Part shown: positions 1 to 64,000 of the stretch, in pieces
How positions within the stretch are numbered: the stretch's first letter is position 1
Layout: every line of letters begins with the position of its first letter
NCBI GenBank assembly: GCA_031761875.1
Contig: CP134492.1
Coordinates: forward strand, 1,922,001-1,986,000
Direction: 5' to 3'
From: Bacillaceae bacterium IKA-2
GTDB lineage: Bacteria > Bacillota > Bacilli > Bacillales > Anaerobacillaceae
DNA length: 64,000 nucleotides
Made by a program: the position numbers and the translations under genes
Notes under the pieces: generated by a model
Seen by the model: the letters and a program-made list of their open reading frames with translations, nothing else
Database searches by the model: none
What the model was told of the DNA's origin: nothing

Positions 1-131
1 GTACAGTAAGGATTACGGAACTGATTCAATTGCGCCCATTTAGTTCAATAGAAGAACTAACTGAGATTAATGGAATTGGGCCAGCGAGACTAGCAGATAT
101 TAAAGAGCAAGGATTAGCTTGTTCGGAGTAA
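1..131 (+). CDS. C-terminal end of a helix-hairpin-helix protein (partial)
   Basis: An open frame enters from the left edge and stops at 129-131. The visible 42 residues contain a helix-hairpin-helix signature (EINGIGPARLADI), a non-sequence-specific DNA-binding fold. In Bacillaceae a DUF3006 gene commonly follows a ComEC-like metallo-beta-lactamase protein that ends in such a motif, and a DUF3006 gene follows here 38 bases later. I therefore infer a secreted or membrane-linked MBL-fold hydrolase with an HhH tail, but only the tail is visible, so the catalytic part is inference. Confidence 0.6.
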   Translation, partial: TVRITELIQLRPFSSIEELTEINGIGPARLADIKEQGLACSE

Positions 132-169
132 CCGACTAAGAAATATTGAGAATTAAAAGGGGGGATAGA

Positions 170-424
170 ATGGATAAAGCAGTTGTAGACAGGATTGTTG
201 ACGAAAAGCTTGTCGTATTGCTAGTGGGAGATCAAGAAATTGAGAAGGTAATTGCTTTGGAAAAATTACCTGCTGGAGTAATGGAAGGAACATGGATAAA
301 AGTCGAATTCAATGGTAATGACTTAATTGCTATTGAAGTAGATGAAGAAAAAACTAGTGAAACGAAGGAACGCGTTAGAAGCAAAATGGACTTGTTACGC
401 GAGCGCTCTAAAAGAAAAAAGTAG
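170..424 (+). CDS. DUF3006 family small protein
   Basis: The protein has 84 residues: a short beta-rich N-terminal part (VVDRIVDEKLVVLLVG) and a highly charged Lys/Arg/Glu tail. This is the usual size and look of DUF3006 proteins, which have no established function and tend to sit next to MBL-fold/HhH proteins, as here. An in-frame TTG at 146 would extend it, but a strong ribosome site (AAAAGGGGGG, 155-164) lies just before the ATG at 170, so I start there. It is probably co-transcribed with the upstream gene. The basic tail suggests nucleic-acid or wall-polymer contact, which is only a guess. Confidence 0.7.
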   Translation: MDKAVVDRIVDEKLVVLLVGDQEIEKVIALEKLPAGVMEGTWIKVEFNGNDLIAIEVDEEKTSETKERVRSKMDLLRERSKRKK

Positions 425-553
425 TAAACAATTTATACAAGAAATATGCTGGTCTTTTGATTTACACATTAGAGTAATAAAAAAAGTTAGCCCATTGAGA
501 TTATAAATAATCAGAACAGAAATATATTGTATTACTACATTATTCCATATTTA

Positions 554-562
554 TGTTATACT
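554..562 (+). promoter_or_regulatory. Candidate extended -10 promoter for the ice-binding/sortase pair
   Basis: TGtTATACT at 554-562 is an extended -10 of the sigma-A type, 46 bases before the ATG at 609. No good -35 is seen at the right distance, which extended -10 promoters tolerate. The preceding 130 bases hold nothing else I can name. Confidence 0.4.
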
Positions 563-608
563 AGATTTCGACAATATATTAATGTTAAAAGAGAGAAGGA
601 ACTTATAC

Positions 609-1775
609 ATGACAATTAAATATTATAAATCGGTTTTACTTATTTTGATTTTCTCGCTTATGTTTTCCGCTTCAACCGTTGGTGCAGAAGGCATGGCACC
701 TTCGCCTGATCTTGGAAAAGCAAGTAAGTATGGTATTTTAGGTAAGACCACGACCGTTACTGAAGAAACCATTGTAAATGGAAGTCTTGGAAGCGGAGGC
801 GCAACAGGGACTGCGACTGTTTCAGGTGACACAGATATAGCTGATGGTGATTATCCAGCAGCGATTGACGATTTAGGTTCAGCCATTGTCACTGCAGATG
901 CACTAGAAGCTGATTCTAATGCAGACGCAAATCTTGGAGGTGAAACGCTAACACCAGGCATATACGTATTTACTGATGCTATTACAATAGGGTCTGATGT
1001 AATACTTGATGGTGACGGGGTTTACATATTCCAAACTAGTGGAGAACTTAAAACTGCTGCAAACACGGAAATTATATTATCCGGTGGCGCTCAAGCCTGT
1101 AATATTTTTTGGATAGCCGAAGAAGCAACTATTGGAGCAAACAGCACCTTTGAAGGAACACTAATGAGTAGGTCAGCTATCACAGTTGGCGCTAACTCGG
1201 TAACTAACGGCAGAATTTTAGCACAGACAGCAGTTACTGCTGATGCTGACAATACAACAATTAACGTTCCAACAGAATGTACTGAACCAGAATCAACAGA
1301 AGAAACAGAAGAAACAACAGAAGAAACAACAGAAGAAACAACAGAAGAAACAACAACTGCTCCAGCACCAACAGTAGATTGTGAAACTACTGTTACTACA
1401 AAGATTGATTCCGATGGCAACATGATCATTCATGCGGTGTTACCGAATGATCAAAAAGCAACAGGTACTTGGAATTTTAATCTTGGTGGTAAAATGTACA
1501 CAGTAACAGGTAATGAAGAGATAACTTATACGGCAGAAAATCCACCTGTCGGAACTTATGAAGTAGGCGTACAATTTATTTCAGATGATAATGGAGAGAC
1601 AATCGATCTAGAAGTATGCGCACCAGTGTCTGTAGCTACCATTACTGGCGGTGAACTTCCAGATACGGCAACACCGTGGTATAATTTACTCTTTATTGGA
1701 GCTATTTCTTCGATATTAGGTATAGTAGCACTAATGGGTGCAACAGTCTGGAACAGAAAAAAGCTTAATGCGTAA
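609..1775 (+). CDS. Cell-wall-anchored ice-binding-like (DUF3494) protein
   Basis: A 388-residue surface protein. The start at 609 is chosen because an AAGGA site lies eight bases upstream and a signal peptide follows directly (cleavage probably after STVGA). Residues about 30-220 read as a DUF3494/ice-binding beta-solenoid (repeating 'TPGIYVFTDAITIGSDVILDGDG' style turns, 'GGAQACNIFWIAEEATIGANSTFEGTLMS' style core). A Glu/Thr-rich linker (repeating EETT) and a small beta domain follow. The C-terminus is a sorting signal: LPDTA, a hydrophobic segment and a basic tail. Family members bind ice, but many also act as adhesins, so the ligand is uncertain. The stop overlaps the sortase start, so substrate and enzyme are translationally coupled. 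Confidence 0.82.
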   Translation: MTIKYYKSVLLILIFSLMFSASTVGAEGMAPSPDLGKASKYGILGKTTTVTEETIVNGSLGSGGATGTATVSGDTDIADGDYPAAIDDLGSAIVTADALEADSNADANLGGETLTPGIYVFTDAITIGSDVILDGDGVYIFQTSGELKTAANTEIILSGGAQACNIFWIAEEATIGANSTFEGTLMSRSAITVGANSVTNGRILAQTAVTADADNTTINVPTECTEPESTEETEETTEETTEETTEETTTAPAPTVDCETTVTTKIDSDGNMIIHAVLPNDQKATGTWNFNLGGKMYTVTGNEEITYTAENPPVGTYEVGVQFISDDNGETIDLEVCAPVSVATITGGELPDTATPWYNLLFIGAISSILGIVALMGATVWNRKKLNA

Positions 1776-2445
1776 AAAGAGATCATCTTCAAATAAGATT
1801 AAAGTTGCTAAAATACTGTCCCTAGGATTTTTAATCCTGGGGATTAGTTCTATCATTTGGGCATTGGTTCAGATTTACGGACATTCAGGAGAGGGTGTTT
1901 CTATATCAGAAATAGAAAGCAGCCCGCCATTATCTGCACCGATAATAGAAGAAGAGTACGAAGAAGTCGAAAGTCCCGCTCTTCCCCTTAGCACTCCAGA
2001 TGTTAAATTAAATGAAATTCTTTATCCTATTAGGCCAACAGAAGGAGAAAATATCGGGAATTTGATAATTCCAGCAATAGATCAAATTATCCCTATCTTT
2101 CATGGGACAAATGAGGATGAATTAAAGAAAGGCATAGGCCACTTTGATCGCAGCGTCTTGCCAGGTGAGAATGATAATTCTGTTTTATCAGGGCATCGGG
2201 ACACGGTATTCCGGGAACTGGGTCAGCTAAAAGTTAATGATCTCTTTATTGTCGAAACTTCGGCAGGTAGATTCACTTATGAGATAAGGGAAATTAAAAT
2301 TGTTGATGCAGATGATAGAACGATTATTACCCCAACAGATCATGCAGTTTTAACAGTAACTACGTGTTATCCGTTTTCATATATTGGGCTGGCACCGGAC
2401 CGTTATATCCTTATAGCAGATTTGCTTAATCATGAATCTAATTGA
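1768..2445 (+). CDS. Class D sortase
   Basis: A 225-residue transpeptidase with one N-terminal membrane anchor (about residues 12-35) and an extracytoplasmic catalytic domain. The triad is visible: His143 in LSGHRDT, Cys200 in TTCYPF and Arg212 in PDRYIL. The ATG at 1768 overlaps the stop of the preceding gene by eight bases (ATGCGTAA), which fits coupling better than the in-frame GTG at 1738 inside that gene. Class D sortases attach LPxTA-type substrates, and the upstream protein ends in LPDTA, so I infer a dedicated pair. The product probably anchors that protein to peptidoglycan. Confidence 0.88.
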   Translation: MRKKRSSSNKIKVAKILSLGFLILGISSIIWALVQIYGHSGEGVSISEIESSPPLSAPIIEEEYEEVESPALPLSTPDVKLNEILYPIRPTEGENIGNLIIPAIDQIIPIFHGTNEDELKKGIGHFDRSVLPGENDNSVLSGHRDTVFRELGQLKVNDLFIVETSAGRFTYEIREIKIVDADDRTIITPTDHAVLTVTTCYPFSYIGLAPDRYILIADLLNHESN

Positions 2446-2450
2446 ACAAT

Positions 2451-2494
2451 AATCTAGCATGCATTTTTCTTCGCCGGAAAATGAATGCTAGATT
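2451..2494 (+). terminator. Stem-loop after the sortase gene
   Basis: Arms 2451-2467 and 2478-2494 pair over 17 bases with one mismatch around a 10-base loop. No T-run follows directly; a T-rich stretch starts about 17 bases further on. It is probably a transcription end or an RNA 3' stabiliser. Confidence 0.55.
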
Positions 2495-2565
2495 ACTTTG
2501 TCATATCAATTTTTTTTATCTAGAAAAGCTAGTTTAGTTTTTTTAAAAGCGTAGGAGGCGGTTTA

Positions 2566-3705
2566 ATGAAAATTGTCATTGCACCAGATTCATTTAAAGA
2601 AAGTTTAACCGCGTTAGAGGTAGCTAATGCAATTGAAGCGGGTCTGAAAGAAGTCTTGCCAAACATGGAGTATGTAAAAGTACCGATGGCTGACGGAGGT
2701 GAGGGGACGGTTCAATCATTAGTTGATGCAACCGGTGGCACCATTGAAACTGTCACAGTCACTGGTCCTTTAGGAAATAAAGTTCAAGCATCTTTGGGAT
2801 TACTCGGTGATGGGATAACTGCTGCTATTGAAATGGCTTCTTCTTCAGGGATTCACCTAGTTCCAATTGAAAAGAGAGATCCGATGATTACAACGACTTG
2901 GGGAACCGGTGAGTTGATTGCCGCCGCCTTAGATAGAGGAGTTAAACAAATCATTATCGGTATTGGTGGTAGTGCTACAAATGATGGCGGCGCTGGAATG
3001 ATTCAAGCGTTAGGTGGAAAATTATTAGATTCCGCGGGGAAGCAAATTAGTGTTGGCGGTGTCGGCTTAGAAAAGCTAGCACAAATCGATCTAACAACCC
3101 TTGATGGACGACTCTGTGATGTTAATTTTGAAGTTGCATGTGACGTTGATAACCCACTAACCGGTCCAATGGGAGCATCAGTCATTTATGGACCTCAAAA
3201 AGGTGCGACAAAAGAACAAGTTGCTCAATTGGATAAAAATTTAGCGCATTATGCGAATGTGATTAAACGTGATTTAGGAAAAGACATCGAATATATACCC
3301 GGAGCAGGTGCAGCGGGTGGATTAGGTGCGGGCTTACTTGCATTTCTGCCATCTGTTTTAAAACGTGGTGGTGACTTGGTTGTCGAAGCGACAAAGTTAG
3401 AGGAACAAGTACGTGACGCTGACTTAGTGATAACGGGTGAAGGTGGGATTAATCATCAAACCATATTCGGGAAAACGCCAATTTGTGTAGCTATGATTGC
3501 GAAAAAATACGATGTTCCAGTTATTGCACTAGCAGGAAGTTTAACAAATGATTACCTGAATGTGTTTGACCATGGCATAGATGCTGTCTTTAGTATTGTT
3601 CCTGGTATTGTTGCTTTAGATGAAGCTCTTGAAAGAGGCTATGAAAATGTCAAAAATACATCCCGGAACCTTGGAGCAGTAGTTAAAATATTCGCTAAAA
3701 AATGA
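2566..3705 (+). CDS. Glycerate kinase (GlxK/GarK family)
   Basis: 379 residues, the normal length for this two-domain kinase. It phosphorylates D-glycerate, mostly at C2, feeding glyoxylate or glucarate breakdown into glycolysis. Typical motifs are the N-terminal IAPDSFKESL, the substrate/nucleotide region MADGGEGT, GIGGSATNDGGAGM at about residues 136-149, and GEGGINHQT near 294. The ribosome site AGGAGG is correctly spaced before the ATG. It stands alone between two stem-loops, so it is probably monocistronic. No glyoxylate genes are nearby. Confidence 0.92.
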   Translation: MKIVIAPDSFKESLTALEVANAIEAGLKEVLPNMEYVKVPMADGGEGTVQSLVDATGGTIETVTVTGPLGNKVQASLGLLGDGITAAIEMASSSGIHLVPIEKRDPMITTTWGTGELIAAALDRGVKQIIIGIGGSATNDGGAGMIQALGGKLLDSAGKQISVGGVGLEKLAQIDLTTLDGRLCDVNFEVACDVDNPLTGPMGASVIYGPQKGATKEQVAQLDKNLAHYANVIKRDLGKDIEYIPGAGAAGGLGAGLLAFLPSVLKRGGDLVVEATKLEEQVRDADLVITGEGGINHQTIFGKTPICVAMIAKKYDVPVIALAGSLTNDYLNVFDHGIDAVFSIVPGIVALDEALERGYENVKNTSRNLGAVVKIFAKK

Positions 3706-3708
3706 AGT

Positions 3709-3747
3709 AAGGCCACCTACACAATTATTGGAGTAGGTGGCCTTTTT
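3709..3747 (+). terminator. Rho-independent terminator of the glycerate kinase gene
   Basis: Arms 3709-3720 and 3733-3744 are perfectly complementary (AAGGCCACCTAC and its complement) and end in a T-run. The gene stop is four bases upstream. Confidence 0.88.
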
Positions 3748-3850
3748 GCTCATTATAATAATAAAAGGGTGGTTAGGTTAGAGACTATTAGCGCGAACGT
3801 TGGATTAAGCTAATTTTAGTGTTTGACGGTTTTTAAGGTGACTTGGTGAC

Positions 3851-4795
3851 TTATTTTTCTCCTTGAATCCTTTTATAAATCAGTATTGCTGTTACAAGAT
3901 CATAAATGGCTGCTCCAACCGATTTAAAAGTTGTCAGCACTTTCTTTTTTGAATGAAATTGGTTACTGTTTATAACTAAATCTTCAAGTGTAACAATGTT
4001 TTCTATCTTAATACCCATTTCTAGGGCGCGAATCATATCACCTGATTCTTTTAAGGCTGTCATCGTATCAACGTACACCTCATCCAATTGGTTATAAATA
4101 TAATCTGGAATTTCCTGCATCGACGGTTGAAACGATCCGCATCCGACAATATGTTTTCCAACTAAATATTTGGCTGCTACTTCTGATAATACAGGCGTTT
4201 TTGAGCTCGTTGCAGTGACAATAATATCTGATTTTATTATTAATTCTTCAACATTTGTGTACGCTATTTCTAGTTCTGGAAAGACGCTGTTTACTTTTTT
4301 TATAAAATGGTTCACGTTTTCTTCGTTTCGACTGTAAATAAGAACACAACTAATTGGACGGACGGCACATGCTGCTTGTAAATGACTGAATCCTTGAACA
4401 CCAGTACCGATAATTCCTATAGTTGAGGCATTATCAGCTGCTAGATATTTCATGCTGATTCCTCCGAGAGCTCCAGTACGAAGTGCAGTGATTTCCTGTG
4501 CATCCATTAATGCTAACGGCTCCATTGTTTTCCGATTATTTAAAATCATGAGAGCGTTTATCGTTGATTTACCTAATGAAGGATTGTTTGGCGCGACCCC
4601 TACAAGCTTAGTTCCATAATAGTCCTCGAAAAATGAGGGCATAAGCAAAATCGTATTGTTTTTATCTTCTTCGTGCATACGTTCTGGTACACTGACACTC
4701 GATTGATCACCATTCACATAAAAATCCTCAATGGCCTCGATTACATCGCTCATTAAAATCATATCTTTAATTTTGTGATTATCTAGATATTGCAT
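3851..4795 (-). CDS. Ornithine cyclodeaminase / mu-crystallin family protein
   Basis: 314 residues with the family layout: an N-terminal substrate lobe, a Rossmann NAD(P)-binding motif (IGIIGTGVQG, about residue 130) and a C-terminal segment with GDMIRAL. Members include ornithine cyclodeaminase, alanine dehydrogenase of the archaeal type, and imine reductases such as those for pyrroline carboxylate. The substrate cannot be told from sequence alone. A GTG at 4804 is possible, but the ATG at 4795 has GGGGCG at better spacing. It runs in the same direction as the PBP gene upstream, with about 100 bases between. Confidence 0.82.
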   Translation of the reverse strand: MQYLDNHKIKDMILMSDVIEAIEDFYVNGDQSSVSVPERMHEEDKNNTILLMPSFFEDYYGTKLVGVAPNNPSLGKSTINALMILNNRKTMEPLALMDAQEITALRTGALGGISMKYLAADNASTIGIIGTGVQGFSHLQAACAVRPISCVLIYSRNEENVNHFIKKVNSVFPELEIAYTNVEELIIKSDIIVTATSSKTPVLSEVAAKYLVGKHIVGCGSFQPSMQEIPDYIYNQLDEVYVDTMTALKESGDMIRALEMGIKIENIVTLEDLVINSNQFHSKKKVLTTFKSVGAAIYDLVTAILIYKRIQGEK

Positions 4796-4894
4796 TGATA
4801 ACACGCCCCAAGTGGAATGATTTGAAGAGATCTTTAAAACCGATATGGCTAAACAGCGCCCAAGATGAATAAACTTGCTACTGCTTACTTTATC

Positions 4895-6967
4895 TTAATC
4901 CTTGCCTTTGCCTTTTCCTGGTTTTTTATCTTTGTCATTTCCCTTACCTGGTTTTTTATCTTTGTCATTTCCCTTACCTGGTTTTTTATCTTTGTCATTT
5001 CCTTTTCCAGGTTTTTTATCTTTGTCATTTCCCTTACCAGGCTTTTTATCATTGTCCTTTTCTTTCTTTTCCTTTCCCGACTTCCCTTCATTTTTTGGTT
5101 CCAAAAATGAAGTAATCGCTATGTCTTGTAATGCTTTAGACATAATTGCTTGAAATATTTTTGCGGGATGATCTCCACCAGATGATTCCATAACAAAATT
5201 AGGATCGGTTTTGTCATAACCAACCCAAACAGCAGTCACTAACTCGGGAGTATAGCCGACAAACCACGCGTCATTGGCACCGTTAACTTCTTGAAAATCT
5301 TTGGTTGAAGGTAGTTGAGTAGTACCCGTTTTACCTGCTGTTGGCCGACCTAGAGCAGCATTTTTTCCTGTGCCTTCTTGGACAACTCCGATTAACATTT
5401 GTGTCATTGTATAGGCATTTTCTGGTTTCATTACTTCAACTTTATCTTCAGAAACTTCAAATAAGATTTCACCAGAAGCTGAGGTTATTTTTGTAATGGC
5501 ATGTGCTGTATTCATTGATCCTAAGTTCGGAAAGATACTAAATGCTTGGGCCATTTCTAAAGGAGAGACCCCCTCAGTAAATCCCCCAAGTGCGACGCTT
5601 AAATTCTGATCATCTTCATGCAATGGAATACCGGAGCTTTTCATAAAATCAATCCCAGTACCGACGCCTATTTCGTCTAATAATGCGACTGCAGGGACAT
5701 TAATAGAATGAATTAACGCATCATATAAAGAAACTCTACCCTGATAGCTGTCATTGTAGTTTGTTGGCGTATAGCCATTAAAATCGGTTTTCTCATCAAC
5801 GAGCATTGAGTCTGGATCATAACCATTTTCCAATGCCGGTGCATAAACAGCCAATGGCTTTATTGAAGAGCCTGGCTGGCGTTTTGACTGAGTTGCGCGG
5901 TTATATCCACGATAGTAGTGTTGGCCACGATAGCCGACAAGACCACGTACACCACCGCTATCTGGATCAATAACAACAGACGCACTTTGAACAAGTTCTT
6001 CGCCGCTATTTGCTGGAAAAAGTTCGTCAGTTGCGTATGCCGTTTCAATTGCACTTTGGACAACAGGATCCATTTGCGTATAAATATTCAATCCGCCTGT
6101 CAAAAGATGTTCCTCACTAAATTCAAGTTTATGAATTGCTTCTTCAATGACATAATCAACATAACTAGGGTATTGCTCACTCAAGCTAGCTGGTTTTAAA
6201 TCCGTCAAGACGATTTCCTCGTTGACGGCCTTTTCATATACCTCTTTATCAAGATAATTTTGATCATGAAGTAAATATAAGACAAGATCTCGCCGTTCTT
6301 TTGCTTTTTCTTCATTTTTAAATGGAGAATAATGAGTGGGTGCTTTAGGTAATGCAGCTAAAAGCGCTGCTTCAGATAAGCTAATATCTTGGACGTCTTT
6401 ACCAAAATAAACTTGTGCAGCATCTTGAATGCCCCATTTACCTTCACCGAAGTAAATTTGGTTTAAGTATAATTCTAATATTTCTTCTTTTTCATATTGG
6501 CGCTCGATCCGATAGGCAGTAATTATTTCTTTAAATTTTCGTGTGTACGTCTGTTCTGAAGTCAGAAATAGATTTTTTGCTAATTGCTGTGTAATCGTGC
6601 TGCCACCTTGCACAACAGAGCCTGCTCGAAAATTCCGGAAAGCAGATCGGGCAATTCCGCGAAAATCAACACCCGAGTGATCATAGAAGCGATGATCTTC
6701 AACGGCAATAATCGCAGAGATTAGATCCTCAGGTATTTTTGATATTGAAACCGATGTAAAATTGACGGAAGATTGTTCAGATGCGACCTCATCATTTTTA
6801 TCCATAATAATCAGTGGTTTCGGCAACGGGTTTTCTAGTTCACTAAGGTCTTCTCGAAACGCAACCGTAATTAGTATGGTAAGTGTTATTGCGATTATCC
6901 CCATAAACAAAGCACCAAAAATTAATAATGGTTTAACAAAACGGCGCATGTTCTCTGGTAATTTCAT
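4895..6967 (-). CDS. Class A penicillin-binding protein (PBP1A family)
   Basis: A 690-residue bifunctional murein synthase. The start at 6967 follows AAAGGTGG; GTG/ATG codons at 7015 and 7000 fall in the upstream inverted repeat. Order: cytoplasmic N-terminus, one membrane segment (about 14-37), GT51 glycosyltransferase with catalytic EDHRFYDHSG (Glu90) and GGSTITQQLAKN, then the transpeptidase with SSIK (Ser367), SIN (421-423) and KTGTT (546-550). All catalytic motifs are intact. The extracellular C-terminus is a very basic/acidic Gly-Pro-Lys-Asp tail of about 50 residues made of a 10-residue repeat. Which of the several Bacillus class A PBPs it matches is not decided. Confidence 0.93.
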   Translation of the reverse strand: MKLPENMRRFVKPLLIFGALFMGIIAITLTILITVAFREDLSELENPLPKPLIIMDKNDEVASEQSSVNFTSVSISKIPEDLISAIIAVEDHRFYDHSGVDFRGIARSAFRNFRAGSVVQGGSTITQQLAKNLFLTSEQTYTRKFKEIITAYRIERQYEKEEILELYLNQIYFGEGKWGIQDAAQVYFGKDVQDISLSEAALLAALPKAPTHYSPFKNEEKAKERRDLVLYLLHDQNYLDKEVYEKAVNEEIVLTDLKPASLSEQYPSYVDYVIEEAIHKLEFSEEHLLTGGLNIYTQMDPVVQSAIETAYATDELFPANSGEELVQSASVVIDPDSGGVRGLVGYRGQHYYRGYNRATQSKRQPGSSIKPLAVYAPALENGYDPDSMLVDEKTDFNGYTPTNYNDSYQGRVSLYDALIHSINVPAVALLDEIGVGTGIDFMKSSGIPLHEDDQNLSVALGGFTEGVSPLEMAQAFSIFPNLGSMNTAHAITKITSASGEILFEVSEDKVEVMKPENAYTMTQMLIGVVQEGTGKNAALGRPTAGKTGTTQLPSTKDFQEVNGANDAWFVGYTPELVTAVWVGYDKTDPNFVMESSGGDHPAKIFQAIMSKALQDIAITSFLEPKNEGKSGKEKKEKDNDKKPGKGNDKDKKPGKGNDKDKKPGKGNDKDKKPGKGNDKDKKPGKGKGKD
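4916..5065 (-). repeat. 30-bp tandem repeat encoding the PBP tail
   Basis: Five 30-bp units (the first diverged) encode KGNDKDKKPG repeats at the end of the PBP. Copies are almost identical at the DNA level, which implies recent slippage or homogenisation. The unit length keeps the reading frame, so copy number can vary without breaking the protein. Confidence 0.9.
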
Positions 6968-7010
6968 TTTGATGTTGCCACCTTTCTTTTCCCCATGCAT
7001 GAAAGCACGG

Positions 7011-7060
7011 ATCACGAGAGAAAGGTCTAAGGATAAATCCGAAGACCTTTCTCTCGTGAT
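7011..7060 (-). terminator. Long inverted repeat between propeller and PBP genes
   Basis: Arms 7011-7028 and 7043-7060 pair perfectly over 18 bases with a 14-base loop. It starts 19 bases after the propeller stop (reading the minus strand) and lies just before the PBP. It probably ends the propeller transcript, but no clean T-run follows on that strand, so an attenuator or mRNA-stability role for the PBP message is possible. Confidence 0.65.
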
Positions 7061-7079
7061 TTGATTCTTTAATTTTTAA

Positions 7080-8105
7080 CTAACAGCTTCCGCCACCGCC
7101 AGGAAGTGCTTTAATTTTAATGCCATGTGGGGCTGCTCCTACTTCGATTGTTTTTTCTATTTCAAACGTTTCCAAATCAACAATCTGTACTTCATTTGTT
7201 CCACTCAAAGTAACATATACCCGACTTTCGAGGCGATTAAACGCTAAATGTTTTGCACCTGTTAGGTTTTCGATTGTTGAGATTACTTCTTTTGAATGTA
7301 AGTCGATTAAATAAAGTGCATTTCCTTCTAACGATGTTGCAATTGCTTGTGATTGATCTTCTTTTATGACGAAATCAGTGATGCCGGGAACACCAGTAAT
7401 AGAAGTAATAAGCTCACCATTTTGTGTAGAAAATAATTGTAATTCACCAGTACTACTTGCTGCAACATAAATTATATCATCGATTACTTGAACGACTCTC
7501 GGTACTTCGCCTGTTGTGATTTCATGTACAATTTCATCTGTCTCTGTATCAATGACAATTAGCTTATGTCGCTCATAATCGGTCACAAACAAAAGCTGAT
7601 TTTCTAATACTACATAATTCGTCTTCCCACCAGTGCCAATGTCAATTTGACGGACAACTTTTCCTTCTTTTAAACTAACTACATCTACGAAAGAATCGCC
7701 AACGGTAGCTACATAAACTGTGTCATTATTTGGAGCTAATGCAATGCCATGTGGAAGGGGGCCTACAGGAATTTCTTTTTCTTCATTTAAAGTTTGGGTG
7801 TTAAATAGACTTAGCGAACTACTATTTTGATTGGCGACAACGACTTCTCTCATCGTGCTTGTGAAAGCAACAATGGTTGGTTTTTCTTTTGTTTCAATGC
7901 TTCCAACCACTTCGCTTGAAACAATATCAATGATCGATATTATATTATCTTCCTCACTAGGAACATAAAATTGTACGGAGGTTAACCTTCCAACCTCTTT
8001 ATTTTCATTCTGTTGATCTTCTAAAGTATCATTTGATGGTTGCAGGGCACAACCCGTTCCTGCAAGTGAAAACAGTAAGCCAACAGCTATAACCCAGTGT
8101 TTCAT
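7080..8105 (-). CDS. YVTN/YncE-type beta-propeller lipoprotein
   Basis: 341 residues. The N-terminus is a lipoprotein signal ending in LAGTGC. About seven repeats of the YVTN type follow (for example 'PHGIALAPNNDTVYVATVGD' and 'KHLAFNRLESRVYVTLSG'), each a propeller blade, so the mature protein should be an extracytoplasmic seven-bladed propeller. The ribosome site GGAGAG is well placed. The extreme C-terminus, GGGGSC, ends in a cysteine, which is unusual. It is transcribed divergently from the sulfur-relay operon and may share its control. Related proteins bind cofactors or partner proteins; no catalytic function can be assigned. Confidence 0.78.
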   Translation of the reverse strand: MKHWVIAVGLLFSLAGTGCALQPSNDTLEDQQNENKEVGRLTSVQFYVPSEEDNIISIIDIVSSEVVGSIETKEKPTIVAFTSTMREVVVANQNSSSLSLFNTQTLNEEKEIPVGPLPHGIALAPNNDTVYVATVGDSFVDVVSLKEGKVVRQIDIGTGGKTNYVVLENQLLFVTDYERHKLIVIDTETDEIVHEITTGEVPRVVQVIDDIIYVAASSTGELQLFSTQNGELITSITGVPGITDFVIKEDQSQAIATSLEGNALYLIDLHSKEVISTIENLTGAKHLAFNRLESRVYVTLSGTNEVQIVDLETFEIEKTIEVGAAPHGIKIKALPGGGGSC

Positions 8106-8244
8106 TTATTATCTCTCCTCATTTCTTATTAAAAATTTCTTCTCTATTCTAAACTAACACTATAATGAAAGTAAATAAACACTTTATTTCTGATCAGTTT
8201 AGTGGTAGTATAAAATTATTGAGAATTAGAGGAGGAAAATACAA
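8106..8244. promoter_or_regulatory. Divergent promoter region, propeller / rhodanese operon
   Basis: 139 bases separate the two start codons. For the plus strand a -10 (TATAAA, 8209-8214) lies 30 bases before the ATG with a poor -35. The minus-strand promoter is not clear. No obvious operator palindrome is seen. Confidence 0.4.
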
Positions 8245-9192
8245 ATGAAAAAAGGCTTACTTTTATCTATTTTACTAGGAAGTGCACTTGTTTTTACAGC
8301 GTGTTCATCAGAAGAAATTGCAACCGAAACTGATGTAGAGATAGAAGGTTCTGAAGTTAATTCCGACTATCCAAATGCGGATTTGTTAGTTGACGTTGAT
8401 TGGGTAGAGGAAAACTTAACTAATCAAGATGTTCGTTTTGTAGATCTTCGAGCAGAAGGCTTTGAAGGAGGGCATATTCCAGGTGCTGTTCATGTAACGT
8501 GGCAAGATTTAAATGATCCAGATGCTTCTGTCGGAGGCGTTCTAGCAAATGAAGATCTTTTTGAAGCGCTTATGGGTGAGCTTGGAATTAACAATGATAC
8601 ATTAGTTATTGCCTATGATGATGGTAATAGTATGGCTGCCGCTCGTCTCTTTTATGCTTTAGAGTATTACGGGCATGAGCAAGTAAAAATATTAAATGGT
8701 GGTTTTACAGCTTGGTTGACTTCTGGAAAAGATATCACAACAGAAGCTAAAGAAGTTGAAATGGCTTCTTTCACGGCAGAGGTTAATGAAAATTTAGCTG
8801 TCGATATGGATTTTGTTATCGCTAATCTTGAGAATGATAATTGTGTCATTCTTGATGCTAGATCACCTGACGAGCATAGTGGTGAAGATATTCGAGCAGA
8901 ACGTGGGGGTCATATTCCGTCTTCTGTGAATGTAGATTGGACCGAAGCAAATCAAGTCATTGACGGGGTTCCTAGTTTCAAATCGAAAGAAGACCTCGAA
9001 GAGTTATTTGGTGCAGCGGGTGTTGATCGCGAGAAAATGATTATCCCATACTGCCAAACAAATGTACGTGGTGCACACTCTTACTTTGTACTTCGCTTAC
9101 TTGGATTTGAAGATGTAAGACCGTATGAAGGCTCTTGGTCTGAGTGGGGAAATGAAGAGAGCGCACCAATTACAAATAGTGAAGAAGGTTAG
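8245..9192 (+). CDS. Two-domain rhodanese (sulfurtransferase) lipoprotein
   Basis: 315 residues with a lipoprotein signal (LVFTAC, Cys20), so the enzyme should be tethered outside the membrane. Two rhodanese domains follow (about 45-165 and 175-305). As in typical tandem rhodaneses, the N-terminal domain lacks the loop cysteine (IAYDDGNSMAAAR), while the C-terminal one has the active loop CQTNVR with Cys270. Likely reaction: transfer of a sulfane sulfur from thiosulfate or a 3-mercaptopyruvate-like donor. It heads an operon with a cytoplasmic rhodanese, a TusA-like carrier and a YeeE-type transporter, which points to external sulfur capture followed by import and relay. Confidence 0.9.
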   Translation: MKKGLLLSILLGSALVFTACSSEEIATETDVEIEGSEVNSDYPNADLLVDVDWVEENLTNQDVRFVDLRAEGFEGGHIPGAVHVTWQDLNDPDASVGGVLANEDLFEALMGELGINNDTLVIAYDDGNSMAAARLFYALEYYGHEQVKILNGGFTAWLTSGKDITTEAKEVEMASFTAEVNENLAVDMDFVIANLENDNCVILDARSPDEHSGEDIRAERGGHIPSSVNVDWTEANQVIDGVPSFKSKEDLEELFGAAGVDREKMIIPYCQTNVRGAHSYFVLRLLGFEDVRPYEGSWSEWGNEESAPITNSEEG

Positions 9193-9203
9193 GTGGTTCA
9201 TAG

Positions 9204-9572
9204 ATGAGTAGTGTTATAGATGAAATCATCCAATATAATTACAATGAATTAAAAGAAATTTATGATCATGATTCAACGACGATTATTATTGATGTTCGAG
9301 AAGAAGAAGAGTACGAAGAAGCTCACATTCCACGTATTCCGCTTCTTCCAATGAGTGAGATCGTTGATGTCATTGACGATTTTGCAAAAGACAAAAAGTA
9401 TGTCCTCGTTTGTCGAAGTGGGAGACGCAGCCAAGAAGTAGCCTTATTTTTTAAAGATAACGGCATTGATGAAGTTGCCAACTATGCCGACGGAATGCTA
9501 GGCTGGCAAGGAGAGATAGCAAGCGGCTTAGAGCATGTAATAACTGATGTGAAATTATTATATAAAAAATGA
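9204..9572 (+). CDS. Single-domain rhodanese
   Basis: 122 residues with no signal peptide, so cytoplasmic. The active loop is CRSGRRS with Cys70, preceded by the usual IIDVREEEEYEEAHIP motif. It starts 12 bases after the upstream stop, with AGGTGG as ribosome site. I infer it takes persulfide sulfur on the inside and passes it to the TusA-like protein encoded next. An alternative is a general sulfide-handling role like other GlpE/PspE-type rhodaneses. Confidence 0.9.
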   Translation: MSSVIDEIIQYNYNELKEIYDHDSTTIIIDVREEEEYEEAHIPRIPLLPMSEIVDVIDDFAKDKKYVLVCRSGRRSQEVALFFKDNGIDEVANYADGMLGWQGEIASGLEHVITDVKLLYKK

Positions 9573-9591
9573 TAGTAGAGGAGATGTTGAA

Positions 9592-9852
9592 ATGAGTTAT
9601 ACACCAGAACAATTAAAGGAATTATCCGTAGATATTACAATTGATGCGATTGGGGAAGTTTGCCCGCACACGTTAAATATGGCATTAGATGGACTTAAAA
9701 AAGCTCAATCTGGTCAAATTGTCGTTGAAATTACTGATCATTCAATTGCAACCAAGACAATACCAGCAGCAGTTAGAATGAATAAAAAAGCAGAGCATCT
9801 TGGAACTGTGATTGATGGCGCACGTTATTCTATTTATTTAAAGAAACGCTAA
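9592..9852 (+). CDS. TusA-family sulfur carrier
   Basis: 86 residues of the TusA/SirA/YeeD fold. The conserved cysteine is Cys24 in VCPHT. The family motif is usually CPxP, and here the second proline is Thr. Family members accept persulfide from rhodaneses and donate it to thiolation or Fe-S pathways, and YeeD-type members work with YeeE/YedE thiosulfate transporters. The gene sits between a rhodanese and such a transporter with gaps of about 15-20 bases, which supports that pairing. Confidence 0.88.
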   Translation: MSYTPEQLKELSVDITIDAIGEVCPHTLNMALDGLKKAQSGQIVVEITDHSIATKTIPAAVRMNKKAEHLGTVIDGARYSIYLKKR

Positions 9853-9866
9853 GGTAAGGAGATAAT

Positions 9867-11000
9867 ATGGGGTTTACAATTGAATTTTTCATTATGGCAG
9901 CAATATTTGGGACAATTTATGGTTTTCTTCTCCAAAAGGCAGACTTTTGTTTTGTCGCTTCTGTTCGCGATTTTGTTAGTGTAAAAGACTCGCGAATTGG
10001 AAAGGGAGTTCTTGTGTTAATTGCTACTGCCCTGATTGGATGGGGGTTTGTACTAACGATTGGTGTTGCATCTATCGATCAATTGTGGACAGTTCCATTT
10101 GGTTTTTCTAATTTCTTAGGTGGTTTGTTGTTTGGAATTGGCATGACGATTGCTGGAAGCTGTGCCTCTGGTGCACTATACCGCGCCGGAATGGGTTATA
10201 TTCACTTTTGGATCGTAATTGCAGCGATGATTACGGGAAACCTACTTTTTGCTTTTGTTTACGATCCTTGGGCGCATACCTATATTGTGGAACCACTGAT
10301 TAGTGGGGAAGGCTATAGTTTATACGAACTAAATTTACCATTTTTACTTATTCCATTTTTACTTGTCGGACTGATGGTTTTCGTCGCCCTCCGCACGTAT
10401 GGATGGAATGGCTTTTGGCAAGGAGTGAAAGAAGCGCTTACGGATTGGTCAAAAAATCCTTTTAAACAACAGCACTGGGATGTTCGCTTCGTTGCATTTT
10501 TACTTGGTATTACAGCGACTATTCAATTCGTTTTACTTTCGTCTGTCAGTGTCACTGGACCAGAAACGAGAATAGGTGGAGTTCTTTTAGCACAGGTTTT
10601 CGGTGATTCATTTGTTTATAACAACACATACTTAAACATGATGTTCGCTGAATTTCCTGTCATCGGCTTAGGACCAGAAGAAACTCTCGTTATTTTTATC
10701 ATTGTTGGTGCATTTCTCTCGTCTTTATTAAGCAAAAGCTTTGCGATTCGAATACCAAAGGCAAAACGGTTGCCTTACGCAATCGGTGGCGGACTATTGA
10801 TGGGAGTAGCTTCTCGTATAGCTCCAGGTTGTAACATCGCGAACATTATTCCTGGAATAGGTGGATTGTCGATTGCTAGTTTTATCGTTATTATCGGTAT
10901 GGCAGTCGGGATTTTTATTGTTACTGCCTACGTCTTTAAAATGCCGCTACTTTTATTCCAAAAATTTGACGATGACGATGACGATGACGATGTTGCCTAA
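9867..11000 (+). CDS. YeeE/YedE (TsuA-type) thiosulfate/sulfur transporter
   Basis: 377 residues, almost wholly hydrophobic with about ten membrane segments. It shows the YeeE/YedE hallmarks: Cys28 (KADFCF), Cys99 in MTIAGSCASGALYRAG and Cys322 in APGCNIANIIPGIGG. In the studied TsuA transporter, conserved cysteines guide thiosulfate through the pore. The C-terminus is a run of eight Asp residues (FDDDDDDDDVA). Last gene of the sulfur operon, preceded by AAGGAG. Substrate assignment to thiosulfate rests on family and context. Confidence 0.88.
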   Translation: MGFTIEFFIMAAIFGTIYGFLLQKADFCFVASVRDFVSVKDSRIGKGVLVLIATALIGWGFVLTIGVASIDQLWTVPFGFSNFLGGLLFGIGMTIAGSCASGALYRAGMGYIHFWIVIAAMITGNLLFAFVYDPWAHTYIVEPLISGEGYSLYELNLPFLLIPFLLVGLMVFVALRTYGWNGFWQGVKEALTDWSKNPFKQQHWDVRFVAFLLGITATIQFVLLSSVSVTGPETRIGGVLLAQVFGDSFVYNNTYLNMMFAEFPVIGLGPEETLVIFIIVGAFLSSLLSKSFAIRIPKAKRLPYAIGGGLLMGVASRIAPGCNIANIIPGIGGLSIASFIVIIGMAVGIFIVTAYVFKMPLLLFQKFDDDDDDDDVA

Positions 11001-11009
11001 AATAAACTC

Positions 11010-11085
11010 ATTCGAGTGAATTTTATCATTCAAATACAGAGCCACTAGGATGCTAATATATTGGTATCTTGAAATTCACTCATTG
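11010..11085. repeat. Dispersed palindromic element, short copy A
   Basis: The ends GAGTGAATTTT (11014-11024) and GAAATTCACTC (11071-11081) are inverted, and the inside contains the family motif GAGCCACT. It is an internally shortened relative of the elements at 11973, 27829 and 62277. It lies between the YeeE gene and its terminator. Confidence 0.6.
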
Positions 11086-11100
11086 ATAAGAAATGTAGTG

Positions 11101-11133
11101 AAAAACCTGGAAGGTGATCCTTCTAGGTTTTTT
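11101..11133 (+). terminator. Terminator of the sulfur-relay operon
   Basis: AAAAACCTGGAAGG and its near complement (one G-U pair) flank a four-base loop and end in a T-run. Confidence 0.8.
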
Positions 11134-11218
11134 TACTATGAAGAATTAAATAATGTTAAAATAGGTGAAATGAGTAACTAGTAATATTTATGAATTTTTT
11201 ATTGGACGGTGTTGTCTT

Positions 11219-11953
11219 TTGAAGGAAAAGAAAAAGCTATTAGAAGTAGATTTATATAATCCGATTCAATCATATTTTATAAAAAAAGGTTTTCAGGTTT
11301 ATGGTGAGGTAATTGATTGCGATGTAGTGGCTGTAAAAGATAATGAACTAGTCATCATTGAATTAAAGCTGCTGCTAAATGTTGAACTACTCATCCAAGC
11401 AACAAAAAGGCAGCGGTTAACAGATATTGTCTACATAGCGATACCAAAACCAAACTTTAGTTTCAGAACGAAGCGTTGGAAAGATATTTGCCATTTGATT
11501 CGAAGGCTAGAACTAGGGTTAATTATTGTTTCATTCTCTGAAAAAAGTCAAAATATTGATATTATTCTTGATCCTATTTCAACTGATCGAAGTATAATTA
11601 TCCGTAAAGGTAAGCAAAAAAGAGCTAGGATCCTGAAAGAAATAAATGGCAGAAGTGCTGATTTTAATATAGGTGGTAGTAATAAAACAAAAATTATGAC
11701 TGCCTATAAAGAAAATTGTATCCAAGTCGCTAGTTACCTTGAAAAAGTGGGCCCTTTATCTCCTAAGGCTTTAGTTGAAATGGGAACTGGTGTTAAAACG
11801 CCTTCGATCCTAACGAAAAATTTTTACGGATGGTTTGAAAGAATCAAAAGAGGAATTTATGTAATTAGCGAAAATGGAAAACAGGGGTTAAAGGAATATC
11901 CTGAACTAGTGAGCTATTATTTAGAAAAAATGAAGAAGAAAAACTTGAATTAG
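11219..11953 (+). CDS. DUF2161, PD-(D/E)XK nuclease-like protein
   Basis: 244 residues. Residues 1-100 resemble a PD-(D/E)XK fold: KGFQVYGEVIDCDVVAV supplies the Asp and ELVIIELKL the E-x-K. A basic middle and a winged-helix-like C-terminus follow (GTGVKTPSILTKNFYGWFERI). This is the DUF2161 layout, annotated as putative phosphodiesterase with unknown target. The start is TTG at 11219, a common Bacillus start, with only a weak upstream site (GACGGTG). Copies of the same palindromic element sit on both sides (11010-11085 and 11973-12150). Confidence 0.75.
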   Translation: MKEKKKLLEVDLYNPIQSYFIKKGFQVYGEVIDCDVVAVKDNELVIIELKLLLNVELLIQATKRQRLTDIVYIAIPKPNFSFRTKRWKDICHLIRRLELGLIIVSFSEKSQNIDIILDPISTDRSIIIRKGKQKRARILKEINGRSADFNIGGSNKTKIMTAYKENCIQVASYLEKVGPLSPKALVEMGTGVKTPSILTKNFYGWFERIKRGIYVISENGKQGLKEYPELVSYYLEKMKKKNLN

Positions 11954-11972
11954 GCCGTTTGACGTGTTTATT

Positions 11973-12150
11973 TATGAATGAATTTCTTTGATGCAGAATC
12001 AGCTCCACTAGGTTATTATTACTGATTCAAAACACTAAGATAATACATCTAGGTGAATCAAAACATATCAAATAGGGAGTTGAAATGAACCGTTTTCAAC
12101 TTAGTAGCTTGATGTGGCTAATATAATGGTATTATGAAATTCACTCATAA
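11973..12150. repeat. Dispersed palindromic element, long copy B
   Basis: Ends TTATGAATGAATTTC (from 11972) and GAAATTCACTCATAA (to 12150) form terminal inverted repeats. The inside has ATGCAGA, CTCCACT, AGTTGAA/TTCAACT and TGATGTGGCTA in the same order as copy D at 62277. It is MITE-like: no ORF and AT-rich. The middle is longer than in the other copies. Confidence 0.75.
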
Positions 12151-12204
12151 ATGTGTTAGAAAATGGATTGCTAAAAATGATAAAATAGATGAGGTGGGAT
12201 TAAC

Positions 12205-12759
12205 ATGTTCAAGAACATTTGTGTCTTTTGTGGATCATCTTTTGGAAAAAATGAACTTTACAAAACTGAAGTAAAGCAGTTTGGAGAGTTGCTTGGAGAA
12301 AAAAATATTAACTTAGTTTACGGAGGTGGAAACTCAGGCTTAATGGGAGAATTATCCCGCTCCGTTCTCGCAGGTAATGGTGAAGTTATCGGAGTTATTC
12401 CGAAAAAATTATATGATATTGATGAACATATTGAGCTTACCGATCTCATCATTGTTGATACGATGCATGAAAGAAAAGCAAAAATGTATGATCTGGCCGA
12501 TGGATTCATCGCGCTTCCAGGAGGGATAGGGACTATTGAAGAGTTAACTGAGGCGTTAACTTGGCAGCAGCTTGGTTATCATCATAAGCCAATTGGAGTC
12601 CTTAACATTAATCATTTTTATGATAAGCTAAAATTATTTTTTGATCATATGACAGACGAAGGCTTTATCAGGGATAATTTCTTAAATAATATTATTATTT
12701 CAGACTGCCCAAAAGAATTGATAGAGAAAATGGAGAAATTTAAGCCGTTACATAAATGA
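12205..12759 (+). CDS. LOG-family (TIGR00730) Rossmann protein, YvdD-like
   Basis: 184 residues with both signatures of the family once called lysine decarboxylase-like: GGGNSGLMG near residue 40 and PGGIGTIEELTEALTWQQLG near 110. Characterised members hydrolyse nucleoside 5'-monophosphates to base and ribose phosphate (cytokinin activation in plants and some bacteria). In Bacillus the physiological substrate is unsettled. GAGGTGG precedes the ATG. It is the first gene after element B and runs in the same direction as the MFS gene. Confidence 0.9.
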   Translation: MFKNICVFCGSSFGKNELYKTEVKQFGELLGEKNINLVYGGGNSGLMGELSRSVLAGNGEVIGVIPKKLYDIDEHIELTDLIIVDTMHERKAKMYDLADGFIALPGGIGTIEELTEALTWQQLGYHHKPIGVLNINHFYDKLKLFFDHMTDEGFIRDNFLNNIIISDCPKELIEKMEKFKPLHK

Positions 12760-12841
12760 TTTTCATCATGCGTATTCTACTCGAATAGGTAGATGTGAGT
12801 ATGTTGGAGCTAAACAAAAAACAAGCAATGAAAGGACTTTT

Positions 12842-14251
12842 ATGAGTCGTTATCAGCGTAACATTACAATTGCACTAATTATTGCAACCTTCCTAGCAGC
12901 GATAGAAGTAACTGTTATTAGTACAGCTATGCCTGTTATTACTAAGGAGCTTGGTGGACTGGATTTGATAAGCTGGGTCTTTGCCATTTATTTATTAACC
13001 TATGCGGTTATGACACCAATTTTTGGAAAACTTGCAGATTTATTTGGTAGAAAAAAGATATTTATTACAGGAGCTGGTTTATTTTTAATTGGTTCAGCGT
13101 TGTGTGGCTTGTCACAATCAATGGAACAACTTATTCTGTTTCGTGCTGTGCAAGGAATTGGGGCTGGGGCATTAATGCCGATGACATTTACGATTGTTGG
13201 TGATATTTTCAAATATGAAGAGCGTGCTAAAGTGCAAGCGATAATTGGTTCTATTTGGGGAATTGCCGGCGTTTTCGGACCGTTAGTTGGTGGTTTTTTT
13301 GTCGATTATTTAACGTGGAACTGGATTTTTTACATCAACATTCCCTTTGGTTTGATATCGATGTTTTTAATTGGTAAATACTTAGAAGAAAAGATCGAGA
13401 AACGGAAACGTTCAATTGATTATGGTGGGGCAATCACTTTTATAATCGGAACAACAGCCTTACTCTATGCGCTCCTATCTGGTGGAAATGAATTTGCCTG
13501 GAACGATAGGATGATGTTTGTTCTGTTCGGCATTGCATTCGTGTTCTTATTTCTTTTTATCATTGTCCAATTAAAGGTATCAGAACCGATGATTCCATTT
13601 TACTTATTTAAAAATCGACACTTATTAATTGTCAATTTGAGTGGATTACTACTTGGTACGATTTTAATTGGATTAACCGCGTATTTACCACTTTGGGTAC
13701 AAGGCGTGTTGCTTTTAGCTGCTACTTCCTCTGGATTAACCCTGATCCCAATGTCAATTGGCTGGCCATTAGGAGCATTTTTCAGTGGCCGCTATATCGT
13801 TAAATTAGGAATAAAGCCGATATCACTAGCGGGTGTGATTTTAATTGCTCTTGGTACATCGGCACTAGCCTTTATTTCAATTTCGACACCAAATCTTATC
13901 CTGATCATCATAATGTTTTTTATCGGTTTAGGTTTTGGTTTAGCGTTCACCGTATTTACGGTAATTGTTCAATCATCAGTCGATTGGAACCAGCGTGGAA
14001 CAGCGACTTCTTTGAACTCATTTCTACGAACATTAGGACAAACGCTCGGAATTGCCGTACTTGGTGCGGTTCTTAATCAGTATATTGGAAGACATATAAT
14101 TAATGGGGGGGACGTAGCGCCTGAAATTCTTGCTGCGGGTCTTCATTCGGTGTTCATAATTTTAGCTTTTATAGCGATTTTATGTGCTATTCTAGTAGCT
14201 GGTTTTCTTCCAAAAGAACAGCCGGAATTTGCCAAAAAAACTTCAGACTGA
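12842..14251 (+). CDS. MFS drug exporter, DHA2 (14-TM, EmrB/QacA) type
   Basis: 469 residues with 14 predicted hydrophobic spans. Motif A is clear at the loop after TM2 (GKLADLFGRKKIFI), and the antiporter motif C region is IAGVFGPLVGGFF. The start ATG at 12842 has GAAAGGA nine bases upstream. Likely role: proton-driven efflux of hydrophobic toxic compounds. Substrate unknown. There is no linked regulator, and only weak transcription-end signals follow. Confidence 0.9.
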   Translation: MSRYQRNITIALIIATFLAAIEVTVISTAMPVITKELGGLDLISWVFAIYLLTYAVMTPIFGKLADLFGRKKIFITGAGLFLIGSALCGLSQSMEQLILFRAVQGIGAGALMPMTFTIVGDIFKYEERAKVQAIIGSIWGIAGVFGPLVGGFFVDYLTWNWIFYINIPFGLISMFLIGKYLEEKIEKRKRSIDYGGAITFIIGTTALLYALLSGGNEFAWNDRMMFVLFGIAFVFLFLFIIVQLKVSEPMIPFYLFKNRHLLIVNLSGLLLGTILIGLTAYLPLWVQGVLLLAATSSGLTLIPMSIGWPLGAFFSGRYIVKLGIKPISLAGVILIALGTSALAFISISTPNLILIIIMFFIGLGFGLAFTVFTVIVQSSVDWNQRGTATSLNSFLRTLGQTLGIAVLGAVLNQYIGRHIINGGDVAPEILAAGLHSVFIILAFIAILCAILVAGFLPKEQPEFAKKTSD

Positions 14252-14453
14252 CTTTGGAAAGATGGAAAGTGGGAAAGGGAAAGCAGAAAGCAATTGCTAA
14301 ATACAACTGGCAACATCAATTGCACTTAAAAAGCTTTTGAACTTCCTTTCCAACCTCATACTTTCCATCCTTCAAACTAAATTCACGGTAATAGTTACTA
14401 TTGAGCAGATCGATTATTTTTTTAATATCACTAACTTGATGCAAAGGGTGAGG

Positions 14454-14786
14454 ATGTTGGAAGACAAAGTTATCATTGTAGAAGGAACGAGTGATCGGAA
14501 GCGAGTAAAGCTAGTACTTGATGAGCCTGTTAATGTCGTTTGTACTTACGGTACATTAAGTGATGAAAAGCTTGAGGAATTGATTTTTCCAATCGAGGAT
14601 AGCGATGTCTATATCCTTGTCGATGCTGATGATGCTGGTGAAAAACTTAGAAAACAGTTAAAAAGAGAATTACCTAATGCGACTCATTTGTATACTCAGA
14701 AAGTCTATCGGCAGGTTGAGACAACTCCGCTAGATTATCTCGCTCAAGTATTAAGAGGACATTTTAATGTCAAGGAAATACGTTGA
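14454..14786 (+). CDS. yusF: YusF-like Toprim-domain protein
   Basis: 110 residues consisting almost only of a Toprim fold. The metal-binding glutamate is in VIIVEGTSDR at residues 5-14, and the DxD motif is VDADDAG in the middle. Toprim domains occur in primases, topoisomerases and RNase M5-like maturases. Stand-alone YusF proteins have no known function. The start at 14454 is chosen because AAAGGG lies five bases before it and the Toprim fold begins at once; the longer frame from 14337 has no ribosome site. A YusE-like gene, its neighbour in B. subtilis, lies 5 kb downstream. Confidence 0.78.
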   Translation: MLEDKVIIVEGTSDRKRVKLVLDEPVNVVCTYGTLSDEKLEELIFPIEDSDVYILVDADDAGEKLRKQLKRELPNATHLYTQKVYRQVETTPLDYLAQVLRGHFNVKEIR

Positions 14787-14838
14787 AACTTACTCGAAGT
14801 GATTATTTAAAGGAAATAAAGTGGTGAAAAAGTTTGTA

Positions 14839-14888
14839 GGTGTCAAAAAAATGAAGTCTAACTTTCTGTATTTCTCAGGTTTGACACC
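14839..14888. terminator. Weak inverted repeat between converging genes
   Basis: GGTGTCAAA (14839-14847) and TTTGACACC (14880-14888) can pair across a 32-base loop, between the stops of the yusF-like and coiled-coil genes. The loop is long, so this is only a possible bidirectional end. Confidence 0.35.
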
Positions 14889-14896
14889 ATAGATAG

Positions 14897-15538
14897 CTAT
14901 TGGGCCCTTTTTAATTCACGCAAATCGGTTTCTTGTTCTAAAGAGCGCATTGCAAGAGCACTGAGGATTTTATCTTGTCTTTCTTGCCCTTTTTTTAAGG
15001 AACTAATACTACCATAAGACTGATGGACATCCATTGATAAGGCCTCTAATTTTGCATCTGTTTCTTCTTGTCGATCAAAAATCGCTATTGCCAATAAGTT
15101 TAATTCGGCTTGTCCAGCTTTTAAAGATTGAACGTCTTCTTTTAAGGTGTTGACGTCTTCCTTTAAGTTATGAACATCTTCTTTTAGAGTGTTGACGTCT
15201 TCCTTTAAGTTATGAACATCTTCTTTTAGAGTGTGGACGTCTTTTTTTAAGGTGTGGACGTCTTCTTTTAAGTTATGAACATCTTCTTTTAGAGTGTGAA
15301 CGTCTTCTTTTAAGGTGTGGACGTCTTCTTTTAAGTTATGAACATCTTCTTTTAGAGTGTGGACGTCTTTTTTTAAGGTGTGGACGTCTTTCTTTAAGTT
15401 ATGAACATCTTCTTTTAGAGTGTGAACGTCTTCTTTTAAGGTGTGGACGTCTTCTTTTAGAGCGTGAATATCCTCTTTAATTGGTTGTAATGCTTCCGTA
15501 ATAACTTCTTTTAACATTAACCTTAGTTCTGCATTCAT
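14897..15538 (-). CDS. Heptad-repeat coiled-coil protein
   Basis: 213 residues with no enzyme domain. After a short start (MNAELRLMLKEVITEAL), residues about 20-135 are roughly sixteen copies of a seven-residue unit, LKEDVHT or LKEDVHN, an uninterrupted canonical coiled coil. The C-terminal 80 residues continue as less regular helix (AGQAELNLLAIAIFDRQEET). No signal peptide. Similar long coiled coils occur in phage and structural proteins, but nothing nearby fixes a role. The 21-bp DNA repeats make the length prone to change. Two bases separate the ATG from TACTCA, and CTCCTTTC on the plus strand gives a good GAAAGGAG site. Confidence 0.7.
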   Translation of the reverse strand: MNAELRLMLKEVITEALQPIKEDIHALKEDVHTLKEDVHTLKEDVHNLKKDVHTLKKDVHTLKEDVHNLKEDVHTLKEDVHTLKEDVHNLKEDVHTLKKDVHTLKEDVHNLKEDVNTLKEDVHNLKEDVNTLKEDVQSLKAGQAELNLLAIAIFDRQEETDAKLEALSMDVHQSYGSISSLKKGQERQDKILSALAMRSLEQETDLRELKRAQ

Positions 15539-15758
15539 TTACTCATCTCCTTTCATTAGAATTAAGTAGAACTCATTGCTACCATCTTAAATTATAACAG
15601 AATTAGTTTCAGGAAAACATAGATATTTAAAAGACTAGTTCTCTCAATCGTTGTTAATAAAAAGTGTAAATGTTTGTCTGAAAGATCTGTAAAAATTCAT
15701 CGTTAGTCAGATAATCTAAAATAGGAAACCACTATTTGGGAATTCTTCAAAATTTTTA

Positions 15759-15788
15759 TTGACATAAAGTTTTCGAGGGTGATAATAT
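15759..15788 (+). promoter_or_regulatory. Sigma-A promoter of the bmrCD leader
   Basis: TTGACA (15759-15764) and TAATAT (15783-15788) are separated by 18 bases. Transcription would start near 15795, giving a leader RNA of about 340 bases before bmrC. This accounts for most of the 598 bases between the coiled-coil and bmrC genes. Confidence 0.75.
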
Positions 15789-15835
15789 TAAAATGTTATT
15801 ATTAACAAGAAAATTATGTAAAAGGAGGGTTATTG

Positions 15836-15910
15836 ATGGAGCGTGTGAAGAAAGTAAAACTAATCAATTTGATAATTTCTAATGTGACCCACTTGGATTC
15901 TATAAAGTAA
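15836..15910 (+). CDS. 24-codon leader peptide upstream of bmrCD
   Basis: A short ORF (MERVKKVKLINL..., ending ...HLDSIK) with a near-perfect ribosome site, AAAGGAGGG, seven bases before its ATG. It lies between a strong promoter and an intrinsic terminator. In B. subtilis the homologous exporter genes bmrCD are preceded by the leader gene bmrB, whose translation controls terminator formation in response to ribosome-targeting antibiotics. This ORF is in the same place but shorter than the B. subtilis leader. Codons at 15883-15888 (TGTGAC) are complementary to the 5' arm of the terminator, so ribosome position could decide between structures. Confidence 0.72.
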   Translation: MERVKKVKLINLIISNVTHLDSIK

Positions 15911-15930
15911 CTTTACTTTTATTAATCAGT

Positions 15931-15968
15931 TTAGCGTGTGTCACAATGCCGTGGCTTGCGCTTTTTTA
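15931..15968 (+). terminator. Leader terminator T1 (attenuator) of bmrCD
   Basis: A 12-bp stem (15933-15944 with 15951-15962, one mismatch, some G-U) with loop AATGCC and a run of six T, starting 22 bases after the leader stop. Its 5' arm contains GTCACA (15940-15945), which can alternatively pair with the leader ORF at 15883-15888. Confidence 0.75.
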
Positions 15969-16072
15969 TATTTAGTTCCAGGGATCCAGTTTTTTTGAAT
16001 CAGTTGGAAATTGTTTGTATTTTTATACGAACTTATAAATATAAAAATAATACGCTAATTTTGCGTATATAC

Positions 16073-16105
16073 AAAAGCACACCGCTACTATTGGTGTGTT
16101 TTTTT
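16073..16105 (+). terminator. Second leader terminator T2 of bmrCD
   Basis: AAAAGCACACC (16073-16083) pairs with GGTGTGTTTTT (16093-16103), one G-U pair, followed by more T. It is a strong intrinsic terminator ending only 32 bases before the bmrC start, so expression needs read-through or antitermination here as well. A small hairpin at about 16050-16067 (TACGC/GCGTA) precedes it. Confidence 0.78.
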
Positions 16106-16136
16106 GTCATTTAAAAAGGATAGGGGAGGAACCCAA

Positions 16137-17894
16137 GTGTTTTCAGTTTTAAAAAATTTAAGCTGGTTTTTTAAAGAAAATTGGCGCCAGTATACAATTG
16201 CAATCATATTTTTATTGTTTGTTAGTTTATTAGAAGTTATTCCACCAAGGCTAATTGGAGTTTCAATCGACTTAATTCATCAAGGGACCTTAACGACGGG
16301 GAGTCTCGTTCAATTAATCGCAGTCTTTTGTGTACTAACTGTTTTGATGTATGCCTTTTCTTACATCTGGTTAAACAAACTATTTGGAAGTGCCTATCTT
16401 TTAGAAAGATCTTATCGTGCTAAAATTATGAACCACTTATTAAAGATGACACCAACGTTTTTTGAAAAAAATCGTACCGGAGATTTAATGGCGCGAGCTA
16501 CCAATGATTTAAAAGCAGTTGCCCTTACTGCCGGATTTGGAATTTTAACATTAGTAGATTCGACGATGTTTTTAGTAATTATTTTGTTTACAATGGGCTT
16601 TCTTGTCAGTTGGAAGCTTACTTTAGCAGCATTATTACCTTTACCAATCATGGCAATATTAATGAAGGTATATGGAAAAATTGTTCATGAACGTTTTACA
16701 AAAGCTCAAAATGCTTTCGGAAATATGAATGACCAAGTCTTAGAATCAATTGCTGGAGTTCGTGTCGTTCGCGCTTATGTACAAGAAGGACCGGACCAAA
16801 TGAGATTTAAAGATGTCACAGATGATGTCTTACAGAAAAATATATCTGTAGCAAAAATTGATGCTTTGTTTGAGCCGACTATTAAAGTACTGGTCGGACT
16901 AAGTTATTTAATTGGGTTAGGCTATGGTGCTTTTCTCGTTTTTTATAATGAAATTACCTTAGGAGAATTAGTTACTTTTAATATTTATTTAGGAATGTTA
17001 ATTTGGCCAATGTTTGCTATTGGTGAACTAATTAACATCATGCAGCGAGGAAATGCCTCTTTAAATCGGGTAATTGAAACTTTGACCTATAATCCTGATG
17101 TTCAAGATGTAAGTGGTTTGAAGAAGGTTGAAAAACCTGAGACAATTTCTTTTGCAAAAGTTTCGTTCAGTTATCCTAGCTCTCAACAAGATAATTTGAG
17201 TCAAATTAATTTTTCTTTACAACCTGGGCAAACCTTAGGGGTTGTTGGAAAAACAGGTAGTGGAAAAACAACCTTACTGAAACAATTATTAAGAGAATAT
17301 CCAATTGGATCTGGTTTGATTACAATTTCGGGCCATAATCTTGAAGAGATTGGCATGAAAACATTAAAAAGTTGGATTGGCTACGTTCCACAAGAACAAA
17401 TTTTATTTTCGAGAACGATAAAAGAAAATATTTTATTTGGAAAAGAAGATGCTAGTGAGGATGAAGTTTACCGTGTCTTAAAACTATCAAGTTTTCGAAA
17501 TGATGTGGAAACTTTACCAAAAGGGCTTGAAACCCTTGTTGGTGAAAAAGGAGTATCGTTATCCGGTGGACAAAAACAAAGAATTTCGATTGCAAGGGCA
17601 TTGCTAGTAAATCCTGAAATTCTTATTTTGGATGATGCGATGTCAGCTGTTGATGGAAAAACAGAAGCGCAAATCATTGAAAATATTCGCAGTGAGCGAG
17701 GCGGTAAAACAACCTTTATCTCAACTCATCGCCTTTCCGCAGTTAAACATGCAGATTTGATTCTAGTCCTAGAAGACGGAAAAGTGGTAGAAGAAGGAAC
17801 GCACACACAACTGATTAATAATAATGGCTGGTACAAACAGCAGTATGAACATCAGTTACTAGAAGCAAGTGTTAGTGAAGGGCGGGCGAACTAA
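16137..17894 (+). CDS. bmrC: Multidrug ABC exporter half, BmrC (YheI)-like
   Basis: 585 residues: six membrane helices (about 15-300) and a C-terminal ATPase domain. Walker A is GKTGSGKTT near 371, the signature is LSGGQKQRIS, and Walker B LILDDAM carries Asp500 where a catalytic Glu is normal. That makes this the degenerate-site partner of a heterodimer, as in B. subtilis BmrC. The start is GTG at 16137, because GGGGAGGA precedes it. The earlier TTG at 16104 lies in the T-run of terminator T2. The next gene starts directly after its stop. Likely role: efflux of several drugs, induced by translation inhibitors. Confidence 0.9.
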   Translation: MFSVLKNLSWFFKENWRQYTIAIIFLLFVSLLEVIPPRLIGVSIDLIHQGTLTTGSLVQLIAVFCVLTVLMYAFSYIWLNKLFGSAYLLERSYRAKIMNHLLKMTPTFFEKNRTGDLMARATNDLKAVALTAGFGILTLVDSTMFLVIILFTMGFLVSWKLTLAALLPLPIMAILMKVYGKIVHERFTKAQNAFGNMNDQVLESIAGVRVVRAYVQEGPDQMRFKDVTDDVLQKNISVAKIDALFEPTIKVLVGLSYLIGLGYGAFLVFYNEITLGELVTFNIYLGMLIWPMFAIGELINIMQRGNASLNRVIETLTYNPDVQDVSGLKKVEKPETISFAKVSFSYPSSQQDNLSQINFSLQPGQTLGVVGKTGSGKTTLLKQLLREYPIGSGLITISGHNLEEIGMKTLKSWIGYVPQEQILFSRTIKENILFGKEDASEDEVYRVLKLSSFRNDVETLPKGLETLVGEKGVSLSGGQKQRISIARALLVNPEILILDDAMSAVDGKTEAQIIENIRSERGGKTTFISTHRLSAVKHADLILVLEDGKVVEEGTHTQLINNNGWYKQQYEHQLLEASVSEGRAN

Positions 17895-19922
17895 ATGAGT
17901 GTAAGTAAACGATTGTTTCAATATGCACTTAGTTTTAAAAAACCAATTTTAATAGCGTTAGTCTTGTTAACGGTTGCCGTCGCTGCCGAGTTAACAGGAC
18001 CGTTTATTGCTAAGAGAATGATTGATACTCATATATTAGGAGTAGAGTTTCCATGGTATGAAACGACGCCTAGTGAAGCTGCAGTCCAATTTCAAGACCG
18101 TTTTTTTATTAGAGAAGATCATCTTGAAGAACAGAAGTTGATAAAAGAGGTACGAATTTTACAAGTTAGTAGGAACTACTACTTCATTGATGAACAAATT
18201 TCCTTTGATGGGAAAAGGCAAATAATTGGAGATCAACTTTTGATTTCCAATCAGGACGAGGAAGTTAGTTATTCTGCCGAAAAGTTATCTAGCAAAGAAG
18301 CATTTGCCTTTTTTGAACCTGAAATCCCAAAATTATTTCAATTAATGTTCATTTATTTCGGATTAATTTGTATCGCCGCATTGTTACATTACGGGCAAAA
18401 ATATTTATTACAAGTGTCAGCAAATAAAATTATCCAAAAAATGCGTCTAGATGTATTTGCCCACATTCAAACGTTACCGGTAAGTTATTTTGACAGGCTG
18501 CCAGCGGGGAAAATAGTTTCAAGGGTTACAAATGATACCGAGGCAATCCGTGATCTGTATGTGACAGTCCTTGCGACATTTTTTACATCGGTTATTTACA
18601 TGGTAGGGATTTACATTGCGCTATTTTTATTAGATGCTAAACTAGCCTTGATTTGCTTAGTTTTAGTGCCGATTTTAATCGTTTGGGTAAAATTATACCG
18701 CGTTTATGCTTCAGAATATAATCACCGCATTCGTTCTGTTCTAAGTGAAATTAACGGGATGATTAACGAGTCAATTCAAGGGATCCGGATCATTCAGGCG
18801 TTTGGCAGAGAAAAGAAATCAAATTCTGAGTTTGAAAAACTTAACCAAGAACATTTCTCGTTTCAAAGTAAATTATTAAAATTAAATTCGTTAACTTCGC
18901 ACAATTTAGTCGGTGTCTTTCGTAACTTAGCTTTTGTAGCGTTAATTTGGTATTTTGGTGGTGCTTCGCTAGGGATAGGCTCAGTTATTTCACTTGGTGT
19001 TTTGTATGCCTTTGTTGACTACTTAAACCGCCTTTTTCAACCGATTTCCCAATTAGTAAATCAATTAGCACAACTAGAGCAAGCACGTGTTGCTGGAGAA
19101 CGTGTCTTTGAGTTATTAGATGAAACAGGAGAAGACGTTTCAAGGAAAGTGTTGCCGAGATATAAAGGAAATGTTCGCTTTGATGACGTTTCTTTTGCCT
19201 ACACAGACAATAACTATGTCCTTAAAAATATTTCTTTCGAGGCCAAACAAGGAGAAACAATCGCTTTAGTTGGTCATACTGGATCTGGAAAAAGTTCAAT
19301 TATGAATCTATTATTTCGTTTTTATGATCATAATCAAGGGAAAATTACCATTGATGGAATTGATATATTAAAAATATCAAAGCAAGAAATGAGGGAGCAT
19401 ATGGGAATTGTTCTCCAAGATCCATTCTTATTTACAGGAACAATTGCTTCAAATGTAAGCTTGAATGATCTAAGTATTACACGAGCTCAAGTGCAGAAGG
19501 CTATTCAAGATGTTGGTGCTGACATTTTATTTAATCGCTTAGAGAAGGGTTTAGATGAGCCTGTCCTTGAAAAAGGCAGCACACTTTCAGCAGGTGAGCG
19601 CCAACTTATTTCGTTTGCGAGGGCACTTGCCTTTAATCCAGCGATCTTAATTTTAGATGAAGCAACAGCAAGTGTTGATACAGAAACTGAAGTAATTATC
19701 CAATCTGCTTTGGAAGTATTGAAACAAGGTAGAACAACATTAATTATTGCTCACCGCTTATCGACAATTAAGAAAGCTGACCAAATCTTAGTACTTGATA
19801 GCGGAAAGATTGTCGAAAGAGGCAACCACCATCAACTCATGGAGCAAAAGGGAAAATACTATCAAATGTATCAACTTCAGCTAGGTCAAAATCTTGAGAA
19901 GATAAAGCGGAATGTGATATAA
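17895..19922 (+). CDS. bmrD: Multidrug ABC exporter half, BmrD (YheH)-like
   Basis: 675 residues, the partner of BmrC, with its ATG directly after the BmrC stop. Residues about 45-145 are an extra hydrophilic segment between TM1 and TM2, longer than in ordinary exporters; this matches the extracellular domain known from BmrD. The ATPase domain has Walker A GHTGSGKSS and a full Walker B with catalytic Glu589 (LDEATASVD), but the signature is altered to LSAGERQLIS. The active ATP site should therefore use BmrD Walker motifs with the BmrC signature. Confidence 0.9.
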   Translation: MSVSKRLFQYALSFKKPILIALVLLTVAVAAELTGPFIAKRMIDTHILGVEFPWYETTPSEAAVQFQDRFFIREDHLEEQKLIKEVRILQVSRNYYFIDEQISFDGKRQIIGDQLLISNQDEEVSYSAEKLSSKEAFAFFEPEIPKLFQLMFIYFGLICIAALLHYGQKYLLQVSANKIIQKMRLDVFAHIQTLPVSYFDRLPAGKIVSRVTNDTEAIRDLYVTVLATFFTSVIYMVGIYIALFLLDAKLALICLVLVPILIVWVKLYRVYASEYNHRIRSVLSEINGMINESIQGIRIIQAFGREKKSNSEFEKLNQEHFSFQSKLLKLNSLTSHNLVGVFRNLAFVALIWYFGGASLGIGSVISLGVLYAFVDYLNRLFQPISQLVNQLAQLEQARVAGERVFELLDETGEDVSRKVLPRYKGNVRFDDVSFAYTDNNYVLKNISFEAKQGETIALVGHTGSGKSSIMNLLFRFYDHNQGKITIDGIDILKISKQEMREHMGIVLQDPFLFTGTIASNVSLNDLSITRAQVQKAIQDVGADILFNRLEKGLDEPVLEKGSTLSAGERQLISFARALAFNPAILILDEATASVDTETEVIIQSALEVLKQGRTTLIIAHRLSTIKKADQILVLDSGKIVERGNHHQLMEQKGKYYQMYQLQLGQNLEKIKRNVI

Positions 19923-20025
19923 AGAGGTAGAGATATGTGGCAGTGTCAAAGTTAGGTGGTAACCTCTTGCTGCTTCGAATCAAACTTTAAATTCAAAATA
20001 AACTGTTGTAGAGGCGCTGAAAAAA

Positions 20026-20367
20026 ATGATTGAAGTTACAGAAGCAGAAATGAATAAGCTCCTAAGTGAAAAGAAGAAAAGTGTGATTATTTTTTATTGT
20101 TATACGCCTTTATGTGGAACGTGTAATCTAGCAAGGCAGATGTTAGAGGAGTGGCACCAAAGCAATTCAACGGCAACCATCTATTCTGTCAATCTTAATC
20201 TTAATCGAACACTCCCGTTAAAATGGCAAATAAAAAGTGTTCCATATGTCGCCATTGTATTAAACGGTGAAAAAGTTCATCAATTTTATGCAATTCATTC
20301 AATTGAAAACATTGACCGCCAGCTTACTCCATTTATCAGGAACGGAGAAAATGGCGATAAAGGATGA
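20026..20367 (+). CDS. yusE: YusE-like thioredoxin-fold protein
   Basis: 113 residues with a thioredoxin fold and the redox motif CGTC in YTPLCGTCNLARQML, plus the cis-proline loop SVPYVAI. The family position of the first cysteine pair and the short length match B. subtilis YusE, whose function is unproven. It follows bmrD by 103 bases and could be read from the same transcript. A terminator follows at 20390. The link with the YusF-like gene upstream recalls the yusE-yusF neighbourhood in B. subtilis, here split by bmrCD. Confidence 0.78.
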   Translation: MIEVTEAEMNKLLSEKKKSVIIFYCYTPLCGTCNLARQMLEEWHQSNSTATIYSVNLNLNRTLPLKWQIKSVPYVAIVLNGEKVHQFYAIHSIENIDRQLTPFIRNGENGDKG

Positions 20368-20389
20368 TTTGTTTCCATGTGAAAATATA

Positions 20390-20436
20390 TAAATAAGCCA
20401 CCTCGATAAATCATTTTATTAAGGGGGCTTATTTTA
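20390..20436 (+). terminator. Terminator after yusE
   Basis: AAATAAGCCACCT pairs with AGGGGGCTTATTT (one mismatch) and ends in TTTT. Confidence 0.7.
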
Positions 20437-20647
20437 ATGAAAGCAGCCAGCAGTATTAAGTTCTTAATAATTAGAGACGAGACACCCTGGCCGTAACAAA
20501 ATGAACAATTCCTACTATAAAATAACTAGTAGAAACAGTACTTATTATGGTAAGATATTCAAAAATATAGTTGGGAAAAGCTTCAGGATTAAACACTAGG
20601 TTAATACATTATTCATTGGGTAAGAGCCCTCAAAAGGAGACAAAAGC

Positions 20648-22264
20648 ATGAGTGGTGAAGTGAAAATATCTGCTGCCACTAGTAAATATGGAATGGTATC
20701 AACAGCCTCCAAACAAGCGACTGAAGCAGGCGTGAAAATGCTTGAGCTAGGTGGAAATGCTGTCGATGCTGCTGTTGCTGCTGCGTTATGTTTAGGAGTA
20801 ACTGAGCCACAAGCATCAGGGCTAGGCGGACAATCGATGGCGCTGCTTTATTTGCGAGAACAAAATCGTGTCTTTGTCTTAGATGGTTCCTCACGTGCAC
20901 CATTTACGATACAACCACACAAAAATCCACTAAATCCGTTAAAACTAGGAATACAATCGACAACAGTTCCATCGACCCCGGCAACGCTTGGATATATGCA
21001 AGAGAAATATGGAAAACTTGACTTTAGTCAAGTTTGTGCACCGGCAATTACTGCTGCTAAAGGTGGATTTGTCGTTTCGGCTTTACAGTATCGTTTATTA
21101 AAAAAAGAGAAAGATCATTTAAGACTAGATCCTTTAATTGAAAAAAATTTTTTTGATGATAACGAACCGATTCAAGCGGGAAAAACAATCAGGCAACCGG
21201 AACTAGCTGATTGTTTGACGACGATGGAGAAAAATGGCTGGCAAGACTTTTATCTTGGCACGATTGCAAAAAAAATAATCGCTGATATGGAGCATCGAGG
21301 CGGTCTAATCTCTGCTACTGATCTTTGCCAAATTCCTAATCCAGTTGAAAGAGAAGTCCTTGAAAGCAGCTATAGCGATTATACCATTTATACATTTCCA
21401 CCACCCGGCGCTGGTAGGGTGCTAGTGCAAATTTTAAATACATTAGAATGTTTTCCGCCTGAATTACTCGATCCTGAGGAGCCGATTGGAGCAGTCATTT
21501 TTTCGTTAGCATTTCGATTTGCATTAACGGATCGTCAAAGAATGCCAATTCACCCTGATTATTATTTACAAACAGTAAACAATCTAATGCAGAATAAACA
21601 ATATGCTGGTGAACTAGCGGGTAGAATTAAAGATATTGCTAAATTTACATTTCAAGATAAATATACACCGCCGCCGCATTCAGGTGAAACGACACATTTA
21701 TCCGTCATTGATCATGAAGGTAATGCAGTTGGAATTACCCAATCAATTGAGCTTGTTTTTGGTAGTAAAACGATGGCTCACGATCTTGGTTTCTTTTACA
21801 ATAATTACATGAGTGCATTTGAGTATAAAAATATGGCTCATCCATATTATTTATTACCAGGTGGAAAACCATGGAGTAGTGTTGCTCCGACGTTATTATT
21901 TAAAGACGGTTTTCCAAAATATTTATTAGGAAGTCCTGGTAGTGCTCGGATTTCAACGAGCCTTTCCCAAGTGATTTCAAGAATTGTTGACGGTGGACAA
22001 GATTTAGCAACAGCGATAGCTGCTCCTCGTTTTCATGCTTCTGATACAGGGCAGTTACAAATTGAAAAAAGCCGTTATAAACATGAAGTTATTGATGCGC
22101 TTAGCTTCATTGGCTTTGAGTTAAAAAAACGAAGTGCTTACAGTTTTTATTTAGGCTGTGTACAAGCTGTCGAAGTTTTGCAGCATGACCCACAAATATT
22201 TTTAGGAGTTGCTGACCCAAGGCGTGATGGGACGGCAAAAGGTCCTGATAAATCTATTAAATGA
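20648..22264 (+). CDS. Gamma-glutamyltransferase family protein (YwrD-like)
   Basis: 538 residues of the Ntn-hydrolase gamma-glutamyltransferase family. The precursor processes itself at a conserved Thr: here Thr348 in SGETTHLSVID. Other family motifs are GGNAVDAAVAAALCLGVTEPQASGLGGQ near the N-terminus and LGSPGSARI near residue 437. No signal peptide, so unlike secreted Ggt it is probably cytoplasmic, as B. subtilis YwrD. AAAAGGAG precedes the ATG. It is the first of three tightly spaced genes ending at a strong terminator, suggesting work on a gamma-glutamyl or N-acyl amino-acid compound. Confidence 0.88.
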   Translation: MSGEVKISAATSKYGMVSTASKQATEAGVKMLELGGNAVDAAVAAALCLGVTEPQASGLGGQSMALLYLREQNRVFVLDGSSRAPFTIQPHKNPLNPLKLGIQSTTVPSTPATLGYMQEKYGKLDFSQVCAPAITAAKGGFVVSALQYRLLKKEKDHLRLDPLIEKNFFDDNEPIQAGKTIRQPELADCLTTMEKNGWQDFYLGTIAKKIIADMEHRGGLISATDLCQIPNPVEREVLESSYSDYTIYTFPPPGAGRVLVQILNTLECFPPELLDPEEPIGAVIFSLAFRFALTDRQRMPIHPDYYLQTVNNLMQNKQYAGELAGRIKDIAKFTFQDKYTPPPHSGETTHLSVIDHEGNAVGITQSIELVFGSKTMAHDLGFFYNNYMSAFEYKNMAHPYYLLPGGKPWSSVAPTLLFKDGFPKYLLGSPGSARISTSLSQVISRIVDGGQDLATAIAAPRFHASDTGQLQIEKSRYKHEVIDALSFIGFELKKRSAYSFYLGCVQAVEVLQHDPQIFLGVADPRRDGTAKGPDKSIK

Positions 22265-22282
22265 CAAGGGGGCGTGTAGACT

Positions 22283-24427
22283 ATGAAAATCGCTATTGTT
22301 TATAACAGAGAAAGTAAGGCAGTAATTAATTTATTCGGGACGCTTAACCGTGAAAAATATGGTTTAGAAACGATAAAAAACATTAAAGATGCTTTAGTTG
22401 CCAGTGGACATCAAGTAAAAACGTTCGAAGGTGACAAAAATATCATTAAAAAATTAGAAGAATTTATGCCATCGGTTATTTCTGGTGAACGCCCAGGCTT
22501 AGTTTTTAATCTTAGTTATGGGATTCAAGGAAAAGGGAGATACATGCACGTACCTGGTATATTAGAAATGCTTGGAATCCCTTATGTCGGCTCTGGTCCA
22601 CAGACGCATGCAATGGCCTTAGATAAAATTGTCACGAAAATGATTTTAATTCAAAAAGGCTTACCGACACCGAAATTTGCGGTCATGGATAAACCTGATT
22701 CGCCTATAAAAGAAATTTTAACCTATCCGTTAATTGTTAAGCCGAAAGATGAAGCTGTTTCGTTTGGATTAAAAATTGTTCATAATGAGGCTGAACTTCG
22801 CGAGGGAGTTCGTGGCATTTATGAAGCTTTTCAAACGCCAACGCTCGTTGAAGAGTATATTGAAGGTCGAGAAGTTAACGTCGGTTTACTTGGCAACAAT
22901 CCTCCTGTGGCGCTTCCACCAGTTGAACTCATTTTTGGAGATGGCCCGCAAATATACACCTATGAAGATAAAAAAAACCTAAGTGGTCGAAAAGTAGGGA
23001 AAGTTTGTCCAGCAGCACTTTCAGAAGAACAAACGAAAAAAGTCCAACAACTGGCGATTGATACGTTTAATGCAATTGATTGTTATGATAGCGCTAGAGT
23101 TGACTTTCGAATCGATAAGGACGGAAATCCCTACATATTAGAAGTCAATTCAATGGCAAGTTTAGGAGCTGATGGATCTTTTGTTTTTGCCGCAGAAAAA
23201 ATAGGTCTAGATTACGTAAAATTAATGAATCGGCTTATTGAAGTAGCCTGTGAACGTTATTTTGGCCCGCATTTGATTAATAGTATTAGCAATGATGCAT
23301 CAGAAGAAGCGTTACAACTTTTTAATAAAATTACTGGAAATCGTGACAAAGTTGAAGCCGAATTAAAAGTTTGGACAAACTTACCAAGTTGGACAGAAGA
23401 CCCAGTTGGCTTAAGTACAGTTATTAGAAAGCTTGAAGAACGTTGTAAAAAGCTAGGTTTAAGAGTTGTAGATCAGTATACAAATGGGAGATCCGCTTGG
23501 ACATATGAAACAAAGGCTGGCTTTAAAGATGGAACATTACTAGTGTTGCCGATTGATATTCCGGGTAATCGACGCGGTTTTCCAATTCCATTTCGGAAAG
23601 AGGAAGAATGGGTGTACGGAGAAGGGATCGCTTCGAGTCGTGGTGGCTTAGTAACAATATTAAGTGCTTTTACAGCTTTAAAAGAACTTAAATTATTAGG
23701 TGAGAAAAATATCGGATTATTTTTCTATGCTGATGAGGGACGCGGAATGCGTTACAGTAGTCCAACGTTACGTGAAGCTGCCAAAGAAGCAAAACAAGTC
23801 ATTGTCATGCAACCTGGTTTTACAGGTGGAAGAGTAGCAGACCAACGCCGTGGTTCGAAAAAATATAGTGTAATTGTTGAAGGGGATCCTTTAAGAGTTG
23901 GAAATCTTTCAAAGCAACTAGATGTACTGAGTTATTTCATCCAACAAGCAGAAAAACTAAAAAAAATTGGTAGTCCAGATAAGAAATTAACAGTTGCAGT
24001 GCAAGATGTTCAATCCGATCGTTACAGTGTCTTATTACCACATCGAGTACATGCAACCGTATATGTTACGTATCTTGATGAGAAGCTCGCTGCTGATGCT
24101 GAAAAGCAATTACGAGAAATTTTTAAAGCAAACTTAAAAGGAATGCAAACGTATATTGAAAAATTGGTTGAACGACCACCATTAGTAAGAAAGAAAAAAA
24201 ATCCGTTAATTCAGCAACTTAGTAAAATAAGTGAACAATGGAACGTACCATTTGGAACAGAATCAAGCTTGTTAGCGACAGCGGCTGGTGAAATTAAAAA
24301 TCATATCCCGGTTATTTGTGGCTTTGCACCAGCCAGTAAAGATTTATATACACCTAATGAAGCCATTCATCGCCAAGAGCTGATTCAACGGTCATTACTT
24401 TTAGCAATGTTTTTGTTAGAGCAGTAA
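22283..24427 (+). CDS. ATP-grasp ligase fused to a degenerate M20 peptidase-like domain
   Basis: 714 residues. Residues 1-335 are a D-Ala-D-Ala-ligase-type ATP-grasp domain: EMLGIPYVGSGPQTHAMALDK, PLIVKPKDEAVSFG, the YDSARVDFRID and PYILEVNSMASL metal/ATP sites. Residues about 345-714 resemble an M20 aminoacylase/carboxypeptidase fold, but the metal ligands look lost: the usual H-x-D reads PID (VLPIDIPG), the second Asp is Ser in GEGIASSRGG, and the Glu-Glu pair is altered (YADEGRGM). I infer an amide or peptide ligase with a non-catalytic peptidase-like half that may bind substrate. The partner genes on each side overlap this in theme. GGGGGCG precedes the ATG. Confidence 0.78.
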   Translation: MKIAIVYNRESKAVINLFGTLNREKYGLETIKNIKDALVASGHQVKTFEGDKNIIKKLEEFMPSVISGERPGLVFNLSYGIQGKGRYMHVPGILEMLGIPYVGSGPQTHAMALDKIVTKMILIQKGLPTPKFAVMDKPDSPIKEILTYPLIVKPKDEAVSFGLKIVHNEAELREGVRGIYEAFQTPTLVEEYIEGREVNVGLLGNNPPVALPPVELIFGDGPQIYTYEDKKNLSGRKVGKVCPAALSEEQTKKVQQLAIDTFNAIDCYDSARVDFRIDKDGNPYILEVNSMASLGADGSFVFAAEKIGLDYVKLMNRLIEVACERYFGPHLINSISNDASEEALQLFNKITGNRDKVEAELKVWTNLPSWTEDPVGLSTVIRKLEERCKKLGLRVVDQYTNGRSAWTYETKAGFKDGTLLVLPIDIPGNRRGFPIPFRKEEEWVYGEGIASSRGGLVTILSAFTALKELKLLGEKNIGLFFYADEGRGMRYSSPTLREAAKEAKQVIVMQPGFTGGRVADQRRGSKKYSVIVEGDPLRVGNLSKQLDVLSYFIQQAEKLKKIGSPDKKLTVAVQDVQSDRYSVLLPHRVHATVYVTYLDEKLAADAEKQLREIFKANLKGMQTYIEKLVERPPLVRKKKNPLIQQLSKISEQWNVPFGTESSLLATAAGEIKNHIPVICGFAPASKDLYTPNEAIHRQELIQRSLLLAMFLLEQ

Positions 24428-24429
24428 CA

Positions 24430-25275
24430 GTGAAGAGCATAGAGCGGAAATTACCGATTGTTATTTCTGTCCCACATGGTGGATTGACTATTCCGAAAGA
24501 GCTTGCTGCTAAATTTTTATTAACAACAGAAGAAGTATTGTTTGATTGTGATACGTGGGAGCGCCAACTTTACAATTTTAAAAACGATGTAGAAGAGTAT
24601 GTTGATACCGATATTTCACGACTTGTCATTGATATGAACCGTGCGGAAAATGATTTGCCACCTGAAAACCCTGATGGCGTTGTAAAACTGTTATCAGTTG
24701 CAAAAAAACGAGTTTGGATCTATTCAGAAGGACTTTCTCAAACCGAAATAGCTACTTTAATGAAAAGGTATTATCATCCATATCAGAAAAGGTTAGTGGA
24801 AGCCTCGAAAAATAAAAAAGTAATTTTAGGCTTAGATTGTCATACAATGTTAGATGTTGGCCCCACTCCAAACAGTATAGAATGGAAAAAGCGACCATTG
24901 TTTTGTATCGGGAATCGCGGCTCGTTAACAGGTGAACAATTGAACGAAGCAATTACAGCACCAACGCAATTAATGATTAAGTTTAAACAGTTGTTAGAAA
25001 ACAAGTTTGCCGTGTTTATAGAGAAAAAGATCGAAGTACCAATGGTGACGATTAATCAACCATTTGCAGGTGGCTATATTACAAAATTTCATGGTAATCA
25101 AGGGAATATCCCTTGGATCCAATTAGAAATCAATCGTTGCTTATATTTACCGAGTAATACCAAGTTAACAACACTTCCGAATCAGCAGAGTCAGACTAAA
25201 TTAACAGAAGTAAAAAATCTATTGTACGAAACATTTACTGAATTAATTATCTGGTGGAAAACTCACCAATGTTAA
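24430..25275 (+). CDS. N-formylglutamate amidohydrolase family protein
   Basis: 281 residues of the FGase (HutG-type) family, Zn-dependent amidases that free amino acids from N-formyl or similar groups. Visible motifs are VISVPHGGLTIP at the start, FDCDTWERQLYNF, LVIDMNRAEND, the metal-site LGLDCHTMLDVGP and EINRCLYLP near the end. The start is GTG at 24430, two bases after the upstream stop with no good ribosome site, so it is probably coupled to that gene. Together with the transferase and ligase it suggests making or clearing an N-acylated or gamma-glutamylated amino acid. The substrate is unknown. Confidence 0.82.
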   Translation: MKSIERKLPIVISVPHGGLTIPKELAAKFLLTTEEVLFDCDTWERQLYNFKNDVEEYVDTDISRLVIDMNRAENDLPPENPDGVVKLLSVAKKRVWIYSEGLSQTEIATLMKRYYHPYQKRLVEASKNKKVILGLDCHTMLDVGPTPNSIEWKKRPLFCIGNRGSLTGEQLNEAITAPTQLMIKFKQLLENKFAVFIEKKIEVPMVTINQPFAGGYITKFHGNQGNIPWIQLEINRCLYLPSNTKLTTLPNQQSQTKLTEVKNLLYETFTELIIWWKTHQC

Positions 25276-25320
25276 TAAAGAGGCAGCTCACTTGTGAGCT
25301 GCCTCTTTATTAACATTGGT
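25265..25320 (+). terminator. Perfect 26-bp stem terminator of the ggt cluster
   Basis: Arms 25265-25290 and 25295-25320 are fully complementary with loop CTTG. The left arm includes the stop codon of the amidohydrolase gene. The inner GC-rich part followed by CTCTTTATT gives a classic intrinsic terminator that also works on the other strand. Confidence 0.9.
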
Positions 25321-25392
25321 AAAAATTAAGTTGTATTAATTAATTGTTGGGAAAAGCTATTTTTGTACACATATAGAAGGAGGCATTTAACT

Positions 25393-26490
25393 ATGTTTAA
25401 AAAAGTATTTAAAAATGTAAGCAAACTTCACAATCGAAAATTATATTTTATCTTAGTGCTGATATTGTTGATTTCAACTCAAGTTCATGCCAACGAATCA
25501 AGGCTAATGGAAGCACAAATAAATATTGATGACAAGCCAATAAATACTAGATATATCATCAGAGAAGGGCATTTACTTGTGCCAGCAATATTTTTAAAAA
25601 ATACGGGTACCTATGTGGACTGGAATGATGAGTACCGCTCGGTTGTTTTTAAAACGAAAGATAAAATGTTTGCGCTGCCAGTAGGGAAGGCATATTCAGA
25701 TGATTTCAATAGAGCAACTAGTAAATGGGTCCGGAATCCTCTTGCAACAGAGACATTGGATTATCGTGGTGAACCATTTGTCCCTTTGATTGATGTTGCA
25801 AAAAAATTAGGGATGGGGGTTAGGTATGACACTGAAACAGCTAGAACCTTTATAACTTCTAACATTTCAATTAAGCCTAATCGGATATCAAAACTCCAAA
25901 CTTCTGAAAAGCTTGTTGCCTTAACTTTTGACGATGGACCAGAAGATTATTATACACCAATAATTTTAGATATTCTTAAGGAAAAAGGAGTGCCAGCAAC
26001 CTTCTTTGTTGTTGGTAGACAAATATCATTCTTTCCGGATATGATGAAACGGATTGTTGCAGAAGGGCATGGAATTGGAAACCACACATGGCATCATCCA
26101 GATCTTAAAAATGAATGGACATCTAAAGTAAGATCAGAAATTCAATCAACACAACAAGAAATACAAAAAGTCGTTGGGAGAAAACCTGATTTGTTTCGTC
26201 CGCCGTTCGGTGCTTTTACTAAAGCAGATCTAGCTCTTTTAAATGAACTTGGAATGAGGAATATATTGTGGTCAGTAGATACACTTGATTGGAGCGGGTT
26301 ATCCGCAGATGCAATCATGCATTTAGTCGATCAACAAATTTCTCCCGGAGGAATTATTTTACAGCATAATTTCCAGTACAATCGAGGACTCCTAGATGGT
26401 ACTGTTGAAGCTTTGCCAAGAATCATTGATGATTTACAGAAGCAAGGGTATAAATTTGTAACTGTACAGACCTTATTGGATCATAAATAA
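25393..26490 (+). CDS. Secreted polysaccharide deacetylase with stalk domain
   Basis: 365 residues. The ATG at 25393 has AGAAGGAGG upstream; the frame extends to 25363 but without support. Order: signal peptide (about 1-36), a copper-amine-oxidase-N-like or stalk domain (about 40-165, GHLLVPAIFLKNTG and GEPFVPLIDVAKKLG), and a NodB deacetylase domain (170-360). The five NodB motifs are present: TFDDGP, HTWHHP, RPPFGAF, DTLDW and ILQHN. Likely substrate is peptidoglycan or another wall glycan in the cell envelope or spore. It stands alone between two terminators. Confidence 0.9.
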   Translation: MFKKVFKNVSKLHNRKLYFILVLILLISTQVHANESRLMEAQINIDDKPINTRYIIREGHLLVPAIFLKNTGTYVDWNDEYRSVVFKTKDKMFALPVGKAYSDDFNRATSKWVRNPLATETLDYRGEPFVPLIDVAKKLGMGVRYDTETARTFITSNISIKPNRISKLQTSEKLVALTFDDGPEDYYTPIILDILKEKGVPATFFVVGRQISFFPDMMKRIVAEGHGIGNHTWHHPDLKNEWTSKVRSEIQSTQQEIQKVVGRKPDLFRPPFGAFTKADLALLNELGMRNILWSVDTLDWSGLSADAIMHLVDQQISPGGIILQHNFQYNRGLLDGTVEALPRIIDDLQKQGYKFVTVQTLLDHK

Positions 26491-26618
26491 TAAGATAAAT
26501 AAGGAAATACGGGAGAACACGCTAGTTCATAAACTTTCTGTAAAGAGGTAGAGGCGTTAATTTTTATGAGAAAAAAAAGCCCCCATGGTGGTGAGGACTT
26601 AAAATAGTTACTCGCATT

Positions 26619-26653
26619 AAGGAGATGTTATTAATTTATTACAACATTTCCTT
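26619..26653. terminator. Bidirectional stem-loop between deacetylase and desaturase
   Basis: AAGGAGATGTT (26619-26629) pairs with AACATTTCCTT (26643-26653), one G-U pair, in the gap between two converging genes. Confidence 0.6.
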
Positions 26654-26693
26654 ATTTTAACCAAACTCGACTAGCACAGTCAAAAATTTCGTT

Positions 26694-27584
26694 TTATTTA
26701 TTTTTGAAAAAACGATCGCGGACCCTTTTCATACGGTCCCGGTACTTTAAGATATCGACCCTTGCAGCCTCAGCTTCAGGTGCGACTGGTCTTAAATTTT
26801 CGATATTCCAATAGTCGATAATGACTTCAAGAACCTGGTCAAAATATTCTAATGGACCATAATTCGCTTCTTTAGCAATGATTGCCATTCGATCATTAAA
26901 ATCAGGCATGACAGCGCCCGGCATTTCAAAGTTACGAATTACATGAGCAAGATAATAACAATAATTCGGTTCTAATTCAAGATGAAATTTAATGACATCA
27001 CGGTAAAAAGCATAATGTAGTGTTTCATCTTTTGATAAGCGCAGCAAAAGGTTGGACAATTCAGAGTCATGCGGTCTGGCTATTTTAGCAACATTTGTAT
27101 AAAAGGCCATTGTTGCAAGCTCCTGCATAGAGGTATAAACCATCGTTTCAAAAGGTGTCGTATAGTCCGGGCTATAACCGCTCTCAACGGTTTGTTTACG
27201 TAGTTGATGAATACGCATTGGGTCAACACTTCGTGTGATTAAAAGATATGTTTCGAGTAAGTTGGAATGCTGGTCTTCTTCAGCGGTCCATGTATGAACA
27301 AAATCTCGCATAACTGTTAACGAACCTTTAAAAGTTTGATCCAAATGTGAAGTAAACCAGGGAAGATTAACTTCTGTCAAAAGGGCAGTCTCCACGGCAG
27401 TTACAATGTTTGCAGGCAAGGTAACTTGATCTTTGTTCCAAGGTACTCTCCGGAAATCTTGAGCCTTGTCCCAAGGTAAAAATTCATGATACCCCCAATC
27501 TATTTTCTCTGAACGTTTTTTATGTTCCACATATAGTTCGCGGATCTGGGGTTCTAACCTAAAATCCAAATGATTTGTAAGCAA
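26694..27584 (-). CDS. Acyl-ACP desaturase (stearoyl-ACP desaturase family)
   Basis: 296 residues of the soluble di-iron desaturase family. The iron ligands sit in two E-x-x-H motifs: TAEEDQHSNLLETY near residue 105 and SKDETLHYAFY near 185. It introduces double bonds into acyl chains on ACP or CoA, so it may adjust membrane fluidity. The start is TTG at 27584, placed by AAAGGAGGT seven bases upstream; the frame continues to 27608 without a site. A perfect inverted repeat lies 141 bases upstream at 27725-27757. Soluble desaturases of this kind are less common in Bacillaceae than membrane-bound Des. Confidence 0.87.
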   Translation of the reverse strand: MLTNHLDFRLEPQIRELYVEHKKRSEKIDWGYHEFLPWDKAQDFRRVPWNKDQVTLPANIVTAVETALLTEVNLPWFTSHLDQTFKGSLTVMRDFVHTWTAEEDQHSNLLETYLLITRSVDPMRIHQLRKQTVESGYSPDYTTPFETMVYTSMQELATMAFYTNVAKIARPHDSELSNLLLRLSKDETLHYAFYRDVIKFHLELEPNYCYYLAHVIRNFEMPGAVMPDFNDRMAIIAKEANYGPLEYFDQVLEVIIDYWNIENLRPVAPEAEAARVDILKYRDRMKRVRDRFFKNK

Positions 27585-27724
27585 GAGATTACCTCCTTTT
27601 AATAACAATACAAATTGTTAATTTGTTGTTTTTTTCTTTTATTCAAAAACTATTTTACCCAAATATCTGTTTGGTAATACTGCTTCCATTCCAATGCATG
27701 TACTTGTTTCATATATATTCTATC

Positions 27725-27757
27725 GTACCTAACTGAATTTTATTCTCAGTTAGGTAC
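27725..27757. promoter_or_regulatory. Operator-like inverted repeat upstream of the desaturase
   Basis: GTACCTAACTGA and its exact complement are separated by nine bases. There is no T-run, and the repeat lies in the desaturase promoter region, so a dimeric repressor site fits better than a terminator. A decayed copy exists at about 40338-40366 in the duplicated segment, where the symmetry is lost. Confidence 0.5.
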
Positions 27758-27828
27758 CTCCTCATTATATCAAGCTATAAACAAAGGTCAAATAATGTGA
27801 CTTCATTTTTTTTTTTTGATTGCTATGG

Positions 27829-27945
27829 AATGAATTTCATCATGCAGAATCGCTGCCGAATCAAGCTGCTTCTATTGAATTATTACGTTTTCAACAAGAT
27901 GCAGCTGGAGTTTGATAATTTATTGGAATTATGAAAGTCACTCAC
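27829..27945. repeat. Dispersed palindromic element, copy C
   Basis: Left end GAATGAATTTCATCATGCAGAA and right end ATTATGAAAGTCACTCACA match the ends of copies B and D, and ACGTTTTCAAC is in the middle. It sits just before the activator gene. The duplicated copy of this spacer near 40404-40440 lacks the element, so it may have inserted after the duplication. Confidence 0.7.
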
Positions 27946-28020
27946 AGATGTGAGTGGAAGAATTTAAACTTGAATTGTGATAAGATAATGAATATTAAAA
28001 ATATTGTTGGGGGTTTTTTT

Positions 28021-31000
28021 GTGCTGAAGCGATATCCTTTAATAAAAACTAAATTTTTTCCACCTCTAATAAAAAATACAAATGTGCATCGACCATTATT
28101 AATGAAAAAAATGATAAGTATCCTTGATGTGCCAGTTACACTCATTCACTCAGGTCCGGGATATGGAAAAAGTTCTTCCATTGCATCTTACATAGAATAT
28201 CAAAGTGGCCCCTATTGTTGGTATACACTGTCTGAACGAGAAGCTAATTTCACTCCCTTTCTAGTCAATCTAATCTACGCGGTACAAACTAAATTCCCAA
28301 GCTTTTGTCAAGAAATGCTTGAGTATGTTTTAAATGAAGAAATTGACAATATTGAGGAAGAAGTTGATTTTCTTTTTTCAGAGTTCATTAATGAGCTGGT
28401 CACGATGAAAGAGGAATTTATCATTATACTTGATGATATTCACTATCTTGAGTCATCAATCAGCAGTAAAAAATGGATGAGTTTATTAATCCAATATTTA
28501 CCAAAGCATGTTCATCTTGTTTTGTGCGGTCGAGTTCGTCCGACCTGGGATGAACTTACGAGATTATTAGTTCATGGAGAAATGTTAGAAATAACAGAAG
28601 TTGATTTAGCTTTTACAAAAGAAGAAATTGATGTTCTATTCATAGATTTCTATCAAATTGAGTTAAATAATGATCAAATTAATTATATCTATGAACTTAC
28701 AGAGGGTTGGATTATTGCTCTTCAAATGCTCTGGCAACAGATAAAAATAACGGGTGATCTTGAAGTAAAAACACCTTTTAACGTAAGGTCTCTTGAGGAT
28801 CTCTTTCGATACTTAGCAATGGAAGTGTTTTCGAAACAACCTGAGGAAATTCGTGAATTTTTACAGGGTACGAGTATTTTTGAAGATTTTAATATTCCAT
28901 TCTGTAATCGGATTTTGAAACGTAACGATTCGCAATTGATGATTGAAGCATTATTGGCACAGAATTTATTTATTATTCCTGTTGGTACAGTACAGTATCG
29001 TTATCATCCACTTTTTCGAGACTTTTTAACTAAGCAATTAAGGCAGAATGAGGCTATTTTTTATGCCAGCCATAACCAAGCTGCAAGCTATTTTTTAGCT
29101 AAAGGTAGCTATGAACGAGCGATCTATCATTATCAGGAGATTGATGAAAGCAATAAAATTTGCGATATATTAGAAGAACATGGTCATATTTTACTGCAGG
29201 AAGGAAAAATCGACGCTGTTTCTAAGATATTTGATCGTCTATCTATGAACGTAAAGTTTGAATATACTCGTTTATGGTTTATTGAAGGAGAAATTAACCG
29301 TTATTATTGTCATTACGAAAAAGCACTTACCTGTTATCGGCAATTAGAAGAATTAGCAGAACAAAGGCAAGATTTATTAGCAGCAAGTCTGGCCCATGAA
29401 GGAAAAGCAAAAATATATTTAGATACAATTCAACCAGCAAAAGCTGATAGTCATTTAAGTCTTGCGATAAAACTAATGGGAGAAGGACGAGAGGATCCAG
29501 AACGTCAATTACAACTTTATAGTTTAATGGCCGAAAATCTAGTAAACCTAGGAAAAATGAAAGAAGCGCTACAGTGGCTCATAAAATGTAAGGCGGTTAA
29601 TGAAAATTTTACAAAAGTTGAATTAGAATCTCGTTATTTTTTACGAATAGGTAAGCTTCATAGAGCAAAAATAATCTTAGAAGATGCAAATGCATATGTG
29701 GCTCATGAAAACCATCTATCTCAATCGCATCGTGAAACAGACCTTATTCTATCGATCATTTGTTCATTTATAGGAGAGTTAGAAAAAGGTAAAAAATTAG
29801 CAGAACGTGCGATATTACGTGGTACATTACGAAAATCACCATTTGTAGAAGCTTGTGGTTGGATTCGAATGGGGCATGTTGTTCAACTAAACCCAGAGTA
29901 CAATCATGAACTGGCAATCCAATGTTATGAAACGGCTCTTAGGTTAATGGGCGAAATTAATATGTCTAGAGGAAAGTCAGAGGCATACATGGGCTTAACT
30001 GTTTTGTATGGAAGATTAGGAAACTTTGAAATATCACAAAAAATGTTTCAAATGGCATTGGAAGAACCTAATAGGGTCAAGGATCAATGGTTAGCCTCCT
30101 TTGTTTACTTATCGCACAGTATTGCAGCGATTTATTGTAAGGAATTTGAGCAAGCAAAGTCTTTATTAAAGAAGGCTTCTGGAGGCTTTGAAATGTGTAG
30201 TGGTGAGTTTGGCCTTGCCGTTACGTTCTTTTGGCAAGCAAAGTTGGCAATGGATCAAAAAAATTGGGCCGATTTCACTGCTAATATAGAGGAGTTTTTG
30301 CGATTAGTCCAAGAACATGATTATGAGTTTTTTTTAACAAGGAAAACACTGTTTGGACCAAAAGATCTGCAACTTATCATTCCAATGCTAATTAAAGCAA
30401 AGGAATTAGGGTCAAATACTTCAATTCGTTTCCTTGTTAAACTTGGCTATGAGAATTTGACTTTTCATCCTGGATATTCAATAAAAGTAAAAACATTGGG
30501 AGATTTTCAAGTTTGGTTAGGTAATGATGAAATTCATGAAAGAAGTTGGAAAAGAGAGAAAGCAAAGGAACTTTTTCAATTATTTGTTACGTACAAACCA
30601 AAAATTTTTCTAAAGGCTGAAATAGTAACATTGCTATGGGATGAACTTGATGAGGAGGTAGCACATCGAGATTTTAAGGTGGCCCTCAATGCTCTTAATA
30701 AGGCAATAGAACCAGAACGTAAAGTTAGGAGTAATTCCTTTTTTATTCAACGGGAAAATTCTTTGTACGGAATAAATAAAGATGCTGTCATCGAAATAGA
30801 TGCAAAAATTTTTGAAAAAACGATTGAAAAAGGTTTAAAAGAATTAGGGACACAAGAAGCGATAGATATTTTAATTCAAGGTTTAACCTTATATGAAGGT
30901 GATTACTTACCAACGCGTCGTTACGATGACTGGTGTATAGAAGAGCGCGAAAGATTACTGATCATATTCTTGCGCGGTGCGGAGAGATTAGCCAACTTAT

Positions 31001-31272
31001 ATATTAAAACTAATCGCTACGATGAGGCAATTTATTGGTACGAATCGATACTACTTAAAGATGTCTGTTGGGAAGAAGCCTATCGTATGTTAATGTATGC
31101 CTATTATAAAAAGAACAATAGAACGTATGCCCTTCGTATTTACGAAAGATGTTGTAAACAGCTCCAAGAAGATTTAGGCGTTGAACCAATAGAAGCAACA
31201 AAGCAAATGTATCTAAATATAAAAGAAAACAAAAAAGTACGTGTTCAAAAAAGCGGAGATTCGCTCGCTTGA
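28021..31272 (+). CDS. Large SARP/MalT-type transcriptional activator (NTPase, TPR and BTAD)
   Basis: 1083 residues. An N-terminal STAND NTPase domain has P-loop GPGYGKSS (about 45-52) and a Walker B IIILDDIHYL. A long helical repeat region (about 350-830) resembles TPRs. The C-terminus is a winged-helix DNA-binding domain (IKVKTLGDFQVWLG, SWKREKAKELFQLFV) followed by a bacterial transcriptional activation domain (YEGDYLPTRRYDDWC, RIYERCCKQLQEDLGVEP). The start is GTG at 28021 behind TTGGGGG; earlier in-frame codons lie in element C. Such proteins bind an inducer and activate nearby operons. The importer operon with 11-bp-phased repeats starts 275 bases downstream and is the obvious target. 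Confidence 0.85.
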   Translation: MLKRYPLIKTKFFPPLIKNTNVHRPLLMKKMISILDVPVTLIHSGPGYGKSSSIASYIEYQSGPYCWYTLSEREANFTPFLVNLIYAVQTKFPSFCQEMLEYVLNEEIDNIEEEVDFLFSEFINELVTMKEEFIIILDDIHYLESSISSKKWMSLLIQYLPKHVHLVLCGRVRPTWDELTRLLVHGEMLEITEVDLAFTKEEIDVLFIDFYQIELNNDQINYIYELTEGWIIALQMLWQQIKITGDLEVKTPFNVRSLEDLFRYLAMEVFSKQPEEIREFLQGTSIFEDFNIPFCNRILKRNDSQLMIEALLAQNLFIIPVGTVQYRYHPLFRDFLTKQLRQNEAIFYASHNQAASYFLAKGSYERAIYHYQEIDESNKICDILEEHGHILLQEGKIDAVSKIFDRLSMNVKFEYTRLWFIEGEINRYYCHYEKALTCYRQLEELAEQRQDLLAASLAHEGKAKIYLDTIQPAKADSHLSLAIKLMGEGREDPERQLQLYSLMAENLVNLGKMKEALQWLIKCKAVNENFTKVELESRYFLRIGKLHRAKIILEDANAYVAHENHLSQSHRETDLILSIICSFIGELEKGKKLAERAILRGTLRKSPFVEACGWIRMGHVVQLNPEYNHELAIQCYETALRLMGEINMSRGKSEAYMGLTVLYGRLGNFEISQKMFQMALEEPNRVKDQWLASFVYLSHSIAAIYCKEFEQAKSLLKKASGGFEMCSGEFGLAVTFFWQAKLAMDQKNWADFTANIEEFLRLVQEHDYEFFLTRKTLFGPKDLQLIIPMLIKAKELGSNTSIRFLVKLGYENLTFHPGYSIKVKTLGDFQVWLGNDEIHERSWKREKAKELFQLFVTYKPKIFLKAEIVTLLWDELDEEVAHRDFKVALNALNKAIEPERKVRSNSFFIQRENSLYGINKDAVIEIDAKIFEKTIEKGLKELGTQEAIDILIQGLTLYEGDYLPTRRYDDWCIEERERLLIIFLRGAERLANLYIKTNRYDEAIYWYESILLKDVCWEEAYRMLMYAYYKKNNRTYALRIYERCCKQLQEDLGVEPIEATKQMYLNIKENKKVRVQKSGDSLA

Positions 31273-31313
31273 TTACCGGATTTTTTGAACAACCACTTAA
31301 AAGTTAAATGATT

Positions 31314-31346
31314 CAGTATGTCTTAGCGGGATGTACTGTTTTTTTT
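31314..31346 (+). terminator. Terminator of the activator gene
   Basis: CAGTATGT (31314-31321) pairs with ATGTACTG (31331-31338), two G-U pairs, followed by eight T. Confidence 0.65.
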
Positions 31347-31391
31347 AGAGGGTGAGTATAAATTTATAACTTGGAGCGATAGCCATTCTGT

Positions 31392-31514
31392 TTGTAACTT
31401 GGTTGTAACTTATTATTTATAAAGTTATAGCAGAAAGAAAAGAAAAATATGGGAGGCTAAAGTGTTAGCAAGATATTTTAATTTGTAACTTATTTGTAAC
31501 CTTCATCCTAAATA
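31392..31514 (+). promoter_or_regulatory. Phased direct repeats (TTGTAAC) and promoter of the importer operon
   Basis: TTGTAAC occurs at 31392 and 31403, and again at 31483 and 31494. Within each pair the start-to-start distance is exactly 11 bases. The last copy ends eight bases before a -10-like TAAATA (31509-31514). SARP-family activators are known to bind direct repeats spaced one helical turn apart just upstream of the -10. A related TTATAAC is at 31364. This is the likely control site for the activator encoded upstream. Confidence 0.65.
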
Positions 31515-31546
31515 CTGTAGATAACTAATAAAAAGGGGGATTTAAA

Positions 31547-32809
31547 ATGAGATTGAAAAAAACTTGGTTTGGCTTTCTTTTCGCTTTAATGGTCTTAATC
31601 TTACTTGCAGCGTGTAGTTCGGAAGAGACGGGAAGTAATAACGGGACAAATTCTAGTGAAGATCCACCAGAGACATCTACACCTGAGCAAGTGAACGATG
31701 AACAGGATGTTGTTCGCATTGGATTGTTAACATCGTTAACTGGTGCGTTAGAAGCATATGGCGCCCAAACTGTGAAAGGATTTGAGCTTGGGCTTGAATA
31801 TGCAACTGGAGGAACAATGGAAGTTGCTGGAAAGAAAATTGAATTCATAATTGAAGACACAGAAACTCAAGCAGATGTAGCAGTTCAAAAGGCTACAAGA
31901 TTATTAGAAGATTACGAGGTTGATTTTATTGTTGGTTCTTCTTCTTCAGGTGATACACTAGCAGTTTTACCGTTAGTCGAAGAGTACCAAAAGATTATGA
32001 TTGTTGAACCAGCCGTAGCAGACAGTATTACCGGTGAAAACTGGAATAAATATATTTTTAGAACAGGTAGAAGCTCGTCACAAGATGCTGTTGCAGGTGC
32101 TGCAGCAATTGCAAAAGATGGCGTAAAAATTGCAACATTAGCACAAGATTTTGCTTTTGGTAGAGATGGAGTTGCTGCCTTTAAAAAAGCGGCTGAAGAT
32201 CTAGGTGCTACTCTAATTCATGAAGAATTTGCAGATCCTGCAGCTGTTGACTTTTCCTCAAATATTCAACGAGTGATTAACTCAGAACCTGACTACTTAT
32301 TTGTTATTTGGGCAGGAGCTAATAATCCATGGGGACAATTAGAGGATATGAGAGTCCAAGAAAGAGGTATCAAGCTTTCAACAGGAGCTCCAGATATTGC
32401 GGCACTTCGGACAATGGAAGACATGATTGGGATGGAAGGCTTCACTGTTTATCATCATAGCCTACCAGATAACGAAGTAAATGATTGGTTAGTAGCAGAA
32501 CATCAAAAACGTCATAATGGTGAAATGCCAGATTTATTTACTCCTGGTGGTTTTGCGTCAGCAATGGCAATTGTAGCAGCTCTTGAAAAAACAGCAGGAG
32601 ATATGGATACTGAAACCCTTATTACCGCAATGGAAGGGATGACATTTGATACACCAAAAGGTCCGATGACCTTCCGTCCAGAAGATCATCAGGCGTTACA
32701 AACAATGTATTCAATCACGTTAGCAAAGACTGATGAGTTTGACTATCCAGTCCCAGTATTAAAACGCGCCCTTTCACCAGAAGAAACAGCACCACCTATT
32801 CAGAACTAA
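31547..32809 (+). CDS. Branched-chain-type ABC importer, substrate-binding lipoprotein
   Basis: 420 residues with a lipobox (LAACSS, Cys23), an acidic Ser/Thr linker and a type I periplasmic-binding fold (RIGLLTSLTGALEAYGAQTVKGFELGL). Family members bind leucine-type amino acids, but also amides, urea, aromatic acids and other carboxylates. A strong AAAAAGGGGGA site precedes the ATG. First gene of an operon encoding all parts of a LivFGHM-type system. The partner enzymes downstream suggest a carboxylic acid rather than an amino acid as substrate. Confidence 0.9.
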   Translation: MRLKKTWFGFLFALMVLILLAACSSEETGSNNGTNSSEDPPETSTPEQVNDEQDVVRIGLLTSLTGALEAYGAQTVKGFELGLEYATGGTMEVAGKKIEFIIEDTETQADVAVQKATRLLEDYEVDFIVGSSSSGDTLAVLPLVEEYQKIMIVEPAVADSITGENWNKYIFRTGRSSSQDAVAGAAAIAKDGVKIATLAQDFAFGRDGVAAFKKAAEDLGATLIHEEFADPAAVDFSSNIQRVINSEPDYLFVIWAGANNPWGQLEDMRVQERGIKLSTGAPDIAALRTMEDMIGMEGFTVYHHSLPDNEVNDWLVAEHQKRHNGEMPDLFTPGGFASAMAIVAALEKTAGDMDTETLITAMEGMTFDTPKGPMTFRPEDHQALQTMYSITLAKTDEFDYPVPVLKRALSPEETAPPIQN

Positions 32810-32828
32810 TTGATTTTAAAAATAAGTT

Positions 32829-32866
32829 GGAGTGCGATTACTTCCTAACGTACTCCTCTTTTTTTC
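32829..32866 (+). terminator. Intra-operon partial terminator after the binding protein
   Basis: GGAGTGCG (32829-32836) pairs with CGTACTCC (32849-32856), one G-U, followed by a T-rich run. It would allow more binding protein than membrane components to be made, a common arrangement. Confidence 0.7.
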
Positions 32867-32904
32867 AAGATCTGAAAGTATAACCACTTAAAAGAGGTGA
32901 GAAG

Positions 32905-33669
32905 ATGGATACAATTTTAGAAACGAAACAATTAACAATCGCTTTTGGCGGCCATGTAGCAGTTAGTGACGTCAATATTGAAATTGAGCGAAACAAGCTA
33001 AAATCAATTATTGGTCCAAATGGGGCTGGAAAAACTACATTCTTTAATATGATAAGTGGTCAATTAAAACCAACACAAGGTCAAGTGTTTTTTAAAGGAC
33101 AAGATATTACAAAAATGTCACCAACAGAGCGAACGAGGTTAGGAATTGGAAGGTCGTTTCAAATTACAAATGTCTTCCCACACTTAACGTGTCATGAAAA
33201 TGTTCGTCTAGCTGTTCAGTCACAAATGAAGGTTTATTATAATATGTTTTCCCATTTTAAAAAAATAAAAGATATTAATGATAAAGCAACTGAATTTCTA
33301 AAAAAAGTAAACCTAGAAAGTAAAGAACATGAGTTAGCGGTAAATTTAGCACATGGAGAAAAACGGAAGTTAGAGATTGCGATGCTTCTCGCATTAGAAA
33401 CAGAAGTGTTACTTTTAGATGAACCAACTGCTGGGATGTCTTTAGAAGAGGTCCCGATGATTCTTGACGTGATTCGAAATATTCGTGACGAACGAAAACG
33501 AACGATCGTTCTAATCGAACACAAAATGGATATGATCCTTGATTTATCTGACAGCATTATGGTTTTGTTTCATGGGAAATTAATCGCTGATGGCGTTCCA
33601 ACAGAGATTATGAAAAATGAACAAGTTCAAAAAGCTTATTTAGGAGGGTTGCATCATGACGCTTCTTAA
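32905..33669 (+). CDS. livG: Branched-chain-type ABC importer ATPase, LivG-like
   Basis: 254 residues. Walker A is GPNGAGKTT, the signature region reads NLAHGEKRKLEIAM (an A-H-G-E variant, frequent in LivG), and Walker B is VLLLDEPTAGM. It powers uptake together with LivF. GAGGTGAG precedes the ATG. It overlaps livF by 14 bases. Confidence 0.92.
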   Translation: MDTILETKQLTIAFGGHVAVSDVNIEIERNKLKSIIGPNGAGKTTFFNMISGQLKPTQGQVFFKGQDITKMSPTERTRLGIGRSFQITNVFPHLTCHENVRLAVQSQMKVYYNMFSHFKKIKDINDKATEFLKKVNLESKEHELAVNLAHGEKRKLEIAMLLALETEVLLLDEPTAGMSLEEVPMILDVIRNIRDERKRTIVLIEHKMDMILDLSDSIMVLFHGKLIADGVPTEIMKNEQVQKAYLGGLHHDAS

Positions 33670-34360
33670 AGTGGAGAACATCCACACGTACATTCAGCAA
33701 TATCACATTTTGCAAGGAGTTAATTTCGAAGTGAAACAAGGTGAGGTCACCGTTTTATTAGGAAGAAATGGTGCTGGAAAAACGACGACGCTTAGATCTA
33801 TTATGGGACTAAATCCAGTCAAATCTGGCAATATCACGTTTAAAGGAGAATTGATTCAGGATTCGCCGACACATAAAATTGCTAATGCTGGAATTGGCTA
33901 TGTTCCTGAAGATCAAGGTATCTTTGGTGGTTTAACTGTCGAGGAAAATATGAAGGTTGCTATGAAGAAAAAAGATGATGCAACCCTTGAAAGAATGGAC
34001 TGGATATTAGACTTATTTCCTGATTTAAAACAATTTTGGAAAAAGAATGGTGGGCACTTAAGTGGTGGTCAAAAGCAAATGCTATCGATAGCAAGAGCTT
34101 ATATAAATAATAATGACATGCTTCTTATTGACGAACCAAGTAAAGGTTTAGCACCAATTATTGTCGAGAAAGTAATGGAAACAATTATGCAAATGAAAGA
34201 AAAAACGACAGTCGTACTTGTTGAACAAAACTTTATGATGGCAAGTGCTATTGGCGATTATTTTTATATTATTGATGACGGTCAAACTGTTCACAACGGT
34301 CTTATGGAAGATCTTAAAGATGATGAGGAATTAAAAAGGAAATATTTAGGTATTGCTTAA
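33656..34360 (+). CDS. livF: Branched-chain-type ABC importer ATPase, LivF-like
   Basis: 234 residues. Walker A GRNGAGKTT, signature LSGGQKQMLSIARAY and Walker B MLLIDEPSKGLAP are all normal. The start ATG lies inside the end of livG behind TAGGAGGG, so the two ATPases are translationally coupled and expected to form a heterodimer under the LivH/LivM pore. Confidence 0.92.
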   Translation: MTLLKVENIHTYIQQYHILQGVNFEVKQGEVTVLLGRNGAGKTTTLRSIMGLNPVKSGNITFKGELIQDSPTHKIANAGIGYVPEDQGIFGGLTVEENMKVAMKKKDDATLERMDWILDLFPDLKQFWKKNGGHLSGGQKQMLSIARAYINNNDMLLIDEPSKGLAPIIVEKVMETIMQMKEKTTVVLVEQNFMMASAIGDYFYIIDDGQTVHNGLMEDLKDDEELKRKYLGIA

Positions 34361-34385
34361 GCGAATCTAGAAAGAGGTGAAGAGA

Positions 34386-35255
34386 ATGGAAATGCTCATT
34401 AACATTACGGTTAATGGTTTAGCGACAGGGATGCTTATTTTTTTACTTGCGGCAGGGTTAACGCTTATCTTTGGGTTAATGGACGTTTTAAACTTCGCTC
34501 ATGGTGCTCTATTTTTATGGGGAGCATATTCAGGGATTTGGGCATATACAACCTCGGGAAGTTTTTTCATAGGTATGATTGTTGCGATTGTCACTTGTGG
34601 TATTCTCGGGTTTTTATTAGAGCGGTTTATTATAAAACCAGTGTATGGAAATCATATTCAACAAATTTTAATAACATTAGGGGCAATGCTTGTCCTTAGT
34701 GAGTTAGTAAAGGTCGTTTGGGGACCTAATATTATTCAAGCACGTGCCCCAGAATGGCTTCGTGGCAGTTGGGAAATTGGCGATGTATTTCTCATTAAAT
34801 ACCGCATTTTCATCATTTTGGTCGGGTTACTCGTTTTTGTTAGTCTTTTATTCCTTTTAAATCGAACGAAGCTTGGACTCATCGTAAGAGCCGGTGTCAT
34901 GGATAAAGAGATGGTGCAATCATTAGGAATCAACATTCGAAAAGTATTTTTATTTGTATTCATTCTTGGATCTGGAATGGCTGGTTTAGGAGGTATGCTC
35001 TTTGGTCCATACTCTGGAGTTATTTACGCAGAATTAGGATTAGAATACGGGATATTAGCTTTTATCGTTGTTGTCATCGGTGGAATGGGTAGTGTGCTTG
35101 GTTCAATGATTGCGGCTCTTTTAGTTGGAATTTTAGGGTCTTATGCGGCTTACTTCTTACCTGAAATTGCTTTAGCAGTTAATTTTTTGCTGATGTTATT
35201 TATCTTAATTTTTAAACCTTCTGGAATAATGGGCATGAAGGAGGCGCTAAAATGA
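34386..35255 (+). CDS. livH: Branched-chain-type ABC importer permease, LivH-like
   Basis: 289 residues, about eight membrane helices, with the family N-terminus (NGLATGMLIFLLAAGLTLIFGLMDVLNFAHGALF). The ATG at 34386 is preferred to the GTG at 34377 because AAAGAGGTG lies just upstream of it. Its stop overlaps the livM start (ATGA). Confidence 0.9.
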   Translation: MEMLINITVNGLATGMLIFLLAAGLTLIFGLMDVLNFAHGALFLWGAYSGIWAYTTSGSFFIGMIVAIVTCGILGFLLERFIIKPVYGNHIQQILITLGAMLVLSELVKVVWGPNIIQARAPEWLRGSWEIGDVFLIKYRIFIILVGLLVFVSLLFLLNRTKLGLIVRAGVMDKEMVQSLGINIRKVFLFVFILGSGMAGLGGMLFGPYSGVIYAELGLEYGILAFIVVVIGGMGSVLGSMIAALLVGILGSYAAYFLPEIALAVNFLLMLFILIFKPSGIMGMKEALK

Positions 35256-36250
35256 GCTGGTTGGGACTATCAAAATTTAAACTTACCCTCACAGTCATCT
35301 TGATTGGACTGCTCCTACTTCCTTTTGTCAGTGATTCAAGAACGGCACTAATTATGTTAACGAAAATCTTTATTTTTGCGATATTTGCAATGAGCTATGA
35401 CTTACTCTTAGGTTATACAGGAATCGTATCCTTTGGTCATGCCATGTTTTTTGGTATCGGTGCTTATACGGTAGCGATCAGTTTAAAGGCATTCGGTCCA
35501 AGTATCCCTGTCGTTTTATTAGCGGTTGTGATAACGATTATTTTTACAGGTATCGTTAGCTTTCTGGTAGGATTGTTAACACTTCGTTTAAAAGCCCATT
35601 TCTTTGCGATGTTGACGTTAGCGGTTTCGGCGCTATTTTTAGTAGTCGCTGAAAAATGGCGCTCTTTAACAATGGGTAATGATGGCTTTACATTCCAAAT
35701 TCCAGATCTTCTTCGTGATCGTGTTTCATTTTATATAGTAGCACTTATTTTTATGGTCGTTGTATTTTTGTTGTTAGAGCGATTTACTCAGTCTCCAATG
35801 GGAAAAGTATTACAGGCAATTAGAGAAAATGAGTCTCGAGTCGAGTCCCTTGGCTATCGTGTCATGCATTACAAAATTACTGCAAATGTAATTGCCGGTA
35901 TTGTCGCAGGTTTAGCGGGGATTTTATACGCAATGAGTTTACGTTTTGTAAATACGGCTGTATTTACTGTTGAACTTACCTTAGATGCTCTTTTGATTAC
36001 AATCATTGGTGGGGTGGGGACATTATTTGGTGCTATTGTCGGAGCAGCACTTATTGAGTATACGCGTCATGCTTTAATGGATTTAGCAAGTGTCCATTGG
36101 ATTTTTGAGCGGTGGATCATTCTATTAGGAACAGTTTTCATTTTAGTAGTCATGTTTTTCCCTAAAGGAATAGTAGGAACGACAAAATATTGGTGGACAA
36201 AACGGAAAATGAGTAAAGTAAAACAATCAAAAACTACTACAAAAGGGTGA
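35252..36250 (+). CDS. livM: Branched-chain-type ABC importer permease, LivM-like
   Basis: 332 residues, about nine to ten membrane helices, with the LivM motifs YDLLLGYTGIVSFGHAMFFG and the coupling region MGKVLQAIRENESRVESLGY. It starts in a four-base overlap with livH. The basic C-terminal tail is cytoplasmic. About 100 bases separate it from the KAS III-like gene, with no clear terminator, so the operon may continue. Confidence 0.9.
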   Translation: MSWLGLSKFKLTLTVILIGLLLLPFVSDSRTALIMLTKIFIFAIFAMSYDLLLGYTGIVSFGHAMFFGIGAYTVAISLKAFGPSIPVVLLAVVITIIFTGIVSFLVGLLTLRLKAHFFAMLTLAVSALFLVVAEKWRSLTMGNDGFTFQIPDLLRDRVSFYIVALIFMVVVFLLLERFTQSPMGKVLQAIRENESRVESLGYRVMHYKITANVIAGIVAGLAGILYAMSLRFVNTAVFTVELTLDALLITIIGGVGTLFGAIVGAALIEYTRHALMDLASVHWIFERWIILLGTVFILVVMFFPKGIVGTTKYWWTKRKMSKVKQSKTTTKG

Positions 36251-36349
36251 AATCTCCCAGACAGTGTCTGATAAAAGTAGAAATACAAGATCACAACCTT
36301 TGAGAAAGTTTTCCGTTAGATCAAGGCGTGATTAGAGAGTGAGGGATCA

Positions 36350-37372
36350 ATGACGAAAGCGCGAGAGAAAGTGGGGATTGTTAGTACTGGGGTCTATCTG
36401 CCAGGTTCGCGAATGACTGGTAGTGAGATTGCTAGTTTATCAGGCATCCCCAGAGAAATCGTTGAAACAAAAATGGGAATTAGAGAGAAAAGAATGCCTG
36501 GTCCTGAAGATCATACTTGTCAGATGGGGATCTTTGCAGCAAAAAAGGCTCTTGAAAAAGCGGATATTGATCCTCTTACGATCGATTTAATTATCTACAT
36601 TGGTGAAGAGCATAAAGAGTATCCACTCTGGACAGCTGGAATTAAGCTACAGCAAGAAATCGGTGCTATTAATGCTTGGGCATTTGATGTCGCTCTTCGC
36701 TGTGGAACAACGGTGATGGCGTTGAAAGTGGCGAAGGACATGATGATCGCCGATGAATCTATTCGTACTGTTCTCCTCGCTGGTGGCTACCGAAATGTTG
36801 ATTTTATTGATTATCAAAATCCTCGAACAAGATTTATGTATAATCTAGCGGCCGGAGGTGGAGCAATTATTCTGCAAAGAGGTTATCACAGCAATGAATT
36901 ATTAGAAACCTCGATCATGACTGATGGTTCTTTTTCAGAAGATGTAGTAGTAGTTTCAGGTGGTACAAAGCATCCGATAACTAAAGACGCGATTGAAAAG
37001 CGTCTTAACTATTTAGATGTCCTTGATCCAGAAGGAATGAAAAAGCGACTTGAAGAAAAATCAATGAAAAACTTTTTACAAGTAGTTAGACGGTCTTTGT
37101 CGAAAAGTGGTTTGACTCAAGAGAATATCGATTATTTAGCAGTATTGCATATGAAGCGATCAGCTCATAATTATGTTTTAAAAGAGCTTAATTTACGTGA
37201 TGAGCAATCGATCTATTTAGATGAGTACGGACATATGGGGCAGATTGATCAAATTTTATCACTTGAACTAGCCCTTGAACATGGAAAGATAAAAGCGGGC
37301 GATCTAGTTGTCTTCGTTAGTGCTGGTATTGGTTATGCATGGGGAGCAACGACGATTCGCTGGGGATCTTAG
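36350..37372 (+). CDS. KAS III-like thiolase-fold enzyme
   Basis: 340 residues of the FabH/HMG-CoA-synthase-like group. The nucleophile is Cys118 in ALRCGTTVMA. A His is found in AVLHMKRSAH, where FabH has PHQAN. The third FabH residue, Asn in YGNTSAAS, is replaced: here the loop reads YGHMGQID. That suggests a decarboxylation-independent condensation or an acyl transfer rather than ordinary FabH chemistry. It lies between an importer and a hydrolase/CoA ligase set, so it may split or build a beta-keto acid from the imported compound. GTGAGGGA precedes the ATG. Confidence 0.78.
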   Translation: MTKAREKVGIVSTGVYLPGSRMTGSEIASLSGIPREIVETKMGIREKRMPGPEDHTCQMGIFAAKKALEKADIDPLTIDLIIYIGEEHKEYPLWTAGIKLQQEIGAINAWAFDVALRCGTTVMALKVAKDMMIADESIRTVLLAGGYRNVDFIDYQNPRTRFMYNLAAGGGAIILQRGYHSNELLETSIMTDGSFSEDVVVVSGGTKHPITKDAIEKRLNYLDVLDPEGMKKRLEEKSMKNFLQVVRRSLSKSGLTQENIDYLAVLHMKRSAHNYVLKELNLRDEQSIYLDEYGHMGQIDQILSLELALEHGKIKAGDLVVFVSAGIGYAWGATTIRWGS

Positions 37373-37388
37373 TAGGAGGTATCATTAA

Positions 37389-38288
37389 TTGTCAAAAGTA
37401 TCTTTACAATCGATCTTACTTGAAAATGGCGAAACGATTTTCTATCGGGAGCGAACCGGGGGAGAAGAAAAACTCCTCCTCATTCATGGAAATATGACTT
37501 CATCGAAGCATTGGGATTTATTTATTGACGCGTTAGATGAACGGTACAAACTGTATGCAGTGGATATGAGAGGGTTTGGAGAATCTACTTATCATCAGCC
37601 AATTAATTCAATTCAAGACCTTACCGATGATGTTAAACAATTCGTCGATATTCTTGGTTTAGAGAAGTTTTCTCTAATCGGCTGGTCTGCGGGTGGTGCA
37701 GTTTCAATGCAGCTGGCGATTGATTACCAGGATCGTGTTACTAAACTGATTTTACTAGCATCTGCTTCGACAAGAGGATATCCATTTTTCCAAGTGAATA
37801 AAGCAGGAGATACCATTCGTTTAAAGACTAAATCAGAAATTGAACAAGATACTGTAAAGTCACTTCCCATTGTTAACGCCTATGAAACTCGTAATAAAGA
37901 CTTCTTAAAAGCGCTTTGGAACGCGATTATCTATACGACAAAGCAACCATCAGAAATCTTATATGATCAATATATAGAAGACATGTTGACGCAACGAAAC
38001 TTAACTGATATTTATCACGCTCTTAATACGTTTAACATAAGTATAGTTCATAACGGGTTAGTGGAAGGAACGGGAAAAGTTAAGGAAATCAAGATGCCGA
38101 CACTAGTTTTATGGGGAGAAAATGATTTAGTTGTTACAGAACAAATGACAAGGGAGATTGTCGAAGATTTAAGTGGACCAACTAAGGTAGTTTATTTAAA
38201 AGAATGCGGGCATTCACCATTAATCGATAATCTAGAACTGCTAAAAGTAGAAATTGAAAATTTTCTGGAAGATAGAAAGGAGAAATAA
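37389..38288 (+). CDS. Alpha/beta hydrolase
   Basis: 299 residues with the full fold: an HGN oxyanion-hole region (LLIHGNMTSSKHW), nucleophile Ser100 in GWSAGG, acid Asp in WGENDLVV and His in ECGHSPL. The start is TTG at 37389 behind AGGAGGT. Substrate unknown; ester, thioester or C-C bond hydrolysis is possible in this family. A truncated SDR gene follows after one base. A fragment of a second copy of this gene's end remains at 40617-40688. Confidence 0.85.
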   Translation: MSKVSLQSILLENGETIFYRERTGGEEKLLLIHGNMTSSKHWDLFIDALDERYKLYAVDMRGFGESTYHQPINSIQDLTDDVKQFVDILGLEKFSLIGWSAGGAVSMQLAIDYQDRVTKLILLASASTRGYPFFQVNKAGDTIRLKTKSEIEQDTVKSLPIVNAYETRNKDFLKALWNAIIYTTKQPSEILYDQYIEDMLTQRNLTDIYHALNTFNISIVHNGLVEGTGKVKEIKMPTLVLWGENDLVVTEQMTREIVEDLSGPTKVVYLKECGHSPLIDNLELLKVEIENFLEDRKEK

Positions 38289-38289
38289 A

Positions 38290-38424
38290 ATGCGTTTAAA
38301 AGATAAGGTTGCCATTATAACTGGTGGCAATGGAATTGGCAGGGAAACTGTTTTCACCCTTGTGAAAGAAGGAGCAAAGGTAAATGGACCCGTTCTTCAT
38401 GTGGATGGCAGCATTATGATGTAG
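38290..38424 (+). pseudogene. SDR gene remnant with large internal deletion
   Basis: 44 codons that join the beginning of an SDR (MRLKDKVAIITGGNGIGRET...GAKV) to its last residues (NGPVLHVDGSIMM) in frame. Both halves match the intact SDR at 40689-41429, from which about 600 bases of interior are missing. The Rossmann core and active site are gone, so it cannot be functional. The upstream ribosome site AAAGGAG is the same as for the intact copy. The first 95 bases differ from the intact gene at roughly one position in eight or nine, so the duplication is old. Confidence 0.9.
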
Positions 38425-38515
38425 TGGTCAATCGATCATAATCTGTAACTGGAATGCAACTCTTTTTTAGTACATTATTAATAAATAAATAAATATTAGC
38501 AGAGGGGGAGGTAAG

Positions 38516-40003
38516 ATGAGCTGGGATACAGATTGGTTAAAAAAACGGGCTCGGATTACTCCAGACCGAGTTGCAGTCGTTGATGGAGAAACGAAGGAGC
38601 AGTGGACGTATCAAAATTTACATGAGCGAGCAGAATCTATAGCAGCATATTTACATGGAATCGGCGTATCAAAAGGGGAAAGGGTAGCCCTTCTTGCTTC
38701 TAATCAGGTTTGTTACTTCGATTTGATGTTCGCTTGTACGAAACTAGGAGCCATTTTTGTTCCATTAAATTGGCGGCTTTCCAAAAAAGAAATTCAATAT
38801 ATCTTAAGTGATTGTGAGCCAATACTAATTGCCTACCATGAAAAATTTCAATTTTTACTTCCTAATCAATTTCAAGGCGTCTTACTAAATATTGATCAAC
38901 AGTTTGAAGAGTTAGTTGGATATAATACATTTAGTCAGAAGATTTATAGTGACGTGGACGAAGCTGATTCGCTCGCAATTATTTATACAGGTGGAACTAC
39001 TGGAAAACCAAAAGGCGTAGTTCTTACTCACAGGTCAATATTTTTTAATGCAGTCAATACGATCATAAGCTGGAATTTAACGTGTAATGACACGACCATA
39101 ACCTATTTACCGATGTTTCATACCGGTGGCTTAAATGCCTTATCTATTCCGCTGTTACACATAGGCGGTAAAGTTGTTATCGGTGATCTATTTGAATCAG
39201 ATCGGATGATAGATTTAATTAATGAAGAACAGTGTACCATTCTCTTATTAGTGCCAACAATGTATCATGTTCTTACGGAAACGAAACTATTTCAAATTAC
39301 TTCATTTCCGTCTATGCACACATTTTTATCAGGTGGAGCACCTTGCTCATATCGGATCTATGATGCATTTGCTAAAAAGGGGTTAGTGTTTAAAGAAGGT
39401 TACGGATTAACAGAAGCAGGCCCTAACAATTTTTATATTAATCCAAATGACGCATTAAAAAAACGAGGTTCCGTCGGCAAACCAATGCTTTATAATCGTG
39501 TGAAATTACTGGATGCTCATGGAAGAGAAGTTCAATGCAGTGAGGTTGGTGAAATTGTGATAAGCGGTCATCACCTATTTACACAGTATTGGAATAATCC
39601 ATCTGTAACAGCAGAAACAAAAAGAGATGGTTGGCTTTATACAGGTGACTTAGGAAAATTTGATGAAGATGGCTATTTTTATATTGTAGGTAGAAAAAAA
39701 GATATGATTATTACTGGTGGTGAAAATGTCTTCCCATTAGAAGTAGAACATATCATAACAGAATATGAAATGGTAGCTGAAGTAGCAGTGGTTGGAATTA
39801 GCAATGAAAAATGGGGCGAGGTCGTAACCGCCTTTATCGTACCGAAAAAGGGCATGCAAATAACGGAAAAGGAAATTGAAAGTCATTGTAAAGAATATCT
39901 AGGCAGCTATAAAGTTCCAAAAACAATCCTCTTTGTTACAGAGCTACCTAAGACATCAGTTGGTAAAATCGATAAAAAAAAATTAATTTCAGTTTCTATT
40001 TGA
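38516..40003 (+). CDS. Acyl-CoA synthetase (AMP-forming, class I ligase)
   Basis: 495 residues. Core motifs of adenylate-forming enzymes are intact: IIYTGGTTGKPKGVVLTH (residues about 157-174), YGLTEAG, GWLYTGDLGKFDEDGYFYIVGRKKD and the C-terminal catalytic Lys in KTSVGKIDKKKL. It activates a carboxylate with ATP and joins it to CoA. The chain length or ring type cannot be read from sequence. AGGGGGAGG precedes the ATG. In this locus it is the likely entry step for the imported substrate. Confidence 0.9.
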   Translation: MSWDTDWLKKRARITPDRVAVVDGETKEQWTYQNLHERAESIAAYLHGIGVSKGERVALLASNQVCYFDLMFACTKLGAIFVPLNWRLSKKEIQYILSDCEPILIAYHEKFQFLLPNQFQGVLLNIDQQFEELVGYNTFSQKIYSDVDEADSLAIIYTGGTTGKPKGVVLTHRSIFFNAVNTIISWNLTCNDTTITYLPMFHTGGLNALSIPLLHIGGKVVIGDLFESDRMIDLINEEQCTILLLVPTMYHVLTETKLFQITSFPSMHTFLSGGAPCSYRIYDAFAKKGLVFKEGYGLTEAGPNNFYINPNDALKKRGSVGKPMLYNRVKLLDAHGREVQCSEVGEIVISGHHLFTQYWNNPSVTAETKRDGWLYTGDLGKFDEDGYFYIVGRKKDMIITGGENVFPLEVEHIITEYEMVAEVAVVGISNEKWGEVVTAFIVPKKGMQITEKEIESHCKEYLGSYKVPKTILFVTELPKTSVGKIDKKKLISVSI

Positions 40004-40311
40004 GATTGAAACTAGATGATCTCAAAAGACGAGCGGAGTCCTGCGGAGATAAATAAACTGTTCCTTTTTTAAAGAACAGTTTACTTACCTGAACGGGATT
40101 TTTTTCCATTATGAGTTCGCTAACAAGAAAAGCAAGGTCTTCAATACCAAACATTGATAGATGTAAAAGAGGAAAATAAAAAAACAGCCTTTTTTTATTT
40201 ATTTTTTATGATGCTGATGAGGGCAGCTTTTTTTTCATTACAGCATGATATTATATTTTACGAAGAAAACGTTCATCATTAGGAGGATAAATGATGAGAT
40301 AAATAAGCTTC
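40003..40311 (-). pseudogene. Decayed copy of 41546-42103 (small ORF tail plus MFS 3' end)
   Basis: This stretch matches 41546-42103 from GATTGAAACTAGATG onward, including the AACTGTTC hairpin, the end of the 100-residue ORF and the end of the MFS gene (CGTTCATCATTAGGAGGATAA). About 250 bases equivalent to 41700-41948 are missing, and the small ORF's stop codon is mutated. It ends at GCTTC, where the sequence switches to a copy of the region upstream of the activator gene. Confidence 0.85.
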
Positions 40312-40610
40312 CATTCCAATGCTTGTGCTTTATGCCTAACTGATTTTTATTCTCATTTAGGTGCGTCCTCATTATATCAAGCTATAAACAAAGGTCAGAT
40401 AAAGCGAGTTCATGTTTTTCCATGAATTGTTGTGAGATAAAATTATTTAAACATGAATTATGATAAAATAATGAACAATAAAAGATTAAAAATATAAAAT
40501 AGGCTTTTTTACGCACTTAAGCGCTATCCTTGAATAAAAAATATAAATACCCATCGATAGATGCAATTGAAAAAAGTGATGAGTTTCAATACGAAAAAGC
40601 CCCTAAGTGA
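40307..40610 (+). pseudogene. Decayed copy of the activator upstream region and N-terminus
   Basis: From 40307 the sequence matches 27682-27799 (CATTCCAATGC..., then CATTATATCAAGC and TATAAACAAAGGTCA), then 27955-28125 in degenerate form: an AATTGTGATAA-like stretch, AAGCGCTATCCTT for AAGCGATATCCTT, and CCCATCGATAGATG for TGCATCGACCATT. The P-loop and the rest of the gene are absent. Element C, present at 27829-27945, is absent here. No function is expected. Confidence 0.8.
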
Positions 40611-40616
40611 AGACTA

Positions 40617-40688
40617 AAATGATTTAGTTGTTACAGGACAAATGACAAAATTGTTGATAATTTTAGAAGAATTGGAAGGAGAAATAAA
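40617..40688 (+). pseudogene. Remnant of the alpha/beta hydrolase 3' end
   Basis: AATGATTTAGTTGTTACAG and the following bases match 38120-38289, shortened by deletions, and end in the same GAAGGAGAAATAAA that carries the ribosome site for the SDR. The intact hydrolase is at 37389-38288. Confidence 0.8.
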
Positions 40689-41429
40689 ATGCGTTTAAAA
40701 GATAAGATTGCGATTATAACAGGTGGCGGGAATGGAATTGGCAGAGAAACGGTTTTAACCTTTGTGAGAGAAGGAGCAAAGGTGGTCATTGCTGATTTTG
40801 ACGTGGAAGCAGGGGAGCAAGTTCTAAATGAGGTGAAGAGGCTTGGTGGTACTGCTATTTTTCAGGAAGTTAATGTAGCAGACAAAGATAGTGTTGCCCG
40901 ACTAGTTGAAAAAACAGTAGATACGTTTGGCTCTGTAACTATTTTGGTAAACAATGCTGGAATTACAGCTGATGCCATGACCCATAAGATGACATCTGAA
41001 GCATGGCAAAAAGTGATAGATATCAATTTGACAGGTGTTTTTTATTGTACACAGGCTGTAATCGGAAAAATGGTCGAACAAGGATCCGGAAAAATTATTA
41101 ATACTTCTAGTGTTTCTGGAGTGTATGGAAATGTCGGGCAAGCAAACTATGCAGCGACAAAAGCAGGAGTCATCGGCATGACAAAAACATGGGCAAAAGA
41201 GTACGGGGGCAAAGGAGTAAATGTGAATGCAGTTGCACCAGGCTTTATCGAAACAGCAATGGTAGCAAAAGTACCAGAAAAAGTAATCGATAAACTAAAA
41301 GCAACTATTCCTTTAAAGCGTCTTGGCACTGCCTCAGATATTGCCAATGCCTACTTGTATTTAGCATCTGATGAGTCTAATTATGTAAATGGAACCGTGC
41401 TACACGTTGATGGTGGGATTATGATGTAG
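40689..41429 (+). CDS. SDR, 3-oxoacyl reductase (FabG/PhaB-like)
   Basis: 246 residues, a classical short-chain dehydrogenase. NADP(H)-binding motif TGGGNGIGRE, NNAG (ILVNNAGIT), catalytic Ser in NTSSVSG and YxxxK in NYAATKAG. It ends in VNGTVLHVDGGIMM, typical for FabG-like beta-ketoacyl reductases acting on acyl-ACP or acyl-CoA. It is the surviving full copy; the other lost its interior (38290-38424). Its ribosome site comes from the hydrolase remnant upstream. No clear promoter of its own was found. Confidence 0.9.
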   Translation: MRLKDKIAIITGGGNGIGRETVLTFVREGAKVVIADFDVEAGEQVLNEVKRLGGTAIFQEVNVADKDSVARLVEKTVDTFGSVTILVNNAGITADAMTHKMTSEAWQKVIDINLTGVFYCTQAVIGKMVEQGSGKIINTSSVSGVYGNVGQANYAATKAGVIGMTKTWAKEYGGKGVNVNAVAPGFIETAMVAKVPEKVIDKLKATIPLKRLGTASDIANAYLYLASDESNYVNGTVLHVDGGIMM

Positions 41430-41517
41430 TGTTCTAACAAATCTAAATGGTAGCTACAAATCATTAAAAATTCATTTTGTCCTAGGGCTTCATAGGAAAG
41501 CTGTCGGCGCAAAACCA

Positions 41518-41550
41518 ATCAAAATTGGTCACCGAAACCAATTTTGATTG
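41518..41550 (+). terminator. Stem-loop after the SDR
   Basis: AATCAAAATTGGT and its exact complement surround a seven-base loop (CACCGAA). There is no long T-run, so it is a weak terminator or a processing site. The rest of 41430-41621 holds only a smaller hairpin, GGTTCCTTTTTTAAAGAAC. Confidence 0.6.
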
Positions 41551-41621
41551 AAACTAGATGATCTCAAGAGACGAGCGGAGTCCTGCTGAGATAAATAAAG
41601 GTTCCTTTTTTAAAGAACAGT

Positions 41622-41924
41622 TTATTTATCTGAACAGGATTTTTTTTCCGTTATTAGTTCGCTAACAATAAAAGCAAGGTCTTCATTACCAAACATTGAT
41701 AAAACAGCGAAAAGCGTTTCATCCGAAATATAGTCTGATTCTTCTTTTGAAACTGTCGCCACGATTGCTTTTTGTAACGATTCATTCGTTTTTTGCTGTG
41801 GGTATGCTCGTTGATATATTTCACTTGGATTTAAATCATGATTAACACACCATTGGGCAAAAATGAGAATCATCATTTCTTCATCGCGTTGATAGCTTTC
41901 AATTACTTGATTTTCGTTCGTCAT
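41622..41924 (-). CDS. Conserved hypothetical small helical protein
   Basis: 100 residues, mainly helical and acidic, without membrane segments or a known motif. Segments such as MMILIFAQWCVNHDLNPSEIYQRAYP and ETLFAVLSMFGNEDLAFIVSEL suggest two or three amphipathic helices. I do not recognise the family. The plus-strand CACCTTAGTTAAATT before the ATG gives AAGGTGG as ribosome site. It runs in the same direction as the MFS gene upstream, 72 bases away, and may be co-transcribed. A decayed second copy of its end is at 40003-40311. Confidence 0.6.
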   Translation of the reverse strand: MTNENQVIESYQRDEEMMILIFAQWCVNHDLNPSEIYQRAYPQQKTNESLQKAIVATVSKEESDYISDETLFAVLSMFGNEDLAFIVSELITEKKSCSDK

Positions 41925-41996
41925 AAATAAACCACCTTAGTTAAATTTAAATGTAAAAGAGAATAATCAAAAAAACAGCCTTTTTTTATAGATTTT

Positions 41997-43220
41997 TTAT
42001 AATACTGATGTGGGCAGCTTTTTTTTCATTACAGGCATGATATTATATTTCACTAAGAAAACGTTCATCATTAGGAGGATAAATGATGCGATAAATAAGC
42101 TTCTGATACCAGCGACAGATGCCAGCCAACCACCGGCGATCGGTCCCATCATCGTTCCTAAATACATAAAGCTATTTGAAAAACCAAACGTCCGACTTTC
42201 CATACCTTGAGGAGCTAAGTGGCGAATCAGAGAGTTGATCGAAGGTAATAAGCCTCCGAGACTAAGTCCTAATAAAAATCGAAAAATAATCAACTGCCAG
42301 TAGCTTTGTACAAATGCCTGCGGTAATGTCACGATTGCTGCAAATAATAGGGAAATTAATAAAACATAGTGAGGACCTTTTCGATCACTTAATTTCCCTA
42401 AAAAGGCACTCGAAGACATATTTGCAAATCCCATCACGGACATTGCTAAACCAGCAAAAAAAGCGACATTTTGTGAAGGAGTTAGTTCCTGCACAAACAA
42501 TGATAGGAGAGGATTAATACCTATTAATGCACACTGAACAATAAAAAAAACAAAAAATACAGATAAAATAGGACGGGTAGAAGTAATTTTTTTAAAGTCT
42601 TGGATCGTGTTTGTTTTGACACGTTCCTCTTTTTTCTGGTGATCCTCTTTAATAAATAAATACACCATAAAAGCTGTTACAAATATCGTAAACCCAGTCA
42701 CGTAAAAAACCATTCGAAATCCTATTAAATCCGCTAAGACTCCACCAATTAATGGCCCGAAAATACCACCGGCCACAGCACCGGCTTGTAACATTCCTAG
42801 TGCATAACCTACCTGTTTCTTCGGTGTGCTCATAGATATTAAGATGATCGCCGCTGGGATGAACCCAGATATCATGCCGTTTAGTAAGCGAAGCCCGAGC
42901 AATGACCACGGTCCAACCGCAAAGCCAGTAAGGGTAATGATGATCGCCATCCCAAACCCTGAACGTAATAGCATTAATTTTCGACCATGTTTATCCGAGA
43001 GCTTACCCCATAGTGGTGAAAATAAAAAGGCTGTTAGAAAGTTTGCGCCAAAAATAATCCCAGACCAACGACTAACAGATTGAGGATCTGTCACGCCCAA
43101 GTCTTGTAAATACAAAGGTAAAAAAGGGATAATCATTGTCATTGAAGCCATGACAAAGAATTGACAAATCATAAGTATGTATAAATTGCGTTTCCAAATT
43201 GTTTTAGGCATTTGTTTCAC
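41997..43220 (-). CDS. MFS multidrug efflux protein (12-TM)
   Basis: 407 residues with 12 hydrophobic spans. The loop motif between TM2 and TM3 is GKLSDKHGRKLMLL, and a second half-motif GKLSDRKGPHYVLL follows TM8. The motif C-like region is GPLIGGVLADLIGF in TM5. This places it in the drug:H+ antiporter group (MdtG/Bmr-like). AAGGAAGTG precedes the ATG. The end of the gene is the right breakpoint of the tandem duplication. Confidence 0.88.
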   Translation of the reverse strand: MKQMPKTIWKRNLYILMICQFFVMASMTMIIPFLPLYLQDLGVTDPQSVSRWSGIIFGANFLTAFLFSPLWGKLSDKHGRKLMLLRSGFGMAIIITLTGFAVGPWSLLGLRLLNGMISGFIPAAIILISMSTPKKQVGYALGMLQAGAVAGGIFGPLIGGVLADLIGFRMVFYVTGFTIFVTAFMVYLFIKEDHQKKEERVKTNTIQDFKKITSTRPILSVFFVFFIVQCALIGINPLLSLFVQELTPSQNVAFFAGLAMSVMGFANMSSSAFLGKLSDRKGPHYVLLISLLFAAIVTLPQAFVQSYWQLIIFRFLLGLSLGGLLPSINSLIRHLAPQGMESRTFGFSNSFMYLGTMMGPIAGGWLASVAGIRSLFIASFILLMMNVFLVKYNIMPVMKKKLPTSVL

Positions 43221-43468
43221 TTCCTTAATCGTCTTACCTATTATATATTTCGTTTAACGAAATTTTCAAGAGAAGAGTTTTTTAGAACAACTTTTTTCAC
43301 TCTTGCTTATCATGGCTCTGTATTAATTGTTCGACTGTTATATAGGTAGATAATACCATGAATCAAGAGCAACAGCTGGTGAGGGTGTTTCATGCGGTAC
43401 GCCTGGAGTACATGTAGATGGTTGTGGCAAAACGGATAATAAAATGGTAACAGAGGGAGCTAAGAAAC

Positions 43469-43517
43469 AAAAGGAGATCGAAAAGTCAGTCAGACTGACT
43501 TTTCGATCTCCTTTTTA
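43469..43517. terminator. Bidirectional terminator upstream of the MFS and after the enoyl-CoA hydratase
   Basis: Arms 43469-43490 and 43494-43515 pair over 22 bases with a three-base loop, flanked by A-run and T-run. It lies after the stop of the minus-strand enoyl-CoA hydratase gene. The rest of 43221-43612 has no ORF I can support; the MFS promoter should lie near 43230-43260. Confidence 0.85.
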
Positions 43518-43612
43518 AAAAACAGCAACTTTAGAGAGAGAGTATCAATATTTTCTGCAGAATTTAGACTAGATCGATGTTACATGCAGAGAGTGGTGAT
43601 TTCTTAGTCAGA

Positions 43613-44404
43613 TTAACGACCTTTCCACTCTGGTTTACGTTTTTCCAAAAATGCACACATTCCCTCATTTGCATCAGCGGAACTTGCATTCATCGACATG
43701 ACTTGTTTTGTGTAAGCATAAGCATGGCTTTGTGACATTTCAATTTGTTGATAAAATGCTTGTTTTCCAACACGAACTGTATAAGAACTCGCCTGGGCAA
43801 TTTTTTCCGCTAAAGCCCTTGTCTCATCTTCTAACTGGTCGATTGGGACGGCTTTATTAATAAGTCCAGCGATTACTGCTTCATCGGTAGATAAAGAATC
43901 ACCAGTTAAGAGCATTTCCAACGCTTTTTTTCGACCTACAGCTCTACTTAGTGCAACCATTGGTGTTGAACAGAATAAACCAATTTTGACTCCTGGTGTA
44001 GCAAATTTTGAATCGTCAGCAGCAATTGCTAAGTCGCAAGTGGCCACTAGCTGGCACCCTGCAGCAGTAGCAATGCCATGAACTTGAGCAATAACAGGCT
44101 GAGGAATCGATTGAATTGTTTCCATCATTTTAATACACTCATCAAAAAGGTCTTCATAGAATGCTGGTGTTTGATTGGTCATTTCTTTCAAGTCATGTCC
44201 AGCACAAAAGGCGGGGCCACTACCACGGAGAATAACAACTGCTATTTCTTTATTTTTTCCGATATCTTTGAAGCACTTTGTTAGCTCTTTCATATGTTCT
44301 AAGGAAAGTGCATTTCGTTTGTTCGGTCGATTCATTGTTACATAGCCAATAGAAGCTTCAGTTTCTACTAAAATGTGCTGATAGTCGGTTATTTCTGTTT
44401 CCAA
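43613..44404 (-). CDS. Enoyl-CoA hydratase/isomerase family protein
   Basis: 263 residues of the crotonase fold. N-terminal IGYVTMNRPNKRNALS, the first oxyanion-hole segment AFCAGHDLKEM, and the second ATAAGCQLVATCDLAIA with TPGVKIGLFCSTP after it. Both Glu residues used for hydration in classical hydratases are not clearly present, so isomerase or other crotonase chemistry is possible. The start is TTG at 44404 with AGGGGG seven bases upstream; the open frame extends to 44482 through a palindrome and is not used. It may belong to the acyl-CoA locus to its left. Confidence 0.88.
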   Translation of the reverse strand: METEITDYQHILVETEASIGYVTMNRPNKRNALSLEHMKELTKCFKDIGKNKEIAVVILRGSGPAFCAGHDLKEMTNQTPAFYEDLFDECIKMMETIQSIPQPVIAQVHGIATAAGCQLVATCDLAIAADDSKFATPGVKIGLFCSTPMVALSRAVGRKKALEMLLTGDSLSTDEAVIAGLINKAVPIDQLEDETRALAEKIAQASSYTVRVGKQAFYQQIEMSQSHAYAYTKQVMSMNASSADANEGMCAFLEKRKPEWKGR

Positions 44405-44444
44405 TGTAAAACCCCCTAGGTATTTTATCGAAAATTTGTAATCT

Positions 44445-44470
44445 TTAAAGTATTCTATGAAATACTTTAA
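44445..44470. promoter_or_regulatory. Operator-like palindrome before the enoyl-CoA hydratase
   Basis: TTAAAGTATT and its exact complement flank six bases. It lies 41 bases upstream of the TTG start on the minus strand, inside the promoter region, and has no T-run. Confidence 0.5.
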
Positions 44471-44513
44471 ATCCCTTTTCATTTCAAAAAAAATGTTGTA
44501 ATATTTAATCAGT

Positions 44514-44550
44514 AGAATGAATTTGATAATGCAGATTAAACGCCACTATG
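44514..44550. repeat. Half copy of the palindromic element (E)
   Basis: AGAATGAATTTGATAATGCAGATT followed by GCCACTATGTG matches only the left part of the elements at 11973 and 62277. The cobalamin riboswitch begins immediately after, so the right half was lost or replaced. Confidence 0.55.
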
Positions 44551-44564
44551 TGTTTTTTTATATG

Positions 44565-44720
44565 TGCAACAGGTGCCCAGTTACTTGGGAGAATAGGGAA
44601 GTCTGAAATGACGCGGTCCCGCCACTGTATCCAGGGAGTTTTTTATTCCACTGAACGTTTGTTTGGGAAGGGGTAAATGAGTAACGATGATCTGGTAGCC
44701 AGGAAACCTGCCTGTTGTTT
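44565..44720 (+). ncRNA. Cobalamin (B12) riboswitch
   Basis: The conserved blocks are in order: GGTGCC (44572), GGGAGAATAGGGAA, the core GCGGTCCCGCCACTGT and the B12 box AGCCAGGAAACCTGCC (44697-44712). This aptamer binds adenosylcobalamin. An intrinsic terminator at 44768 lies between it and cobT, so cofactor binding should stop transcription. Confidence 0.93.
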
Positions 44721-44767
44721 TGTTTATGAAGCCTGTTAAGAAACAGGTGTATGAAGTTAGGGATGGA

Positions 44768-44802
44768 AAACCTGAGCCTATTATTTGGCTTGGGTATTTT
44801 TG
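44768..44802 (+). terminator. Riboswitch-controlled terminator before cobT
   Basis: ACCTGAGCC (44770-44778) pairs with GGCTTGGGT (44787-44795), one or two G-U pairs, then ATTTTTG. An open frame from 44751 runs through it, but that is not a real start. Confidence 0.82.
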
Positions 44803-44852
44803 TGTCTAAAATTTTTGGAAGTACAGTACATTTTAAATTGGAGGAAATACAA

Positions 44853-45911
44853 ATGGAACAATTACAAAAATTACAACAAACTATTAAGGAAATCAAGCCA
44901 CTTAATGGCGGTGCCCAAGAGAACGCAATCAAACACCTGAACCAACTGACAAAACCACAAGGAAGCCTTGGTCAGCTTGAGAAAATCGTTATTCAACTTG
45001 CTGGGATTACGAGTAATTACAAGCCAACAATCACTAAAAAAGCAATTGTTGTTATGTGCGGTGACCACGGCGTTGTCGCGGAAGGGGTAAGTGCCTTTCC
45101 CCAGGAAGTAACAGGCTTAATGATGCAGAACTTTGTTGTTGGAGGAGCGGCAATTAATGTGTTAGGACGCCACGCGGGGGCAGAGGTACAAGTTGTTGAT
45201 ATTGGTACTGTTTGTACTGAGCCGCCAGAAGGAGTCGTCGTCCGTAAAGTCAAATATGGAACGGAAAATATCGCGAAGGGACCGGCAATGACTGTGGATG
45301 AAGCTGTTGCTGCCATCGACGTTGGTGTCAATATTGTCAAAGATCTTGTCGCTAAAGGAGTGAATTTAGTAGCGCTTGGGGAAATGGGAATTGGCAACAC
45401 GACACCGAGCACTGCGATCGCCTCTGTTTTAACTGGAAAAGGTGTCGCCGATCTTACAGGGTTTGGCACTGGCATTACCAAGGAAGATTTAGCAAAAAAA
45501 ATACAGGTGATCGAGCAGGCGATTGAAGTTAACAACCCTAATTCAGAAGATGCGCTTGACGTGTTAACTAAAGTTGGAGGCATGGAAATTGCAGGGCTCT
45601 GTGGCGTTGTGATTGGCGCAGCTGCTCATGGAATTGCAGTTGTGACAGATGGCGTGATTGCCACGGCTGGGGCTCTCGTTGCCTATAAGCTAGCACCTCA
45701 AGTTAAAGGTTATCTGTTTGCATCCCATTTATCTATGGAGCCTTCTCATCGGGTGATGCTTGATGAAATTGGCTTGAAGCCGATGCTGGATATGGAGATG
45801 CGTCTTGGTGAAGGAACAGGGGCCGCTCTTGCTTTCAACATCATTGAAGCAGCAACGAAGATTCAAAAGGAGATGACTACTTTTGCGGATTTAGGTATTC
45901 CTACTTCATAG
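44853..45911 (+). CDS. cobT: Nicotinate-nucleotide-dimethylbenzimidazole phosphoribosyltransferase
   Basis: 352 residues, the usual CobT length. It makes alpha-ribazole phosphate for the lower ligand of cobalamin. Motifs: NQLTKPQGSLGQLE near the start, VVMCGDHGVVAEGVSAFPQEVT, GEMGIGNTTPSTAI in the middle and the C-terminal MRLGEGTGAALAFNI with the catalytic Glu. The ATG at 44853 has GGAGGAAA six bases upstream. No other B12 genes are in the window, so it may serve salvage. The stop is directly followed by a tandem-repeat array. Confidence 0.93.
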   Translation: MEQLQKLQQTIKEIKPLNGGAQENAIKHLNQLTKPQGSLGQLEKIVIQLAGITSNYKPTITKKAIVVMCGDHGVVAEGVSAFPQEVTGLMMQNFVVGGAAINVLGRHAGAEVQVVDIGTVCTEPPEGVVVRKVKYGTENIAKGPAMTVDEAVAAIDVGVNIVKDLVAKGVNLVALGEMGIGNTTPSTAIASVLTGKGVADLTGFGTGITKEDLAKKIQVIEQAIEVNNPNSEDALDVLTKVGGMEIAGLCGVVIGAAAHGIAVVTDGVIATAGALVAYKLAPQVKGYLFASHLSMEPSHRVMLDEIGLKPMLDMEMRLGEGTGAALAFNIIEAATKIQKEMTTFADLGIPTS

Positions 45912-46302
45912 AGGTAGTTCGGCTAATAAAATGGAAATTTTGGACAGTAAATGAAGTAGTTTGGCTAATAAAATGAAATTTTGGACAGTAAATGATGTAG
46001 TTTGGCTAGTAAAATGAAATTTCGGACAGTAAATGAGGTAGTTCGGCTAGTAAAATGAAATTTCGGACAGTAAATGAGGTAGTTTGGCTAATAAAATGAA
46101 ATTTTGGACAGTAAATGATGTAGTTCGGCTAATAAAATGGAAATTTTGGACAGTAAATGAAGTAGTTTGGCTAATAAAATGAAATTTCGGACAGTAAATG
46201 AGGTAGTTCGGCTAATAAAATGAAATTTCGGACAGTAAATGATGTAGTTCGGCTAATAAAATGAAATTTTGGACAGTAAATGATGTAGTTTGGCTAGTAA
46301 AC
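45912..46302. repeat. Tandem array of a 41-bp unit, about 9.5 copies
   Basis: Units have the form GTAGTT(C/T)GGCT(A/G)ATAAAAT then GAAATTT(T/C)GGACAGTAAATG plus one or two variable bases; two copies have an extra G (42 bp). No spacers exist between units, so it is not CRISPR. Stop codons close every plus-strand frame quickly and the unit length is not a multiple of three, so it is non-coding. It directly abuts the cobT stop. Confidence 0.92.
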
Positions 46303-46365
46303 GAAGTGTTTCGAAACGAAATTCCTTCACTAATTTAAATTCTAGCTAACCAAAAGGTACATAAA

Positions 46366-46411
46366 ATACCCTATAGAGTAGACTCTTTAATGCGTCAACT
46401 CTATAGGGTAT
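46366..46411. terminator. Bidirectional terminator between cobT and the polyferredoxin gene
   Basis: ATACCCTATAGAGT and its exact complement flank an 18-base loop. A T-run follows on the plus strand (about 46419-46425). It serves cobT and, on the other strand, the converging gene. Confidence 0.8.
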
Positions 46412-46476
46412 AGTATAATTTTTTTCTAAGGCTATTCTATGTCTAGCAGCGAGTCTTTCTAATTTCCGCTATTAAT

Positions 46477-47502
46477 TTATTGCTCTAGAAGCAGATAAAA
46501 TAGATATTCGAATTCTTCGTATGTGATGCTCGTGTTCCAATGTCCCGTAAATTTCGCAATTAAAATAACAATGAAAAAGACTGAAAAGAAACCTAGTGGT
46601 AAAAGCCATTTATCAACCTTCTTTGTTGCAACAGTCATATTTAATGTATTATTGACTGGGCATGCTTCAACGCATTGCATACAAGCGGTGCATTCTAGTG
46701 ATAAAACGGATTTTTTCGTTGAGACGGATATGTTATTAGGACAAGCTCGCGTGCAAGCATGGCAATCAATGCAACTTTCTTCATCACGAGTAACTTTCGT
46801 AACCCCGAAAATAGCTCCAAGCCCAATGAGAGCTCCATAGGGACATAAAAAACGACACCAAAAGTTTTTAACGAAAAGAGAGACTATTAATAAAGTAAGG
46901 ATTACGAAAAAGGAAACCTTACTAATATTTATAAAAAACAACATCATCGTTACATCTGATGTTTTATTGTACGGGGTATCTAAAAATTGATAGGCAGCCA
47001 TCGCCGGCATATCAATCAAGACTGCCTTAAAGAAATAAATTAGAATTAAATACTTTAACGAATATAACACCCATTTTAGCCATCTTGGAATGTCAAAATT
47101 ACGCTTAAAGAGCTTCTTCCCGATATCCCCGACCCATTCGCTTAATGTGCCAACTGGACATAGCCAACTACAGAAAGTCCTTCTAAAAATAAGTCCAGAA
47201 GCTACAAAAAATGTAAACAAGGCTAGACCAGCGGGATGGATCATATCAAAATACCCTGTCGATAACCAAAGCTTTAAAGCAACAAGAGCACTTATCGGTA
47301 AAAAGCCTTCAACAGCAGGTGGTCTTTCGACAAATGGTGTAAGCCCTGATGTTGCAAAATGTAAATAAAATTGATAAAACTGAAAGCCAATATAAAGCAA
47401 AAATACCGCAAAGGCAATCTGGGTTGCATTTCGTGCAAGCTGAACTGGAGTTTTGTTGATCTTTCTATTTAAACGTCTTTTTAAATCGATTTCTAAGTTC
47501 AT
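46477..47502 (-). CDS. NapH/YccM-like membrane 4Fe-4S polyferredoxin
   Basis: 341 residues with about six membrane spans, two C-x3-CP motifs at the membrane surface (TFCSWLCPVG and FWCRFLCPYG) and two 4Fe-4S clusters near the C-terminus (CIDCHACTRACP and CTACMQCVEACP). This is the pattern of NapH, NosR and related proteins that pass electrons from quinol to periplasmic enzymes. No partner reductase is encoded nearby. The ATG has no strong ribosome site (GGGGGTAGTAT reading the minus strand is acceptable). A regulator or maturation role is also possible. Confidence 0.85.
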   Translation of the reverse strand: MNLEIDLKRRLNRKINKTPVQLARNATQIAFAVFLLYIGFQFYQFYLHFATSGLTPFVERPPAVEGFLPISALVALKLWLSTGYFDMIHPAGLALFTFFVASGLIFRRTFCSWLCPVGTLSEWVGDIGKKLFKRNFDIPRWLKWVLYSLKYLILIYFFKAVLIDMPAMAAYQFLDTPYNKTSDVTMMLFFINISKVSFFVILTLLIVSLFVKNFWCRFLCPYGALIGLGAIFGVTKVTRDEESCIDCHACTRACPNNISVSTKKSVLSLECTACMQCVEACPVNNTLNMTVATKKVDKWLLPLGFFSVFFIVILIAKFTGHWNTSITYEEFEYLFYLLLEQ

Positions 47503-47834
47503 CTTATACTACCCCCAAAAACAATCTATTCTTATTCCCATTATAAAAAAGTAACTCAATTATTTAGGTGTATAAAGTCACAAATTATATCAAGATAGTG
47601 AAATATATGTGATTTTTTCGAAATTTACTGCTATTACGAGGTAAGAAATATTTTACAGGACTGGAAGACAGATCGGAAAGGGTAATAATGTTATGAAGGT
47701 AGATTAGGATAGAATAATGTGGAGCAGAAAATATGATGTGCTATAATTATAGGAATTTATGATTTAGCCTAGAACACCCGTGACTTTAGTCATGAGAGAG
47801 TCAGATTTCTATATAAAGTAGGTGTAGCCAAAAA
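47503..47834. other. Intergenic region without identifiable gene
   Basis: 332 bases between divergent genes, AT-rich. It should hold promoters for the polyferredoxin and the kinase genes. A possible -10 (TATAAT, 47741-47746) is visible. I see no clear palindrome or ORF of note. Confidence 0.5.
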
Positions 47835-49844
47835 ATGATGAAAAAAATACTCGTTGGCCTCACAATTGTGTTTGTATTTTTCTCAAGCCTTATTTATGTT
47901 GAAGTGAATGCACAAATTTCTTCTCAAAAACAAACTTTATTAGTCGGTTACGATCCTGATTTACCACCATTTCAGTTTGAAGTTGATGGACTGCCAAAAG
48001 GATTTTTTATTGATATTATCACCCAAATTGGTAATGTTGAAGAATTTGAAGTGAAATTTATTGCTATGTCTAGTAAAACGGCCATATCTGAGCTGGAAAA
48101 TGGGACGATTGATATCATTTTAAACATTCACTTTTTGCAACAATATTCGGAGTTTATGGAATTCTCAGACCCATTGTATACTTCCAGGGTTGGTATAGTA
48201 GCAAATGCTGAGAACCTTACTAACATTGAAAGTATTATTGACTTAGCGGAAAAGATCGTATCTATTCAACGGGGCACTGTAGAGTATGAATTTATGCGGA
48301 ATATTAGAAGGATAAAGTATAATGTGACGAGTAATCAAAATAATGGTATAAAACTTTTATTAGATGGTCGTTCAGAAGCTTTTGTTGGAGATCGTTTAAC
48401 TGCACAATATTATTTAGATTTATATGGGGGAGCTGATGAATTTCAATTTGTTGGTAGTAATGTATTACCAATTGAATACACAATGGCGATCCAAAAGGAA
48501 AATTTTCAACTGATGAGTCGATTAAATAGAGGTTTACGTACGATGAAAAGTGATGGATCCTATAGTTCCATTCATCAAAAGTGGTTTTTGGATACAGACG
48601 AAACTATTATGAAACGGTTATTATTTATTACGAAATTATTTGCTGGATTGCTGAGTTTATCGGTTATTTTATTTTTATTTGGAATTCGCTGGAATCGCCA
48701 GTTACAGAAGTTAGTTTCAACAAAGACAAAAGATTTATCAGAAATGAATCAATCACTGGAGTATCAAATACAACAAACAAAAAGTGGTTATTTGTTTCAG
48801 AAACAAATACTAGATAGTAGTCCGCGCGGAATCGTAACCTGTGATAATAATGGCTTAATCACTTCTTTCAATTCAAAAGCAAAAAAGCTATCGGGGATAA
48901 CGAAAGATGTAATGAATTGTTATTACAAGGAAATTCCACTATTAGATTTTCTTTTATCAAAAAAATTAGCGCAATGGCAAACAAAGGGTAAAGAAGAATT
49001 CGTCATTGAAGAAACATTTTGGACGAGAGCGGATCAACAAAAATTATACTTTCGTTATTATATTTACCCATTATATGGGTTTGACAATGAAGTTCAAGGA
49101 ATTATTTTAACTTTTGAAGATCATACAGCTGAAAGAAAGTTACGTGAACAAATTTTTAGTCAAGAAAAAACAAAAACGTTAAGTCGGGTTGTTGCAGGAA
49201 TTGCTCATGAAATACGAAATCCATTGACATCTATCAAGACATTTGTAGAGTTAATTCCTAAAAAAATTAATAATCTTAGGTTCCAACAAGAAATTGCGAC
49301 TTATGTCCCTCAAGAAATCAATCGACTTAATCAGTTAATCGAAGGGCTTATTGATTATGCTAGACCTCAGAGCACCAATAAGGAAATAATCGATGCTGCA
49401 AAAGTAGTTCAAGAATGTCTGATATTATTTGAGAGCACCATAACTAATAAAGAAATATCTTTGGAAAGTTTTATTGATGATAACCTTTGGATTGAGGTCG
49501 ACCGGAATCAGTTAAAACAAGTCATTATTAATTTGATTATTAATGGTGTTGACGCAATGGAAATAAAAAATGAACGTCAGTTATCACTTATTATAAAAGC
49601 GCAACACGATGTTAATCATGTATATATAGAAGTTACAGATCAGGGTATCGGGATGGAAAAAGAAGAAATTGAGCAGATATTTGAACCTTTTTACACAACA
49701 AAACCAAAAGGTAGTGGATTAGGACTAGCTATTTCAGAGCAGTTTGTGATCGAAAATAACGGCTCTCTTCAAGTTAATAGTTTAAAAGGAGAAGGAACGT
49801 CCATGATTCTAATATTTGAAAGGAAGGTAGTAGAGAATGGATAA
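47835..49844 (+). CDS. Sensor histidine kinase with SBP-type extracellular domain
   Basis: 669 residues. Order: signal peptide or first TM (about 8-26), an extracytoplasmic SBP_bac_3 domain (about 33-255, ending LNRGLRTMKSDGSYSSIHQKWF), TM (about 258-284), a PAS domain (about 315-430), HisKA with phospho-acceptor His458 in GIAHEIRNPLTS, and the HATPase_c motifs NLIINGVDAME, DQGIGM and GSGLGLAI. It should sense a small ligand outside the cell. The stop overlaps the response-regulator start by eight bases. The TRAP transporter next door probably takes up the ligand. Confidence 0.92.
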   Translation: MMKKILVGLTIVFVFFSSLIYVEVNAQISSQKQTLLVGYDPDLPPFQFEVDGLPKGFFIDIITQIGNVEEFEVKFIAMSSKTAISELENGTIDIILNIHFLQQYSEFMEFSDPLYTSRVGIVANAENLTNIESIIDLAEKIVSIQRGTVEYEFMRNIRRIKYNVTSNQNNGIKLLLDGRSEAFVGDRLTAQYYLDLYGGADEFQFVGSNVLPIEYTMAIQKENFQLMSRLNRGLRTMKSDGSYSSIHQKWFLDTDETIMKRLLFITKLFAGLLSLSVILFLFGIRWNRQLQKLVSTKTKDLSEMNQSLEYQIQQTKSGYLFQKQILDSSPRGIVTCDNNGLITSFNSKAKKLSGITKDVMNCYYKEIPLLDFLLSKKLAQWQTKGKEEFVIEETFWTRADQQKLYFRYYIYPLYGFDNEVQGIILTFEDHTAERKLREQIFSQEKTKTLSRVVAGIAHEIRNPLTSIKTFVELIPKKINNLRFQQEIATYVPQEINRLNQLIEGLIDYARPQSTNKEIIDAAKVVQECLILFESTITNKEISLESFIDDNLWIEVDRNQLKQVIINLIINGVDAMEIKNERQLSLIIKAQHDVNHVYIEVTDQGIGMEKEEIEQIFEPFYTTKPKGSGLGLAISEQFVIENNGSLQVNSLKGEGTSMILIFERKVVENG

Positions 49845-51195
49845 AATTTTGATTATCGACGATGAACCATCGATCTGTTCTTCGCTTTCATTTGCTCTAG
49901 AGGATAAATTTGATGTCACGACAACGACTGATCCAGAGCAAGGGTTAGCCTACGTTAGAGAAGAGAGTTATCATTTGTGTTTATTAGATCTAAAAATTGG
50001 TAATGTTAGCGGAATTACTATTCTTGAAAGACTGAAAGAAATTCAAAATGATCTAGCAGTTATAATGATTACGGCATATGGAACAATTTCTACTTCTGTT
50101 GAAGCGCTTCAAAAAGGGGCATATTCATATATTACAAAGCCTATCAACATTGAGGAACTGTTAGCAACGATGAATCAAGCTCTTCATTACAGAAAACTAA
50201 ATCATCAAGTTGATTATTTAAGCCAAGAACTAGAGAAAAAATATCGTTATGAAGAAATGATTTCGAAAAGCAGTGAAATGGATCGCGTATTTAAATTAAT
50301 TGATAAAGTTAAAAATGTCGATACGAATGTATTGATAACAGGAGAAAGTGGCACTGGAAAAGAGCTAGTCTCCCGAGCAATTCATTTCACTGGTAAAAGG
50401 AAAGGAGAGCATATTGAGATCTTAAATTGCGCAGCTATTCCTGAGCAACTTTTGGAAAGTGAGCTTTTTGGTCATGAAAAAGGTGCATTTACAGGTGCGA
50501 TTTCAAGTAAGGTCGGAAAATTTCAGTTAGCTGAAAATGGAACGATTTTTCTTGATGAAATTGGTGATATGCCATTATCGCTGCAAGTGAAACTACTAAG
50601 AGTTTTGCAGTTAAAGGAAGTAACTCCGCTAGGTTCAAATAAACCTGTAAAGTTGAATGTTAGATTATTAGCTGCAACAAATAAGGACTTGCTGGCTGCA
50701 GTAAAAAATGGTGAATTTCGAGAAGATTTATATTTTAGATTAAATGTAGTCGAAATAAATGTGCCCCCGTTGCGAAAAAGAAAAGAAGATCTGAATTTAT
50801 TGATCTACCATTTTATTAATAAACTAAACAAAGAGCTGGATAAACAAATAAAAGGTTTGACTCCAGAAGCTGAAACAAGGCTGCTTGCTTATCAATATCC
50901 TGGAAATATCCGCGAGCTTTCCAACATTATCGAATGTGCAATGGTAATTGCCGACGGTTCCTATATTGAGGTGATTGATTTACCACCACAGTTAAGAGTA
51001 GCACACCAAGTCAAAATCCCTTCAAGTGAAAGGGAAATAAGTTCTTATGTCGGGTTGGAACTAAAAGAGTTAGAACAGGAATTTATTTTAGAAACGTTAA
51101 AGTTTAATAATAAGCATAAAAAAAACACGGCAAAAATGTTAGGAATAAGTGATCGAGGCTTACGAGATAAAATAAAACAATACGAACAAGAATAA
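49837..51195 (+). CDS. Sigma-54-dependent response regulator (NtrC/AtoC family)
   Basis: 452 residues: receiver domain with Asp51 (LLDLKIG), AAA+ domain with Walker A GESGTGKE (about 169) and the sigma-54 contact loop GAFTGA (about 215), and a Fis-type helix-turn-helix at the end (NTAKMLGISDRGLRDKIKQYEQ). It pairs with the kinase encoded upstream. A consensus sigma-54 promoter (51482-51497) lies just before the TRAP genes, which it most likely activates. Confidence 0.95.
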   Translation: MDKILIIDDEPSICSSLSFALEDKFDVTTTTDPEQGLAYVREESYHLCLLDLKIGNVSGITILERLKEIQNDLAVIMITAYGTISTSVEALQKGAYSYITKPINIEELLATMNQALHYRKLNHQVDYLSQELEKKYRYEEMISKSSEMDRVFKLIDKVKNVDTNVLITGESGTGKELVSRAIHFTGKRKGEHIEILNCAAIPEQLLESELFGHEKGAFTGAISSKVGKFQLAENGTIFLDEIGDMPLSLQVKLLRVLQLKEVTPLGSNKPVKLNVRLLAATNKDLLAAVKNGEFREDLYFRLNVVEINVPPLRKRKEDLNLLIYHFINKLNKELDKQIKGLTPEAETRLLAYQYPGNIRELSNIIECAMVIADGSYIEVIDLPPQLRVAHQVKIPSSEREISSYVGLELKELEQEFILETLKFNNKHKKNTAKMLGISDRGLRDKIKQYEQE

Positions 51196-51234
51196 ACTAC
51201 CGCGAAACCATTGCAGTACCAGTCGGGGTATAAC

Positions 51235-51249
51235 TGGTGTCAGACACCA
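51235..51249. repeat. Dispersed palindrome TGGTGTCAGACACCA
   Basis: A perfect 15-base palindrome followed by TGTGAAA. Related copies are at 51310, 58725, 58832, 60555 and 60694. Confidence 0.8.
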
Positions 51250-51309
51250 TGTGAAATTTATGAAATAATACAGCATTGCCGCCCTCGAGTATTCACAATC
51301 TTCACGAGT

Positions 51310-51324
51310 TGGAGTCAGACACCA
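51310..51324. repeat. Dispersed palindrome, variant copy
   Basis: TGGAGTCAGACACCA, one base different from the copy at 51235, within the 345-base gap before the TRAP operon. Just downstream, TGCCGAAGCGGC..GCCGCTTTGGCA-like symmetry at about 51359-51393 makes a probable terminator of the response-regulator gene. Confidence 0.7.
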
Positions 51325-51481
51325 GCTCGAAGTGTGGATCAAGAATTGAACGGCAAAAAATGCCGAAGCGGCAAAAATTACCGCTTTGGCATTTTTGTTT
51401 GAATTTTCTTGAAATTGCATCCGCTTACATAAATAGCGTAATAGTAGGCATTATCTTTAATTTTATACTCATTGTATAATC

Positions 51482-51497
51482 TGGCACGATTATTGCA
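51482..51497 (+). promoter_or_regulatory. Sigma-54 (-24/-12) promoter of the TRAP operon
   Basis: TGGCAC, five bases, TTGCA is an exact match to the -24/-12 consensus. It lies 44 bases before the ATG of the binding-protein gene and directly downstream of a sigma-54 activator gene. The activator's own binding sites should lie in the 51200-51480 stretch but are not identified. Confidence 0.92.
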
Positions 51498-51540
51498 AAA
51501 TAAAGTTAGTGCAAGTAAAAAAAATCAGGGGGAATACGAA

Positions 51541-52545
51541 ATGAAAAAATTACTATTAATATTTACTGCCATGCTATTATTGTTAATTGCAGCATGTGGT
51601 GGCGCAGAAAATGACAATGTTGCTGAAGATCAAGGCGATGGAGCCGACGTTGAGGTAGCTGATGAGGATTTATTTATTACGATTGCAACAGGAGGAACTT
51701 CAGGTGTTTATTATCCTATTGGAGGGGCTCTTTCAAATTTAATCGAAAAAAACTTAAACTTTGATACATCGGTTCAAGCAACAGGAGCTTCTGTTGAAAA
51801 TGTCAATCTACTGGATACAGACCGAGCAGAATTAGCGATTACAATGGCTGATGCGGTATTACAGGCGTATGAAGGTAGTGGTGCGTTTGAAGGCGAGGCA
51901 CCTAAAGAGGATTTGCGTGGCTTAACAGCTCTATATCCAAACTTCGTCCAAATTGTCACAACTGAGGATTCAGGAATAAATTCTGTTGAAGACTTACGAG
52001 GAAAAAGAGTCGGTGTTGGTGCACCAAATTCAGGTGTTGAATTAAATGCTCGACTTATTTTAGAAGCACACGGCATGTCTTATGACGATATAAATGAAGA
52101 TTATTTATCATATAGCGAAGCGGTTGATCAAATAAAAAATAATATGATTGATGTTGCGTTTGTAACAAGTGGTTATCCAAATGCTACAGTTATCGATTTA
52201 TCGACAACTCATTCAGCTAAAATTGTTCCGATCGAAGGGGATGCAATCGATTACTTAGTGGAAAAATATGCTTTTTTCTCTGCTAATGTAATTCCAGCTG
52301 GAACGTATGATAATGATGAGGATGTTCCAACAGCTTCAATTACAAACTTGCTTTTAGTCAGTAATAGTTTATCTGAAGACGTCGTTTACGAAATTACAAA
52401 AACAATATTTGAAAACTTAGAAGTCATTCACGCTTCACATAATGCAGCAAAGGATATTACTTTAGATGCGGTTGGCGACGGAATGCCAATTCCTTTCCAT
52501 TCTGGAGCTGAGAAGTATTTTAAAGAAGTAGGCGCGTTAGAATAA
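51541..52545 (+). CDS. TAXI-family TRAP transporter substrate-binding lipoprotein
   Basis: 334 residues with a lipobox (LIAACGG, Cys19) and the TAXI signature near the N-terminus (ITIATGGTSGVYYPIGGALSNLI). It captures a substrate, probably a dicarboxylate or amino acid of the glutamate type, and delivers it to the fused permease. The start at 51541 follows AGGGGGAA; the open frame to 51472 overlaps the sigma-54 promoter and is not used. A stem-loop follows before the next gene. Confidence 0.93.
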   Translation: MKKLLLIFTAMLLLLIAACGGAENDNVAEDQGDGADVEVADEDLFITIATGGTSGVYYPIGGALSNLIEKNLNFDTSVQATGASVENVNLLDTDRAELAITMADAVLQAYEGSGAFEGEAPKEDLRGLTALYPNFVQIVTTEDSGINSVEDLRGKRVGVGAPNSGVELNARLILEAHGMSYDDINEDYLSYSEAVDQIKNNMIDVAFVTSGYPNATVIDLSTTHSAKIVPIEGDAIDYLVEKYAFFSANVIPAGTYDNDEDVPTASITNLLLVSNSLSEDVVYEITKTIFENLEVIHASHNAAKDITLDAVGDGMPIPFHSGAEKYFKEVGALE

Positions 52546-52553
52546 TTAATTTT

Positions 52554-52596
52554 GGGAGGCGAGAAAGCGCTATAGTATAGCGCTTTCTCGATACTT
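52554..52596 (+). promoter_or_regulatory. Hairpin between Shine-Dalgarno and start codon of the DUF1850 gene
   Basis: The ribosome site GGGAGG (52554-52559) lies 37 bases before the ATG at 52597. The bases between, 52560-52590, form a perfect 13-bp hairpin (CGAGAAAGCGCTA with its complement, loop TAGTA), leaving six bases to the start. Folded, the effective spacing is normal. No other ribosome site is visible. Confidence 0.7.
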
Positions 52597-53094
52597 ATGA
52601 CTAGAAATAAAATTACTTATTATATTTTTATAGGAATAGTTATTGCTTTAGGGTTGGTAGTTATGATAACTACTAATACGAAAATAGTAGCCAACAATCA
52701 ATTAATCATTAAAGAGCAGCGAACTAATGTCGAGTATTTGAATGTTGTCGTCGAAAATGGTGACAAAATTGAGGTTCACTGGATTCATTCAGTGGAGTTA
52801 ACGCCGTGGGTCGAAGTTTATGAAATTACCGATCAAAGGGGTCAAATGGAATTAAAGTTAATTGAAACAAGGTTTCAGTCTTTTGGCGCTGGGGTTCCGG
52901 ATTATCAAATAGGAACTGCAATAATTGAAGACGGATTTATTGTTATCAATGACTTAGAGGTATATATTGAGCGTTTCAAATGGATCCACTCACATGACGC
53001 AAGCTATGAATTAAAACTTAATGGAAACATGATCATTGAAACGAAATTTCTTCCACACCATATTCCGATTGAGTTTTTTATTGAAAAGGGGTGA
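52597..53094 (+). CDS. DUF1850 family protein, TRAP-associated
   Basis: 165 residues: one N-terminal membrane segment (about 7-27), then an extracytoplasmic beta-rich domain with the DUF1850 motifs IHSVELTPWVEVYEI and ETRFQSFGAGVPD. Genes of this family regularly sit between TAXI binding proteins and fused TRAP permeases, as here, but their role is unknown. The start is fixed by the membrane segment; translation seems to depend on the hairpin-bridged ribosome site. The next gene starts seven bases after its stop. Confidence 0.88.
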   Translation: MTRNKITYYIFIGIVIALGLVVMITTNTKIVANNQLIIKEQRTNVEYLNVVVENGDKIEVHWIHSVELTPWVEVYEITDQRGQMELKLIETRFQSFGAGVPDYQIGTAIIEDGFIVINDLEVYIERFKWIHSHDASYELKLNGNMIIETKFLPHHIPIEFFIEKG

Positions 53095-53100
53095 GCAAAC

Positions 53101-55077
53101 ATGGATGAGACAATTAAATCAACTGGAGAAACACTGAATGAAGAACAAAAAAAGGTTCTTGAGAAATATGACAATGAATCAAGATTTCGTGTCTTTGACA
53201 AAAAGTGGCTTACATTATTAATTACGATTATTGCAGTGGGAATGTCATTATACCATTTATATACATCATACTTTGGGATGCCGGTAACATTGAAACATCG
53301 TTCACTTCATGTTGCCTTAGTACTAACATTAATTTTCCTGTTGTATCCAGCATTTAAGAAGCTAGATCGAACAAAGTTGCCATTTTATGAAGTTATCCTC
53401 GCATTAATGGCAGTTTCAACAAGTGTCTATATCTTTGTAGATTACTTAGGGATCATTCAACGGGGTGGACTTCCAAATCAATTAGATCTAGTTTTTGGAT
53501 CTATTTTAGTTGTTCTAGTATTAGAAGCGGCACGAAGGGTTACAGGTTGGGGCTTACCGACTCTGACGATTATATTTATATTTTACGGACTATATGGTCG
53601 AAACCTAGGTGGGATTTTTAAACATCGGGGTTATGAGTGGACTGATTTAGTCAATTATTTTTATGTGACAACAGAAGGGATTTATGGAACTGCGATCGGC
53701 GTTTCAGCTACTTACATTTTCTTGTTTATCCTTTTTGGCGCTTTCCTCTCAAAATCAGGGATGGGTCAGTTTTTTAATGACTTAGCGATGGCTATTGCCG
53801 GGCAAACAAAGGGTGGACCAGCAAAAGTTGCCGTAATTGCAAGTGGATTTTTAGGGAGTATTAATGGTGCTGCCGTCGCTAACGTTGTGACAACAGGTGC
53901 ATTTACGATTCCTTTAATGAAGAAGATTGGTTATAATAAAAATTTTGCGGGTGCTGTTGAAGCCTCAGCTTCTGTTGGTGGGCAAATACTACCACCAGTT
54001 ATGGGTGCCGCAGCGTTTATTATGGCAGAAACGCTTGGAATTCCATATAGTCAAATTGTCTTAGCTGCGCTTTTACCTGCGTTATTATTCTATATAGGGA
54101 TAATTACTCAAATTCATTTGCGAGCTTCTAAAGAAGGTTTAGAGGGGATTTCACGTAAAAATTTACCGAGAGTAAAAGTAGTAATGAAAGAACGTGGACA
54201 TTTATTAATTCCAATCTTATTTTTAATGTACATGTTATTTTTCAGTGGAAAAACAATCATTTATTCAGCGTTCTTAACGATTCCGGTGACAGTTTTGGTT
54301 AGTATGGTAAATAAAACGACAAGAATGGGTTTCCGTGATATTAAGGATGCGCTTGAAACAGGAGCAAGAACAGCAGTTGGCGTCGCGGTTGCCTGTGCTG
54401 CTGTAGGGATCATCGTTGGAGTGGCGTCATTAACAGGTTTTGGATTAAAGTTAGCTAATGGAATTGTAACCTTAGGTGGAGAAAATTTATTTTTAACATT
54501 ACTATTTACAATGGTTGCATGTATCGTTTTAGGGATGGGATTACCGAGTATTCCAACGTACATTATTACAGCTACAATAGCAGCTCCAGCACTTGTCTAT
54601 TTAGGAATTGAGCCGTTAGTTGCCCATTTGTTTGTCTTTTATTTCGGGATTTTTGCCAATATTACTCCACCTGTAGCCTTAGCGTCGTTTGCTGCAGCGG
54701 GAATATCGGGTGGTAATGAGATGAGGACAGGGTTTATCTCGATGAAGCTTGCGATTGCAGGTTTTATTGTCCCATTTATGTTTGTTTACAATAGTTCGTT
54801 ATTGTTAATTGATACAAGCTTTTTGGATGGAGTATTAGTTATCATAACATCGGTTACAGGAGTGGTCATGTTAGGTACAGCGGTTGAAGGATTCTTCTTT
54901 ACAAGAATGAATGCCTTTTTACGAATAATCCTTTTTGGTGGCGCACTATTGTTCATGTATCCTAACTTAATTCAAGATATAATAGGATTTATTATTATAG
55001 CCGTTATTTTATTATATCAGTGGAAAAAACATAAAAAAGAATTGTCACAAGCAATAGGAAAATTAGAACCTCAATAG
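53101..55077 (+). CDS. TRAP transporter fused permease (DctQM-type)
   Basis: 658 residues with about 16-18 hydrophobic spans: the small (DctQ-like) part in the first 170 residues and the large DctM part after it (GFLGSINGAAVANVVTTGAFTIPLMKKIGY, GQILPPVMGAAAFIMAE, MVACIVLGMGLPSIPTYII, ITPPVALASFAAAGISGG). It imports the substrate using an ion gradient. AAAGGGGTGAG precedes the ATG. The fused arrangement is typical for TAXI systems. Confidence 0.93.
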   Translation: MDETIKSTGETLNEEQKKVLEKYDNESRFRVFDKKWLTLLITIIAVGMSLYHLYTSYFGMPVTLKHRSLHVALVLTLIFLLYPAFKKLDRTKLPFYEVILALMAVSTSVYIFVDYLGIIQRGGLPNQLDLVFGSILVVLVLEAARRVTGWGLPTLTIIFIFYGLYGRNLGGIFKHRGYEWTDLVNYFYVTTEGIYGTAIGVSATYIFLFILFGAFLSKSGMGQFFNDLAMAIAGQTKGGPAKVAVIASGFLGSINGAAVANVVTTGAFTIPLMKKIGYNKNFAGAVEASASVGGQILPPVMGAAAFIMAETLGIPYSQIVLAALLPALLFYIGIITQIHLRASKEGLEGISRKNLPRVKVVMKERGHLLIPILFLMYMLFFSGKTIIYSAFLTIPVTVLVSMVNKTTRMGFRDIKDALETGARTAVGVAVACAAVGIIVGVASLTGFGLKLANGIVTLGGENLFLTLLFTMVACIVLGMGLPSIPTYIITATIAAPALVYLGIEPLVAHLFVFYFGIFANITPPVALASFAAAGISGGNEMRTGFISMKLAIAGFIVPFMFVYNSSLLLIDTSFLDGVLVIITSVTGVVMLGTAVEGFFFTRMNAFLRIILFGGALLFMYPNLIQDIIGFIIIAVILLYQWKKHKKELSQAIGKLEPQ

Positions 55078-55178
55078 TTTCGAAGAGGGACTTGTATGAA
55101 TTAATGATGAGGGAAATCATCTGTAGAAGTCGCTTTTTTATAGGAAATAGGAAATGCGTTGGAAGGTGGAGATTTAAC

Positions 55179-55967
55179 GTGGATTTAGGAATGAAAAATA
55201 AATCAATCTTAGTGCTTGCCTCAAGTAAAGGACTTGGCAAAGCAATCGCCCTTAAGTTCGCTGAAGAAGGTGCGAGGGTGATGATTTCTAGTCGTGATGA
55301 GAAACAGCTAAAAGCTACTGTTGACGAAATTGTCAACAAAACAGGAGCAGTCGTCAATTATCAAGTATGTGACATAAAAAATCCACAAGAGATAAAATTA
55401 TTAGTTGATGAAACTGTAGCACTTTATGGAGCACTTGATGTTTTGGTTAACAACTCTGGTGGACCGCCAGCCGGTGGATTTGATCTGTTTGATGATGAGA
55501 CGTGGCAACACGCATTTGAGTTGAATTTATTGAGTTATATCAGAACAATTCGTGAAGTATTACCTCAGATGAGAAAACAGCAAGAGGGACGTATTCTTAA
55601 TATCGCCTCTTCGTCAATAAAACAACCGATTGATAATCTAATTCTCTCCAATACATTCCGGACTGGGGTTATCGGTTTAGCAAAAAGTTTATCTCAGGAA
55701 TTAGCTAAGGATGGTATCTTAATTAATACTGTTGGTCCTGGTCGAATAGCAACTGATCGACTAAATGAACTTGATCAAATAAAAGCTGATAAACTAGCCC
55801 TTAGTTACGATACCGTTAAGCAACAATCTGAACTTACAATCCCGCTCGGACGTTATGGTAAGCCAGAAGAATTTGCCAAAACTGTCGTCTTTCTAGGTTC
55901 AGGTGCTAATACGTATATTACCGGACAAATGATTTTAGTCGATGGTGGAATGACAAAAGCATTTTAG
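55179..55967 (+). CDS. Atypical SDR family protein
   Basis: 262 residues. The cofactor motif ASSKGLGKAIA and LVNNSGGPPAGGF are present, and a Ser-rich SSSIKQP stands at the catalytic Ser. The usual YxxxK is missing: the aligned stretch reads SNTFRTGVIGLAKSL, with neither Tyr nor Lys in place. It belongs to a subgroup of FabG-like SDRs with changed active site. The start is GTG at 55179 behind GGAAGGTGGAG; earlier ATGs lack such a site. It follows the TRAP permease by 101 bases and may share its transcript. Confidence 0.82.
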   Translation: MDLGMKNKSILVLASSKGLGKAIALKFAEEGARVMISSRDEKQLKATVDEIVNKTGAVVNYQVCDIKNPQEIKLLVDETVALYGALDVLVNNSGGPPAGGFDLFDDETWQHAFELNLLSYIRTIREVLPQMRKQQEGRILNIASSSIKQPIDNLILSNTFRTGVIGLAKSLSQELAKDGILINTVGPGRIATDRLNELDQIKADKLALSYDTVKQQSELTIPLGRYGKPEEFAKTVVFLGSGANTYITGQMILVDGGMTKAF

Positions 55968-56004
55968 AGCTAATACAGGCATAAAAGAATCACTATTTTT
56001 AAAT

Positions 56005-56058
56005 AAAAAGGGACTATCCGTCGGTCAGGAAAACTGACTTATGGATAGTCCCTTTTTT
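56005..56058. terminator. Terminator between the SDR and photolyase genes
   Basis: AAAAAGGGACTATCC and its exact complement, with an inner GTCAG/CTGAC stem, ending in T-run. It serves both converging genes. Confidence 0.85.
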
Positions 56059-56109
56059 GTCTAGTTCTTAGACAGAACATTGAATAAACACTTACACTTT
56101 TATATTATT

Positions 56110-57555
56110 TCATTTAATCATATCATATCCAGCTAATGCACGTTTTCTAGCGAAATCATGCTCAATAATTTTATGTGGATACGTTTCGCCGAGAGTGATG
56201 TTCGCCGAGATTAGAATATGTTCAGGTGCGTCCCAAGGGCGGTGGATATAAGGAGAAGGGAGCTCCGCTAATTCTGGGATCCACAGCCGAATATAGTCGC
56301 CATTTTTATCGAATTTTTCACTTTGAATCATTGGATTAAAAATCCGGAAATAGGGTGCTGAATCTAAACCGCAGCCAGATGCCCATTGCCATCCAATTGA
56401 ATTATTAGCCAAGTCAAAATCAACGAGAGTATCTTGAAACCAGAGGGCACCTTTTGTCCAGGGGATTAGTAAATGTTTGACTAAAAAAGAGGCAACGACC
56501 ATACGGACACGGTTGTGGATCGTTCCTGTTTCCCGAAGTTCTCTCATACCAGCATCGATGAATGGATAGCCAGTCGTACCATTTTTCCAGTTTATAAAGT
56601 CTTGTTGATTATCTTCCCACGGAAATGACTGGAACTGCTCTCGCAGCGGTTTGTGTGTGATGGTTGGAAAGTGAATGAGTTGATGATAACCAAAATCTCG
56701 CCATACTAGCTGTCTTTTAAACGCCTCAATCTGTTCTTCTAATTGTACCTGACAACCTATATTTTCTGAGGTTTGGAGATGATGATCAGCTGAATACCAA
56801 ATTGCTTTCGGACTAATATCTCCCCATGCAAGATGAGCTGAGAGACGAGAAACTTCATTTAAATGAGGGAAATCTCGTCCGATTTTATAGTTGTCAAGCC
56901 CGTTATCAATAAATTTTTTCCATGCTGAAATAGCACCATTTTCACCCGGAGTCCAGTACTGGTGAAGTTTCTTATGGCAACGAATTGTTGAGATGAGATT
57001 TAGCTGTTCTACCGACAATGTTGAAATTTCTTGGATATCGGCTTGTATAGAACGTGGGATCGGGAAAGGCTTGGGGATTGATTCTTTTAAACATTTTTTC
57101 CAATAAGGAGTAAAGATTTTATAAGGATCTCCACTTAAATTAAAGACGCTATATGGATTGAAGACAAGCTGGGAATGAAACGTACGTATTTCAATTTTAT
57201 CGATAGTAAGTTTACGAATGATCTCCTTTTCTAGTGCAATCATTTCTGGTTCATAGCGCTCATTAAAATAGACGGCATCTGCTTTCGTTTCTTGAACAAT
57301 ATCTTTAAGAACCTCTAAACTAGTACCGGTTCGAATAATCATAGAAATACCATACTTTTCTTGAAATGTTTGTTGGAGTGCAAGTAGAGAATGATGCAGC
57401 CACCATAAAGAAGGTGAGTTTACGATCGAGTCTTGCTCTTCTTCTTTAGACCAAATAAAAATAGGAATGACAATTCCTCTTTTGGCTGCTTCCGACAATG
57501 CTTGATGATCATGTATCCTAAGATCTTTTCGAAACCAAATAATGGTTTTTTGCAT
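56110..57555 (-). CDS. phr: Deoxyribodipyrimidine photolyase (CPD class I)
   Basis: 481 residues. The N-terminal domain (IIWFRKDLRIHDHQAL) binds the antenna chromophore. The C-terminal FAD domain shows GYPFIDAGMRELRETGTIHNRVRM, LVDFDLANNSIGWQWASGCGLD and APYFRIFNP. It splits UV-made pyrimidine dimers using light. The start at 57555 has AAGGAGAT just upstream; the frame to 57615 has no such site. No linked repair genes. The gene stands alone. Confidence 0.95.
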   Translation of the reverse strand: MQKTIIWFRKDLRIHDHQALSEAAKRGIVIPIFIWSKEEEQDSIVNSPSLWWLHHSLLALQQTFQEKYGISMIIRTGTSLEVLKDIVQETKADAVYFNERYEPEMIALEKEIIRKLTIDKIEIRTFHSQLVFNPYSVFNLSGDPYKIFTPYWKKCLKESIPKPFPIPRSIQADIQEISTLSVEQLNLISTIRCHKKLHQYWTPGENGAISAWKKFIDNGLDNYKIGRDFPHLNEVSRLSAHLAWGDISPKAIWYSADHHLQTSENIGCQVQLEEQIEAFKRQLVWRDFGYHQLIHFPTITHKPLREQFQSFPWEDNQQDFINWKNGTTGYPFIDAGMRELRETGTIHNRVRMVVASFLVKHLLIPWTKGALWFQDTLVDFDLANNSIGWQWASGCGLDSAPYFRIFNPMIQSEKFDKNGDYIRLWIPELAELPSPYIHRPWDAPEHILISANITLGETYPHKIIEHDFARKRALAGYDMIK

Positions 57556-57829
57556 GGAATATCTCCTTAATCTTCTAAAAGATGGGATGGATTTACTTAA
57601 TTTGGCTGAGTTCAATTACTTTTTTACAGTTTCACCTAGCATAATGCAATAATATCGTATCTATTATCACAGATCAATATGTTTGCGACAACCTATCGTA
57701 TTGGCAGACTATCTTTTCAGATTGTTGTGAAGTGTTGGATAGAGAGTAGAGACAGAGCAGAATCATGTAAATAAGCTTGTCTATCGGCATTACTATCATT
57801 CATGTTGCAAGGGGAATCATTAAAATAGA

Positions 57830-57868
57830 AATAGCACACACCTTAAGGGATTGAAGGTGTGTGCTATT
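57830..57868. terminator. Terminator downstream of the BsuPI-type lipoprotein gene
   Basis: AATAGCACACACCTT and its exact complement flank a nine-base loop. It ends the minus-strand lipoprotein transcript. The rest of 57556-57889 contains only the photolyase promoter region and no ORF of note. Confidence 0.85.
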
Positions 57869-57889
57869 CGTTTCTAAACCATAGTTTTA

Positions 57890-58591
57890 TTATTGGATTG
57901 AGGTAATCATAGTTAAAAACAATTGATCGTTTTGCTTAAAGTAACTATAAGATACTTTTTCTCCAGTTTTGAGTGAACTAATAAACTCATTTGTGCTTGC
58001 AGTTAGGCGATAGGCTTTAGGATTGCCATCAGCATCAATAATTTCAATTGAATTGCTGTCAATTTTTCCTACATATTCCCCTTCAATATTGCTGGCAGCT
58101 TCCTCTATTATAATATCAACTTTTGAACTTAAATTTTCTGCTTCAAGCGCAACAGACCAAATTTCTAGTGTATATGTGCCAGCTTCAAGAGATGAGAAAA
58201 TATCAACATCGACATTTATGCTGATTTCCTCGCCTGCAGTTAAAGTTTTTTCAACCATCATTTGTCCAAACATTTTATCCATTGAGTACGTATAAACAAC
58301 ATTTCCGGTATCATCTTTAATCTGGTATTCATATTCTTGGGTGCTACTAAATGTTAGATCTATATCCTTCTCAGATATATTTTTTAAGGTGAAAGTATAA
58401 AATCCATCTGAAAATTCTAAGACACTTGAAATAACTTCGTCGTTAATTATTTCACTATCGTTTTCAATAGGTGTTTCATAACCGGTTTGGTTATCACCGC
58501 CAACTTTTTTATCTATTTCTCCAGAGCCACAAGCAGTTGTTAGAATAGTAGCTAACAAAAAAGTTGATAATATTTTCCAATGTTTGATCAT
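57890..58591 (-). CDS. Lipoprotein with BsuPI-like domain
   Basis: 233 residues. The signal ends in LTTACGS (lipobox Cys21). Residues about 50-150 resemble the BsuPI (intracellular proteinase inhibitor) beta fold: FSDGFYTFTLKNISEKDIDLTFSSTQEYEYQIKDDTGNVVYTYSM. A C-terminal segment of about 70 residues (GKIDSNSIEIIDADGNPKAYRL) is a small beta domain. Function is unknown; an extracytoplasmic binding or inhibitor role is possible. AAAGGAGGC precedes the ATG. Confidence 0.8.
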   Translation of the reverse strand: MIKHWKILSTFLLATILTTACGSGEIDKKVGGDNQTGYETPIENDSEIINDEVISSVLEFSDGFYTFTLKNISEKDIDLTFSSTQEYEYQIKDDTGNVVYTYSMDKMFGQMMVEKTLTAGEEISINVDVDIFSSLEAGTYTLEIWSVALEAENLSSKVDIIIEEAASNIEGEYVGKIDSNSIEIIDADGNPKAYRLTASTNEFISSLKTGEKVSYSYFKQNDQLFLTMITSIQ

Positions 58592-58724
58592 ATTTATTGC
58601 CTCCTTTAAAATGCATTATTTAGTGTTCATTTATTTAGTCGATATTTTAATTAAAAGGTTACGTGGAAGTTTGAGTTAAGGTTAAGTATAAATGAGATTG
58701 GAGAAGAAGTGAACAGGAAACACT

Positions 58725-58739
58725 TGGTGTCAGACACCA
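58725..58739. repeat. Dispersed palindrome TGGTGTCAGACACCA
   Basis: Identical to the copy at 51235. It lies in the gap before the PadR gene, outside its promoter. Confidence 0.8.
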
Positions 58740-58817
58740 GAACTCTTAAAAACCCGAACTTCAGCTGATTTTGTGAAACTATGTTCCTTGTCTTGTGGCC
58801 GATTGTTCAATTAAATT

Positions 58818-58860
58818 GTGAAAACATCACATGGTGTCTGACACTATGTGATGTTTTCAC
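58818..58860. repeat. Long 43-base palindrome containing GGTGTCTGACACT
   Basis: GTGAAAACATCACAT at the left and its exact complement at the right enclose a GGTGTCTGACACT core. It combines the dispersed core motif with TGTGAAA arms. It may end transcription on both strands; no T-run is present. Confidence 0.8.
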
Positions 58861-58925
58861 AACATAACGTTGTTATTTTAATAAATCTTCCTTGCCGAAA
58901 GGGGTCGCGTCGTGATATAGTCACG

Positions 58926-58954
58926 TTAAGACATGTTTATTTGCGACATATAAT
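58926..58954 (+). promoter_or_regulatory. Promoter and PadR-type operator of the padR-DUF2812 operon
   Basis: TTAAGA (58926-58931), 17 bases, TATAAT (58949-58954). Inside the spacer ATGT (58933-58936) and ACAT (58946-58949) are nine bases apart, the pattern typical for PadR-family operators. CGTGATATAGTCACG just upstream (about 58911-58925) is another near-palindrome. Binding of the PadR product would block the polymerase, giving autoregulation. Confidence 0.6.
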
Positions 58955-59005
58955 AGTTTCTCTTATTAAAAAAATAAAAGGTCACGACCGAAAGAGGTGA
59001 TCAAT

Positions 59006-59335
59006 TTGGACGTTGAAAAAGTACTGAAAAAGTACGTGCCGATGACAGAAACAGCATTTTATATTTTACTTTCCTTAACAAAACCTCGCCACGGATATGG
59101 AATCGTTAAGCATGTCGAGGAGATTTCACAATTGCGTATTCGCTTAGGGTCTGGAACCGTTTATGGCACGCTAACAAAAATGCAGAAAGATGGAGTGATA
59201 ACGGTTTTTGCTGATGAAGAAAGAAAAACAGTTTATGAAGTTACTGAAGTTGGCAAAAAATTAATTACCGCTGAGATCAGTAGACTAAAAGAATTGCACA
59301 AAAATGCATTAAAGTATGAGGAGGACTTTTTATGA
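59006..59335 (+). CDS. PadR-family transcriptional regulator
   Basis: 109 residues with a winged helix: MTETAFYILLSLTKPRHGYGIVKHVEE, RIRLGSGTVYGTLTKMQKDGVI. The C-terminal helix for dimerisation is short, as in the PadR-s2 group. The start is TTG at 59006, with AAAGAGGTGA properly spaced; a GTG at 58997 lies inside that site. Its last four bases overlap the DUF2812 start. PadR/DUF2812 pairs are common in Firmicutes, where the regulator is thought to respond to envelope stress or toxic compounds. Confidence 0.9.
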   Translation: MDVEKVLKKYVPMTETAFYILLSLTKPRHGYGIVKHVEEISQLRIRLGSGTVYGTLTKMQKDGVITVFADEERKTVYEVTEVGKKLITAEISRLKELHKNALKYEEDFL

Positions 59336-60522
59336 TAAAAGTATTTAGACCTTTTTGGAGCTACGACGTAACAAAAACAGAAGCTTGGCTTTCGGAAATG
59401 GCTATGAAAGGATATCACTTTGCAGAACTAAATCGTTGGACACGTTGCTTTTTCTTTCATCAAGGCGTGTCAAAAACAACTAACTATCGGATCGATTACG
59501 ATAAAAAGAAGGGTAATGAATTGTCTAGCTCATTAGTAGCTGAAGGTTGGATAAAAGTTAACCGAAGCGGAAATTGGAGTGTCATTTCAAATCAAACAGC
59601 TGTTGAAGAAATAAAAAGCTTTACTGTCCGTGAAGGGATTATTAAGCATAATCGGAAAATTTTCTATTTATTTAGTGGTCTGTTACTTTATTTTAGCTTT
59701 ATTGCTATTAATAATTTTTTGATCTTTGGGTTTGTTCTATTCAATGATGTACCTACAACAGTTGTTGAAAGTCCTTTCTGGATTATAACCTACGTCGGCT
59801 TTGGCATTGCAGCAGCGATATTGATCGTTACGATTTATTCAGTTTTGAAAATATATAAAACGAATAAAGACTTAAGCAACGACAAACCATCCAACCTTCA
59901 AACAAGAAATAGATCTGAAAAAAGATTCAGTAAAGAAAAAGAGAAACAGTTGAAACAGTCAGGCGAACTAGTTGTAAAATGGAAATTCGGTTGGATGTAT
60001 GGACCTGATAAACTGGAAAAATGGCTTGAAATGATGGAGGGAGAAGGATTTAACCTTTATCGTGTTAGTAAAACAGGAACGGTTTTTAGATTTTTAAAAG
60101 GTACATCTCGTAAGATCAGTTATTGTGCTGATTATCAAAATATTTCTAATGAAAACTATTTTGATATGCATCGAGAAGCCGGTTGGAAAAGTGTATATAT
60201 TTCTTCTTCGTCTTTACAAAAATGGACAATTTGGAGTCAGGAATATTCAGAAGGAGATGAACAACCGGAGATATATAGTGATCGGTCAAATCATTTAAAA
60301 CATGCTCGAAAAATAGCGTTGGCCTACACACTTATGTTTTTGCCTATGCTCTTCTTATATAGTTTACTGATTGGAATCTTTATTGATGATGTTTTTGACA
60401 ATAATGCAACAAAATTAACAGTAATATTTACGGTTTCATTTGCCTTTTACTTTTTAATATTTGGATCGTATATAGTCCGTACATGGCTTTACTACTTGCG
60501 ACTTAGAAAACAATTCAACTAA
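59332..60522 (+). CDS. DUF2812 membrane protein with two repeats
   Basis: 396 residues. It has two copies of the DUF2812-like unit, residues about 5-85 (FRPFWSYDVTKTEAWLSEMAMKGYHF) and about 210-310 (FGWMYGPDKLEKWLEMMEGEGFNLY), each followed by a pair of membrane helices (about 105-180 and 325-385). Ordinary members have one unit. Function unknown; PadR-linked. It starts in an ATGA overlap with padR, so the two are translationally coupled. Confidence 0.85.
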   Translation: MIKVFRPFWSYDVTKTEAWLSEMAMKGYHFAELNRWTRCFFFHQGVSKTTNYRIDYDKKKGNELSSSLVAEGWIKVNRSGNWSVISNQTAVEEIKSFTVREGIIKHNRKIFYLFSGLLLYFSFIAINNFLIFGFVLFNDVPTTVVESPFWIITYVGFGIAAAILIVTIYSVLKIYKTNKDLSNDKPSNLQTRNRSEKRFSKEKEKQLKQSGELVVKWKFGWMYGPDKLEKWLEMMEGEGFNLYRVSKTGTVFRFLKGTSRKISYCADYQNISNENYFDMHREAGWKSVYISSSSLQKWTIWSQEYSEGDEQPEIYSDRSNHLKHARKIALAYTLMFLPMLFLYSLLIGIFIDDVFDNNATKLTVIFTVSFAFYFLIFGSYIVRTWLYYLRLRKQFN

Positions 60523-60554
60523 CAATAAAAAAGGGACCATGTGAAAATTTCACA

Positions 60555-60568
60555 TGGTGCCTGACACC
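60555..60568. repeat. Dispersed palindrome, copy after the DUF2812 gene
   Basis: TGGTGCCTGACACC preceded by GTGAAAATTTCACA, the same two-part layout (TGTGAAA arm and GGTG..CACC core) as at 58818. Confidence 0.75.
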
Positions 60569-60691
60569 CGCTCGTCCCTTACACCCGCGGGCAGAAACGT
60601 CTGATTTCGTGTCTTTACAATCTTCGTTATATAGGGGATTAATCAATTATATTGTGAACATTTCACGTGGTAAGATAGACCCGCTCTTACA

Positions 60692-61162
60692 CTAGGTGCC
60701 TGACACCGCACTGACTATCTTTTTAATGATGAAACCGACACCTAATCCTGGAATTAAAAAGAGCATTGGTAAAAAAACTGGACCGATCAGGACCCCAAAC
60801 AAAAGTAATTTAGTGGAGTACATCAAGCCGATTGTGATAAAAAATGCGCCAAATACAAATGGGAGGTAGGTAAACGGATGTGTTTCCCCCTCTGCATCAC
60901 GATAGGCATCCCAGATCGCAAACATATATAAACAGGGATAAAACATCAGCCATTGAAAATCAGTAATTTCAATAGCTTTATTAATTTCCCAGATAAAGGA
61001 ATACATAATCGCCAAGTTGAAATTACTGTTTACGTTTACTAAGAACTCCAAAATGATTAGGGTAATCCCCTTTACGACTTTTCCATTTAAGAATTGACCA
61101 AACCCAGGTAATGCTATGCTCCATAATAAAGCCTCATGTTTTCTTGGACGCTTCCATTTCAT
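60692..61162 (-). CDS. Small membrane protein, unrecognised family
   Basis: 156 residues with four hydrophobic spans; the first part (HEALLWSIALPGFGQFLNGKVVKGITLI) resembles TM2-type or DUF5683-like small membrane proteins. I do not recognise a function. AAAGGTGAG precedes the ATG. The last codons and stop (AVSGT then TAG) come from a copy of the dispersed GGTGTCAGGCACC palindrome (60694-60707), so the native end may have been replaced. The downstream DUF3231 gene lies 13 bases upstream of this start on the same strand. Confidence 0.65.
   Translation of the reverse strand: MKWKRPRKHEALLWSIALPGFGQFLNGKVVKGITLIILEFLVNVNSNFNLAIMYSFIWEINKAIEITDFQWLMFYPCLYMFAIWDAYRDAEGETHPFTYLPFVFGAFFITIGLMYSTKLLLFGVLIGPVFLPMLFLIPGLGVGFIIKKIVSAVSGT
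60694..60707. repeat. Dispersed palindrome overlapping the end of a gene
   Basis: AGGTGCCTGACACC. On the minus strand it encodes the last residues V-S-G-T and the first base(s) of the stop codon of the small membrane protein. Confidence 0.75.
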
Positions 61163-61175
61163 AGCTGCTCACCTT

Positions 61176-62258
61176 TCATTGCACAGGAGTATTTCCTGGC
61201 GACATTTTTGAAAGTTTTTTCCGGTCAGCAGATGTAGGTGGTTCTTCTAATAATCCTAGGTTAACCATAATGTTTGTACCATCATTAACATATTTGCCTA
61301 TGCCTGCTGATAAAGAAGCAAATTTTAAATGGATGTCATGCCTTAAAATTTTCGAAAGTGCCGTTCCATAGTTTTGGATTCCGATACCATTTGAGAGAAC
61401 TGTATGATAAAGCAATAATTTATCTGAAAAAGGTGAGACGGTTGAATCACTAACATAGGCACTCATAAATTTTGGTGACGGTAGATCATCGTCTACAAGA
61501 ACCTTCCCCAATTCTTGGATTTGTTTTTTTGCCAATTCAGCTCCTTCTCGAAAATACTTTCTTAAAGAGTCTGATGATGCTATTTGACTAAATGCTAACA
61601 TGATCGCTTGGCCTAAAGTATTTGTGTTAATGTTGACTTGTAAATGTTTGATTTCTAAAGCTGTTAATGGTCTTGTCTTACCAGCTATGACAGAAATAAA
61701 TGCTTCTTTATCAATAAAATCAATTTTCTTAGGGTAAGGGATAGTAGGAGGAGCAATATCCATCCCTTTTGAAAGTAATAAGTACATACCTTTTTTATAA
61801 ATGATTATTGTATCCTTAAGTCCGGTTTCAAAATGATCGACAATATCGTGTCTAGAGGAAGTAGAAAGTGCACTCCCGTAAGTTTCGAATGCGGCTCTGG
61901 ACATTTCCGTTATATAAAAAACCATAAAAATGTCACTAAATAAACGAGGAGCATCTTTTCGGACATCTTGTTCACCAAAACCTACTGGTATCGGTATGTT
62001 TTCTTTTGAATAAATCTCTTTTATGGAAGTTAAGTGTTTTTTTGCGCTAGCTAGTGCAAATTCGATAAATTCTCTAATTTCATCATCCTCGACTACTTGA
62101 AGGTGATGCTCAAAAACGCAACTAAACAAGGAGTCGCCAAGATAGTTGGCAAATAAATCACCTAATTCAGAGGAAACTAGTTTTTTATGTTGTTGATGCT
62201 CCTTAATATAGTCAATCGTGATTGTATTTGTTGGTTGATGTTCTTCATTTTTTACCAA
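61176..62258 (-). CDS. DUF3231 family protein (two-domain)
   Basis: 360 residues with two similar halves of about 165 residues: FANYLGDSLFSCVFEHHLQVVEDDEIREFIEFALASAKKHL with RLFSDIFMVFYI in the first, and LGQAIMLAFSQIASSDSLRKYFREGAELAKKQ with FMSAYVSDSTVSPFSDKLLLYH in the second. DUF3231 proteins are four-helix, ferritin-like or CotF-like, frequent in Bacilli; function unknown. The likely start is TTG at 62258, eight bases after GGAGG. The ATG at 62273 has no ribosome site and lies where the palindromic element D begins. Confidence 0.82.
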   Translation of the reverse strand: MVKNEEHQPTNTITIDYIKEHQQHKKLVSSELGDLFANYLGDSLFSCVFEHHLQVVEDDEIREFIEFALASAKKHLTSIKEIYSKENIPIPVGFGEQDVRKDAPRLFSDIFMVFYITEMSRAAFETYGSALSTSSRHDIVDHFETGLKDTIIIYKKGMYLLLSKGMDIAPPTIPYPKKIDFIDKEAFISVIAGKTRPLTALEIKHLQVNINTNTLGQAIMLAFSQIASSDSLRKYFREGAELAKKQIQELGKVLVDDDLPSPKFMSAYVSDSTVSPFSDKLLLYHTVLSNGIGIQNYGTALSKILRHDIHLKFASLSAGIGKYVNDGTNIMVNLGLLEEPPTSADRKKLSKMSPGNTPVQ

Positions 62259-62276
62259 TTGTAATTCCTCCATATA

Positions 62277-62400
62277 TGTGAATGAATTTCATAATGCAGA
62301 TTCCGAGCCACTGGGATACTATATCTAGTTGAACTAAAACGTTTTCAACTAGATATAGCTTGATGTGGCTAGTTTTTAGTATTATGAAATTCATTCATGT
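62277..62400. repeat. Dispersed palindromic element, full copy D
   Basis: The best-preserved copy. Ends TGAATGAATTTCATAAT (62279-62295) and its exact complement (62381-62397); inner arms CTATATCTAGTTGAA and TTCAACTAGATATAG also pair perfectly. The whole 120 bases can fold into one long hairpin. No ORF. It sits directly at the DUF3231 start, where it may supply part of the promoter region. Confidence 0.85.
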
Positions 62401-62650
62401 AGTTATTTAGTATTGTTCGTCAAAATTTAAAAAATATCAGAGTTTTTTAATTTCCTGGCACAACTAATTCTGTTTACGGTAAGACCAGGTATAGAAGTGT
62501 TCGTAATATAGAATTTAATAGTTCCCTGGACGATTATCCATTATAAAAAGCCTCTATACTTTAATATATTTAAATAAATGGTATACTGAAAAAATAAAAT
62601 TTATAAAAGGGGGTGTCCCTGCTATTCTTAGTAGATATGCAGGTACTAAT
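62401..62650 (+). promoter_or_regulatory. Upstream region of the BCCT gene
   Basis: AT-rich spacer with a probable -10 (TATACT, 62582-62587) and TTAATA-like -35 about 19 bases before it. A GGGGGTG site at about 62610 precedes a five-codon ORF rather than the BCCT start. No clear operator. Confidence 0.35.
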
Positions 62651-64000
62651 ATGACTTTAAACGTAAAATCAAAACCAGGTGTTGTCTTTTATATTTCCAG
62701 TGTTATTATTTTATCATTTGTTCTTTGGGGGATTTTTTCACCAACTTCATTACAGACGACGGCGAACCATTTTTTAGAGTTAATGATCTCTAATTTTGGC
62801 TGGTTTTATATGATAGTTACTGCTTTTTTTATCGGATTTGTTATCTTTTTGGCAATAAGTCCTTATGGAAAGCTTCGTTTAGGGAAACCTGAGGATCGTC
62901 CAAAGTATTCTTATTACACGTGGATCGGGATGCTATTCTCAGCTGGAATAGGGGTTGGTTTTGTATTCTGGGGTGTAGCCGAACCAGTTCTGTATTACAT
63001 AGATACACCATTAGGAGTTACTCCTGAAACTGCAGAAGCAGCACAAATCGGGTTGCGTTATGCTGTTTTTCACTGGGCATTTCATCCTTGGGCTATCTTT
63101 TCAATAGTTGGTTTAGCTTTGGCCTATGTTCAGTATCGTAAAGATAAACCAGCACTTATTAGTAGTGTTTTCTATCCTTTAATCGGTAATCGGGTTGATG
63201 GTGTTTTTGGTAAAAGTATTGACATTTTAGCAGTCATTGCAACATCAACAGGGGTTGCAACAACATTCGGTTTAAGTGCGATCCAAATTACTGGTGGCCT
63301 TTCACACCTTACCAATATTCCTAATACTATAACAACGCAACTAATTATTATTTTTATCGTTACGATCTTATTTATTTTTTCAGCAGCATCTGGATTAGAT
63401 AAAGGAATTCGCATCTTAAGTGTTATTAATTTAACGGTAGCCGGAATTTTATTACTATTTATGATTACTTTTGGACCAACACTTTTTATTCTAGAGAGTG
63501 TCGTTACGACTTTAGGGGGCTATATTTCAAACGTAATCCCAATGAGTTTAACAATGTCTCCGTTCTCAGATAGCGTGTGGCTTGGCGCCTATACAATTTT
63601 CTTTTGGGCTTGGCATATATCGTGGGCACCATTTATGGGCTTGTTTATCGCAAGAATTTCTAAAGGTAGAACAATTCGTGAATTCGTCATTGGTGTTTTG
63701 GTTGTACCTTCATTATTAGGACTAGTCTGGTTTACTGCTTTTGGCGGGACAGCCCTTCACCTGATACGGACAAGTGGTGCTGACATCGCCGATGTTGTCT
63801 TAAATAATGTCGAACTAGCGTTGTTTGTCACGTTAAGTGAACTGCCACTTGGAATGGTCATGAGTGGTATTGCTGTATTTTTAATTTTAATATTTTTCAT
63901 TACATCTGCAGACTCTGCAACCTATGTCTTAGGGGTAATGACATCAAAGGGAAGCTTAACGCCTGCAATGTCAATTAAAGTTATTTGGGGCTTATTAATT
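62651..64000 (+). CDS. BCCT-family transporter (glycine betaine/choline/carnitine), 3' end beyond window
   Basis: 450 residues are visible and the frame is still open at the right edge; family members have about 500-550. The Trp-rich signature of the family is present (FFWAWHISWAPFMGLFIARISKGRTIREF), as are GIGVGFVFWGVAEPVLYY and SADSATYVLGVMTSKG. About ten of twelve membrane helices are covered. It imports compatible solutes or related quaternary amines, driven by Na+ or H+. The start ATG at 62651 is the first in frame (TAA lies just upstream), with only a weak AGG ten bases before it. Confidence 0.92.
   Translation, partial: MTLNVKSKPGVVFYISSVIILSFVLWGIFSPTSLQTTANHFLELMISNFGWFYMIVTAFFIGFVIFLAISPYGKLRLGKPEDRPKYSYYTWIGMLFSAGIGVGFVFWGVAEPVLYYIDTPLGVTPETAEAAQIGLRYAVFHWAFHPWAIFSIVGLALAYVQYRKDKPALISSVFYPLIGNRVDGVFGKSIDILAVIATSTGVATTFGLSAIQITGGLSHLTNIPNTITTQLIIIFIVTILFIFSAASGLDKGIRILSVINLTVAGILLLFMITFGPTLFILESVVTTLGGYISNVIPMSLTMSPFSDSVWLGAYTIFFWAWHISWAPFMGLFIARISKGRTIREFVIGVLVVPSLLGLVWFTAFGGTALHLIRTSGADIADVVLNNVELALFVTLSELPLGMVMSGIAVFLILIFFITSADSATYVLGVMTSKGSLTPAMSIKVIWGLLI

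Follow-up and report, generated by a model that had tools for sequence, protein, structure and literature searches.

A conserved gene set joining two proteins of hydrolase families to an ATP-grasp protein with an M20 domain devoid of its metal ligands in Bacillaceae bacterium IKA-2

Gene layout and family assignments

The window, i.e. the whole stretch of DNA that was analysed, comprises 64 kb of the 4.42-Mb single-contig genome of Bacillaceae bacterium IKA-2. Three co-oriented genes on its forward strand (Table 1) encode a GGT-family protein, a fusion of a Ddl-type ATP-grasp ligase half to an M20-fold half, termed AGM20, and an FGase-family protein. A preliminary description of this DNA had called the genes tightly spaced, as they are: the intergenic gaps are 18 nt (GGT/AGM20) and 2 nt (AGM20/FGase). 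The set is followed by a hairpin (dG -43.5 kcal/mol, z -11.5) whose 5' arm takes in the final FGase codons, stop codon included. Previously reported as a perfect 26-bp terminator, the stem is indeed perfect, with a length of 27 bp; since it has no T-run on its 3' side and is absent from the terminator scan, it is graded a probable terminator of non-canonical form. A thioredoxin-like gene (20026-20367) lies upstream, its end separated from the GGT gene by 280 nt. Directly 3' of the hairpin lies a polysaccharide deacetylase gene with a Cu_amine_oxidN1 domain (25363-26490, + strand), and a fatty acid desaturase type 2 gene of the acyl-ACP desaturase family (166 bits; 26694-27608, - strand) also adjoins the cluster. 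An Rfam search of 19900-25600 gave no match, a promoter scan stayed at or below chance level, and no hut genes adjoin the FGase gene.

Table 1. Features of the three-gene locus, in window coordinates
Feature	Position	Strand	Basis
GGT-family Ntn hydrolase, 538 aa	20648-22264	+	ORF + Pfam
AGM20 (ligase-M20 fusion), 714 aa	22283-24427	+	ORF + Pfam
AGM20 residues 1-325, Ddl-type ATP-grasp ligase half	22283-23257	+	Pfam, alignment
AGM20 residues 340-714, M20-fold pseudoenzyme half, CPG2 type (stop codon included)	23300-24427	+	
AGM20 span of the vanished two-metal site, P423 to Y689	23549-24349	+	alignment to CPG2
FGase-family (PF05013) amidohydrolase, 281 aa, GTG start	24430-25275	+	ORF + Pfam
Perfect inverted repeat, 27 bp, 2-nt loop; probable terminator	25265-25320	+	folding

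None of the three proteins reaches the NCBIfam equivalog or subfamily cut-off of its namesake enzyme. The GGT-family protein matches G_glu_transpept (PF01019) at 388 bits, above the curated Pfam cut-off, and scores 340.3 bits against the TIGR00066 equivalog cut-off of 357.85. In common with the E. coli and B. subtilis enzymes it has the Ntn fold, the self-processing threonine (T349, in TTHLS) and the serine pair S462/S463 (window S410/S411). It differs from them in its sub-cut-off TIGR00066 score, in the absence of any signal-peptide-like stretch at its N-terminus and in its ligands for the gamma-glutamyl group. E. coli R114, Q430 and D433, the residues that hold this group, are replaced by S, Y and A (window S81, Y387 and A390) in 17 of 17 AGM20-linked sequences, and G484 is replaced by S throughout the AGM20-linked clade (window S432). 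The most fitting description of the protein is an Ntn amidohydrolase or transferase of the cytoplasm whose acyl pocket differs. T349 and the N-terminus are in line with the earlier view of a self-processing, cytoplasmic enzyme; the designation gamma-glutamyl is not supported, given the uniform replacement of the binding residues and the score under the equivalog cut-off.

The third protein matches FGase (PF05013) at 135.7 bits against a cut-off of 28.9. Its motifs SVPHGG, DCH, GGYIT..H and WIQLE are intact, and the family motifs are kept in 14 aligned sequences. Although it is a homologue of N-formylglutamate amidohydrolase in this sense, as first proposed, identity with N-formylglutamate deformylase finds no support, the score of 75.9 bits falling far below the HutG TIGR02017 cut-off of 278.75.

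The first half of AGM20 matches Dala_Dala_lig_C at 129 bits (residues 124-320), above the curated Pfam cut-off, which together with the Peptidase_M20 match of the second half agrees with the original reading of a D-Ala-D-Ala-ligase-type enzyme fused to an M20-like half. The Ddl/Van ligases are the best solved relatives of the ligase half and share its fold and catalytic core; AGM20 nevertheless falls below all Ddl/Van models shown (best 177.6 bits vs a cut-off of 243). K115, K119, K153, E190, E197, R272, D274, E287 and N289, the ATP/Mg and catalytic residues, are invariant in 34 aligned sequences, and ATP-dependent ligation is therefore expected. A role as the cell-wall Ddl enzyme is unlikely because a second Ddl homologue is found in the same genome at 1.22 Mb. 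Nor is D-alanine predicted as a substrate, since the residues that stand opposite DdlB E15 and Y216 in a by-eye alignment are changed to A13 and K231.

Conservation and loss of the metal site in the M20 half

The M20 half matches Peptidase_M20 at 41.7 bits against a Pfam cut-off of 24.6 (residues 429-711). An AF2 model of residues 330-714, built with 21 sequences, has a mean pLDDT of 90 and a pTM of 0.87, and its best PDB matches are carboxypeptidase G2 (CPG2) structures (TM 0.75-0.77); CPG2 (M20A; 1cg2) is also the closest solved sequence relative (hmmsearch E 4.5e-18). The structural argument rests on this separate model, the ATP-grasp half of the full-length AF2 model having a mean pLDDT of 66. 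Structure prediction of this half, which had been suggested as a check, thus gives a confident M20 fold, with its catalytic and dimerisation domains, and the ligand residues are absent from it by alignment.

Ligand positions were taken from a profile alignment to 1cg2 and from an alignment of 34 sequences of Bacillota and Planctomycetota; the H385 position comes from a motif alignment, the profile match stopping short of it. In the window protein all five CPG2 ligands are replaced: H112 by P423 (PID), D141 by S451 (ASSRGG), E176 by G486 (DEGRG), E200 by Q510 and H385 by Y689. The first three of these losses had been correctly recognised from the sequence; the last two are additional. D141, E176 and E200 are gone in all 34 sequences, H112 is retained only in Planctomycetota and in one member (L116) of a distant subfamily II (L115-L117), and Y or F predominates at the H385 position, where a few sequences have H. 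Subfamily II has E in place of D141, T or W in place of E176, and Q or K in place of E200. A search for an active ancestor among the 34 sequences, subfamily II included, found no intact two-metal site; such a site, in structural models and together with a known aminoacylase function, was what the preliminary description had named as able to overturn its reading. CPG2 H229 and N275 are likewise replaced in the window protein, which differs from CPG2 also in its fusion to a ligase.

What is conserved in the M20 half clusters at and around the former metal site. D425 is present in all 34 sequences; R453, E485, G486, R523 and H587 are conserved in the main AGM20 clade, and S452, R487 and R538 nearly so. 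R631 is invariant in all 34 and is shared with CPG2, where it corresponds by alignment to R324 of the lid domain (a number obtained by counting back from H385). The dN/dS of the M20 half is 0.07 between the window and an Anaerobacillus MAG (L007) and 0.03-0.14 in other pairs with estimable dS, many dS values being saturated in these comparisons. The M20 half evolves faster than the ligase half, and it is under purifying selection rather than decaying.

Since the human CN1 metal-binding mutants H133A, D166A and E201A are devoid of activity (PMC6271292) and the corresponding type of ligand has been lost from AGM20, two-metal hydrolysis by the M20 half is not expected. In M20 enzymes, CPG2 R324, PepV R350 and PepD R369 have been implicated as residues to which the C-terminus of the substrate binds (PMC6271292). 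The M20 half is an old, conserved pseudoenzyme, most likely serving as a binding domain for the ligase, and it would bind a free carboxylate rather than catalyse.

Distribution, co-occurrence and the wider ligase family

Carriers of AGM20 are scattered among bacteria, and many of the named ones are alkali-loving. Full or nearly full AGM20 genes were found in seven of 150 relatives (own genome included), in seven of 343 Planctomycetota genomes (one copy cut by a contig end), in three of 341 genomes from the class to which Alkaliphilus belongs and in 11 of 398 Bacillota genomes, where a few further copies were incomplete or more divergent. The nearest named relative is that of the Anaerobacillus MAG, at 89% identity. 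In this MAG (L007/L134; L007:1046-3625) the GGT is a C-terminal remnant and the FGase consists of the first 62 residues, with AGM20 intact, which could reflect gene decay or misassembly. Three genomes of the same genus have the upstream ABC transporter and no module at that site. In the tree the window AGM20 groups with Alkaliphilus (support 96/83), a placement indicative of exchange between Bacilli and Clostridia.

The order GGT-AGM20-FGase is found in Evansella, Alkalihalobacterium and Salipaludibacillus. Planctomycetota have AGM20-GGT-FGase, so that adjacency is kept despite rearrangement, and in one genome (G880) GGT-FGase lies opposite a subfamily II AGM20. The GGT clade, taken at an identity of at least 59%, occurs in six of the 150 genomes, each of which carries AGM20, and never without it (Fisher p ~5e-10, relatedness not being corrected for). 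Of 34 genomes that carry the ligase, 16 have both GGT and FGase, 14 have neither and four have just one of the two. In Alkaliphilus, as in many other Bacillota, AGM20 stands without either partner, and some genomes have FGase at a separate locus. The same set recurs in Bacillota and Planctomycetota, which is more than chance would give; the three genes are a functional set that has been conserved. A search for it in other genomes had been proposed at the outset, scattered genes being considered a refutation: adjacency does recur and GGT travels with FGase, although AGM20 is often on its own and FGase is sometimes elsewhere.

The ligase half has a wider family. Relatives that lack the M20 half and are 39-44% identical occur on rhizobial plasmids, and in the tree the rhizobial forms, together with forms associated with 7TM_transglut, group with subfamily II AGM20 (97/90). 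One Bradyrhizobium plasmid (NZ_CP088281, L069:5282-10047) has in a row genes for a KamA-like radical SAM protein, a GGT (37%), 7TM_transglut and the ATP-grasp protein, and partial versions of this row are found on other rhizobial plasmids (L070, L071, L074). In a planctomycete (G172, L060:7521-9968) a single protein combines 7TM_transglut with the same ATP-grasp domain, and in Planctomycetota L135:8561-15255 and L138:5767-8072 GGT paralogues lie near 7TM_transglut, with a KamA-like gene in the former. A ligase half by itself, 60% identical, is also found nested within the AGM20 tree on a long branch (L114:7994-8986, genome G1180). Since the rhizobial and 7TM forms join subfamily II and L114 nests inside AGM20, repeated loss of the M20 half is probable, and the dead domain seems dispensable at least in the L114 lineage. 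CapA-like genes neighbour both the AGM20 of L007 and an ATP-grasp gene of rhizobia; this was dropped as a coincidence.

In Clostridia, standalone ATP-grasp relatives (L048, L050, L051) are directly followed by lysine 2,3-aminomutase genes, two of whose products score 545 and 556 bits against the TIGR03820 cut-off of 525 and the third 497. These gene pairs are possible beta-lysine ligase pairs. Because ligase-half relatives adjoin 2,3-aminomutase genes, there are hints of beta-amino acids or their peptides as substrates in the wider ligase family. No aminomutase was found linked to a module of the window type, and the AGM20 lineage has no conserved precursor-supplying neighbour beyond the three genes. 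A one-module NRPS gene (C-A-PCP-TE) lies 3' of GGT-AGM20 in one genome (L105:9146-13042, G1117).

A proposed ligase and hydrolase module

Two known systems offer precedents. The Rlo system of Pseudomonas aeruginosa consists of the retropepsin RloA, the inactive transglutaminase-7TM protein RloB and the ATP-grasp protein RloC, the last compared with RimK at 24% identity (PMC12239564). Like the window module it combines an ATP-grasp protein, a dead enzyme domain and a hydrolase, and in Bradyrhizobium and a planctomycete, relatives of the AGM20 ligase half lie next to 7TM_transglut or share one protein with it. It differs in that RloC is likened to RimK whereas AGM20 is Ddl-type, and in having a membrane component and a secreted aspartic peptidase; among the flanking genes scanned neither an RloB-type 7TM_transglut nor a retropepsin partner was found, 7TM proteins occurring only with distant relatives. 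In the LysX/LysK/LysW system an ATP-grasp ligase likewise has an M20-family partner, LysK being homologous to ArgE/DapE (PMC10433800). LysK, however, is active and separate from LysX, LysW serves as a carrier, and LysX is not Ddl-type; in the neighbourhood of the module no LysW-type carrier gene was seen. The window module belongs to neither system and extends the range of ATP-grasp amidoligase modules.

The explanation we favour, with a probability of roughly one half, is that AGM20 is a ligase for a small amide or peptide, with a dead binding domain, and that the two hydrolases act on the same product. The computations establish the gene set, the dead metal site, the selection on it, the co-occurrence and the intact catalytic residues at the other three active sites; we infer the ligation reaction, what the dead domain does and which way both hydrolases work. 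The ATP-grasp half would convert a carboxylate to an acyl phosphate, which then reacts with the amine of an acceptor resembling an amino acid. The M20 half, derived from a CPG2-type hydrolase whose metal site was permanently lost, would use R631 to bind the carboxylate of an amino acid or N-acyl-amino acid, and may present the acceptor, hold or sense the product, or keep AGM20 dimeric. The GGT-type Ntn hydrolase, with its non-gamma-glutamyl pocket, and the FGase metallo-amidohydrolase, both with intact catalytic residues as in the ligase site, would cleave or remodel the AGM20 product in the cytoplasm where they are present, giving a make-and-break pair around a single metabolite. A make-and-break set had already been suggested, and as a conserved set it is plausible; it is not obligatory, and because AGM20 often occurs without GGT and FGase the ligase product would have a use of its own.

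A pathway for biosynthesis only, in which the three enzymes act in sequence on a small peptide or N-acyl compound (an osmolyte, metallophore or antibiotic-like molecule) with no turnover cycle, GGT serving as a transferase or remover of a protecting group and FGase as a deacylase, is a lesser possibility that deserves to be kept in mind. It is favoured by the ATP-grasp relatives in plasmid clusters resembling small-molecule pathways (KamA-like, panD, ectB, more ATP-grasp ligases and efflux), by the clostridial relatives that sit before lysine 2,3-aminomutase and by the NRPS-like gene after one relative. However, the window-type module has no accompanying precursor or export gene, AGM20 persists without GGT and FGase, and both partners come from hydrolase families.

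That AGM20 instead modifies a protein or carrier with amino acids, in the manner of RimK and LysX, and that the hydrolases trim or remove them, is improbable despite the known ligase/hydrolase pairs acting on proteins, LysX/LysK (PMC10433800) and RimK/RimB (PMC12239564). The ligase half is Ddl-type, and known Ddl-type members use free amino acids; small molecules are the substrates of both the GGT and the FGase family, and a gene for a carrier protein adjoining the module was not seen.

Slightly less credit still is due to a living M20 half, with a metal-free or altered activity in the same pocket (D425, S452, R453, D484, E485, R487, R523, H587), by which AGM20 itself would make and break or transfer. 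The dense array of invariant or near-invariant non-ligand residues in the main clade would fit such an activity, but there is variation at ligand positions 451, 510 and 689, and subfamily II departs at several conserved positions, which fits a binding role better than a single shared chemistry; nor is a metal-independent M20 enzyme known to us. Least likely is a loose scavenging operon of three broad amide-active enzymes, assembled by chance or for nitrogen salvage with no common substrate, since, for all that AGM20 is often alone and FGase unlinked in some genomes, a distinct GGT clade strictly co-occurs with AGM20, adjacency recurs across phyla in different orders, and GGT and FGase are jointly present or absent.

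No described pathway of this composition was known to the preliminary description, and the literature searched (covering the three-gene combination, ATP-grasp proteins together with GGT or an aminomutase, and pseudo-M20 proteins, the amidoligase survey of Iyer et al. 2009 lying outside its scope) likewise yielded none. An apparent M20 match in a paper on the E-64 pathway was dropped, "M20" there being part of the name of a plate reader. On a fuller but tentative reading, to which we give somewhat less than an even chance, the module constitutes an undescribed metabolic cycle around a small amide or peptide, in which the product of a ligase with a repurposed, binding or allosteric M20 domain is broken down by a new non-gamma-glutamyl GGT clade and a new FGase subfamily, the genes having been passed horizontally between alkaliphilic Bacilli and Clostridia and occurring also in Planctomycetota.

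For the annotation of carrier genomes, the names GGT and N-formylglutamate amidohydrolase are over-confident and "M20 metallo-hydrolase" is false; the AGM20-linked clade separates mis-named "gamma-glutamyltransferases" that would have a different acyl pocket. AGM20 offers a clear, testable case of a hydrolase fold that apparently found new use as the non-catalytic portion of a ligase and is conserved across phyla. The module points to a so far overlooked metabolite; should its product be an osmolyte or a peptide for life at high pH, the interest would be physiological as well.
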